Positions 1 through 36,082 of a stretch of 36,082 bases of DNA are shown here, piece by piece. Every line of letters begins with the position of its first letter. Within the stretch, counting starts at the first letter, position 1. The stretch lies in the NCBI GenBank assembly GCA_013153865.1, contig JAADDR010000126.1, positions 1 to 36,082 of the forward strand. The letters run 5' to 3'. Position numbers and translations under genes: made by a program. Under the pieces are notes generated by a model. It made no database searches. It saw only the letters and a list, made by a program, of their open reading frames with translations, and was not told the origin of the DNA. This DNA comes from Chlorobiota bacterium. Lineage in GTDB: Bacteria; Bacteroidota; Bacteroidia; Bacteroidales; JAADGE01.

Positions 1-1
1 G

Positions 2-2773
2 AAAGCACCTTCCGAGAATTATATGTATATGGTTCCCGATAACTATTTTATAGGCGACCAATCCGGAGAACAATTACAGAACAGTAGTTATACGGGAAAA
101 TACAATACATTTTTCGGTTATCAGACAGGAATGAAAGATACTGCGGGAGGTAAAAATGTATTTATAGGATATCAAAGCGGGCTTAGTAATACTGCAGCTG
201 CTTACAATGTATTTGTAGGTAACAGGGCAGGGTATAATACAAACGGTCAAATATCCGGAACGGATACTTTGGGGTCTCGAAACGTATTTCTCGGTTTTGA
301 AGCAGGATATAATAATACGGAAGGAGCCGATAATGTCCTTCTCGGATATAAAGCCGGGCACGAAGTAACGACAGCCGGAAACAATATAAGCATAGGAAGT
401 GAAGCGGGCTATCTTAATACAAACAACAGCGATAATATTTTCTTGGGAAGGCAAGCCGGATATAACCATACGGGAACAGGTACGCCTAATGAAGCAAATA
501 ATAACATATATTTGGGCTATAAAGCAGGATTCGGTAATACAAACGGAGAAAGAGGAGAAAATAATATCTTTATGGGTACGGAAAGCGGAAATAATAATTA
601 TTCGGGTAATGACAATATTTTTATGGGTTTTCAGTCCGGTTACGGTAATTATTCGGGATATAATAATGTCTTTTTGGGTAATTCCGCAGGTTATTCGAAT
701 TATTCGGGGTATAACAATGTTTTTATAGGCACAAACAGCGGTAAAGATAATACCTCAGGATACAGAAATACATTTATAGGTGAGAGTTCGGGGGAAAAGA
801 ATACAACAGGCATAAACAATTTTTTCGGAGGATACAGATCCGGATATAACAATCAAGAAGGAAAGGATAATGTCTTTATCGGAACTTATGCAGGATATAA
901 TAATACAGGCGTAGGCGGAACATCATATTCCGGAGATGACAATATTTTTATAGGTCCGAGTTCAGGTTATTCTAATACCGAAGGATATAACAATATTATG
1001 ATAGGAAAAAATGCAGGATTTAATAATATTTCCGGACACAGAAATATTTATTTGGGAGAATCTTCAGGTTATAACGGAACAGCTGCATATCAAAATACAA
1101 TATTAGGATATTATGCAGGCACATACATACAAACGGGACACGATAATTCCATGATAGGAACTTATGCGGGACAAAGAACCTCTACGGGAAATTATAACGT
1201 ATTTATGGGAAGCTCCGCAGGTTTAGGCAATACCGACGGAAGTAATAACTCTGTTGCGGGCTATAATGCCGGAGGAAGTGCAATTATGAGAGATAATAAT
1301 GTTTTACTGGGATATTACGGCGGATATAATGCCGACAGCATAAGCGACTGTATAATTATCGGTTCGCGAAGCGGATATAATGCGGATCACAGTTCAAACA
1401 GTGTAATAATAGGAACCTCTGCAGGTTATAATAATAATGCCGAAAATAATACATTTATCGGAACAGAAGCCGGATATGGTAATACCGACGGTACAAAAAA
1501 CGTATTCTTGGGCTACAGAACAGGATATAATAATGTCGAAGGCGAAAAAAATATTTTTATAGGTAATACTGCAGGATATTATAATACCTCAGGCAGTAGA
1601 ATTATTTGCATAGGAGACAGTTCCGGTGTTAATAATACGGCAAACAATAATATCTTTATAGGAGCAAATGCCGGAAGAGATAACACTACTGCTCAAAATA
1701 ACATGTTTATAGGAAATGATGCCGGAGCCAAAAATACTACCGGACAAGGAAATACATATCTCGGTTGGGGAGCCGGAGTTAATAATAACGGAGAGAATAA
1801 TGTTATGATAGGCTATTGGTCAGGTGTATTCGCCACAGGAAGTTCCAGAAATCTTTTTATCGGGCAAGGCGCGGGAATTTCTAATACGGGAAATGATAAT
1901 ATATTTTTGGGATATGTTGCAAATGCCCCGAGTTCCAGCAACTCTATATTAATCGGAAATAATACAAACATTGACAGAGATAATACACTGGAAATAGAAG
2001 GGGGCGGAGATAACGATAACCCTCTCATTTACGGAGAATTTGACAATAACTTTCTTAAAATAGGAGGAAATGCTCGTATAGCTAATTTCAAAAATGACGT
2101 TGCTCAAAAAGGTTTAATTATAGATACTGACGGAGAAAGCACGGATATACCTTTCAGAATAAGAACAAATACAAGCCCCTCAAATGATAATTTTTCTGAT
2201 TCTGATACAAAATTTACAATTCAAGGTGACGGACATGTAGGAATAGGTAACGGAACAAACTATGCTGCTGCAATGTTGTATATAAAACAAGCCGGTTCAG
2301 GCGAAGAAGGGCTGACAATTGAAAATGACGGCGATACCGATACATGGAGCTGGGAAATTGGCGGTAACGATTTAATATTATCTTTTAACGGAGCTAATGT
2401 CGGGTACTGGGATGACGCCTCGGGAAATTATTATGCTACATCCGATAAAAGATTAAAAAAAGATATTGTAAATATAGATAAAAACGTTCTTGCCGGCATA
2501 CTTAAACTTCAACCTGTTTCTTACAGATTATTGCATGCAGACGAAAACTCTCAAAAAACCGTAGGATTTATAGCACAAGACGTGCAAAAATATTTTCCGG
2601 AAATAGTTTATAAAAAAGAAGACGGATATTTATCGCTTCATTATTCGGATTTCGGAGTACTTGCCGTTAAAGCAATACAAGAGCAACAAGAAATAATAAA
2701 CGAACAGGGAAAAAGAATAGAAAACCTGGAAAAACAAATTCAAGAACTGAAACAACTTATTCAAAACAAATAA
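2..2773 (+). CDS. Trimeric-fibre-like repeat protein with C-terminal S74 intramolecular chaperone (5' partial)
   Basis: The reading frame is open to the left edge, so the N-terminus and any signal peptide lie outside the window; the first visible Met is at base 23. About 37 repeats of roughly 17 residues follow the pattern N-[VIT]-[FY]-[ILM]-G-x-x-[AS]-G-x-x-N-T-x-G-x-N. This resembles the xAIGxxAxA repeats of YadA-type adhesin heads, which fold as trimeric left-handed beta-rolls. The last ~110 residues begin at SDKRLKKDI (Ser codon at 2441) and match the peptidase S74/endosialidase chaperone domain. In known members this domain trimerises the fibre and cleaves itself off just before that Ser-Asp. 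The sequence ends in a coiled coil (ENLEKQIQELKQL). I infer a surface or appendage fibre. Phage tail fibres also carry S74, but no phage genes are nearby. The domain calls are firm and the biological role is unknown. Confidence 0.85.
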   Translation, partial: KAPSENYMYMVPDNYFIGDQSGEQLQNSSYTGKYNTFFGYQTGMKDTAGGKNVFIGYQSGLSNTAAAYNVFVGNRAGYNTNGQISGTDTLGSRNVFLGFEAGYNNTEGADNVLLGYKAGHEVTTAGNNISIGSEAGYLNTNNSDNIFLGRQAGYNHTGTGTPNEANNNIYLGYKAGFGNTNGERGENNIFMGTESGNNNYSGNDNIFMGFQSGYGNYSGYNNVFLGNSAGYSNYSGYNNVFIGTNSGKDNTSGYRNTFIGESSGEKNTTGINNFFGGYRSGYNNQEGKDNVFIGTYAGYNNTGVGGTSYSGDDNIFIGPSSGYSNTEGYNNIMIGKNAGFNNISGHRNIYLGESSGYNGTAAYQNTILGYYAGTYIQTGHDNSMIGTYAGQRTSTGNYNVFMGSSAGLGNTDGSNNSVAGYNAGGSAIMRDNNVLLGYYGGYNADSISDCIIIGSRSGYNADHSSNSVIIGTSAGYNNNAENNTFIGTEAGYGNTDGTKNVFLGYRTGYNNVEGEKNIFIGNTAGYYNTSGSRIICIGDSSGVNNTANNNIFIGANAGRDNTTAQNNMFIGNDAGAKNTTGQGNTYLGWGAGVNNNGENNVMIGYWSGVFATGSSRNLFIGQGAGISNTGNDNIFLGYVANAPSSSNSILIGNNTNIDRDNTLEIEGGGDNDNPLIYGEFDNNFLKIGGNARIANFKNDVAQKGLIIDTDGESTDIPFRIRTNTSPSNDNFSDSDTKFTIQGDGHVGIGNGTNYAAAMLYIKQAGSGEEGLTIENDGDTDTWSWEIGGNDLILSFNGANVGYWDDASGNYYATSDKRLKKDIVNIDKNVLAGILKLQPVSYRLLHADENSQKTVGFIAQDVQKYFPEIVYKKEDGYLSLHYSDFGVLAVKAIQEQQEIINEQGKRIENLEKQIQELKQLIQNK
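41..1984 (+). repeat. Tandem ~51-bp coding repeats (about 37 units, 17-residue period)
   Basis: These are degenerate tandem coding repeats inside the fibre gene. The protein period is usually 17 residues, with occasional insertions of 6-8 residues (for example near 250, 480 and 915). The FIGxxAG core is conserved while the DNA has diverged, so the array is old rather than a recent slippage expansion. Adjacent units near 600-720 (NYSGxxN) are the most alike. Confidence 0.85.
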
Positions 2774-2839
2774 AAATATCTAAAATTAAACGATTGCAGA
2801 AGTGCAAGAGTTTTGTGTAGTTTTTTTTCATAGATTTTA

Positions 2840-2861
2840 CCCGCCGAGAGGCGGGTTTTTT
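2840..2861 (+). terminator. Rho-independent terminator after the fibre gene
   Basis: A 6-bp GC stem (CCCGCC at 2840-2845, GGCGGG at 2850-2855) with a GAGA tetraloop is followed directly by a run of T. It separates the fibre gene from the chloride-channel gene. Confidence 0.9.
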
Positions 2862-2890
2862 ATTCCTCGCTTAAAATATCCTTCGTAATC

Positions 2891-2921
2891 TTTGAAAGTT
2901 TGATTTATGATAATACATTTG
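2891..2921 (+). promoter_or_regulatory. Bacteroidota-type promoter for the ClC gene
   Basis: TTTG at 2891-2894 (-33 element) lies 19 nt before TACATTTG at 2914-2921, an exact match to the TAnnTTTG -7 element. Transcription would start near 2926-2930. That argues against the TTG start at 2926 and for ATG at 2953. Confidence 0.7.
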
Positions 2922-2952
2922 CAAGTTGTTTCAAATTAACTCCTGTTTTAAA

Positions 2953-4764
2953 ATGCCCCGAAAAACGGTAAATAAAAAGCGCATAAGAGAATTAATGCAC
3001 CACTATACTTTTAAATTCCTTAAATGGAGATTAAAACACCTTTCCGACAATCAGTTTATATTGATACTTTCCGGAATTGTGGGATTTTTGGCGGGAATAG
3101 TGGCATTTCTTATAAAAGGTGCCGTACATCTTATCAGACTGCTGCTTAAAAGCGACTTATTCAGAGATACCCAAAATATCCTATACATAATATTTCCCGC
3201 AATAGGCATTTTTCTTACAGTTGTCTTTATAAAATACGTAATAAAACGTAAAGTCGAACACGGTATTCCGGGAGTTTTATATGCAATATCTCAAACTCAC
3301 GGATTTATGCGAATGCATAACCTCTTTTCATCAATAGTAACAAGTGCATTTACCGTAGGTTTCGGCGGCTCCGTGGGGCTCGAAGGTCCTACCGTGGCAA
3401 CGGGTGCCGCTTACGGCTCGGTTTTGGGGCGTTTTTTCCATCTTAATTACAAACACCGGATACTTATTTTGGGAGCCGCATCGGCAGGTGCCATGTCCGC
3501 AATTTTCAAAGCACCTCTGGCGGGAGTGGTATTTGCACTCGAAGTAATAATGATTGACCTGACTATGTATTCCGTAGTACCTATACTTATAGCTTCCGTT
3601 ACGGGAGCCGTTACATCTTATTTCCTTTTCGGACTGGGTGCAATATATCCTTTCAGAATGAAAGACTCTTTCGTAATGTCTGATTTGCCTTATTACATAA
3701 TACTCGGAATATTTACCGGATTACTGGCATCATATTTTACTAAAGTATATGTATTTATCGAAAAACAATTCTCTAAAATCGAGAACACTTGGCGTAAACT
3801 GATTATCGGAGGTTTCAGCTTAGGCATTTTAATATATTTCTTTCCGTTTTTTTACGGAGAAGGTTACGAAGTAACAAACTCCGCTTTACACGGAAACTTC
3901 GAATATCTTTTTGAAAATACATTATTCGAAAACTTTTCCGAAAACCAAATAGTCGTTTTTATACTCTTTGCCGTTATAATATTGCTTAAAGTCGCGGCAA
4001 CATCTGTTACCTTCGGAAGCGGAGGAATAGGCGGTATTTTTGCTCCTACGCTTTTTACCGGAGCAAATGCCGGCTTATTTTTTACTCTCATTGTCGGAGC
4101 TTTGGGATTAGGAACTCTTTCTCACGAAAATTTTGCACTTGTAGCTATGGCGGGAATGATAGCCGGAGTATTACATGCTCCTCTAACGGCAATATTCCTC
4201 ATAGGCGACCTTACCGGAGGATACGGACTTTTCGTACCTCTTATGATTGTCGCAACCATATCTTACGCAACAGTCCGGATATTCCATAAAAATTCGGTAT
4301 ATACAATACAATTGGCAGGACGAGGAGAACTTATGACTCATCATAAAGATAAAAACATACTTAAAATGATGAAAGTAAGAAACCTTATAGAAAACAATTT
4401 CGTTAAATTAAAACCGTATTATAATTTAAGACAAATAAAAGACGCTTTCCTGAAATCGGAGCGAAACGTATTCCCGGTAGTTGATGACGATAATAATTTT
4501 CAAGGACTTATTACATTGGCTAACTTTAAAAACATTATATTCGACAAAGAAAAATACGATAAAGTATATGCCAGCCAAATTATGTATAAACCCTCTGTAG
4601 TTGTTGATATTAACGATACTATGGCTGACGTTGCCCGAAAAATACAAAACAGCGGATTGTTTAACGTTGTTGTTTTAGACGGAACAAAATATGTGGGTTT
4701 CGTTTCCAGAGCAAATGTATTTTCGTCTTACAGGCGAATTATAAGAAAATTTTCCGACGACTGA
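2953..4764 (+). CDS. ClC-family chloride channel with C-terminal CBS pair
   Basis: This is a ClC-type anion transport protein of the inner membrane, 603 residues from the chosen ATG. Family motifs are visible: GSVGLEGP with the gating Glu (DNA about 3370-3395), the hydrophobic KAPLAGVVFALEV helix, and GGIGGIFAP, which corresponds to the GxFxP anion-binding loop. About 130 C-terminal residues form two CBS modules, which in relatives bind adenine nucleotides. At the position of the internal 'proton glutamate' of CLC-ec1 (E203, second E of IIEEM) this protein has Val (ALEVI). Passive channels share that substitution, so I infer a channel rather than a Cl-/H+ exchanger. GIP is present but the preceding anion-coordinating Ser is His (EHGIP). 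The start was chosen because the upstream TTG at 2926 coincides with the predicted transcription start. The gene is monocistronic. Confidence 0.92.
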   Translation: MPRKTVNKKRIRELMHHYTFKFLKWRLKHLSDNQFILILSGIVGFLAGIVAFLIKGAVHLIRLLLKSDLFRDTQNILYIIFPAIGIFLTVVFIKYVIKRKVEHGIPGVLYAISQTHGFMRMHNLFSSIVTSAFTVGFGGSVGLEGPTVATGAAYGSVLGRFFHLNYKHRILILGAASAGAMSAIFKAPLAGVVFALEVIMIDLTMYSVVPILIASVTGAVTSYFLFGLGAIYPFRMKDSFVMSDLPYYIILGIFTGLLASYFTKVYVFIEKQFSKIENTWRKLIIGGFSLGILIYFFPFFYGEGYEVTNSALHGNFEYLFENTLFENFSENQIVVFILFAVIILLKVAATSVTFGSGGIGGIFAPTLFTGANAGLFFTLIVGALGLGTLSHENFALVAMAGMIAGVLHAPLTAIFLIGDLTGGYGLFVPLMIVATISYATVRIFHKNSVYTIQLAGRGELMTHHKDKNILKMMKVRNLIENNFVKLKPYYNLRQIKDAFLKSERNVFPVVDDDNNFQGLITLANFKNIIFDKEKYDKVYASQIMYKPSVVVDINDTMADVARKIQNSGLFNVVVLDGTKYVGFVSRANVFSSYRRIIRKFSDD

Positions 4765-4896
4765 CAACATTACTTGTTTCGGTACGACTATGCAGGCAAC
4801 TTCTTATACAGTCTCTTATCCGCTTTTATTTTATCTTTATTTTTTCCGAAAAATAAAATATTTTAATTTTGAGAAGTTTAAGAACTTGATTCTGTT

Positions 4897-4904
4897 TATA
4901 TTTG
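4897..4904 (+). promoter_or_regulatory. TAnnTTTG promoter element abutting the tmk start codon
   Basis: TATATTTG followed by C matches the -7 consensus exactly and ends only 4 nt before the ATG at 4909. Transcription would begin at or within a few bases of the start codon, giving a leaderless or near-leaderless mRNA. No good -33 TTG lies at the usual spacing; the nearest is TTTG at 4868-4871. Confidence 0.5.
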
Positions 4905-4908
4905 CAAA

Positions 4909-5532
4909 ATGAAAAAAGGCAAATTTATTGTTTTCGAAGGAATTGACGGCTCCGGAAAATCTACGATAAGCAAACTCGTATTCCGAAAATTAAACGACGA
5001 TTACGGAAATACGCATCTTACTTTCGAACCTACCGACGGTCCGATAGGGTCTCTTATACGCAACATATTAAACAAAAGAATTATTGCGGATGAAAAAACT
5101 CTCGGAACACTGTTCCTTGCCGACAGACTCGACCATATAGGTAATCCCGTTTCGGGTATTTTAACTTATTTGGAAAAAGGAATACACGTTATTTCAGACA
5201 GGTTTTATTACTCGTCTTATGCATATCATGTTCCGCCTTTGTCTTTAGACTGGCTCATTAATGCTCACACGGTTTGTACCGAAATGCTCAGACCCGATAT
5301 CGTTTTCTATATAGACTTGCCGGTCGAAGAAAGTCTTAAAAGACTGAAAAAAAGCAGACAATTCCGGGATATTTTCGAAACCCGCGAAAAATTAGAACAA
5401 GTTACGCTCAATTATAAAGAAGCTTTAAAAAGAGAAGGAAAAAAGGATAATGTCGTAATTATTGACGGTCTTGCAACCGTAGAAGAAATATTTAAGAAAG
5501 TAACGGAAAAACTGTCAACAATTATAGAATAA
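4909..5532 (+). CDS. tmk: Thymidylate kinase (dTMP kinase)
   Basis: It phosphorylates dTMP to dTDP with ATP in the cytoplasm, an essential step of dTTP synthesis. The 207 residues are typical of the family. The P-loop FEGIDGSGKST lies at residues 8-18, and the family signature SDRFYYSSYAY near residue 95 supplies the DR[FY] substrate-binding motif. DIVFYIDLPVEESLKRL follows as the strand-helix before the LID. The LID sequence KKSRQFRDIFE is not the textbook E. coli form, so the enzyme belongs to a divergent bacterial branch. It is the first gene of an operon: the next gene begins 10 nt after the stop. No Shine-Dalgarno sequence is visible and the promoter element sits immediately before the ATG. 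Confidence 0.93.
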   Translation: MKKGKFIVFEGIDGSGKSTISKLVFRKLNDDYGNTHLTFEPTDGPIGSLIRNILNKRIIADEKTLGTLFLADRLDHIGNPVSGILTYLEKGIHVISDRFYYSSYAYHVPPLSLDWLINAHTVCTEMLRPDIVFYIDLPVEESLKRLKKSRQFRDIFETREKLEQVTLNYKEALKREGKKDNVVIIDGLATVEEIFKKVTEKLSTIIE

Positions 5533-5542
5533 AATATAAAAT

Positions 5543-6685
5543 ATGAAAACATTAGCAAACGTTGCCCGTTTTATTACGGGATTGGTTTTTACGTTTTCCG
5601 GATTCGTAAAAGCCGTAGATCCCGTAGGTACGCAAATAAAATTCAGCGATTATTTCGAAGCAATGGGATTGGCGTTTTTAATGCCGTATGCCCTTGTATT
5701 TTCATTTGTTCTTAATGCGGCAGAACTTACGATAGGTTTAATGCTTGTTTTTAACGTGTTGCCCAAACTTGCAAACATAGTCGGCTTATTGCTTCTGTTT
5801 GTTTTTACTCCGCTTACGCTGTGGCTGGCTGTAGAAAATCCGGTTACCGATTGCGGATGCTTCGGAGATGCGGTTAAACTTACCAATTGGCAAACATTCG
5901 GTAAAAACGTCATACTTCTGCTCTTAATGTTGTTTCTGTATATTTACGAAAGAAAACAATCTTACGGTATATCCGGAAAAAAAGCAAAAATATTACTTGC
6001 CGTATTTATTATATTATCACTCGTTTTCGAAAAATACAATTATTGCAACCTTCCGGTTATTGATTTCAGACCTTTTAAAGAAGGAACAGATATAAAACAA
6101 GCCGTAACAGTTCCGCCGGATGCACCTAAAGACGTTTACGAAACAATACTGTATTATAAAAATAAAAAAAACGGAGAAAGAAAAGCATTCGATATAAATA
6201 ATATCCCTTACAAAGATACTGCCGTTTGGGAATACGATACCACGATAACAAAACTTATATCAAAAGGATACGAACCTCCCGTGCATGACTTCTATCTTTC
6301 TAATCTTGCCGGACAGGACATTACCGATAAAATATTGAACTTCGACAGACTCACTCTTATCCTTATAATGCCTCGTTTAAAAGAAGGTTTGGAAAAAACA
6401 GACAAAGAAAAAATAAGGGCTTTGGCCGAATATGCCGAAAAAAATCATTATCCGTTCTATTGCTTTACGTCATCAGTATCGGACGAAATAGAAAGGCAAA
6501 GATTTAAGCTCCCCCGTAATGTCGAAATACTTACCGGAGATTATAAAATGCTTAAAACATTCATACGCTCTAATCCCGGATTTGTTTTGATGAAAAATGC
6601 CGTTATCCTTAAAAAATATCATTATAAAAATATTCCCGACCCCGAAGAAATAGAATCAATTAATATAAAAACACTTAAAAAATAA
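5543..6685 (+). CDS. DoxX/MauE-like membrane protein with thioredoxin-like C-terminal region (BT_3928 type)
   Basis: An inner-membrane protein of 380 residues. The N-terminal half has a DoxX/MauE-like fold with helices at about residues 5-25, 48-72, 77-97, 119-136 and 148-163. A DCGCFGD motif (C104, C106) follows helix 3; this cysteine motif is typical of redox-associated DoxX proteins. The C-terminal half (about 225-375) is soluble and alternates strands and helices like a thioredoxin fold, but I see no CxxC in it. In Bacteroides a protein of this kind (BT_3928) also lies next to tpiA, so the arrangement is conserved. It sits 10 nt after tmk and 22 nt before tpiA. A role in thiol-disulfide chemistry of the envelope is inference. 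Confidence 0.75.
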   Translation: MKTLANVARFITGLVFTFSGFVKAVDPVGTQIKFSDYFEAMGLAFLMPYALVFSFVLNAAELTIGLMLVFNVLPKLANIVGLLLLFVFTPLTLWLAVENPVTDCGCFGDAVKLTNWQTFGKNVILLLLMLFLYIYERKQSYGISGKKAKILLAVFIILSLVFEKYNYCNLPVIDFRPFKEGTDIKQAVTVPPDAPKDVYETILYYKNKKNGERKAFDINNIPYKDTAVWEYDTTITKLISKGYEPPVHDFYLSNLAGQDITDKILNFDRLTLILIMPRLKEGLEKTDKEKIRALAEYAEKNHYPFYCFTSSVSDEIERQRFKLPRNVEILTGDYKMLKTFIRSNPGFVLMKNAVILKKYHYKNIPDPEEIESINIKTLKK

Positions 6686-6707
6686 TTAATACAAAATATA
6701 AAATATT

Positions 6708-7472
6708 ATGAGAAAAAAAATTGTTGCCGGAAACTGGAAAATGAATACTATTGTAAGAGAAGGCGTGGCTCTTGCGGCAGCCGTTAATACGGAACTTAAA
6801 AATATTGATCTGCCCGAAAACGTAAAAGTAATTATCGCTCCGCCGTTTACACATATTGCGTTTGTAGAGCAAGTTACCGACGAAAATAAAGTAACAGTGG
6901 CAGGGCAAAACTGCGCAACCGAAGAAGAAGGAGCTTATACGGGCGAAGTAGCGGCAAAAATGCTGAAAGGATTAGGATGCTCGTCCGTAATTATAGGACA
7001 CTCGGAACGAAGAACATATTACGGAGAAACTTCCGAAATATTGGTTAAAAAAGTTTATACGGCTCTTAAAAACGATTTAATGCCTATATTCTGCTGCGGA
7101 GAAAAACTCGAAGAAAGAGAAAGCAATAAACATTTCGAGGTAGTGGAATCTCAGATATCCGAAGCTCTGTTTCATTTGTCGAAAGAAGATTTCTCGAAAA
7201 TTGTTATTGCTTACGAGCCCGTTTGGGCAATAGGAACCGGAGTTACCGCAAGCAAAGAGCAGGCGGAAGAAATGCATGCTTTTATACGTAAAACGGTATC
7301 GTCGCATTACGGAAAAGAAACAGCCGATAATTTGACAATACTTTACGGCGGAAGCGTAAAACCGGCAAATGCAAAAGAAATATTTTCAATGCCGAATGTT
7401 GACGGCGGATTAATCGGCGGCGCTTCACTTAAAGCCGACAGTTTTATTGATATTGTTAAAGCAGTTTTATAA
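6708..7472 (+). CDS. tpiA: Triosephosphate isomerase
   Basis: It interconverts dihydroxyacetone phosphate and glyceraldehyde-3-phosphate in glycolysis and gluconeogenesis. The 254-residue TIM barrel is complete. Catalytic residues are visible: K11 in AGNWKMN, H98 in IIGHSERR and E170 in [11 protein letters not shown], with the flexible loop 6 after it. The phosphate-binding strands end in [10 protein letters not shown] and GGLIGGASL. It is the third gene of the operon, starting 22 nt after the DoxX-like gene and ending 6 nt before the CitD-CitE gene. Nothing about it is unusual. Confidence 0.98.
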
Positions 7473-7478
7473 ACAACT

Positions 7479-8669
7479 ATGACAAAAAATAAAATATTTA
7501 CCGCAGGAGATAATAATCCGAAATCACGGTCGGATTGTTTCGTCTCTTTAGAACTTAAAAAAAACGGAGGTATTACCGTAAATCTTAAAAGCAAGGTTGA
7601 ATCTCTTTACGGAGAATCAATACTTAATTTATGTCGCAAAGAACTGGAATTTTTCGGTATAAAAAATGCGCATCTCGAAATTACGGATACCGGAGCTTTG
7701 GATTTTACGATTGCGGCACGTATAGAAGCAGCGGTTAAGCAGGCAATAAATACCGATAAAGATTTTTTGCCGGAAATACTTCCCGAAAATAAATACTCAA
7801 CCGAAAAAGAAAGATTTCGTTTTTCGCGATTGTATCTTCCCGGAAATACTCCGAAAATGATGCTTAATGCCGGCGTGCATAAACCTCACGGCATTATTCT
7901 CGATTTGGAAGATTCGGTTGCACCGGATAAAAAACAAGAAGCCCGCTTTCTGGTTCGTAATGCCCTCAGAAGCGTTAACTTTTACGGTGCGGAACGAATG
8001 GTGCGTATAAACCAGTTGCCTGCCGGTTTGGAAGATATAGAATTTGTTGCCCCGCATTATGTTAACTTATTGCTTATACCCAAATGCGAATCGGCAAAAC
8101 AAATTCACGATACGGATGCCGAAATGAAAAGAATACGAAAAAAATACGGATTTGACTATCCTGTATATTATATGCCTATTATTGAAAGTGCATCGGGAAT
8201 AGAAAATGCTTTCGAAATAGCGCGTGCATCCGAAAATGTTGTTGCAATGGCAATAGGACTTGAAGATTTTACCGCCGACTTGGGTGTTAAAAGAACCAAG
8301 GAAGGAACAGAATCATTATATGCGAGAATGCGTCTGGTAAACGCATGCAAAGCAGCCGGTATTCAACCTATCGATTCGGTATTTTCGGATGTGGGCGACG
8401 AAGAAGGATTAAGACAAACGGTAAAAGAAAGCAAAATGCTGGGATTCGAAGGTATAGGATGCATACATCCGCGTCAAATTGCACCCGTGCACGAAAGTTT
8501 TGCTCCCGATAAAGACGAAATTGCAAAAGCCGAAAAAATTATTGAAGCATTTAACAAAGCAAAAGCGGAAGGGCGAGGAGTAATATCGATAGGAACAAAA
8601 ATGATAGATCCGCCGGTTGTAAAAAGAGCCGAAAAAATTCTTGCTTTATCGGCAAATTACCCTGTTTAA
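7479..8669 (+). CDS. CitD-CitE fusion: citrate lyase acyl-carrier and beta-subunit (HpcH/HpaI aldolase) domains
   Basis: A two-domain protein of 396 residues. Residues 1-90 look like the citrate lyase acyl-carrier protein CitD, with an N-terminal AGxxxxxxSD element, the central VEsLYGesI helix and the signature GALDFTIAARIEAA. Residues 113-390 are a CitE-type lyase: RLYLPGNTPKM, GIILDLEDSVAPDKK with the metal-binding acidic residues, ALGLEDFTADLG-like VAMAIGLEDFTADLG, and GIGCIHPRQI. CitD and CitE are normally separate subunits of the citF-citE-citD complex. No citF, citC, citG or citX is in this window, so complete citrate lyase activity cannot be concluded. CitD carries its prosthetic group on the first Ser of SSD; here that stretch is RSD, so the attachment residue is uncertain (S16 or S18). 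Last gene of the tmk operon. Confidence 0.85.
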   Translation: MTKNKIFTAGDNNPKSRSDCFVSLELKKNGGITVNLKSKVESLYGESILNLCRKELEFFGIKNAHLEITDTGALDFTIAARIEAAVKQAINTDKDFLPEILPENKYSTEKERFRFSRLYLPGNTPKMMLNAGVHKPHGIILDLEDSVAPDKKQEARFLVRNALRSVNFYGAERMVRINQLPAGLEDIEFVAPHYVNLLLIPKCESAKQIHDTDAEMKRIRKKYGFDYPVYYMPIIESASGIENAFEIARASENVVAMAIGLEDFTADLGVKRTKEGTESLYARMRLVNACKAAGIQPIDSVFSDVGDEEGLRQTVKESKMLGFEGIGCIHPRQIAPVHESFAPDKDEIAKAEKIIEAFNKAKAEGRGVISIGTKMIDPPVVKRAEKILALSANYPV

Positions 8670-8694
8670 TCAAAAAAAAAGCATGAATAAAAAG

Positions 8695-8730
8695 TTTGAT
8701 TTTTTAAATTAAATTCTTTTACTATTTTTG
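8695..8730 (+). promoter_or_regulatory. Promoter for the outer-membrane barrel gene
   Basis: TATTTTTG at 8723-8730 matches TAnnTTTG exactly. A TTTG at 8695-8698 could be the -33 element, although the 24-nt spacing is long. The leader to the ATG at 8773 or 8776 would be about 40 nt. Confidence 0.55.
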
Positions 8731-8772
8731 TTCTAATAGTAAAAACTGATTTTAATCTTAAATTTAATATTG

Positions 8773-9444
8773 ATGAAAAAAACAATTACTTTTATTTTGT
8801 TATTTGCAAGTTTTTATTTACAAGCTCAGAATATAGGAATTTTTGCCGGAGGAGGATTAGGAAATTTCAGACTCTCAGACGATATGTCAGACGGAAAAAA
8901 TTCCGATTATATATTCACTTATTATGCAGGATTCAATTTCGAAAATACTATTGTTGAGAGACAGTTGTATTTTCAATTAGGACTGCAGGCAATAAGTCAG
9001 GGAAGCTCCGGAAATAGCGACAGTATATATTATTTTATGAATGCGGTTTATATTCCGCTGGAACTCAAATATAAATATTTTTTCAGTAAGAGAGGAGAGG
9101 GCTATGTTTTTGTATCCGGAGGACCTTTTTTCTCGGCATTTTATAAAGGAACAAAAACCGATATTGCTCTGGAAGATGCTGCGGCTGCCGATACAACCGG
9201 CAGAATTACTTTCGATCCCGATATAAAGTTCGGGAAATTATTTACCGACGATTTTTCCCCGTTCGATTACGGTATCCATACAAGTTTAGGATACGGTTAC
9301 GACCATCTGCAGGTTACTTATAATTTGAGTTTCGGTCTTGCCGATATACTGACCTCGGAGCAACAAGAATTTTTCGGAGACGAAAGTTTTATAAAAACAA
9401 TAAATCACTCGCTGACGATAGCATATTATTTTTCGAATAAATAA
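8773..9444 (+). CDS. Outer-membrane beta-barrel protein (porin/PorT-like), function unknown
   Basis: A secreted protein of about 224 residues with a signal peptide (MKKTITFILLFASFYLQAQ) ending in the QA/Q cleavage site typical of Bacteroidota. The mature part alternates aromatic and polar residues in amphipathic strands, for example FTYYAGFNFE, YIPLELKYKYFF, LQVTYNLSFGL and the C-terminal SLTIAYYFSN, and fits an 8-10-strand barrel. Two methionines are adjacent at 8773 and 8776 or just before, so the exact start is ambiguous by one codon. It stands alone behind its own promoter and is followed by nth on the same strand. I recognise the fold class but no specific substrate. Confidence 0.75.
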   Translation: MKKTITFILLFASFYLQAQNIGIFAGGGLGNFRLSDDMSDGKNSDYIFTYYAGFNFENTIVERQLYFQLGLQAISQGSSGNSDSIYYFMNAVYIPLELKYKYFFSKRGEGYVFVSGGPFFSAFYKGTKTDIALEDAAAADTTGRITFDPDIKFGKLFTDDFSPFDYGIHTSLGYGYDHLQVTYNLSFGLADILTSEQQEFFGDESFIKTINHSLTIAYYFSNK

Positions 9445-9509
9445 ATGATTTTTTTAACTTAAATATTTTGCGGGATTTCCGAGTCTTTTTCCGGTATTCC
9501 GCTTTTTTT

Positions 9510-10154
9510 ATGACAAAAAAAGAAAGATATAAGAAGATAATAGATTGGTTCTCCGAAAATATGCCGGTTGCGGAAACCGAACTTAATTACGAAAGCCCTT
9601 ACGAGCTTCTCGTTGCCGTAATACTTTCCGCTCAATGCACCGATAAAAGAGTTAATATTATAACTCCCGTTTTTTTCGAACGTTTTCCGGATGTCCGGCA
9701 TCTGGCCGAAGCCGAAGTGTCGGAAGTTTTTGATTATATTAAAACTTGTTCTTACCCTAATAACAAGGCAAAACACCTTGTGGGAGCGGCAAAGATGCTT
9801 GTTGAAGATTTCGAAGGTAAAATACCTTCGGATATTAAAGAGTTACAAAAACTTCCGGGTGTAGGCAGGAAAACCGCAAACGTAATATTGTCGGTCATTT
9901 TCAATAAACCTGCAATGGCGGTAGATACTCATGTTTTCAGGGTAGCTGAAAGAACGGGACTTACGGTAAACGCAAAAACGCCTTTAGCCGCAGAACGGCA
10001 ACTCGTAAAAAATATTCCGCCGGAATTGCTCCCTGTGGCACATCATTGGCTTATACTTCACGGAAGATATGTTTGCCTTGCGCGAAAACCTAAATGCGAT
10101 AAATGCGGTCTTAGAGATTTTTGTAAATATTACCGAAAAGAAATCAGTTCTTGA
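9510..10154 (+). CDS. nth: Endonuclease III (DNA glycosylase/AP lyase)
   Basis: It removes oxidised pyrimidines from DNA and nicks the abasic site. From the ATG at 9510 it is 214 residues, matching the usual length; the longer frame opening with TTG at 9468 adds an unlikely 14-residue leader. The helix-hairpin-helix motif LPGVGRKTAN (residues 115-124) holds the catalytic Lys K121, and D139 in AVDTHVFRV is the catalytic Asp. Four cysteines at 189, 196, 199 and 205 (C-x6-C-x2-C-x5-C) bind the [4Fe-4S] cluster. Its 3' end overlaps by 11 bp the 3' end of the convergent porin gene. Confidence 0.96.
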   Translation: MTKKERYKKIIDWFSENMPVAETELNYESPYELLVAVILSAQCTDKRVNIITPVFFERFPDVRHLAEAEVSEVFDYIKTCSYPNNKAKHLVGAAKMLVEDFEGKIPSDIKELQKLPGVGRKTANVILSVIFNKPAMAVDTHVFRVAERTGLTVNAKTPLAAERQLVKNIPPELLPVAHHWLILHGRYVCLARKPKCDKCGLRDFCKYYRKEISS

Positions 10155-12051
10155 ATGTCCAACGAACACCGAATTTGAATAGTCTGTTTTGCAGAGGATA
10201 ATTGGTAACGTAATACGGCAAAGTTTCCGTATTCATAAAAGAATTTATGTGCATGAATTTGAAAAACAGCATAACGTTGCGTTTTATTTTCATGTCTGCA
10301 AATACCGTTACGTAAGGATAATTTCCGGTAAGTTTTTTATTGTTGTTTTCAAAATAAAATTGTCCGGTTGCGGGGTTGAAATTAAAAGATTTGTATTCTG
10401 AAGAATAATAAACTTCGAACCCTAAATGAATTAAAAGAGTTTTGTTGTACAGCATTTTTAAATAAACGGATTGATAAAGCGACAATTCCGGAAGACTGAT
10501 TATGTTATCGTCCGATGATTTTTCCCACAATATTTTATTTATAAAAGTAAATCTTTTAAGGTTAAAAGTTTTCTCCGCCGAAGCGGATATTATGCTTACG
10601 GAATTATCTGCTTGTGCAGGCATGCTCGTAATATCGTAATATACATAATTGTTGATAAGTGCCGAATTAACGTTAAATTTCAAACGGTAGTAAGAGAAAA
10701 GATACGAAAAACTTAAATCTGTTCTGTCAATTTCCGAGAAATTATTTTCCCATATGTAATGATTTGAGTAATAAGTGTTTATAAAATAATCCGGTTTTTG
10801 ATGAGTGTATTGAATTTTTAAATCTGCTTCGGATTTCAGTTTGTCTTTAAATAATGTTTTTTCGAGTTTTGCTCTTATGCGGTAATCTCCGGAACGGTAT
10901 CCTCCGAAAAAGTAATCTCCGTAAATTTCGGTATGTATTTTTCCGGAAAAATCGGAATGTAAATTTCCGTTTATGCGGTTTTCGAAGAAAGTATTTGTAT
11001 TACCTTCGAATATATAATTCTTAAAATTGTAAATATTATACAATTTACCGTGAATCGCGACATCAAATCCGAATTTATGCTTTTCTTCGAATATTTTTTC
11101 GCTTTCGAATTTAAAACTGTTTGATAAAGATTTTACGGCGACCGAATCATATGTATATCCGTTTTTATAAAAGAAATTAAGATAATAATTGTTTTCGGCG
11201 GTTTCTTCGTCGGTATATACTCTGTATCTTCTTGCAAGCCGTAAATTATGAGATATGCTGAATTTCGGCTCCGGAACTTTAATAATAGTATCTCTGTATG
11301 ATAAATTTTTATAGTTTCCGAGTATGTATTTTTGCGTAACGGAAAATTCCTGATTAAATAAAGTGGAAACGGAATGTTGCAGGTAATGTTCCGGAACGTT
11401 TAAATCCGCTCCGAGAGTATCGATGTATCCGCCGCTGTTTTTAAGTTTAAATTTATTAAAAATATAACTTACGAAAAGTTTGTATTTGTTTTTTTTGTAG
11501 TTCGATGTAATTCCTACGGAATTAAGACTGTTTGCCTGGTCTAAATATTGTCCTAACGAGGATATGAAGTTATATTGTATTCCGAGATTCAGATTCGGAT
11601 TTACGTTTTGGGTATGAATAAAATCTATTGTTTGCAGATCTACGGTTTTTGTACTTGTGGTATGAAATACCGAAGTGTACGGGCGGCGTGTGTTATAAAA
11701 CATTATATTTTGCGAACCGAGAATGTAATTTTTAAAAGGTTCGTTAAATAAAAACTCGGTCAAATAAGAATCGGGTCTTTTAAAAAAATCTTCGGAGATG
11801 CATGCAGAACCTATGTTTCCCAAATCTGCCGGTAATATGTCGTTTTTATATGAGGGTTCAGCCCTGTGAAAAAGGTCTAAAATACTGTCATTGTAATTTA
11901 CCGGAACTTCTTCGAAATTATCCGGTAAACTTAAAGTTACGAGTATATTTCTTAAAGAATCGGCGTCGTGTTGCGCCTCGGCAAGATTAACTGTCCCGGT
12001 TAATAAAAACAGAGTTAAAAACAGATGTATTCGGATATTTATTTTAAGCAC
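10144..12051 (-). CDS. Putative outer-membrane porin (Bacteroidota Porin_10-like)
   Basis: A 635-residue secreted protein with a signal peptide (LFLTLFLLTGTVNLAEAQ) and many predicted amphipathic beta-strands. These include NLNLGIQYNFISS, YKLFVSYIFNKF, TDLSFSYLFSYYRLKFN, KTLLIHLGFEVYYSS and the C-terminal RLFKFGVRWTF, which ends in an aromatic-rich strand followed by KN. The size and pattern match the large 'putative porin' family of Bacteroidota. It is the last gene of a minus-strand operon, starting 10 nt after the leucine-dehydrogenase-like gene. That placement suggests import or export of a metabolite linked to acyl-phosphate or branched-chain metabolism, but this is inference from position only. 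The 3' end overlaps nth by 11 bp, tail to tail. Confidence 0.8.
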   Translation of the reverse strand: MLKINIRIHLFLTLFLLTGTVNLAEAQHDADSLRNILVTLSLPDNFEEVPVNYNDSILDLFHRAEPSYKNDILPADLGNIGSACISEDFFKRPDSYLTEFLFNEPFKNYILGSQNIMFYNTRRPYTSVFHTTSTKTVDLQTIDFIHTQNVNPNLNLGIQYNFISSLGQYLDQANSLNSVGITSNYKKNKYKLFVSYIFNKFKLKNSGGYIDTLGADLNVPEHYLQHSVSTLFNQEFSVTQKYILGNYKNLSYRDTIIKVPEPKFSISHNLRLARRYRVYTDEETAENNYYLNFFYKNGYTYDSVAVKSLSNSFKFESEKIFEEKHKFGFDVAIHGKLYNIYNFKNYIFEGNTNTFFENRINGNLHSDFSGKIHTEIYGDYFFGGYRSGDYRIRAKLEKTLFKDKLKSEADLKIQYTHQKPDYFINTYYSNHYIWENNFSEIDRTDLSFSYLFSYYRLKFNVNSALINNYVYYDITSMPAQADNSVSIISASAEKTFNLKRFTFINKILWEKSSDDNIISLPELSLYQSVYLKMLYNKTLLIHLGFEVYYSSEYKSFNFNPATGQFYFENNNKKLTGNYPYVTVFADMKIKRNVMLFFKFMHINSFMNTETLPYYVTNYPLQNRLFKFGVRWTFKN

Positions 12052-12061
12052 TTCAGTTAAT

Positions 12062-13126
12062 TTATCTCAACATTTTTATTGCGGAAACTCCGTTTACGTA
12101 TTCTTCGGCTTTTTCTGTCGCAAGACGGCATAAAACGGTTCCGCTTGCATCCGACTCTTCCAGTAAACTTAATGTGTTTTTGTAAATGTCGTCAAGTTCC
12201 GTTTCCACTTTGTCGTTTTTATATCCTTCTATTTCGTTGGTCATTTGTATTATGTCGCCTCCGTTAATTATATATCCCGGAACGTAAAGAATGTTATTTT
12301 GTTTTAACATTTCCGCATCTTTAATATTTTTTAACGGTTGGTTGGTTCCTCCCGTTAAGATTTTACATTTAAGTTTAGACAACGATTCTGTGCTTATCAT
12401 TTTTTCGGAAGCACAAGAGCAGAAAATATCGCATTTTGTTTCGTATATTTTATCCGGTTTTTCTATTTTTATATCTCTTACTTCGTCTTGTATTACCTTT
12501 ATGCGATCGTATATTTTGTCGGTAACGGTTAAATCCGCACCTTCTTCTATAAGTTGTCTTACAAGTTGGGAACCTAAATCTCCTATACCCTGAACAACTA
12601 TTTTCAGTCCTTTTAAACTTCCGGATTTTAATTTGTGTTTTGCAACCGCTTTCAATCCTTTAATCATGCCTTTTGCACGATTTACGTATATTTGCCCGAG
12701 TCCGCCGTGCGATTCTTCCATTCCGAGTATGTATTCCGATTCTTTACGGACATATTTCAAATCTTTATAAGAAACCCCTTTGCTTATGGACATAAAAAGT
12801 TCGCCTCCGCGTCTGTTAAGAAAAATTCCCAATGCTCTGAAATACATCTCCGATTTTACTTCTTCGGGCTTTCCGAGTAATACTATGGCACCTCCGCCCA
12901 TGCTTCGTTTAAGTAAAGCGGCGCGCAAAGAGTTGTAATATGCAATGTCCAATGCATCGGCAACAGCTTCGTCTTCGTCTTTATAATGAAATAATTTTGC
13001 CGAAGCGTTGGCAGGCCCTAAAACTATGCTGTCAACGGCAATAATTGCTTTTAATTTTAAAGATTGTTCTTCAAAAAATAACAACTCGCGACTGTTGTTT
13101 CTGCGCATATGTTCGAAAATACTCAT
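12062..13126 (-). CDS. Leucine-dehydrogenase homologue (Glu/Leu/Phe/Val dehydrogenase fold) lacking catalytic residues
   Basis: A 354-residue protein that I can align by eye, without gaps over residues 1-119, to Geobacillus stearothermophilus LeuDH as I recall it. The numbering is identical (LKAIIA at 25-30, LGPA at 36-39, GGG at 77-79). The known catalytic positions are changed: K68 is Arg, K80 is Ala (GGGAIV instead of GGGKTV), D115 is Ser, and the substrate-binding G41-G42 are Ala-Ser. The conserved PSPATAYG loop is IYVNRAKG. The Rossmann motif VVQGIGDLGSQL and the YIIN Asn are kept. An ordinary oxidative-deamination mechanism is therefore unlikely, and an NAD-binding pseudoenzyme or a new reaction is possible. 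It lies 12 nt after ptb and 10 nt before the porin gene. In Bacillus, ptb and leucine dehydrogenase (bcd) are also adjacent in the bkd operon. Confidence 0.85.
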   Translation of the reverse strand: MSIFEHMRRNNSRELLFFEEQSLKLKAIIAVDSIVLGPANASAKLFHYKDEDEAVADALDIAYYNSLRAALLKRSMGGGAIVLLGKPEEVKSEMYFRALGIFLNRRGGELFMSISKGVSYKDLKYVRKESEYILGMEESHGGLGQIYVNRAKGMIKGLKAVAKHKLKSGSLKGLKIVVQGIGDLGSQLVRQLIEEGADLTVTDKIYDRIKVIQDEVRDIKIEKPDKIYETKCDIFCSCASEKMISTESLSKLKCKILTGGTNQPLKNIKDAEMLKQNNILYVPGYIINGGDIIQMTNEIEGYKNDKVETELDDIYKNTLSLLEESDASGTVLCRLATEKAEEYVNGVSAIKMLR

Positions 13127-13138
13127 AATATTTGATGT

Positions 13139-14050
13139 TTAGTTTTGTTTATCGGTTTCGGATGCGGCTGCCAGTATTATGCTGTTGAGCTTGGATATTT
13201 CGGAATCCGAACGTGATGTCAGAACAACCGGAACCGAAGCTCCCAAAATAACAGCGGCAGGATGTGCACCGGCAAAAGCAAATGATTTGTATAATACGTT
13301 TCCGGTTTCGATATTAGGCATTAATAATATGTCGGCATCTCCGGCAACTTCCGATTCTATTCCTTTATGCAAGGCACTTTCTTTGCTCATTGCATTATCT
13401 AAAGCCAACGGTCCGTCAACAATGCAATCGGGTAATTGTTTACGTTGGGCTTTTTTCGACAATACTGCAGCATCTGTTGTTGCGGGCATTTTTTCGTTTA
13501 TTGTTTCTACTGCCGCAATAATTGCAACTTTCGGGCGCTTTATTCCCGTTTTATGCATAAATTTTACGGCATTTGCAATTATTCCCGTTTTTTCCGTTAA
13601 ATCGGGGGCAATATTCATAGCCACATCGGTAATTCCTATAAGTTTATGATAATAAGGCAGCTCGAATAATGCAAAATGAGAAAGCAGCGGAGATTCTTTT
13701 AAACCGTATTCTTTGTTTAATACGGCTTTTAAAAGTGTTGCCGTAGATGTATAACCTTTCATTAATATATCGCCGTTGCCTTCGTGTATAAGTTTAACGC
13801 TTTCTTTAACGGCTCGGTCATTATTTTTTATGTCGATAATTTCGGTTTTATTCGCATCGTATCCTTTTTCTTCGCATATTAATTTTATTTTGTTTTTATC
13901 TCCTACAAGAACAGGATCGATTATATTTTTTTCAAATGCTTTAAATACCGCATCTAAAGAATGCTCGTCGGCGGCAGATGCCAGAATTAAACGTTTAGGG
14001 TTGCCTTTGTTAATTCTTTCAGAATAAAAATCCGAAAATTTTTTAAGCAT
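13139..14050 (-). CDS. ptb: Phosphate butyryltransferase-type acyltransferase
   Basis: It transfers an acyl group between CoA and phosphate (butyryl-CoA or branched acyl-CoA to acyl-phosphate) in the cytoplasm. The 303-residue length matches Ptb and is shorter than Pta. Family features include the N-terminal RLILASAADEHSLDAV nucleotide-like loop, DILMKGYTSTATLLKAVL, LIGITDVAMNIAPDL, the IVDGPLALDNA segment and the C-terminal GASVPVVLTSRSDS that forms the phosphate/CoA pocket. It is the first gene of a minus-strand operon with the LeuDH-like gene and the porin. No butyrate kinase, the usual partner that makes ATP from the acyl-phosphate, is encoded in this window. Substrate chain length and branching cannot be read from the sequence. 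Confidence 0.9.
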   Translation of the reverse strand: MLKKFSDFYSERINKGNPKRLILASAADEHSLDAVFKAFEKNIIDPVLVGDKNKIKLICEEKGYDANKTEIIDIKNNDRAVKESVKLIHEGNGDILMKGYTSTATLLKAVLNKEYGLKESPLLSHFALFELPYYHKLIGITDVAMNIAPDLTEKTGIIANAVKFMHKTGIKRPKVAIIAAVETINEKMPATTDAAVLSKKAQRKQLPDCIVDGPLALDNAMSKESALHKGIESEVAGDADILLMPNIETGNVLYKSFAFAGAHPAAVILGASVPVVLTSRSDSEISKLNSIILAAASETDKQN

Positions 14051-14074
14051 AATCGTATTTTAGAAAATTAAGCA

Positions 14075-14082
14075 CAAATTTA
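14075..14082 (-). promoter_or_regulatory. Promoter -7 element for the ptb operon
   Basis: On the minus strand this reads TAAATTTG followed by T, an exact TAnnTTTG match 24 nt before the ptb start codon. I see no clear TTG at -33 distance, so support is moderate. Confidence 0.5.
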
Positions 14083-14214
14083 CATTAAATTTTTTAATTT
14101 TAAGATTTACTTGTGTTGTTGCCGCGAAAATAATTTTGTAATTATTTAACCTTACGTTAAAATTAAGACTGTTAAAAATATTACTTTCGATATTTCTAAT
14201 TTTATAAAAAAAAT

Positions 14215-16074
14215 ATGGAAATCTTAAAAGTTGAGAAACTTTCTAAATCGTACGGAAATAAAACATTGTTTGAAGATATATCTTTTGTTGTTAACGAAAA
14301 AGAGAAAATTGCGCTGGTTGCTGCAAACGGTTCGGGGAAAACAAGTTTGCTTAATATTATAACCGGAAAAGATATTCCCGATTCGGGAAAAATAAATATT
14401 AAGCCCGGTTTAACTGTCGGATACTTGGAGCAGGAAGCAAATTTTGACGATAATCTTACATTAATAGAGCAAGTTTTAAATTCCGGAAACGGTATTTCTG
14501 ATGTAGTCAGAGAATACGAAAAAGCCGTTATTTCCGGAAATCGGATGTTAATGCAAAAAGCTGCCGACGAAATGGATCGTGTAGGAGCTTGGAATTTTGA
14601 AAGAGAGATAAAAACAGTATTAACGAAATTAAATTTAACGGATTTCGAAAAACTTACGGGGCAACTTTCGGGCGGACAGAAAAAACGATTGGCTTTGGCG
14701 GTTGCTTTACTTAACAAACCGGATTTTCTTATACTCGACGAACCTGTTAATCATCTTGATTTCGAGATGATTGAGTGGTTGGAAGGGTATATATCGAAAT
14801 CGCCTTTGACATTATTGACGGTAACTCACGACAGAAGGTTTTTGGATAATGTAAGCAATGTTATATTAGAACTTTCCGATGCGAAAATTTACAGATATAA
14901 CGGTAACTATTCGTATTTCTTAAGAAAAAGAAAAGAGCGTATCGAAAATATGAATGCCGAAGCCGAAAAAATCAGAAATTTATTGAAAAAAGAGGAAAAA
15001 TGGATGAACCGGCAACCCCAAGCTCGTGCTTCTAAAGCAAAAGCCCGGACAGACAGATTCTACGAATTAAAAGAAAAATCAGCTAAAAATTATAATGATA
15101 AAACTTTTAATATAGAAATAGAAGGCAAACGTTTGGGCAAAAAAATAGCTGATATTTACAACATAAGCAAAAGTTTGGGAGGAAAACTTCTTATTAATGA
15201 TTTTTCGTATAAGTTCTCTAAAGGCGAGAAAATCGGTATATTCGGCAGTAACGGAGCAGGAAAAACAACTTTTCTGAATATTATAGCCGGAGAATTGCCT
15301 GCGGACAGCGGAAGAATAGAAATCGGAGAAACTGTTTCGGCAGGTTATTTTAAACAAAAAAGTATTGATGCGGACGAAGATGTAAGACTTATTGATTATA
15401 TAAGAAATATTGCCGATGTTGTTAAACCGGGAAAGAACAGAGAAATGTCGGCGGCACAATTTGCCGAATATTTTCTTTTTCCGAGGAAAATGCATTACAA
15501 TTATATATCGCAACTCAGCGGAGGCGAGAAAAAACGTTTGTATTTACTAAGTATTTTAATGAAGAATCCTAATTTTCTGATTCTTGACGAACCGACTAAT
15601 GATTTGGATATTATGACTGTCGGTATTTTGGAAGACTATCTTTTAAAATTTACCGGAACTGTTTTGTTCGTTTCACACGACCGTTCTTTTACTGATAATG
15701 TTGCCGAGTCGTTGTTTATTTTCGAAGGAAACGGAAAAATCAGGCATTTCCACGGAAATTATACCGATTACGTAACTTACATTAACAATAAAAAGGAAAA
15801 TAAACAATCTGAAAGATTACCCGAAAAGAAAAAGAAAAAAAGCTCGGGAAAATCATCGGTTGGTAAATTATCTTACAAAGAAAAACGTGAGATGGAGATG
15901 CTCGAAAAAGAACTTGACATACTTAATAACGAACGCTTGGAAATTGAGAATTATCTGCAGGGAGGCATTTATGACGAAAAAGAATTAGCGGAAAAATCAA
16001 AACGATTACCCGAATTAACAAAAATTATTGACGAAAAAGAAATGCGATGGCTTGAACTCAGCGAAAAAAAATAG
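14215..16074 (+). CDS. uup: ABC-F family ATPase, Uup-like
   Basis: A cytoplasmic protein of 619 residues with two ABC ATPase domains and no membrane segment. ABC1 (about 1-240) has Walker A AANGSGKTS at residues 36-44, the signature LSGGQKKR and Walker B FLILDEPVNHLD. ABC2 (about 305-525) has FGSNGAGKTT, LSGGEKKR and FLILDEPTNDLD. The linker between them is rich in basic and helical residues (NRQPQARASKAKAR), as in ABC-F proteins that contact ribosome-bound tRNA. The C-terminus (about 560-619) is a charged coiled coil characteristic of Uup rather than EttA. Relatives act on ribosomes or on branched DNA intermediates. Walker A begins with Ala instead of Gly, which the [AG]xxxxGK[ST] pattern allows. 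It stands alone, divergent from ptb. Confidence 0.92.
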   Translation: MEILKVEKLSKSYGNKTLFEDISFVVNEKEKIALVAANGSGKTSLLNIITGKDIPDSGKINIKPGLTVGYLEQEANFDDNLTLIEQVLNSGNGISDVVREYEKAVISGNRMLMQKAADEMDRVGAWNFEREIKTVLTKLNLTDFEKLTGQLSGGQKKRLALAVALLNKPDFLILDEPVNHLDFEMIEWLEGYISKSPLTLLTVTHDRRFLDNVSNVILELSDAKIYRYNGNYSYFLRKRKERIENMNAEAEKIRNLLKKEEKWMNRQPQARASKAKARTDRFYELKEKSAKNYNDKTFNIEIEGKRLGKKIADIYNISKSLGGKLLINDFSYKFSKGEKIGIFGSNGAGKTTFLNIIAGELPADSGRIEIGETVSAGYFKQKSIDADEDVRLIDYIRNIADVVKPGKNREMSAAQFAEYFLFPRKMHYNYISQLSGGEKKRLYLLSILMKNPNFLILDEPTNDLDIMTVGILEDYLLKFTGTVLFVSHDRSFTDNVAESLFIFEGNGKIRHFHGNYTDYVTYINNKKENKQSERLPEKKKKKSSGKSSVGKLSYKEKREMEMLEKELDILNNERLEIENYLQGGIYDEKELAEKSKRLPELTKIIDEKEMRWLELSEKK

Positions 16075-16278
16075 ATGTTTAAATTTATGTTGTTTCCTGA
16101 TTTTTTCCGGAAATTCTTGTTATTGATTAAACTTTATTGTCTTTCGACAGTCTTATTATTTAAAAATATTAGTTTTTTAAGACATCCTCGTGTTGCCGGC
16201 AAAACATTGGCAATATAATGTTTTAACTGTCTGTTTACCTTTTCGGAAAATATTTTAATAATAAAATAATAATTCAGA

Positions 16279-17079
16279 ATGAAAAAGACAATACGAATTA
16301 CGGGTTTAATTTTATTAATTGTTTATTTATCATCTTGTAACTCTCGCATACAATATTTTAATGCTTTGTATGACGATACGTCTGCAACAGATACTGTTTC
16401 TGCAAAAAAAATGACTTATGACAAAAACTCGGGAATACTTTATATGATATCAAATAACGATGAATTTTTTGTTGTTAATTTGCAAGTTGCGGACAAAATG
16501 ATGCAAAAAAAGATTTTACTTTTCGGAATGACCGTTTGGTTTGACGAGTTCGGAAAGAAAAAAAAATATAGAGGCATAAAATATCCGGTCGGTAACATGA
16601 AAGGAAAAATGTCGTTAAAAAAAGAAATCGGAGGTGATTTTGCTCATAACAGGCATAAACTTAATTCCGAGTTGCATGAAGTAGGAATTATAGGACCGGG
16701 CGGAGAAAAAGAGATGGAAATAACCGATACGCGTTATAAAACCGATATTGAAGCCGATATAACATTTGATTCATACGGAATGATGTATTACAGATTGAAA
16801 ATTCCGTACAATAAATTAGATATAAAATATGAAGATTTATTATACCTTAATCCGGATATAGGATTTGTAACCGGACATGCCGAAATGAAAAAATCCGCCG
16901 GAGCAGGTATGAAGCCGGGAGGAATGAGCGGCGGTATGCGCGGAGGAGGCGGTGCCGGAATGCAAGGCGGAAGAAGATCCGGTATGCAGAGACCCGATTA
17001 CTCGGAAAAGAAATCTTTAATGACGGAAACTTCTTTTTGGGTTAAAAATATAAAATTCGCAAATACTCTTGATGAATAA
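16279..17079 (+). CDS. Lipoprotein of unknown function with a Gly/Met/Arg-rich segment
   Basis: A 266-residue protein with a lipoprotein signal peptide ending in LSSC (Cys at about residue 20), so it should be lipidated and anchored on the envelope. I do not recognise the family. Residues 40-200 look like a mixed alpha/beta domain (for example FFVVNLQVADKMMQKKILLFGMTVWF and DIEADITFDSYGMMYYRLKIPY). Residues about 206-238 are a low-complexity tract dominated by Gly, Met and Arg (AGAGMKPGGMSGGMRGGGGA). A short folded tail follows. The 204-nt gap before it holds only an AT-rich weak hairpin (16201-16224). It is followed after 30 nt by ppa, which has its own promoter. The function remains unknown. 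Confidence 0.7.
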   Translation: MKKTIRITGLILLIVYLSSCNSRIQYFNALYDDTSATDTVSAKKMTYDKNSGILYMISNNDEFFVVNLQVADKMMQKKILLFGMTVWFDEFGKKKKYRGIKYPVGNMKGKMSLKKEIGGDFAHNRHKLNSELHEVGIIGPGGEKEMEITDTRYKTDIEADITFDSYGMMYYRLKIPYNKLDIKYEDLLYLNPDIGFVTGHAEMKKSAGAGMKPGGMSGGMRGGGGAGMQGGRRSGMQRPDYSEKKSLMTETSFWVKNIKFANTLDE

Positions 17080-17096
17080 ATAATTTCTTAAATTTG
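17069..17096 (+). promoter_or_regulatory. Promoter for ppa
   Basis: TTG at 17069-17071 lies 17 nt before TAAATTTG at 17089-17096, an exact TAnnTTTG. It overlaps the stop region of the lipoprotein gene and leaves a leader of only about 5-10 nt before the ATG at 17110. Confidence 0.6.
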
Positions 17097-17109
17097 CAAA
17101 AAACAAAAA

Positions 17110-17775
17110 ATGCAAAAAAAGAATCTTGACCCCATAGGAAAGCTGATGGGTTTGCGCTATAAATCCCATCCCTGGCACGGAATCGAAATCGGGGAAGACG
17201 CTCCGGAAATTTTAACCTGTTTTGTTGAGATGGTGCCTACCGATACCGTAAAATACGAAGTAGATAAAGCCAGCGGATACGTAACTATTGACCGACCGCA
17301 AAAATTTTCGAGTATCTTACCTTCGTTATACGGATTTATACCCCAAACTTATTGCGGAGATAACTTGGCGGACGTAAGCCGCAAAAAATTAAAACGCCCC
17401 GAGATTATAGGAGACGGCGACCCGCTCGATATTTGTATTTTAACGGAAAAAGAAATCACTCACGGCGATATCCTCGTACAGGCAAAACCCATCGGCGGCT
17501 TTAGGATGATTGACGGCAACGAAGCCGACGATAAAATTATTGCCGTATTAAAAGACGATGCTGTTTACGGCGAATATAACGATATATCCGATTGCCCGGA
17601 AGCAGTCGTTGACAGACTTAAACATTATTTCCTGACCTATAAAGACATGCCCGGTATCTCTAACCATAAATGTGAGATAACTCATACATATAATAAAAAT
17701 GAAGCTTTAGAAGTCATAAGAAGGTCTGTAAAAGATTATCGCAACTATGTCGAAAATCTGTTATTTGAGAGATAA
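17110..17775 (+). CDS. ppa: Inorganic pyrophosphatase, family I
   Basis: It hydrolyses pyrophosphate to two phosphates in the cytoplasm, pulling biosynthetic reactions forward. The family I signature DGDPLD is at residues 102-107, with the three metal-binding aspartates D102, D104 and D107. Other core elements are KYEVDKASGYVTIDRP (substrate lysines and the GxxxxDR strand), YGFIPQTYCGD, and the later ADDKIIAVLKDD segment, which supplies further metal ligands. The protein has 221 residues, longer than the E. coli enzyme (about 176) because of N- and C-terminal extensions. The C-terminal part (KNEALEVIRRSVKDY) is helical. It is expressed from its own promoter and followed by the tRNA-Lys promoter. 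Confidence 0.95.
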   Translation: MQKKNLDPIGKLMGLRYKSHPWHGIEIGEDAPEILTCFVEMVPTDTVKYEVDKASGYVTIDRPQKFSSILPSLYGFIPQTYCGDNLADVSRKKLKRPEIIGDGDPLDICILTEKEITHGDILVQAKPIGGFRMIDGNEADDKIIAVLKDDAVYGEYNDISDCPEAVVDRLKHYFLTYKDMPGISNHKCEITHTYNKNEALEVIRRSVKDYRNYVENLLFER

Positions 17776-17816
17776 AGAAAAAAAATTAAAAAAAATTAAA
17801 AAAAATAAATATAATT

Positions 17817-17847
17817 TTTGCATATTAATTTTTTGCTTTTACCTTTG
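17817..17847 (+). promoter_or_regulatory. Promoter for tRNA-Lys
   Basis: TTTG at 17817-17820, a 19-nt spacer and TACCTTTG at 17840-17847 (followed by C) form the best promoter match in the window. Transcription would start roughly 15-20 nt before the tRNA. Confidence 0.8.
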
Positions 17848-17871
17848 CACCGCTTTTAAAGAAAAGAGCAC

Positions 17872-17944
17872 GACTCCTTAGCTCAGTTGGTAGAGCAACG
17901 CCCTTTTAAGGCGTGGGTCCTGCGTTCGAGCCGCAGAGGGGTCA
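17872..17944 (+). tRNA. tRNA-Lys (anticodon TTT)
   Basis: A 73-nt cloverleaf. The acceptor GACTCCT pairs with AGGGGTC (one G-T pair), followed by discriminator A. The D-arm is TAGCTCAGTTGGTAGAGCA. The anticodon stem ACGCC/GGCGT encloses the loop CTTTTAA, giving anticodon TTT. The T-arm is CTGCG TTCGAGC CGCAG. The 3' CCA is not encoded. A single tRNA with its own promoter and terminator. Confidence 0.97.
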
Positions 17945-17949
17945 CCCCG

Positions 17950-17978
17950 AGCCGCCGGTATAATTCGGCGGCTTTTTT
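17950..17978 (+). terminator. Rho-independent terminator of tRNA-Lys
   Basis: AGCCGCCG (17950-17957) and CGGCGGCT (17966-17973) form an 8-bp stem with an 8-nt loop, followed by six T. It lies 5 nt after the tRNA. Confidence 0.93.
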
Positions 17979-18039
17979 ATTTACTGCAAAAATTATGCAA
18001 AATTATACACTATTACTTTCCGTTGATTTTCGTTATTTA

Positions 18040-18063
18040 AATAATTGATAAAAATCAATTATT
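18040..18063. promoter_or_regulatory. FNR/DNR-type palindrome (TTGAT-N4-ATCAA) within 10-bp arms
   Basis: A perfect inverted repeat with 10-nt arms around AAAA. Its core at 18045-18058 is TTGAT-AAAA-ATCAA, identical to the FNR/DNR/NnrR consensus of other bacteria. It lies about 90 nt upstream of the likely start of transcription of the TetR gene. A Crp/Fnr-family regulator responding to oxygen or NO is a plausible ligand. The site is AT-rich, so chance or a simple hairpin cannot be excluded. Confidence 0.45.
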
Positions 18064-18097
18064 ATTTTGCTGCATGTCAGACCAAAACCCCCGCTTT

Positions 18098-18111
18098 ATG
18101 TTATATAACAT
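18098..18111. promoter_or_regulatory. 14-bp perfect palindrome (possible operator)
   Basis: ATGTTATATAACAT is exactly self-complementary with no spacer, so it suits a dimeric DNA-binding protein better than an RNA hairpin. It sits between the FNR-like box and the TetR operator-like repeat. A T-run follows, but the stem would be too weak for a terminator. Confidence 0.35.
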
Positions 18112-18139
18112 TTTTTTACCGCAGAATTTTTTATTTTCT

Positions 18140-18163
18140 TTGTAAGTGAATGCTTACTTACAA
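18140..18163. promoter_or_regulatory. Inverted repeat, probable operator of the TetR regulator
   Basis: TTGTAAGT (18140-18147) and ACTTACAA (18156-18163) form a perfect 8-bp inverted repeat with an 8-nt spacer, ending 3 nt before the ATG at 18167. It overlaps the place where the promoter -7 element would be (a weak TTTCTTTG at 18135-18142). Autoregulation by the TetR protein is inferred. The GTG at 18146 lies inside the repeat and is rejected as a start. Confidence 0.55.
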
Positions 18164-18166
18164 GTA

Positions 18167-18763
18167 ATGAACGCAACATTGTCAGACAGGCAAAATCAAA
18201 TACTTGCAATATCCGTCGGGATTATACATACCTCAGGTATACAGGGGTTTACCATTAAAAGTCTTTCCAATGCAATCGGCTTTACGGAAGCTGCCATTTA
18301 CAGGCATTTTAAAAGTAAAAATGAGATATTATGTGCAATTCTGGATATGTTTATTCTTAAACTTAAAAAATTTGCACTTACAGTAAAAGGTTCTCAAATA
18401 AGTTCTTTCGAAAAAATTAAAATGGTTTACGATAAACTTTCTTCCGTATTTACGGAAAAACCAGCATATGTATCGGTTATTTTTGCGGAAGAAATATTTA
18501 AAAATAACGCATCTTTATCTAAAAAAGTCGGAAAAATATTAGAACTTAACAACAATGCTTTTAAAGAAATCATTGAAGACGGTCAAAAAAATAATGAAAT
18601 TACTAAAGATATAGAAAGCGAAGAACTTACCTTAGTTGTTATGGGAGCTTTTCGTTTATTGGTCAAGAATTGGAAAATGCGGGATTTTTCCTTTGAATTA
18701 AAGGCTAAAGCCGATAAACTTTATCTGAGTATTGAAACATTATTAAAATCGGAAAGAAAATAA
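18167..18763 (+). CDS. TetR/AcrR-family transcriptional regulator
   Basis: A DNA-binding regulator of 198 residues from the ATG at 18167. The N-terminal helix-turn-helix is clear: ILAISVGIIHTSGIQGFTIK, then LSNAIGFTEAAIYRHFKSKN with the typical YRHFKSK recognition-helix end (about residues 10-55). The rest is an all-helical ligand-binding and dimerisation domain containing PAYVSVIFAEEIF and a conserved-looking GAFRLLVKNW near the C-terminus. The ligand is unknown. A perfect inverted repeat overlaps its promoter, consistent with self-repression, and the next gene follows after 45 nt with no obvious promoter. It is likely the local regulator of the membrane-protein cluster. Confidence 0.9.
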   Translation: MNATLSDRQNQILAISVGIIHTSGIQGFTIKSLSNAIGFTEAAIYRHFKSKNEILCAILDMFILKLKKFALTVKGSQISSFEKIKMVYDKLSSVFTEKPAYVSVIFAEEIFKNNASLSKKVGKILELNNNAFKEIIEDGQKNNEITKDIESEELTLVVMGAFRLLVKNWKMRDFSFELKAKADKLYLSIETLLKSERK

Positions 18764-18808
18764 TTTTTATCTTTATATTTTTAATTACTAACTTTTAATT
18801 ATTTAATT

Positions 18809-19909
18809 ATGTATACCAAAACTACAAAAAATCAAAGAACGATTGCAGCGGCTGTTGCAGTTATTGTAGGGCTTTATTTGTTGTTGATTGCGCCTACGCA
18901 AGCCATGACGACATTAAAATTGGCTTTACATGCCGTAATGGAAAGATTAATTCCGTTTGATCCGGATTTCTATACGGCAGTTCCGATTCTGGGAACAACT
19001 TTTGACATCTGGATTATTTTATTAACATTCGGAGGTTCACTATTATTGGTATTGGCTTACCGCATTTACAAAGGTAACCTCAATGCAAGAGCTGCCGGAC
19101 TCGGAATTACCGCTATAGCTTCCGTTGCCGGAATGACAATGTTTATCCCCTGGATGGTATTAATCGTATCAGATTATTCTAACGGTCCCGTACCCGGTAT
19201 TTTACCTCCTCCGGCTGATGTTAACGTTATGCCTTCGGTAATATGGATTATGGTAATCGGTCTTATCGGATACTTTGTATTTTTATTGTCTGATAAAGAT
19301 ACAATTAAAAACAAAATCTTTAAAAGCATTGTATATACGGGTATCGGAATTGTTGCAGGTATGGTATTCATGAATGCACAACACGGTGTTCGTTATTTCG
19401 AATTTATACCCGAATATTTAACGGATAATCCTACATTACAACGCTACGATAATCCGCTCGGAAACCCTCATACTAATTTAGATTATTATGATGCATTGGC
19501 ACTTACAACTATTTCTCAAGAACAAGTAAACCACTTAAAAGCCGGAGAAAAAGTTGCCATCGTACGTAAAGATCATACCGTAGATAACGTTGTTGTCAAA
19601 AAAACAAAACCCGAATATAATCCAAATACTCTTTCATTATTCTTGGGAGGATACGGAAACTACATTGCATCTTATTTAATGGTATTCTTAATTCCCTTCG
19701 TATTCTTACGCAAACGTTGGGCTTACAATGCAATGCTTATGGCTGTATTATTCTCTGCCGTAGCAACTTATTGGAATGCCATAATAAGAGGATCTTTCGA
19801 ATGGGTAATCGGAGGAACTTTATCATTAGGTTTATTGGTATTTATGCTTTTACCGATATTCAAACAATTCCTTACCGAACCTTATCCCGAAGAAGAAGGT
19901 GAAGAATAA
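18809..19909 (+). CDS. Polytopic membrane protein, unrecognised family, in the oxidase-like cluster
   Basis: I do not recognise the family. The 366 residues contain about eight hydrophobic helices: roughly 11-28, 65-87, 93-120, 142-164, 176-196, then after a soluble stretch 281-299, 305-328 and 333-350. Between helices 3 and 4 is a Pro-rich loop (GPVPGILPPPADVN). The soluble domain (about 198-278) follows NAQHGVRYFEFIPEY and contains LQRYDNPLGNPHTNLDYYD and a small beta-like GEKVAIVRKDHTVDNVVVKK segment. The C-terminus is acidic (EPYPEEEGEE). There are no CxxCH heme c motifs. It is encoded just after the TetR gene and ends at a terminator, ahead of the 215- and 508-residue membrane proteins. 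A role as an accessory subunit or partner is inferred from position. Confidence 0.6.
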   Translation: MYTKTTKNQRTIAAAVAVIVGLYLLLIAPTQAMTTLKLALHAVMERLIPFDPDFYTAVPILGTTFDIWIILLTFGGSLLLVLAYRIYKGNLNARAAGLGITAIASVAGMTMFIPWMVLIVSDYSNGPVPGILPPPADVNVMPSVIWIMVIGLIGYFVFLLSDKDTIKNKIFKSIVYTGIGIVAGMVFMNAQHGVRYFEFIPEYLTDNPTLQRYDNPLGNPHTNLDYYDALALTTISQEQVNHLKAGEKVAIVRKDHTVDNVVVKKTKPEYNPNTLSLFLGGYGNYIASYLMVFLIPFVFLRKRWAYNAMLMAVLFSAVATYWNAIIRGSFEWVIGGTLSLGLLVFMLLPIFKQFLTEPYPEEEGEE

Positions 19910-19921
19910 ATATTAAAAAAA

Positions 19922-19977
19922 ACGTGTCGCAACTAAATAACAGACAACTTTTTCTTTATCGGTTGCGACATGTTTTT
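19922..19977 (+). terminator. Terminator-like hairpin after the 366-residue membrane protein
   Basis: A 12-bp stem (19922-19933 with 19962-19973, one G-T pair, arms containing GTGTCGCAAC and GTTGCGACAT) encloses a 28-nt loop and is followed by TTTTT. It separates the TetR/366-residue unit from the next genes, which may be a separate transcript or receive read-through. Confidence 0.7.
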
Positions 19978-20073
19978 AATTCGAACAAAATAATTTAAGT
20001 CTGAATATTTTTTTATTTTTATTATAATTAATATATTTAGATTTTTATTATTTGTTCACTAAAATTATTTATC

Positions 20074-20721
20074 ATGGATCCAAAAACAACAATTCTAGAT
20101 TTAGTACTTTTGCTTTTAACCGGAGTTACGGCTCTTTATATGATTTATCGCTTTGTAACGGCTCTTAAAACATCAGAAGACAAGCCGAGATATTACATAA
20201 TGAACATAATCGCTTTTGCCGTAATTCTTGTTGCCGGAGTTTTAGTTATTTTCTTTGATTTTCAAGTTCTTAACAGACCTGAAATTAAAATTGTGGCAAC
20301 TCTTATTCCTTTTGCTTTGGCAATAGGACTTGTTTGCAGATTTTACAAACAATATGCAAATTATTTCAAAATCTTTTTGTTAATCGGTCTAATACTGATA
20401 ATCTTATTAAATTACGATGTTATCAGTGCAAAATTTATTTATCCGATATTCCATTCGGTTGCAGGACTTACAATTTTTGCCTTACCGATAATAGCGGTAA
20501 AAAAGAAATTGGTTGACCCCGGATTCATCGGAGTTACGATAGGAGGAGCAATAATAGGAATCGGAGGTATTGCACTGGCATTTCTCGGAGCAGGTAAACC
20601 CCTCTTGGGAATATTTACGGCTGATGTTGTTTTTGCTATCTTAACACCTATCTTATTTCTTATGACTTTAGGATTTGCTTACGGATTTATGAAAGATCTG
20701 AAAAATCCCGTGAAAAAATAA
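20074..20721 (+). CDS. Seven-helix membrane protein, unrecognised family
   Basis: A 215-residue very hydrophobic protein with seven predicted helices: about 6-32, 41-66, 73-89, 96-115, 122-143, 150-173 and 180-207. Charged residues lie in short loops and at the C-terminal KDLKNPVKK. A single His sits in a helix (YPIFHSVAGLTIF, about residue 128), and helix 6 is a Gly-rich GGAIIGIGG segment. I cannot assign it to a family. It lies 63 nt upstream of the 12-helix histidine-rich protein, with no terminator between, so the two are probably co-transcribed. It could be a small integral subunit of the same complex; this rests on context only. Confidence 0.6.
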   Translation: MDPKTTILDLVLLLLTGVTALYMIYRFVTALKTSEDKPRYYIMNIIAFAVILVAGVLVIFFDFQVLNRPEIKIVATLIPFALAIGLVCRFYKQYANYFKIFLLIGLILIILLNYDVISAKFIYPIFHSVAGLTIFALPIIAVKKKLVDPGFIGVTIGGAIIGIGGIALAFLGAGKPLLGIFTADVVFAILTPILFLMTLGFAYGFMKDLKNPVKK

Positions 20722-20784
20722 CTTTATTTTGAAGTATTAAACACAGATGAAAATAAATTATTAACAAAAATCAAAAGGTGAATT

Positions 20785-22311
20785 ATGAACAGATTTAATT
20801 ATCTTTTCTCCTCCACAAAAGGTCTGATACTGACGGCTATTTCTTTAATAGCCATTGTAACGGCGGTATTCCAAACACTGTCGGGACCTATGGTGGAATG
20901 GGGAATAAAAGATGTTACGGTAAAACTGCTCGGAATGGATTTAAATCCGCAAGAAAGAGCAGGACGAATTATTATGCTTTATCATACCATTGCAATGGCT
21001 GTCGTTGCTATTGAAGTGTATATGATAACATCAATTGTCCCGATGCGAAGACACGAGCAAAGAAATATCAATATGTTTATAACCGTAGGTTATATGACAG
21101 CTATGGTATTCGGCTTAGGTTTTGCATATTGGGGACATAACTTTACTTTCCACGGACTTTTTCTCGTAGGACAGTCATTAGTATTCTTTTCGGGCGTAAT
21201 GTTAGCCGTAGCGCTAAATCCCTGGAAAAAAGAATATTATGTTACGGATAAAGAATTTGCACACTTTAAAAGCGGTATGGACATGGAGAGAATGGCATTC
21301 TTTGTAATGACAATCGCCATGCTTATATCTGCCGGCTACGGAGCAGTTACCGGTTCGTTCTGGTCTAACGGACACGAAACATTCTTAGCCGAAGATCTTA
21401 TCAGAGATCCGCATAAAACTCATTTGCAAAAAGCCATTATAGGTCACTTGCATATTATGCTTACTCTTATTGCCGTTGCTATAACTCTTGTTGTGGGAAG
21501 ATGGCTTAAATTCAAAGGAGTATTCCATAAAATAGCTATGCCTTTTATGATTGTAGGAACAATAGTTATTGCCGGCGGTGTATGGTCGGTTGTATGGACT
21601 CACATGGCTCACACCTTTATATATATAGGTTCTGTGGGCGTAATGCTTGCAGCTTTTATGCTTGTAATATTCAGCTGGAAAAAACTTATTCATGATAATG
21701 CTGCCGAAATGGGATACGAAAACCCGAATTTTATTCAAAAATTAAAAGCATTATTCCACGACCCGATAAAATTCGGACCCGGCTGGCAAATGGTATTTAT
21801 GAATTTTACCGTGAGCGGCGTGGGTATTTTTATGGCTATAAAATTAGAGCAAATATTCAGAGTATGGCCTGCTCGCGAAGAACGTATCACATTAACCGGA
21901 CACTGGCATATTCTTGCAGCTCTTATAGCAACAATTATTATAATGTATTATGTTGATATTGTCGGAATAAAAGGCAAAATCAGAAAATGGTTCGGATGGA
22001 TTTTAATTATCGGATCCGATATTGCATTTGCATCAATGACAATTTATTCGATGAAACGATTAGTTGTTCCGAATGAAGTTGCACAACAAGGTGTTGTTAA
22101 TACAACAATGTTACTTACCGATTTCGGATTAGGCGCAATTCTTGTTTCTTTGGCAATTTTATTGGGTTGGAAATTATTCGACTTATTCCAAAAAGACGGT
22201 TTATGGAAAAAAGAAGCCGAAAATCCGGAATTAGAAGCGGAAAAAACATCCGATCCTGTTTTTAATTTAAAAAGAGAAAGCGAATTTAATACAGAAGGAG
22301 GTGTGAAATGA
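20785..22311 (+). CDS. Divergent heme-copper oxidase/NO reductase-like catalytic subunit (12 TM, His-rich)
   Basis: A 508-residue integral membrane protein for which I count 12 helices. Histidines sit in or at the ends of them: H67 (LYHTIAMA, helix 2), H118 and H123 (WGHNFTFHG, helices 3-4), H221 and H223 (IGHLHIML, helix 6), H273 and H276 (WTHMAHTF, end of helix 7), and H373 and H375 (TGHWHILA, helix 10). P. aeruginosa NorB uses H60, H207, H258/H259, H347 and H349, so the spacings 154, 52, 100 and 2 here compare with 147, 51, 89 and 2. Helices 2, 6 and 10 resemble one another, as expected from the threefold pseudo-symmetry of that superfamily. It lacks the adjacent His-His of helix 7 and the Glu/Tyr four residues after the helix-6 His (M225 here). 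CtaB is encoded downstream. Membership is inferred, and substrate and metals are unknown. The ATGA overlap couples it to the next gene. Confidence 0.65.
   Translation: MNRFNYLFSSTKGLILTAISLIAIVTAVFQTLSGPMVEWGIKDVTVKLLGMDLNPQERAGRIIMLYHTIAMAVVAIEVYMITSIVPMRRHEQRNINMFITVGYMTAMVFGLGFAYWGHNFTFHGLFLVGQSLVFFSGVMLAVALNPWKKEYYVTDKEFAHFKSGMDMERMAFFVMTIAMLISAGYGAVTGSFWSNGHETFLAEDLIRDPHKTHLQKAIIGHLHIMLTLIAVAITLVVGRWLKFKGVFHKIAMPFMIVGTIVIAGGVWSVVWTHMAHTFIYIGSVGVMLAAFMLVIFSWKKLIHDNAAEMGYENPNFIQKLKALFHDPIKFGPGWQMVFMNFTVSGVGIFMAIKLEQIFRVWPAREERITLTGHWHILAALIATIIIMYYVDIVGIKGKIRKWFGWILIIGSDIAFASMTIYSMKRLVVPNEVAQQGVVNTTMLLTDFGLGAILVSLAILLGWKLFDLFQKDGLWKKEAENPELEAEKTSDPVFNLKRESEFNTEGGVK
22296..22303 (+). promoter_or_regulatory. 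Perfect Shine-Dalgarno sequence at the coupled start of the SUMF1 lipoprotein
   Basis: AGGAGGTG lies 4 nt before the ATG at 22308, inside the end of the upstream gene whose stop overlaps it (ATGA). Such sequences are rare in this window, where most genes have none. It supports coupled translation of the two proteins, although the bases also encode Gly-Gly-Val. Confidence 0.6.
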
Positions 22312-23306
22312 GAAAGTTAGTATATTTATTTTTCGTATTATTTGCATTTGCAAGTTGTTCAAAAGAAGTTATAGTAAATCAGGAAGTTAAGCCTGTTGAT
22401 ACAGGCGTAAACCCCGACGAGTGGGTTCTTGTTCCCGCAGGACATTTTTACTATAATATGCATGCTCACGATGCCGTTATCGATAATGACTATGAAATTA
22501 TGGTAACAGATGTTACAAATAAACAATATGCCGAATTTATGAATAAAGCAGTTGCCGCAAAAGCAATAAAAATTGACGGCGACAGCATAAAAGGTCATTA
22601 TCCCGGCGATCCGTTCGACGGCTATTTGCACGAATGGAAAATACCCGAAGGTGATTATGTATTAATGCCTTTCGGCGAGCCCGGTTCTCATATAAAACTT
22701 GTTGACGGTAAATTTGTTGTTGACAAAGGTTTTGAAAATCATCCGGTTGTAATGGTAACTTGGTTCGGAGCTAAAGCATATGCCGATTTTTACGGTTACC
22801 GTTTGCCTACCGAAAAAGAATGGGCAAAAGCAGCAAGAGGAACCGATAAACGCGCATATCCTTGGGGAGACGAAATCTCTGTTGCCGTTACCAATTTTAA
22901 AAGCAGTCATAACGCAATTCAAAAAATGCTTGACGCAAAAATCGGAAGAACAACTCCCGTAGGATACTATAACGGTAAAAAATACGGTGATTTTCAAACC
23001 GAAGATAACAGAAGCCCCTACGGATTATACGATATGGGCGGAAATGTATGGCAATGGGTAGGCGATGATTATCCTGATGTTCACTATCGTTATATGAGAG
23101 GCGGAAGCTTTGACAATTATGAATACAATCTTTTTGTATGGGCAAGAAACAGTGCAGGACCCGATTATTACGGAATTAATGTCGGTTTCAGATGTGCAAG
23201 AGACGTAAAAACCGAAACAGTTACCGAAGTAGCGGTAGATTCGGTTTCTGCCGATACCTTAAAGGTTGAAGAAATAGAAGTTAAAGTTGAAGAGATAGAA
23301 AAATAG
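22308..23306 (+). CDS. SUMF1/FGE-fold lipoprotein, NirV-like, without FGE cysteines
   Basis: A 332-residue lipoprotein: the signal peptide ends in FASC with Cys17. Residues about 38-300 carry the SUMF1 (formylglycine-generating-enzyme) fold: DEWVLVPAGHF, VTNKQYAEFMN, HPVVMVTWFGAKAYADF, YRLPTEKEWAKAARG, YPWGD, GLYDMGGNVWQWV, YMRGGSF and GFRCARD. Active FGEs have a Cys pair shortly after RGGS; here the segment reads RGGSFDNYEYN, so formylglycine generation is not expected. SUMF1-fold proteins such as NirV accompany copper nitrite reductases, a loose parallel to this respiratory-looking context. The C-terminus ends in an acidic Val/Glu tail (KVEEIEVKVEEIE). Its start codon overlaps the stop of the oxidase-like gene and has a strong Shine-Dalgarno sequence. 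I infer an extracytoplasmic accessory subunit or assembly factor. Confidence 0.85.
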   Translation: MRKLVYLFFVLFAFASCSKEVIVNQEVKPVDTGVNPDEWVLVPAGHFYYNMHAHDAVIDNDYEIMVTDVTNKQYAEFMNKAVAAKAIKIDGDSIKGHYPGDPFDGYLHEWKIPEGDYVLMPFGEPGSHIKLVDGKFVVDKGFENHPVVMVTWFGAKAYADFYGYRLPTEKEWAKAARGTDKRAYPWGDEISVAVTNFKSSHNAIQKMLDAKIGRTTPVGYYNGKKYGDFQTEDNRSPYGLYDMGGNVWQWVGDDYPDVHYRYMRGGSFDNYEYNLFVWARNSAGPDYYGINVGFRCARDVKTETVTEVAVDSVSADTLKVEEIEVKVEEIEK

Positions 23307-23315
23307 GTGTAATTC

Positions 23316-23377
23316 AATAAGTTTTCAGTTCTCGATTTTACTTAAGTAAATTATCGGGAATTGGAAACTTATTTTTT
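23316..23377 (+). terminator. Long hairpin with U-run between the SUMF1 gene and ctaB
   Basis: AATAAGTTT (23316-23324) pairs with AAACTTATT (23365-23373). The stem continues inward with three G-T pairs to about 21 bp, and the loop itself contains the palindrome TTTACTTAAGTAAA. Six T follow. Only about 11 nt separate it from the ctaB ATG, leaving no room for a downstream promoter, so it may act as a partial terminator that lowers ctaB expression. Confidence 0.75.
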
Positions 23378-23388
23378 AAAGAAACAGA

Positions 23389-24261
23389 ATGTCATATAAT
23401 ATTAAAAGCAAAATAAAGGATTACTGGCAACTTATAAAGAGTTTGCAAACCTTTTTGTTACTGCTTACCGGAATAACCGGATTTTTAAGCAGCAGATGCC
23501 CATATACCGGTTGGGAAACATTTGTTTTAATGATTGTCAGTTTGTTTTTGGCAATAAGCGGAACTACGGTTTACAACATGGTTTACGACCGTAAAATTGA
23601 TGCAAAAATGAACAGGACAAAAAATCGTCCCATACCTTCCGGAAGAGTATCGGTTAAAGAAGCCGTAATACTCGGAACGGTTTTAAATGTTATCGGGCTG
23701 GGTATCGCATTTTGGTTAAGTCCTCTTTATGCTTTGGTTGTTTTTGCCGGATTATTTATTGATTTTATCGTATATACCGTATGGCTGAAACAACGTTCTC
23801 CGTGGTCTATAGTATGGGGCGGTATTTCCGGAGGCATGCCTATATTGGCGGGAAGAGTTCTCGGGACCGGAGAAATCGATATGATAGGAATTTTTCTGGC
23901 ATTATCTATTTTGTTTTGGATACCTACCCACATCATGACTTTTAACATGAAATATTTTGATGATTACAAGAGAGCCGGAGTTCCGACATTCCCCGAAAAA
24001 TACGGTTTTAAAAAAGCAAGAATAATTATAGCCGTTTCTACCGTAGTTTCTGCCGTTACTTTTGCTGCCGGAGCTTTTTTTCTCGGAATAGAGTGGGGGT
24101 TTATAAGAGTTCTTATTCTTTTGGCTGTTGTTGCAACGGCATTTGCGGTTTACGGCATCTTAAAACCTTCCGACAAGATGAATTTCAGACTATTTAAACT
24201 TGCTTCTTTAAATATGCTTTTTGCTATGATTATTATTATTTTAGGTTCAATTTATTATTAA
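23389..24261 (+). CDS. ctaB: Protoheme IX farnesyltransferase (heme O synthase), UbiA family
   Basis: It farnesylates heme b to heme O, a cofactor of many heme-copper oxidases. The 290-residue protein has about eight or nine membrane helices. The first Asp-rich motif is N63-x3-D67-x3-D71-x2-M74-x-R76-T-x2-R80-P, the form typical of heme O synthases. The second region contains WGGISGGMPILAG and PTHIMTFNMKYFDDYKRAG followed by VPTFPEKYG, matching the PHF...KDDYxxAGxPMLP element of CtaB/CyoE with some changes. Other UbiA enzymes (menaquinone or lipid prenyltransferases) fit less well. Its place directly downstream of the oxidase-like genes supports maturation of their heme. It follows a strong hairpin with almost no leader and precedes the two small membrane proteins by 15 nt. 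Confidence 0.85.
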   Translation: MSYNIKSKIKDYWQLIKSLQTFLLLLTGITGFLSSRCPYTGWETFVLMIVSLFLAISGTTVYNMVYDRKIDAKMNRTKNRPIPSGRVSVKEAVILGTVLNVIGLGIAFWLSPLYALVVFAGLFIDFIVYTVWLKQRSPWSIVWGGISGGMPILAGRVLGTGEIDMIGIFLALSILFWIPTHIMTFNMKYFDDYKRAGVPTFPEKYGFKKARIIIAVSTVVSAVTFAAGAFFLGIEWGFIRVLILLAVVATAFAVYGILKPSDKMNFRLFKLASLNMLFAMIIIILGSIYY

Positions 24262-24276
24262 AAAGACAAAGATATT

Positions 24277-24696
24277 ATGCCGAAAGTTCACAAAAACGTA
24301 TTGATACTTATAGCGGGAATTTTATGGACAGGAGTTGGAATTCTCCTGAATTTTTTTGCAAGCAGATGGATTCCCGTTCTTTCTTCGGGAGAATTAATAT
24401 TCGGGATTATTTTGGGAATAGCGGGCGGAGCGGCAATTGCATATTTCGGTTTCGGAAAACTTGCCGATAAAAATATTATGAGAATTGATGCTTACGAAGG
24501 CAAAGTTTGTATGTGGGCATTCCAAAAATGGCAATCTTATATTCTTATTATTTTTATGATAAGTCTGGGTATTTTTATGAGAACAAGCGGTTTAGTTCCT
24601 AAAATTATTCTTACTCCGATGTATATTGCCATAGGTTTAGCGTTGTTTATTTCGAGTTTCAGATATTATCTTTTTCTTTTTAAGCAGAAAAAGTAA
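24277..24696 (+). CDS. Small four-helix membrane protein (paralogue 1)
   Basis: A 139-residue protein with four predicted helices: about 8-29, 40-61, 88-107 and 112-134. I do not recognise the family. Shared with the next gene are an opening L-I-L-x-x-G-[IL]-[IL]-W followed by a W-[IL]-P-[VL] turn, an IxRI motif after helix 2, and a G-x-x-[ML]-R-x-S/T turn before K-[IV]-x-L-x-P-[MV]-Y. The turn between helices 2 and 3 holds a Cys and several Trp (GKVCMWAFQKWQSY). It starts 15 nt after ctaB and ends 2 nt before its paralogue, so the three form one unit. A membrane accessory role for the oxidase-like complex is inferred from context only. Confidence 0.65.
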   Translation: MPKVHKNVLILIAGILWTGVGILLNFFASRWIPVLSSGELIFGIILGIAGGAAIAYFGFGKLADKNIMRIDAYEGKVCMWAFQKWQSYILIIFMISLGIFMRTSGLVPKIILTPMYIAIGLALFISSFRYYLFLFKQKK

Positions 24697-24698
24697 AT

Positions 24699-25136
24699 AT
24701 GATTAAATTAAAAAAAAGAGATTTAATTTTATTTACCGGCTTAATATGGCTTTGGGCAGGAATATTGCTTTTGTTCAGAGCTTATTCGTGGCTTCCTCTT
24801 TTAAACGGAAAAGAGATGCTTGCGGGTTTTTTTGCGGCAATTTTAATTGCCTTTATAAAAATAAAACTTATTTTTAAGAAACTTACGGAAGGCAATATAA
24901 AAAGAATTTCAGGTATTAAAGACGACAAAGTAAGCATTTTAAAATTTCACTTACCGAAAGACCAAATTTTTATAATAATAATGATAGTAGGCGGTTCTTT
25001 GCTGCGAAAATCAAATATTATATCTAAAGTTTATCTTATGCCTGTTTATGCGGGTATCGGTTCGGCAATGTTGTATTCTGCCGGACTTTATGTTTCTTAC
25101 TTTTTGAAATCAACCGAAAAAATTAAAAAAGAATAG
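24699..25136 (+). CDS. Small four-helix membrane protein (paralogue 2)
   Basis: A 145-residue protein clearly related to the preceding gene over its whole length, for example LILFTGLIWLWAGILLLF against LILIAGILWTGVGILLNF. It has the same four-helix layout. It differs in lacking the Cys/Trp stretch, which here is DDKVSILKFHLPKDQ, and in a more basic C-terminus (KSTEKIKKE). The start ATG is 2 nt after the stop of paralogue 1, indicating tandem duplication and tight co-translation. The family is not recognised. Two diverged copies kept side by side suggest a heterodimer. A 7-bp inverted repeat follows at 25163-25181. Confidence 0.65.
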   Translation: MIKLKKRDLILFTGLIWLWAGILLLFRAYSWLPLLNGKEMLAGFFAAILIAFIKIKLIFKKLTEGNIKRISGIKDDKVSILKFHLPKDQIFIIIMIVGGSLLRKSNIISKVYLMPVYAGIGSAMLYSAGLYVSYFLKSTEKIKKE

Positions 25137-25162
25137 AAAAAACGCAAAAGGTTTTTATATGA

Positions 25163-25181
25163 TATGTGTCAAATACACATA
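25163..25181. promoter_or_regulatory. 7-bp inverted repeat upstream of the outer-membrane barrel gene
   Basis: TATGTGT and ACACATA flank CAAAT, ending 28 nt before the ATG at 25210. It resembles a Crp-like dyad in outline but the spacing is unusual. A protein-binding site or a weak hairpin are both possible. No T-run follows, so a terminator is unlikely. Confidence 0.4.
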
Positions 25182-25209
25182 AGTTTAATCATTATTTAAA
25201 ATTTGAAAT

Positions 25210-26013
25210 ATGAAAAGAACCGTTATTTTATTGTTTGCGTTTTTATTAAGTGCCGGTATTGTTAGTGCTCAGACAGGAGGTTTGTCGGCATCTAAATTAG
25301 GCACTTATTGTACCGAAACCGTGCCTGCGGGAGCAATTGAGTTTGAACCGGCTTTTAATTTATCATCTTCAGTTTCTTTTTTTGATTCGAACGGTGATGT
25401 AAGAGATTTATTTATGTCGGAAGACAGTACTCAATATTTTTCGTCTTTGGGTTTAAGATTTACTTACGGATTGTTTGAAAATTTTGAAGCCGGAATCAGT
25501 TTGCCGTTTGACGTAAGTACATTGAGTGCGGGCGTTAAATACAAACTGCCTTTAGACATAAAACCGGAATTTGCATTAATGGCAGGTTATAACGGTATAT
25601 ACGGAAATAATATTTACGTAAAACGCGATGAAGTATCGGAATCGACTTCGTCTGTTGCGTTCGGTATTATTTCGACGTATGAAATATCGGATAAGCTGAG
25701 TGCGGATTTTAATGCTCAATATCAAAAACATTTAAATAAAACCGTTGCCGGGCATGACAGAGGATATTACGTAAATACCGATATAGGTTATTATTTGTTT
25801 GAAAATATTAATTTTATAGCCGGATTTTATTATTTATTCAGAGATCATGAAAATCCGGAACTCGATTCTTATTTGTTTACGTTTAATCCGGGTATAGCCG
25901 TAGAAAGAGCAGAGCGTTTTATTTTGGTTTTAAATGCTCCTTTTGATTTATTCGGTAAGAATGAGTATAAAACAAAGGGTTTCGGTTTGGCATTAACAAT
26001 ACTTTTAAATTAA
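25210..26013 (+). CDS. Outer-membrane beta-barrel protein (transporter-like)
   Basis: A 267-residue secreted protein with a signal peptide (MKRTVILLFAFLLSAGIVSA) cleaved before QTGG. The mature protein starts with SKLGTYCTETVPAGAIEFEP, resembling the opening of barrel proteins annotated as MetA-pathway/phenol-degradation transporters. Amphipathic strands follow: SSLGLRFTYGL, FEAGISLPFD, STLSAGVKYKL, FALMAGYNGIYG and SVAFGIISTYEI, with the C-terminal FGLALTILLN. It is 73 nt downstream of the small membrane proteins, with an inverted repeat between. It therefore may be the last member of the oxidase-like cluster or the first gene of a unit with DUF423 and idi. No substrate can be inferred. Confidence 0.75.
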   Translation: MKRTVILLFAFLLSAGIVSAQTGGLSASKLGTYCTETVPAGAIEFEPAFNLSSSVSFFDSNGDVRDLFMSEDSTQYFSSLGLRFTYGLFENFEAGISLPFDVSTLSAGVKYKLPLDIKPEFALMAGYNGIYGNNIYVKRDEVSESTSSVAFGIISTYEISDKLSADFNAQYQKHLNKTVAGHDRGYYVNTDIGYYLFENINFIAGFYYLFRDHENPELDSYLFTFNPGIAVERAERFILVLNAPFDLFGKNEYKTKGFGLALTILLN

Positions 26014-26026
26014 AAATTTGAGAAAA

Positions 26027-26410
26027 ATGGACAGAAAATTTATTATAGCGGGAGCTGTTCTCGGCGGATTGGCAGTTGCGATAGGAGCTTACGGAGCTCA
26101 CGGCGGAGCAAAATACATGACTCCCGAAACGGCAATTACTTTCGGTAAAGCCGTAAAATATCAAATGCATCATGCATTGGCAATATTAATAACTGCGTTG
26201 CTTACGGCACATATGCCCCGACAATCTAAGATATTAAATTTGGCGGGATATGCTTTCTTGGGCGGAGTAGTATTTTTTTCCGGAAGTTTATATCTTATAG
26301 TTTTTGCCGGTGCTCATCCGGGATATATAACTCCTTTCGGCGGAACTTTGTTTGTGGCGGGGTGGTTGTTGCTGGTTTATGCCGCTTTAAAAAACAAAAA
26401 ACAAGAATAG
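26027..26410 (+). CDS. DUF423 family small membrane protein
   Basis: A protein of 127 residues from the ATG at 26027; a TTG nine bases earlier opens the same frame but is less likely. The sequence matches the DUF423 (YgdD-like) family: an N-terminal Gly-rich helix (GAVLGGLAVAIGAYGAHG), then FGKAVKYQMHHALAILI with the conserved MHH, then AGYAFLGGVVFFSGSLYLIVF, and a final GTLFVAGWLLLVYAAL helix, four helices in all. The biochemical function of the family is not known. It starts 13 nt after the barrel gene and ends 4 nt before idi, so it is probably co-transcribed with both. Confidence 0.88.
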   Translation: MDRKFIIAGAVLGGLAVAIGAYGAHGGAKYMTPETAITFGKAVKYQMHHALAILITALLTAHMPRQSKILNLAGYAFLGGVVFFSGSLYLIVFAGAHPGYITPFGGTLFVAGWLLLVYAALKNKKQE

Positions 26411-26414
26411 TGTT

Positions 26415-26939
26415 ATGGCTTCGTTCGATAAGGTTATCTTAGTTGACGAAAATGATAATCAGACCGGTACAGAGGACAAAATGCAGGCACATTTGAACGG
26501 TAATCTTCACAGAGCATTTTCCGTATTTTTGTTTAACGACAAAGGAGAAATGTTGTTGCAAAGGCGGGCTTTGAGCAAATATCATTCGGGAGGGTTATGG
26601 ACTAATGCGTGTTGCAGTCATCCACAGCCCGACAGCAGTATTGACGAGGATTTAAAAGATCGATTGCTTTTTGAAATGGGGATTGAGTGTAAACTTGATT
26701 ATTTGCTTAGTTTCAGGTATAAAGCGGAGTTTTCCGACGGTATTACCGAAAACGAGTTAGATCATGTTTACTACGGATATTTTAACGGTATTCCGCATCC
26801 TAATCCTGATGAAGCGGAAGATTGGAAATGGGTTGATATTGCCGATATTGAGGATGATATTGACCGGCATCCGGAAAAATATACGGAGTGGTTTAAGATT
26901 ATTTTTCCGGTTGTTAAGGAAAAGGTTGCAGGTAATTAA
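26415..26939 (+). CDS. idi: Isopentenyl-diphosphate delta-isomerase, type 1
   Basis: It interconverts IPP and DMAPP for isoprenoid synthesis. The 174-residue Nudix-fold enzyme has the catalytic Cys in TNACCSHP (C67), metal-binding histidines at about 26, 32 and 69, and the catalytic Glu pair in ENELDHV (E112, E114). GGLWTNACCSHP followed by the degenerate Nudix helix (EDLKDRLLFEMGIE) is typical. The product feeds polyprenyl chains, including the farnesyl diphosphate used by CtaB encoded 2 kb upstream, although that link is only contextual. It is the last gene of its unit and ends before a hairpin terminator shared with the convergent AsmA gene. Confidence 0.96.
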   Translation: MASFDKVILVDENDNQTGTEDKMQAHLNGNLHRAFSVFLFNDKGEMLLQRRALSKYHSGGLWTNACCSHPQPDSSIDEDLKDRLLFEMGIECKLDYLLSFRYKAEFSDGITENELDHVYYGYFNGIPHPNPDEAEDWKWVDIADIEDDIDRHPEKYTEWFKIIFPVVKEKVAGN

Positions 26940-26982
26940 GATAAAACAATCTTTGAAACAAAATATTCGGGATTTGAAAATA

Positions 26983-27024
26983 TAAAACGGGAATGTCCTT
27001 ATTTACAAAGATATTCCCGTTTTA
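26983..27024. terminator. Bidirectional terminator between idi and the AsmA-like gene
   Basis: TAAAACGGGAAT (26983-26994) and ATTCCCGTTTTA (27013-27024) form a perfect 12-bp stem with an 18-nt loop. A/T-rich ends supply a U-run in both directions. The 3' arm ends just before the stop codon of the convergent gene. Confidence 0.8.
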
Positions 27025-27028
27025 GTCA

Positions 27029-29803
27029 TTAATATTTTGCGGCTTGTTTTTCTGCTTCGGCAACAATTTTGTCGGCTTTGTTTTGAGCTGCTTTTATTAT
27101 GTTGTTTGCTTGCTTGTCGGCTTGTGCATTTATTTTGTTTGCCTGTTGTTTTGCTTTATCTACCAATTCTTTTTTAGATATTTCGGCAGCTTTTTTTGCA
27201 AAAGGATTTTTAGCTTGGCGTATTAATTTATCGCCTTGTTTTTCGGCTTCGGATATAAGTCGTTTACCTTGTTTGTCGGCATTTGTTCTTATGTTTGCGG
27301 CTTGTTTTTCGGCTTCGGCAATAATTTTGTCTGCTTCTTTTTTTGCATCGGCAATAATTTTGTCTGCTTTTTCTTTTGCATTGTCTTTTATGTCGTTTGC
27401 TTTATCCGAAAGTTCGTTTTTAATATCATCGGTAAGAGAAGTTGAGATGCCCGATATTTGCGGATTGTCGGCAGTTCCTCCTATTTTTACTTTTATTTCG
27501 GTTTCTTTATTGTTGTTGCCTCCCGGAATACTTGAGATAAATTTGCCTGCATCTTTTTTCGGAAGTTTAAATCCTAAATTCATATTAAGTTTTTTATCGA
27601 GCCCTTGTGTGCCCCCGAAGGTAACTTCGGTTCCGGCGAGTTTAAATTTTGTCGGTTTTACGGTAAGTTTGCCTTTGTCGATATAATAGTCGAGATTGAG
27701 ATTATTTATTTTTGCCGATTTAAATTTGTTTTGCTTTGTAGCGTTTGCAAGTTTGTTCATTAAACTGTTACCGCTTATACTTATGTTATCCGAGCTTAAG
27801 TTTCCTTCGCTTATAAGACTTGTTAATACCGGCATCATTTCTTTGTCTAATAAAGAGTTGAGGGATATATCGGCATTGATGTCTCCGATACAGGTTTTGA
27901 TAACCGGGGCTATGCTCGTTACCGAAGTAAATGTTTTTACGACTTCGGGTATGCTAATGTTTTTCATTTGCAGTTTAAAGTCTATTTTCGGGGCACTGAG
28001 GTCTTCGGCATCGTAAAGTCCGCTTATTTTTACTTCGCCTCCGAGCATGTTCATTTTTAAATCTCTCATGTCGAGTTTGCCGTTTTTTACGGTTATTTTA
28101 CCCCGTGCATCGGTTATGGTCATGTTGTCGTATTTAATTTTTTTGATATCCGAGTTTAATACGAAATCAATATTTCGGGGTATTTCTATTACTTCGGTTT
28201 CTGATGTTTCTTGTTCGGTTGTTTCGTCGGTTTCGGTACCGGCAGTGCCGGAGAGTTCGTCGATGTCGATGTATGAAGAGTTGAAGTTGAAAGTTCCGCT
28301 TAGTAATTCGTCTTTAAAGGCGTATGAAAATATATTGTTCAGGTTTCCGCTAAAATGAAAGTCGCTTGCTCCGGCAGTCATGTTAAATTGTTTTAAGTTA
28401 AGATATTGCGGCGACAGGAACATGTTTGCATCTGATATTTTTATTTCGGGCATGTCTGTCATGTTTATTTTCATGTTTTTCAGGTTGATATTTCCGCCGG
28501 CATTAAATTTTTCGTAGTGTTCGTTTTCTATATCCGATAATTTTCCTTTAAAGAATATGTCTGCATCTATAATTCCGGACAGGGACATATCGTCTGTATC
28601 GATTAGGTTTTTCAGTGAGTTTAAATTTATTTTGCCTTTTGCTTTTCCGTTCATTTCGGTATCTGAGGCGGTCATTTTAAATGTTGCGTTCATGTTAAAC
28701 GGGTTTCCGGCACTTGTAAGCGATGCTTTTTTTATGTTTACGGTAATGTTGTCGCCGTTTCCTTCCGGTGCGTCAACTTTCATGTTAATATTGATATTGT
28801 TAATTGATTCGGGTAAATCCGTATATTGCAGGTATGCGTTGTTTACCGTAAGGTTAATGCCGTATGCCGGCATTGTTGTTTCGTTGTATGTTCCTTTTAC
28901 ATATCCGTTTATTTTGAACTTGCCTCCTGTTTTTATTCCTTGCATATCGTTTTTATATACTGCGGGTATCAGCGACAGCAGGTCTTTAAAGTTTGTTTGT
29001 TTTGATTTGAACGTTAAATCCGTAAATATGTCTTCTTCGGGCATTTTTACGTATCCGTCGAATCCTATTTCCGCATTGTTTAGTTTCAGGTTGTTTTCTT
29101 TAAATGTGTAAACGTAGTTTTTCAGGTCGGCTTTTATGTCGGCATTGAATATTGTTTTTACTTTGTTTAGATATTTAATGCCTTCGTATGCAACTGTCAG
29201 GTAGTCTGCTGTAATATCCGCTTTCATTTCGGTAATGTCTTGTGTTAAATCTCCCGACATGTTGAAGTTAAGGTTTTTCATTTCGGCGAATATATCGCTT
29301 TCTTTGTCGTCGTATATAATTGTTCCGTTTGTAATTTCTACTTTGTCGAGGTTTATTTTAAATTTTGCATTGTTTGTTTCTTCGGTTGCCTGTATTGCAG
29401 CGGTATCTTCCGGGACTATGTCGTAGTTGGCTTTTCCGTTTTTTAATATTTTTATGTTTATGTAAGGGTCTTCGAGTTTTATTTGTTTTACTTTAATTTC
29501 GTTTCCCGAAATAACGCTCATTAAGTCGAGAGTTGCATTGAGTGTTTTGAAATTGATGAGTGTATCGTTACGGAAAGTGTCTTTTCCTGTTATTGTCAGT
29601 TTTTTAATTTCGGCGCTTATGTCCGGAAAGTTTTTGATAAGTGATAAATTAACGTCTTGAAACTCAATTTTTGCGTTTAGCCCCGTGTTTGCTTCGCTTT
29701 TTGCGGCTTCTGTTATTTTACCTTTAAATGCAAACGGCAGAATTATTATTGCGGCAATTATTACAGTTATCAGTATAAGTGTAATTTTAATAATTTTTTT
29801 CAT
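27029..29803 (-). CDS. AsmA-family envelope protein with long C-terminal helical repeat tail
   Basis: A 924-residue protein anchored by one N-terminal helix (KIIKITLILITVIIAAIIILP). Residues about 30-770 alternate short beta strands with the AsmA N-terminal pattern (ILPFAFKGKITEAAKSE, DVNLSLIKNFPDISAEIKKL) and the AsmA-like C-terminal domain (INADISLNSLLDKEMMPV, LDYYIDKGKLTVKP). Related bacterial proteins form long beta-groove bridges implicated in lipid movement between membranes. The last ~135 residues are an unusual charged helix of near-repeats such as ADKIIAEAEKQA, KADKIIADAKKE and QANKINAQADKQ, about 11-12 residues each, like apolipoprotein or LEA helices. This tail may bind membrane or peptidoglycan. 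It is a single gene, convergent with idi. Confidence 0.85.
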   Translation of the reverse strand: MKKIIKITLILITVIIAAIIILPFAFKGKITEAAKSEANTGLNAKIEFQDVNLSLIKNFPDISAEIKKLTITGKDTFRNDTLINFKTLNATLDLMSVISGNEIKVKQIKLEDPYINIKILKNGKANYDIVPEDTAAIQATEETNNAKFKINLDKVEITNGTIIYDDKESDIFAEMKNLNFNMSGDLTQDITEMKADITADYLTVAYEGIKYLNKVKTIFNADIKADLKNYVYTFKENNLKLNNAEIGFDGYVKMPEEDIFTDLTFKSKQTNFKDLLSLIPAVYKNDMQGIKTGGKFKINGYVKGTYNETTMPAYGINLTVNNAYLQYTDLPESINNININMKVDAPEGNGDNITVNIKKASLTSAGNPFNMNATFKMTASDTEMNGKAKGKINLNSLKNLIDTDDMSLSGIIDADIFFKGKLSDIENEHYEKFNAGGNINLKNMKINMTDMPEIKISDANMFLSPQYLNLKQFNMTAGASDFHFSGNLNNIFSYAFKDELLSGTFNFNSSYIDIDELSGTAGTETDETTEQETSETEVIEIPRNIDFVLNSDIKKIKYDNMTITDARGKITVKNGKLDMRDLKMNMLGGEVKISGLYDAEDLSAPKIDFKLQMKNISIPEVVKTFTSVTSIAPVIKTCIGDINADISLNSLLDKEMMPVLTSLISEGNLSSDNISISGNSLMNKLANATKQNKFKSAKINNLNLDYYIDKGKLTVKPTKFKLAGTEVTFGGTQGLDKKLNMNLGFKLPKKDAGKFISSIPGGNNNKETEIKVKIGGTADNPQISGISTSLTDDIKNELSDKANDIKDNAKEKADKIIADAKKEADKIIAEAEKQAANIRTNADKQGKRLISEAEKQGDKLIRQAKNPFAKKAAEISKKELVDKAKQQANKINAQADKQANNIIKAAQNKADKIVAEAEKQAAKY

Positions 29804-29929
29804 CGTGAGTTTGATTTATGTTAGAATTTACTGCTTTTTTGTTTCGGCAATTTTGTTATACGGGATGTAAAAATACGAAATAATTTTTGTAAGAAGTATA
29901 TCGAAATAAGAAAATTTAAATGTTTGTTT

Positions 29930-32422
29930 TTAAAATATTTGCACCGCAAACATACTTACGTCGTCGAATTGGTCGTTGTTGCCGAGCCAGTCCGTAAATG
30001 TTTTTTCTATTATTTCTTTTTGTTTGTCGAAAGGCAGTTTGTGATTTTCAAGGATTAGTTGTTTTAATCTTTTGGATGTGAATTTTTTGTTTTCCGGACC
30101 TCCTGTTTGGTCTTTAAAGCCGTCGGTAAACATGTATATTTTGTCGTTTTGTTTGAGTTGTATTTCGTAGTTTTCGAATTTTTTGTCGGCAAAATAAAAT
30201 CCTACGGGTATTCTTGTTCCTTTGTATTCCGTGAGTTGCGAGTTGGTAAGCAGATATATCGGTGAGTATGCTCCGGCATATTGCATTATTTTTGTTTTCA
30301 GGTTAACAGAGCAAAGGGCTATATCTAATCCGTTTTTGTTTTGGTAATCGGAGCGGCTGAATATATCGAGTATTTTTATTCTGAGTTCTTCTAAAATTTC
30401 TGATGCTTTAATGTTTTCTTTCACGCTGATGATTTGGTTTAAGAAACTTACGGAAAGCATGGAAAGAAATCCTCCCGGGACACCGTGTCCGGTGCAATCG
30501 CCCAATGCAAAAACAAGTGTGTCGTTTATTTTATTTACGTAGTAAAAATCGCCGCTTACCGTTTGTTGACCTTTGTAGATGATAAAATGGTTTTTGAATG
30601 TTTCGTTTAATAATTTTTTGCCCGGTAATACGGCATCTTGTATCGTTTTTGCAAAAATAAGGCTGTCGTTTATGTTTTTGTTTGCAACTTCTATTTGTTT
30701 TTTTTGCTTCTGTGTTTTGTCAAGAAGTTTTTTCAGTTTTAAGTTAAGGTTTTTAAGTTCGGTAATATCGGATACTATTCCTATTATGCCGGCGATGTTT
30801 CCGTTAAGGTCGTGAAACGGAACTTTTTTTATTGATACCCAATATTCGTTACCTGTTTTGTCCGTGTATTTTTCTATTACGGGTTCTAATGCTTTGTTTT
30901 CGGCAATTATTTTTCGGTCTAATTCTTCGTATCTTTTATAGTGAGCTTCGTCTATGTCTTTGTCTCTTTTTCCGATTAGATCTTTCAGCGACATATTCAG
31001 CAGGTTTGCATACGATTCGTTTGCAAGCAGATACGTGAGATCCGAAGATTTGAGGTATATGTATGCCGGCAGATTGTTTATGAGAGTGTCTTGAAGTTTT
31101 TTAAGTTTAAGTATTTCGTTTTTTTTGTTTTTGAGTTTAAAATAGAGGTATGTTATGTAGAATAGGAAAAAGAAAAATATAATTGCTGCCGTTAAGCCGT
31201 ATTTTATAATTCGTTTTTGAGTTTTTATTATTTTGTTGTTTTGTATGATTTCTTTTTCTTGTTGCTCAAGTCTTAAGTTATTTTTATATATTTCGTATTT
31301 GGCATTTGTTTTTTGAATTGCTTCAATGTTTTCTTTATTGAATAAAGAATCTTTTATATCTATATATTCCAGAGCATATTTAAGGGCTTTTCGGGTATTG
31401 TTTTTTTTGACGTATAATTTTGTCAGAAGTTTAGATGTTTTTTTTATGATATTGAGATAGTTGAATTTTTTTGCCGTTTTATATGATTCTTCGGACATTT
31501 TAACGGCTTGGTTTAAGAGTTTGCGTTTTTTTGTTTTATTGTATTTTTCCGATTCCGATAAGTGAAATTTAACTTCGGATAATTCTTTTAATATTTCGGC
31601 GGTTATACGGTTATTTTTTATTTCTCGGGCTGTTTCGAGAGCTTTGTTAAGTGTTTTCTCGGCTTCTTCCGGGTTGTTTGTTTCTTCTTGAACCATTCCT
31701 ATATTCAGTAATGTTATCGCTATATCTTCTTTTTTATCCATTTTTTCGGACATTCTCAGGGCTTTACGGAAATATTTTTCTGCTTCGGAGTATTTTTTTT
31801 GATTTCTGTATATGAGTCCGATGTTGTTGTATGAATCTGATATAAGTTTATCGGATTTCATTTCTTCGGCAATATTTAAAGTTTTGTTAAAGAAATCAAG
31901 TGCTTTGTCGTCTTCTTCAAGTTTCTCGAAAATAAGTCCTATGTTAAGATTTGCGGTTGCCAGTGCCGCACTGTCGTTAAGTTCCCGGGATATTTTTTCC
32001 AGTTTGTAGAAGTTTTGCAGAGCTTTGCCGTAGTTTCCGAGGTAAAATTGCATAGCTCCGGAGTTTCCTACGGCATATTTAAGGTGCTTTTTATCTCCCG
32101 TTTTTTCGCAAAGTTCGGTTTCGAGGGCATAATATTTTAATGCTTCGGGATATTTTTCTTCGGATATCAACAGACTTGCCAGTGCCGCATAGGATTTAAT
32201 TTGAAATGCTTTATTGTTTTGCTTTTTAGAGAACGAAAGAGCTTTGCGGTAATATTTGTATGCCGTATCCGCAGAAATGTATTTAAGAGAATCTCCCGTT
32301 TTAATCAGTTCGGAAATATAACTTGTATCTGTTGAGTTGTATGTTTTTTGTTGTGCAGCAGCATTTGAGAAAAAAAAACTTGCAATAGATATCAGCAGTA
32401 TGTTGACGAAGTTTTTTTTCAT
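29930..32422 (-). CDS. TPR - transmembrane - PAS - SpoIIE/PP2C phosphatase sensor
   Basis: An 830-residue signalling protein. A signal peptide (ILLISIASFFFSNAAAQ) is followed by about seven TPR repeats (residues ~40-370; e.g. ATANLNIGLIFEKLEEDDKA, YNNIGLIYRNQKKYSEAEKYF), predicted outside the cytoplasm. A coiled stretch leads to one membrane helix at about 405-430. The cytoplasmic part has a PAS domain (~441-555) and a PP2C-type SpoIIE phosphatase domain (~584-828) with metal-binding SGDFYYV, GDCTGHGVPGG, FTDGFKDQ and DDVSMFAV. Relatives dephosphorylate anti-sigma-factor antagonists in partner-switching pathways. No anti-sigma, antagonist or sigma gene is adjacent, so the target is elsewhere. 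It is transcribed alone between the AsmA and PhoH genes. Confidence 0.9.
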   Translation of the reverse strand: MKKNFVNILLISIASFFFSNAAAQQKTYNSTDTSYISELIKTGDSLKYISADTAYKYYRKALSFSKKQNNKAFQIKSYAALASLLISEEKYPEALKYYALETELCEKTGDKKHLKYAVGNSGAMQFYLGNYGKALQNFYKLEKISRELNDSAALATANLNIGLIFEKLEEDDKALDFFNKTLNIAEEMKSDKLISDSYNNIGLIYRNQKKYSEAEKYFRKALRMSEKMDKKEDIAITLLNIGMVQEETNNPEEAEKTLNKALETAREIKNNRITAEILKELSEVKFHLSESEKYNKTKKRKLLNQAVKMSEESYKTAKKFNYLNIIKKTSKLLTKLYVKKNNTRKALKYALEYIDIKDSLFNKENIEAIQKTNAKYEIYKNNLRLEQQEKEIIQNNKIIKTQKRIIKYGLTAAIIFFFFLFYITYLYFKLKNKKNEILKLKKLQDTLINNLPAYIYLKSSDLTYLLANESYANLLNMSLKDLIGKRDKDIDEAHYKRYEELDRKIIAENKALEPVIEKYTDKTGNEYWVSIKKVPFHDLNGNIAGIIGIVSDITELKNLNLKLKKLLDKTQKQKKQIEVANKNINDSLIFAKTIQDAVLPGKKLLNETFKNHFIIYKGQQTVSGDFYYVNKINDTLVFALGDCTGHGVPGGFLSMLSVSFLNQIISVKENIKASEILEELRIKILDIFSRSDYQNKNGLDIALCSVNLKTKIMQYAGAYSPIYLLTNSQLTEYKGTRIPVGFYFADKKFENYEIQLKQNDKIYMFTDGFKDQTGGPENKKFTSKRLKQLILENHKLPFDKQKEIIEKTFTDWLGNNDQFDDVSMFAVQIF

Positions 32423-32460
32423 TTTTTGAAATAAATTGTCAAGAATTTAAAGTTTTAAGA

Positions 32461-32498
32461 TAAAAAGGCTGTATTAACAGTTTTGCATTAATACAGCC
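32461..32498 (-). terminator. Rho-independent terminator of the PhoH gene
   Basis: GGCTGTATTA (32467-32476) and TAATACAGCC (32489-32498) form a perfect 10-bp stem with a 12-nt loop. On the minus strand it is followed by TTTTTA and lies 10 nt beyond the stop codon of the PhoH-family gene. Confidence 0.88.
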
Positions 32499-32507
32499 GT
32501 ATTTGTT

Positions 32508-33830
32508 TTAGAGTAAATCGCTGGCTAATTCTGCTAAATAGCTTCTTTCGCCTTTCATTAAGTTAATATGTGCAAAAATATCCTGTCCTTTCATTCTGTC
32601 CGTTAAATAGGATAAGCCGTTAGATTTAGAGTCTAAATAAGGAGAGTCTATTTGATTGATGTCTCCGGTAAAAACTATTTTAGTTCCTTCTCCGGCACGT
32701 GTAACAATTGTCTTAACTTCAAGCGGAGTAAGGTTTTGTGCTTCGTCAATAATAAAATATGCATTAGAAAGACTTCTTCCTCTGAGGTATGCCAAAGGAG
32801 TAATTACGAGTTTTTCTTCTTTGAGCATTTCGTCTATTCGCGCATAATCTTTGCTTTGTTTTCCGAATTGATGTTTAATTACCGTAAGATTGTCGAAAAG
32901 AGGTTGCATGTAAGGTCCTATTTTTGCTTTTTCGTCGCCGGGTAAAAATCCTATGTCTTTATCGGATAAGGCAACTATCGGTCTGGCAAGCATTATTTGT
33001 TCGAAGTCGCGTCTTTGTTGCAAAGCTGAAGCAAGTGCCAGCAAAGTTTTTCCGGTACCTGCTTTTCCCGTTAATGAAATAAGTTTTATTTCCGGATCAA
33101 GTAATACTTCCATGGCGAATGTTTGTTCCGCATTTCTCGGTTTTATTCCGTATGCGGTTTTTTTACTTACTTTTATTACGGTGTCGTCTTTATGGTTATA
33201 TTTTGCCAAAGCACCTGAAGAAGATCCTTTCAGTATAAAAAAACTGTTTATTCCGGGTTTGGGGTTTAATTTTAATTCTGACAGCGGTATGCCGTTTTCT
33301 TCCTGATACATGCGCGAAATCAATTTATCGTCGATATTGTCGTATAAATTAACTTCTTTTTGTAATTCTTCGAGGTTTTTAACTGTGTCTGTTTTGTAGT
33401 TTTCGGCTTTTATCCCTAATGATTTGGCTTTCATGCGCATATTTATGTCTTTGCTGACGAGCACAACGTTTTTTTCGGGATAATGGCGTGTGTAGTAATC
33501 TGCAACGGCTATTATTCTGTGGTCAGCTTTGTCTTCGGTAAATGCGGCTTTCATTTCTTCCGACCACGGTTTGCCGAGTTCTATTTTTAATGTTCCTTTA
33601 CCTTCTCCGAGTTTTACGCCTCCGTTAAACAGATTGTCTCCGGTAATTTTATCGAGTTCGCGCATAAATTCTCTTGCATGATAATTTATTTCTTCGTTGC
33701 CTTTTTTAAAGTTGTCTAATTCTTCGAGAACGGTAATCGGTATAACAATGTCATTTTCTTCGAATTGTAACAGACTGGTGTAATCGTGCAGGATTACGTT
33801 TGTGTCGAGTATAAATGTTTTTTTTGCCAT
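32508..33830 (-). CDS. PIN-domain PhoH-family ATPase (YlaK/PhoH2 type)
   Basis: A 440-residue cytoplasmic protein with an N-terminal PIN nuclease domain and a C-terminal PhoH ATPase domain. PIN (about 1-145) starts TFILDTNVILHD with D9 and has EELDNFKK and KADHRIIAVADY acidic positions. The PhoH part has Walker A GKAGTGKT (255-262), ARPIVALSDKDIGFLPGD, VITPLAYLRGRSL, Walker B FIIDEAQN and GDINQID. Characterised PIN-PhoH proteins act as RNA helicase/nucleases. No toxin-antitoxin partner is adjacent. It is divergent from folC, with a good promoter 30 nt upstream, and ends in a strong terminator. Confidence 0.93.
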   Translation of the reverse strand: MAKKTFILDTNVILHDYTSLLQFEENDIVIPITVLEELDNFKKGNEEINYHAREFMRELDKITGDNLFNGGVKLGEGKGTLKIELGKPWSEEMKAAFTEDKADHRIIAVADYYTRHYPEKNVVLVSKDINMRMKAKSLGIKAENYKTDTVKNLEELQKEVNLYDNIDDKLISRMYQEENGIPLSELKLNPKPGINSFFILKGSSSGALAKYNHKDDTVIKVSKKTAYGIKPRNAEQTFAMEVLLDPEIKLISLTGKAGTGKTLLALASALQQRRDFEQIMLARPIVALSDKDIGFLPGDEKAKIGPYMQPLFDNLTVIKHQFGKQSKDYARIDEMLKEEKLVITPLAYLRGRSLSNAYFIIDEAQNLTPLEVKTIVTRAGEGTKIVFTGDINQIDSPYLDSKSNGLSYLTDRMKGQDIFAHINLMKGERSYLAELASDLL

Positions 33831-33859
33831 AATGTTTGTATGTTAAGTATTATTTTTCC

Positions 33860-33891
33860 CAAATTTAGATATTCTTTTTTCGCTTTCCAAA
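33860..33891 (-). promoter_or_regulatory. Promoter for the PhoH gene
   Basis: On the minus strand, TTTG (33888-33891) is separated by 20 nt from TAAATTTG (33860-33867), an exact -33/-7 pair. The leader would be about 25 nt. It shares the 111-nt intergenic region with the divergent folC promoter. Confidence 0.75.
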
Positions 33892-33910
33892 GTAATTACA
33901 ATGTTTATTT

Positions 33911-33918
33911 TAAATTTG
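33911..33918 (+). promoter_or_regulatory. Promoter -7 element for folC
   Basis: TAAATTTG followed by T matches TAnnTTTG exactly, 23 nt before the ATG at 33942. It rules out the far-upstream frame opening at 33786, which lies inside the divergent PhoH gene. No convincing -33 TTG is present. Confidence 0.6.
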
Positions 33919-33941
33919 TCCGGAATATTTTAACTTTTATA

Positions 33942-35252
33942 ATGGCGGATTATAAAGAAACTTTGGATTATTTGTTCGGTAAATTGCCGATGTATCAGCG
34001 TCAGGGGAAAACTGCTTATAAAAAAACTCTCGATAATATATTTGCGCTTTGCGAGCATAGCGGTAATCCTCATAAGCGTTTTAAAAGTATTCATGTTGCG
34101 GGCACTAACGGAAAAGGTTCGGTATCGCATATGCTTGCATCGGTTTTGCAAACGGCAGGTTATAAAACCGGGCTTTATACTTCTCCTCATTTGACTGATT
34201 TCAGGGAAAGGATAAAAATTAACGGAGAAATGATTCCGGAATACGAACTTGTAAATTATGTAGAAGAAAATAAAGATTTTTTTGATAAGATTAAGCCGTC
34301 TTTTTTTGAGATGACCGTTGCTGCCGCTTTTTATTATTTTGCAAAACGGGAAGTTGATGTTGCGGTTATAGAAACGGGTTTGGGCGGCAGGTTGGATTCT
34401 ACCAATATTATTACTCCTTTGCTTTCGATTATCACGAACATAAGTTTTGATCATGTGCAGTTTTTGGGTAATACATTAAAAGATATTGCCGTCGAGAAAG
34501 CCGGAATAATAAAAAAAGGCGTGCCTGTTGTTATCGGCGAATACGATGAAGAAACATCCGAAATATTTATAAAAAGAGCCGAAAAACTTAATTCTCCGAT
34601 ATTTTTTGCCGATAAAGAATATTCTTGCGAATATTCTCTTTTGTCTTCCGATTATAAACAAATTTTGAATGTAGATAAAAACGGTAAGCCCGAATATTAT
34701 AATCTTAAGATTGATTTAAACGGAGTTTACCAGAAAAAGAATGTTATTTGCGTTTTAAAATCAATTGATGTTTTATCGGAAAAGTTTAATTTGCATAAAG
34801 AGGATGTTTATAAAGGTTTGCTGCATGTTACGGATAATACCGGTTTTAGAGGTCGTTGGCAGGTTTTGGGTTATAATCCGCTTATTGTTGCCGACGGCGG
34901 ACATAATGAAGCGGGATTAAAAGAAGTTGTCGAGCAAATTAAGAAAATACCTTATAAAACTTTACATTTTATTTTCGGAACGGTAAAAGATAAAGATATT
35001 GAGAGTATATTGTCTTTGTTGCCGAAAGATGCATTTTATTATTTTACGAAAGCTGAAATACCCAGAGCTTACGACGAGAAGGATTTATTAAAGAGGGCTT
35101 TGTCGTCGGGGTTGCGCGGTACTTCGTATGATAATGTCGAAAAAGCTTTTTACGAGGCGAAGAAAAATGCGGCGAAAGAAGATTTTATTTTTGCGGGCGG
35201 AAGTATTTTTGTTATTGCCGAAGTTTTACAAATATTCGATAACAATAAATAA
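33942..35252 (+). CDS. folC: Folylpolyglutamate synthase / dihydrofolate synthase
   Basis: It adds glutamate to dihydropteroate and/or folates in the cytoplasm. From the ATG at 33942 it has 436 residues, the usual length. The Mur-ligase-like P-loop HVAGTNGKGS is at residues 51-60, followed by LYTSPHLTDFRERIKING. Later signatures are ETGLGGRLDSTNI, and SFDHVQFLGNTLKDIAVEKA with the metal-binding His and the Lys that is carbamylated in relatives (KAGIIK). The C-terminal domain carries VADGGHNEAGL and HFIFGTVKDKD. The long 5' extension of the open frame (to 33786) overlaps the divergent PhoH gene and was rejected. It stands alone; the 201 nt after it are AT-rich with no clear terminator. Confidence 0.95.
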   Translation: MADYKETLDYLFGKLPMYQRQGKTAYKKTLDNIFALCEHSGNPHKRFKSIHVAGTNGKGSVSHMLASVLQTAGYKTGLYTSPHLTDFRERIKINGEMIPEYELVNYVEENKDFFDKIKPSFFEMTVAAAFYYFAKREVDVAVIETGLGGRLDSTNIITPLLSIITNISFDHVQFLGNTLKDIAVEKAGIIKKGVPVVIGEYDEETSEIFIKRAEKLNSPIFFADKEYSCEYSLLSSDYKQILNVDKNGKPEYYNLKIDLNGVYQKKNVICVLKSIDVLSEKFNLHKEDVYKGLLHVTDNTGFRGRWQVLGYNPLIVADGGHNEAGLKEVVEQIKKIPYKTLHFIFGTVKDKDIESILSLLPKDAFYYFTKAEIPRAYDEKDLLKRALSSGLRGTSYDNVEKAFYEAKKNAAKEDFIFAGGSIFVIAEVLQIFDNNK

Positions 35253-35453
35253 AAAAATGTTAAAGTATTTCGGGTTAAGTATTTTTTATCGAGAAATTGA
35301 TTTTGGTATATAAGCGCTACAAGGGGTATTTTTTAATAAAAACAGCAAAAAAACATATAAAACATACGGATATAAGGCATCAAAATTGAATAAATAAAAA
35401 AAAAACTTTATTTTCGTGGATTAAACAACAACTACTATTTTTATTTTAAGCAT

Positions 35454-36082
35454 ATGAAAATTATAAGTCGCTTTATTTTGCTTACGGCAGTCGTACTTTC
35501 GGGATTTACCGTAAATTCTCAGGTTTATTATAACGTTAATATAGCATTGGCGGATCCCGAAAATGTTGATTCTTTAGATTTGAATAATGCATATCTTACT
35601 TCTTTGCCTAAAGATATAGGTAAATTAGAGAATTTGCGTTATTTGGATTTAAGTTTTAATAATTTAAAAAAATTGCCTTCCGGTTTTTCGAAGTTAACCA
35701 AATTGGAAACTCTGATTATAGAAGAAAATATGCTTAAAGAACTTCCGAGTAATTTCGGCAGACTTAAGAATTTAAAGACTCTTATATTAAAAATGAACAA
35801 AATAGAGAGTTTGCCGAAAGATTTTCCGGAATTAATTAATCTTGAAAAACTTGATTTGTCTCATAACAGAATTACGGAATTACCTAAAGAACTTCTGAAA
35901 CTTACTAATTTAAAAGAACTTGATTTGTCTTACAATAAGATAATCGAGTTGCCTAATCTGAGTAAATTGGAAAACCTTGAAGTTCTGGATTTGTCTAAAA
36001 ATAAATTTATAGAATTTCCTAAAAACGTTACAAAGATTCCTAATCTTAAAGTATTAAAACTTAACAGAAATAAGATTCTTGC
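35454..36082 (+). CDS. Secreted leucine-rich-repeat protein (3' partial)
   Basis: The frame runs off the right edge of the window, giving 209 visible codons. A signal peptide (SRFILLTAVVLSGFTVNSQ) is followed by about eight 22-23-residue leucine-rich repeats of the form L-x-x-L-D-L-S-x-N-x-[LI]-x-x-L-P-x-x-[FI]-x-x-L-x-N. This is the consensus of bacterial LRR proteins whose fold is a curved solenoid for protein binding. Examples are LRYLDLSFNNLKKLP and LKELDLSYNKIIELP. What follows the repeats is outside the window. A near-match to the promoter element (TATTTTCG at 35409-35416) lies about 40 nt upstream. The binding partner is unknown. Confidence 0.85.
   Translation, partial: MKIISRFILLTAVVLSGFTVNSQVYYNVNIALADPENVDSLDLNNAYLTSLPKDIGKLENLRYLDLSFNNLKKLPSGFSKLTKLETLIIEENMLKELPSNFGRLKNLKTLILKMNKIESLPKDFPELINLEKLDLSHNRITELPKELLKLTNLKELDLSYNKIIELPNLSKLENLEVLDLSKNKFIEFPKNVTKIPNLKVLKLNRNKIL

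Follow-up and report, generated by a model that had tools for sequence, protein, structure and literature searches.

A conserved family of 12-helix membrane proteins with a predicted heme-copper oxidase fold, seven invariant histidines and a linked heme O synthase

Within a 36,082-nucleotide contig of a Chlorobiota bacterium (JAADDR010000126.1, assembly GCA_013153865.1; the whole stretch is termed the window) we delineated a gene for a 508-residue membrane protein. It belongs to a conserved family characterized by a predicted 12-helix heme-copper oxidase (HCO) fold, seven invariant histidines, an Ala-His pair and a conserved gene set (Table 1). Our preferred reading, to which we assign a probability of roughly one half, is that the protein is the heme-O-bearing catalytic subunit of a very deep HCO branch that has so far gone undescribed, with the reduction of nitric oxide (NO) as its likeliest reaction.

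The open reading frame is a genuine gene, and one scan of species genomes yielded 27 homologous loci with best-segment identities of 62–89%. Its translation places H67, H221/H223, H273/H276 and H373/H375 exactly where the first-pass annotation of this DNA had put them. Searching the protein against Pfam and NCBIfam models gave nothing relevant even at E-values up to 1: neither the COX1/NOR models of PF00115 nor NnrS (PF05940) matched, nor did any transporter family, a match that the first pass had named as refuting its reading. PDB sequences likewise returned nothing relevant in a single-sequence and a profile search, and one of the most distant members (L079) gave 0 matches to NCBIfam at E up to 0.1. 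The profile–profile comparison proposed at first pass, performed against aa3, cbb3, qNOR and NOR-like sets compiled within this analysis, resulted in E-values of 0.01–0.5, below significance, those obtained under '-shift 0.2' being discounted as artefacts of the setting. The identity to HCO subunit I proteins, cbb3 CcoN included, is ~9%. Because the profile comparisons reach only these values, the assignment to the HCOs rests on the fold and the ligand pattern.

The AlphaFold model, calculated from a shallow input of 18 homologous sequences, has a mean pLDDT of 73.7 and a pTM of 0.80. Residues 11–33, 55–84, 89–116, 120–143, 167–191 and 213–240 form helices 1–6, and residues 246–267, 275–308, 327–352, 364–393, 398–422 and 434–468 form helices 7–12. 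These 12 long helices, as many as had been counted at first pass, adopt the three-pore arrangement of HCOs in this moderate-confidence model, which is weakest at residues 191–207 and 345–372, adjoining the proposed ligands. The top rows of a Foldseek search were all HCO subunit I proteins, with a best E-value of only 1.8e-3. VIA-align ranked cbb3 oxidase first (3mk7; Z 21.4, 4.3 Å over 400 residues), followed by aa3 oxidase (3omi; Z 19.7) and cNOR (4xyd; Z 19.3), and all 50 of the 50 entries listed belonged to the HCO superfamily. For scale, the 7-TM protein of the same operon resembles generic, unrelated 7-TM bundles at Z up to 14.4, with no HCO among its 50 listed entries. The fold similarity thus upholds the first-pass placement in a far branch of the HCO superfamily, reached without a significant profile match; the contrary outcome named there, a predicted fold lacking the 12-helix three-pore arrangement, did not arise.

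In HCOs, the low-spin heme is bound by a helix-2 histidine together with the second histidine of the helix-10 HxH motif, and the high-spin heme by the first histidine of this motif. CuB or FeB is bound by a helix-6 histidine and a helix-7 His-His pair, and the third pore is empty. An alignment of 34 sequences, extending down to ~36% identity, revealed seven invariant histidines (H67, H123, H221, H223, H276, H373 and H375), further invariant residues M225, A275 and W374, and invariant charges at R58, R61, E203, R207, D326, E366, R367 and D391. Most 12-TM HCO homologs reportedly keep two histidines. The residues corresponding to the heme ligands (H67, H373, H375) are all present and invariant. 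The canonical three-histidine CuB/FeB set is altered, with A275-H276 at helix 7/8 and two invariant histidines in helix 6. H123 has no counterpart in known HCOs.

These data bear out several first-pass proposals: helix 7 has no His-His pair (Ala-His is invariant in the 34 sequences), helix 6 has neither Glu nor Tyr at +4 of H221 (M225 is invariant), and helix 6 carries an extra histidine, H221 and H223 both being invariant. From its list of histidines, H67, H221, H223, H276, H373 and H375 were retained, whereas H273 is not conserved and the invariant H123 had been overlooked. The proposed HxxH ligand motif (273/276) was rejected, as residue 273 is Trp or another residue in most homologs; HxxH is therefore not a motif, and the conserved pair is A275-H276. 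Furthermore, contrary to the first-pass statement, H276 opens helix 8 in the model and does not end helix 7. H197 was rejected as a ligand as well, being invariant among close homologs only and Phe in many others. Position 227, at +4 of H223, is Thr, Ala or Met among homologs, and Y280, which follows H276 in helix 8, gives way to Asn in L079 and L080, the two most distant members. Loop charges and helix count fit an N-in topology, in which the seven histidines would all lie towards the periplasmic side, in agreement with HCOs.

Profile alignment identified an internal repeat, in which residues 155–322 align with 315–480 at an E-value of 6.8e-7 in a register setting H221 on H373 and H223 on H375. 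The likeness of helix 2 to the other repeats was not significant (pairwise E 0.08–0.33); of the resemblance among helices 2, 6 and 10 described at first pass, the part concerning helices 6 and 10 therefore stands, whereas that concerning helix 2 does not. H123 pairs with H276 at an offset of 153, the top of the scan (z 2.8). H223 is the preferred metal ligand, since under threefold symmetry the active-site-facing residue of helix 6 matches the second helix-10 histidine; with H223 matching H375 and H123 matching H276, H221 and H123 would face the third pore. This choice agrees with the spacing to A275, as the 52 residues from H223 are nearer than the 54 from H221 to the 49–51 of aa3, cbb3 and NOR-like proteins. 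As counter-evidence, weak unconstrained profile alignments set H221 on the CuB histidine of cbb3 and qNOR. Gapless scans carrying the threefold register over from known HCOs gave a weak signal. Taken together, conservation, topology and internal symmetry suggest that the histidines may cluster at hemes.

Table 1 Features of the locus and proposed ligand residues. Positions refer to the window unless a locus is named.
Feature	Position	Strand	Basis
TetR-family regulator, 205 aa, cluster head	18146..18763	+	PF00440/PF08359; also upstream in Bacteroidota and Marinimicrobia loci
Membrane protein, 366 aa, ~8 hydrophobic segments	18809..19909	+	no family; conserved in Bacteroidota, Marinimicrobia and Melioribacteraceae operons
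7-TM protein, 215 aa, one invariant His (H127)	20074..20721	+	model pLDDT 93, 7 helices
HCO-like 12-TM protein, 508 aa	20785..22311	+	ORF; homologs; predicted fold; residue conservation
H67, helix 2; proposed low-spin heme ligand with H375	20983..20985	+	invariant; role from superfamily topology
H123, helix 3/4 loop; proposed extra third-pore site	21151..21153	+	invariant; role inferred
H221, helix 6; third-pore site (preferred) or FeB/CuB ligand	21445..21447	+	invariant; repeat alignment
H223, helix 6; preferred FeB/CuB ligand	21451..21453	+	invariant; repeat alignment; spacing
M225, helix 6, +4 of H221	21457..21459	+	invariant
A275-H276, replaces helix-7 His-His pair	21607..21612	+	invariant
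H373-W374-H375, helix 10; proposed high-spin (H373) and low-spin (H375) heme ligands	21901..21909	+	invariant; roles from topology
FGE-sulfatase-fold lipoprotein, 332 aa; proposed periplasmic subunit	22308..23306	+	PF03781 E 6.9e-42
Heme O synthase CyoE, 290 aa	23389..24261	+	TIGR01473 225 bits, over cut-off
Small membrane protein, 139 aa; paralog of 24699..25136 product	24277..24696	+	no family
Small membrane protein, 145 aa; paralog of 24277..24696 product	24699..25136	+	no family
FmdE-like/NapH-like side genes	L020:1790-3370, L021:2677-4257, L021:5477-6310, L005:3140-3871		

Compared with cbb3 CcoN and other PF00115 HCOs, the family shares the 12-helix fold as well as histidines in helix 2, helix 6, the helix 7/8 turn and the helix-10 HxH, but differs by Ala-His in place of His-His, the extra H123 and the second helix-6 histidine; it also lacks a recognised CcoO/CcoP or CuA subunit and a catalytic Tyr at any known position. 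A- and B-family oxygen reductases carry Tyr at +4 of the helix-6 histidine, as do the aligned aa3 sequences, whereas the present family has Met or Thr/Ala/Met. The cNOR and qNOR enzymes (NorB/NorZ) are similar in fold, in histidine spacing and possibly in an NO role; in contrast to their Glu at helix-6 +4, the family exhibits Met after H221 and a variable residue after H223, has neither the His-His pair nor a recognised cytochrome c partner, and possesses an operon-encoded heme O synthase. In known families the +4 residue is Y, E, Q, N or D (table in PMC8756737). The eNOR, sNOR, gNOR and CuANOR variants, which carry a cupredoxin subunit II, provide a precedent for altered active-site residues (Q, N, D) in NOR-type HCOs (PMC8756737); unlike eNOR, sNOR and gNOR, the HCO-like family lacks Q, N and D at +4, and no cupredoxin-like gene was recognised in the window's operon.

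A NOR-like PF00115 family (L045, L049, L088:11316-12944), observed in relatives from the Bacteroidales and also next to the L080 member, retains the helix-7 His-His pair and the HxH motif and has Leu-Asp at the expected helix-6 CuB histidine, whereas the HCO-like family has Ala-His and no PF00115 match. For some HCO homology proteins of the NnrS kind (Pei et al. 2014, as cited in other work) a 12-helix three-unit architecture is reported, and there is a link to NO detoxification; the present family differs from them in its seven invariant histidines and the missing NnrS Pfam match. In relatives we also observed proteins of 430–443 residues (e.g. L051:1132-2445) with weak and piecemeal PF00115 matches and an HxH (HFH) in one helix, possibly NnrS-type HCO homologs.

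The gene context was assessed on 44 core loci with duplicates removed and downstream DNA available. The gene for the FGE-fold lipoprotein lies directly downstream of the HCO-like gene in all 44, overlapping it by 4 bases in the window, and a heme O synthase gene is found nearby in 42. In the Marinimicrobia loci L011 and L012 the HCO-like gene is flanked by a heme O synthase gene on each side, making two per locus. The lipoprotein exhibits a lipobox-like amino terminus (read by eye) and only two cysteines in its whole sequence, one of them within the lipobox, so that the pair of copper-binding cysteines known from catalytic FGE appears to be missing. Two paralogs of the 7-TM protein are present in many operons elsewhere, and such proteins flank many HCO-like loci.

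Several side observations concern the surroundings of the operon. A DUF423 (YgdD) protein is encoded nearby (26018–26410) and recurs in Bacteroidota and Melioribacteraceae loci; DUF423 has been proposed as a four-helix HCO relative (PMC4602095). A perfect FNR-type box (TTGATAAAAATCAA) is located at 18045–18058, ~90 bases before the TetR start, with 0.10 expected by chance in the window; it is not conserved among relatives and was rejected as a conserved regulatory sign. Some Chloroflexota loci carry NapH-like ferredoxin, FmdE-like and Crp-like genes. In Anaerolineales, genes for secreted proteins resembling doubled FmdE domains (the L020 protein with a Pfam match) and a NapH-like membrane ferredoxin lie upstream, and a NapH-like gene was also found in a Draconibacterium bin.

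We found homologs in Bacteroidota, Marinimicrobia, Melioribacteraceae and Aminicenantes as well as in Chloroflexota, where a profile search added members at 55–58% identity and the two at ~36% (L079 and L080); none was found in viral_contigs. In the tree, L079 and L080 are located on a very long branch apart from all other members, which fall into two groups: a second clade from Chloroflexota and one in which Bacteroidota, Marinimicrobia, Melioribacteraceae, Aminicenantes and Anaerolineales are mixed. Within the window's genus, CyoE-type matches of at least 200 bits were obtained in exactly four of 14 genomes, the same four that carry the HCO-like gene; the other ten show weak UbiA-type matches (69–79 bits) or none, and several of them have cbb3 or qNOR. 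As CyoE in the genus is restricted to genomes with the HCO-like gene, the HCO-like protein is probably what heme O is made for. One PF00115 protein, a qNOR-like one, is encoded in the window's own genome. A linkage to denitrification via nosZ was rejected, since nosZ exceeded the cut-off in 7 genomes only, mostly Marinimicrobia hosts; neither the window's genome nor the other genomes of its genus that carry the HCO-like gene have it.

Indications for NO are provided only by the genes that surround the two most distant members. The L079 gene starts 12 bases after a flavodiiron-protein gene (best match NorV-type flavorubredoxin, 3.8e-69), in a neighbourhood that includes a DUF438-hemerythrin-PAS gene, and the L080 gene lies downstream of a NOR-like PF00115 gene and a gene for a CoxB-like cupredoxin. 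These neighbours suggest NO handling, with the reduction of O2 as well as NO by flavodiiron proteins as a counterargument. As both members have no FGE and CyoE genes alongside, the link reaches the main clade, where no NO gene was recognised beside the HCO-like gene, by homology only.

In the preferred reading, a low-spin heme would be held by H67 and H375 and a high-spin heme by H373, with heme O as at least one of the two. A non-heme metal opposite the high-spin heme would be coordinated by one helix-6 histidine, preferably H223, and by H276, one canonical ligand being missing, and the third pore, empty in known HCOs, would be lined by H123, the other helix-6 histidine and perhaps M225. Quinol is the probable electron donor, because we recognised neither a cytochrome c nor a cupredoxin subunit among the operon's products. 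The likeliest reaction would be the two-electron conversion of NO to N2O in detoxification or respiration, with O2 reduction ranked second. A tentative extension, to which we give low odds, has all three pores filled: the H67/H375 low-spin heme, a high-spin heme on H373 paired with a His-poor non-heme metal on H223/H276, and, in the third pore, either one more heme or a His2Met copper site formed by H123, H221 and M225.

The main alternative, that the same fold acts as a terminal oxygen reductase, either a heme-O quinol oxidase or an O2 scavenger in anaerobes or microaerobes, appears rather unlikely. Known NORs use heme b, so that a dedicated heme O synthase, as with bo3 oxidase, suits an oxidase equally, and the flavodiiron and hemerythrin neighbours of the distant member handle O2 too; however, the crosslinked position has no invariant Tyr, Y280 is replaced by Asn in L079 and L080, and ordinary PF00115 oxidases or NORs are already present in 23 of 28 host genomes. 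A non-respiratory, NnrS-like role of a heme-bearing HCO-fold protein that has lost catalysis, such as NO binding or sensing or metal or heme handling, is unlikely: it would account for the Ala at one canonical metal-ligand position, and HCO-homologous families beyond the classical enzymes have been reported (Pei et al. 2014, as cited in PMC4602095 and PMC11218638), but the invariant histidines are more numerous than in catalytic HCOs, a dedicated heme O synthase is present and the NnrS Pfam model does not match. That the protein is an unrelated 12-TM protein, its shallow model resembling HCOs through a common helical arrangement, would fit the absent sequence and profile signal and the mean pLDDT of 74 but is very unlikely in view of Z-scores of 19–21 over ~400 residues with HCOs alone among the 50 listed (14.4 for the unrelated 7-TM comparison), histidines in helices 2, 6, 7/8 and 10 that match the HCO pattern, and the linked heme O synthase.

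NOR-type HCOs with altered residues Q, N and D (PMC8756737) and distant HCO homologs (Pei et al. 2014, as cited in other work) are already known. In the literature we found no description of a family with a helix-7 Ala-His and seven invariant histidines (10.1073/pnas.2316422121 and PMC4243994 lie outside the scope of this statement). Since the sequence models used to survey HCOs and NORs do not detect the family, censuses of O2 and NO reduction leave it out. If the preferred reading holds and NO is turned over, several anaerobic phyla would gain an unrecognised source of N2O or NO defence. If the ligand set is real, a His3 non-heme site would not be obligatory in the HCO fold, and the extra invariant histidines would provide a means of testing how the threefold architecture evolved. 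Should the three-centre arrangement be true, the family would provide the first example of three such centres within one HCO subunit, and the threefold symmetry of the superfamily would become functional. The active site of this family may thus be a respiratory one of a previously undescribed kind.
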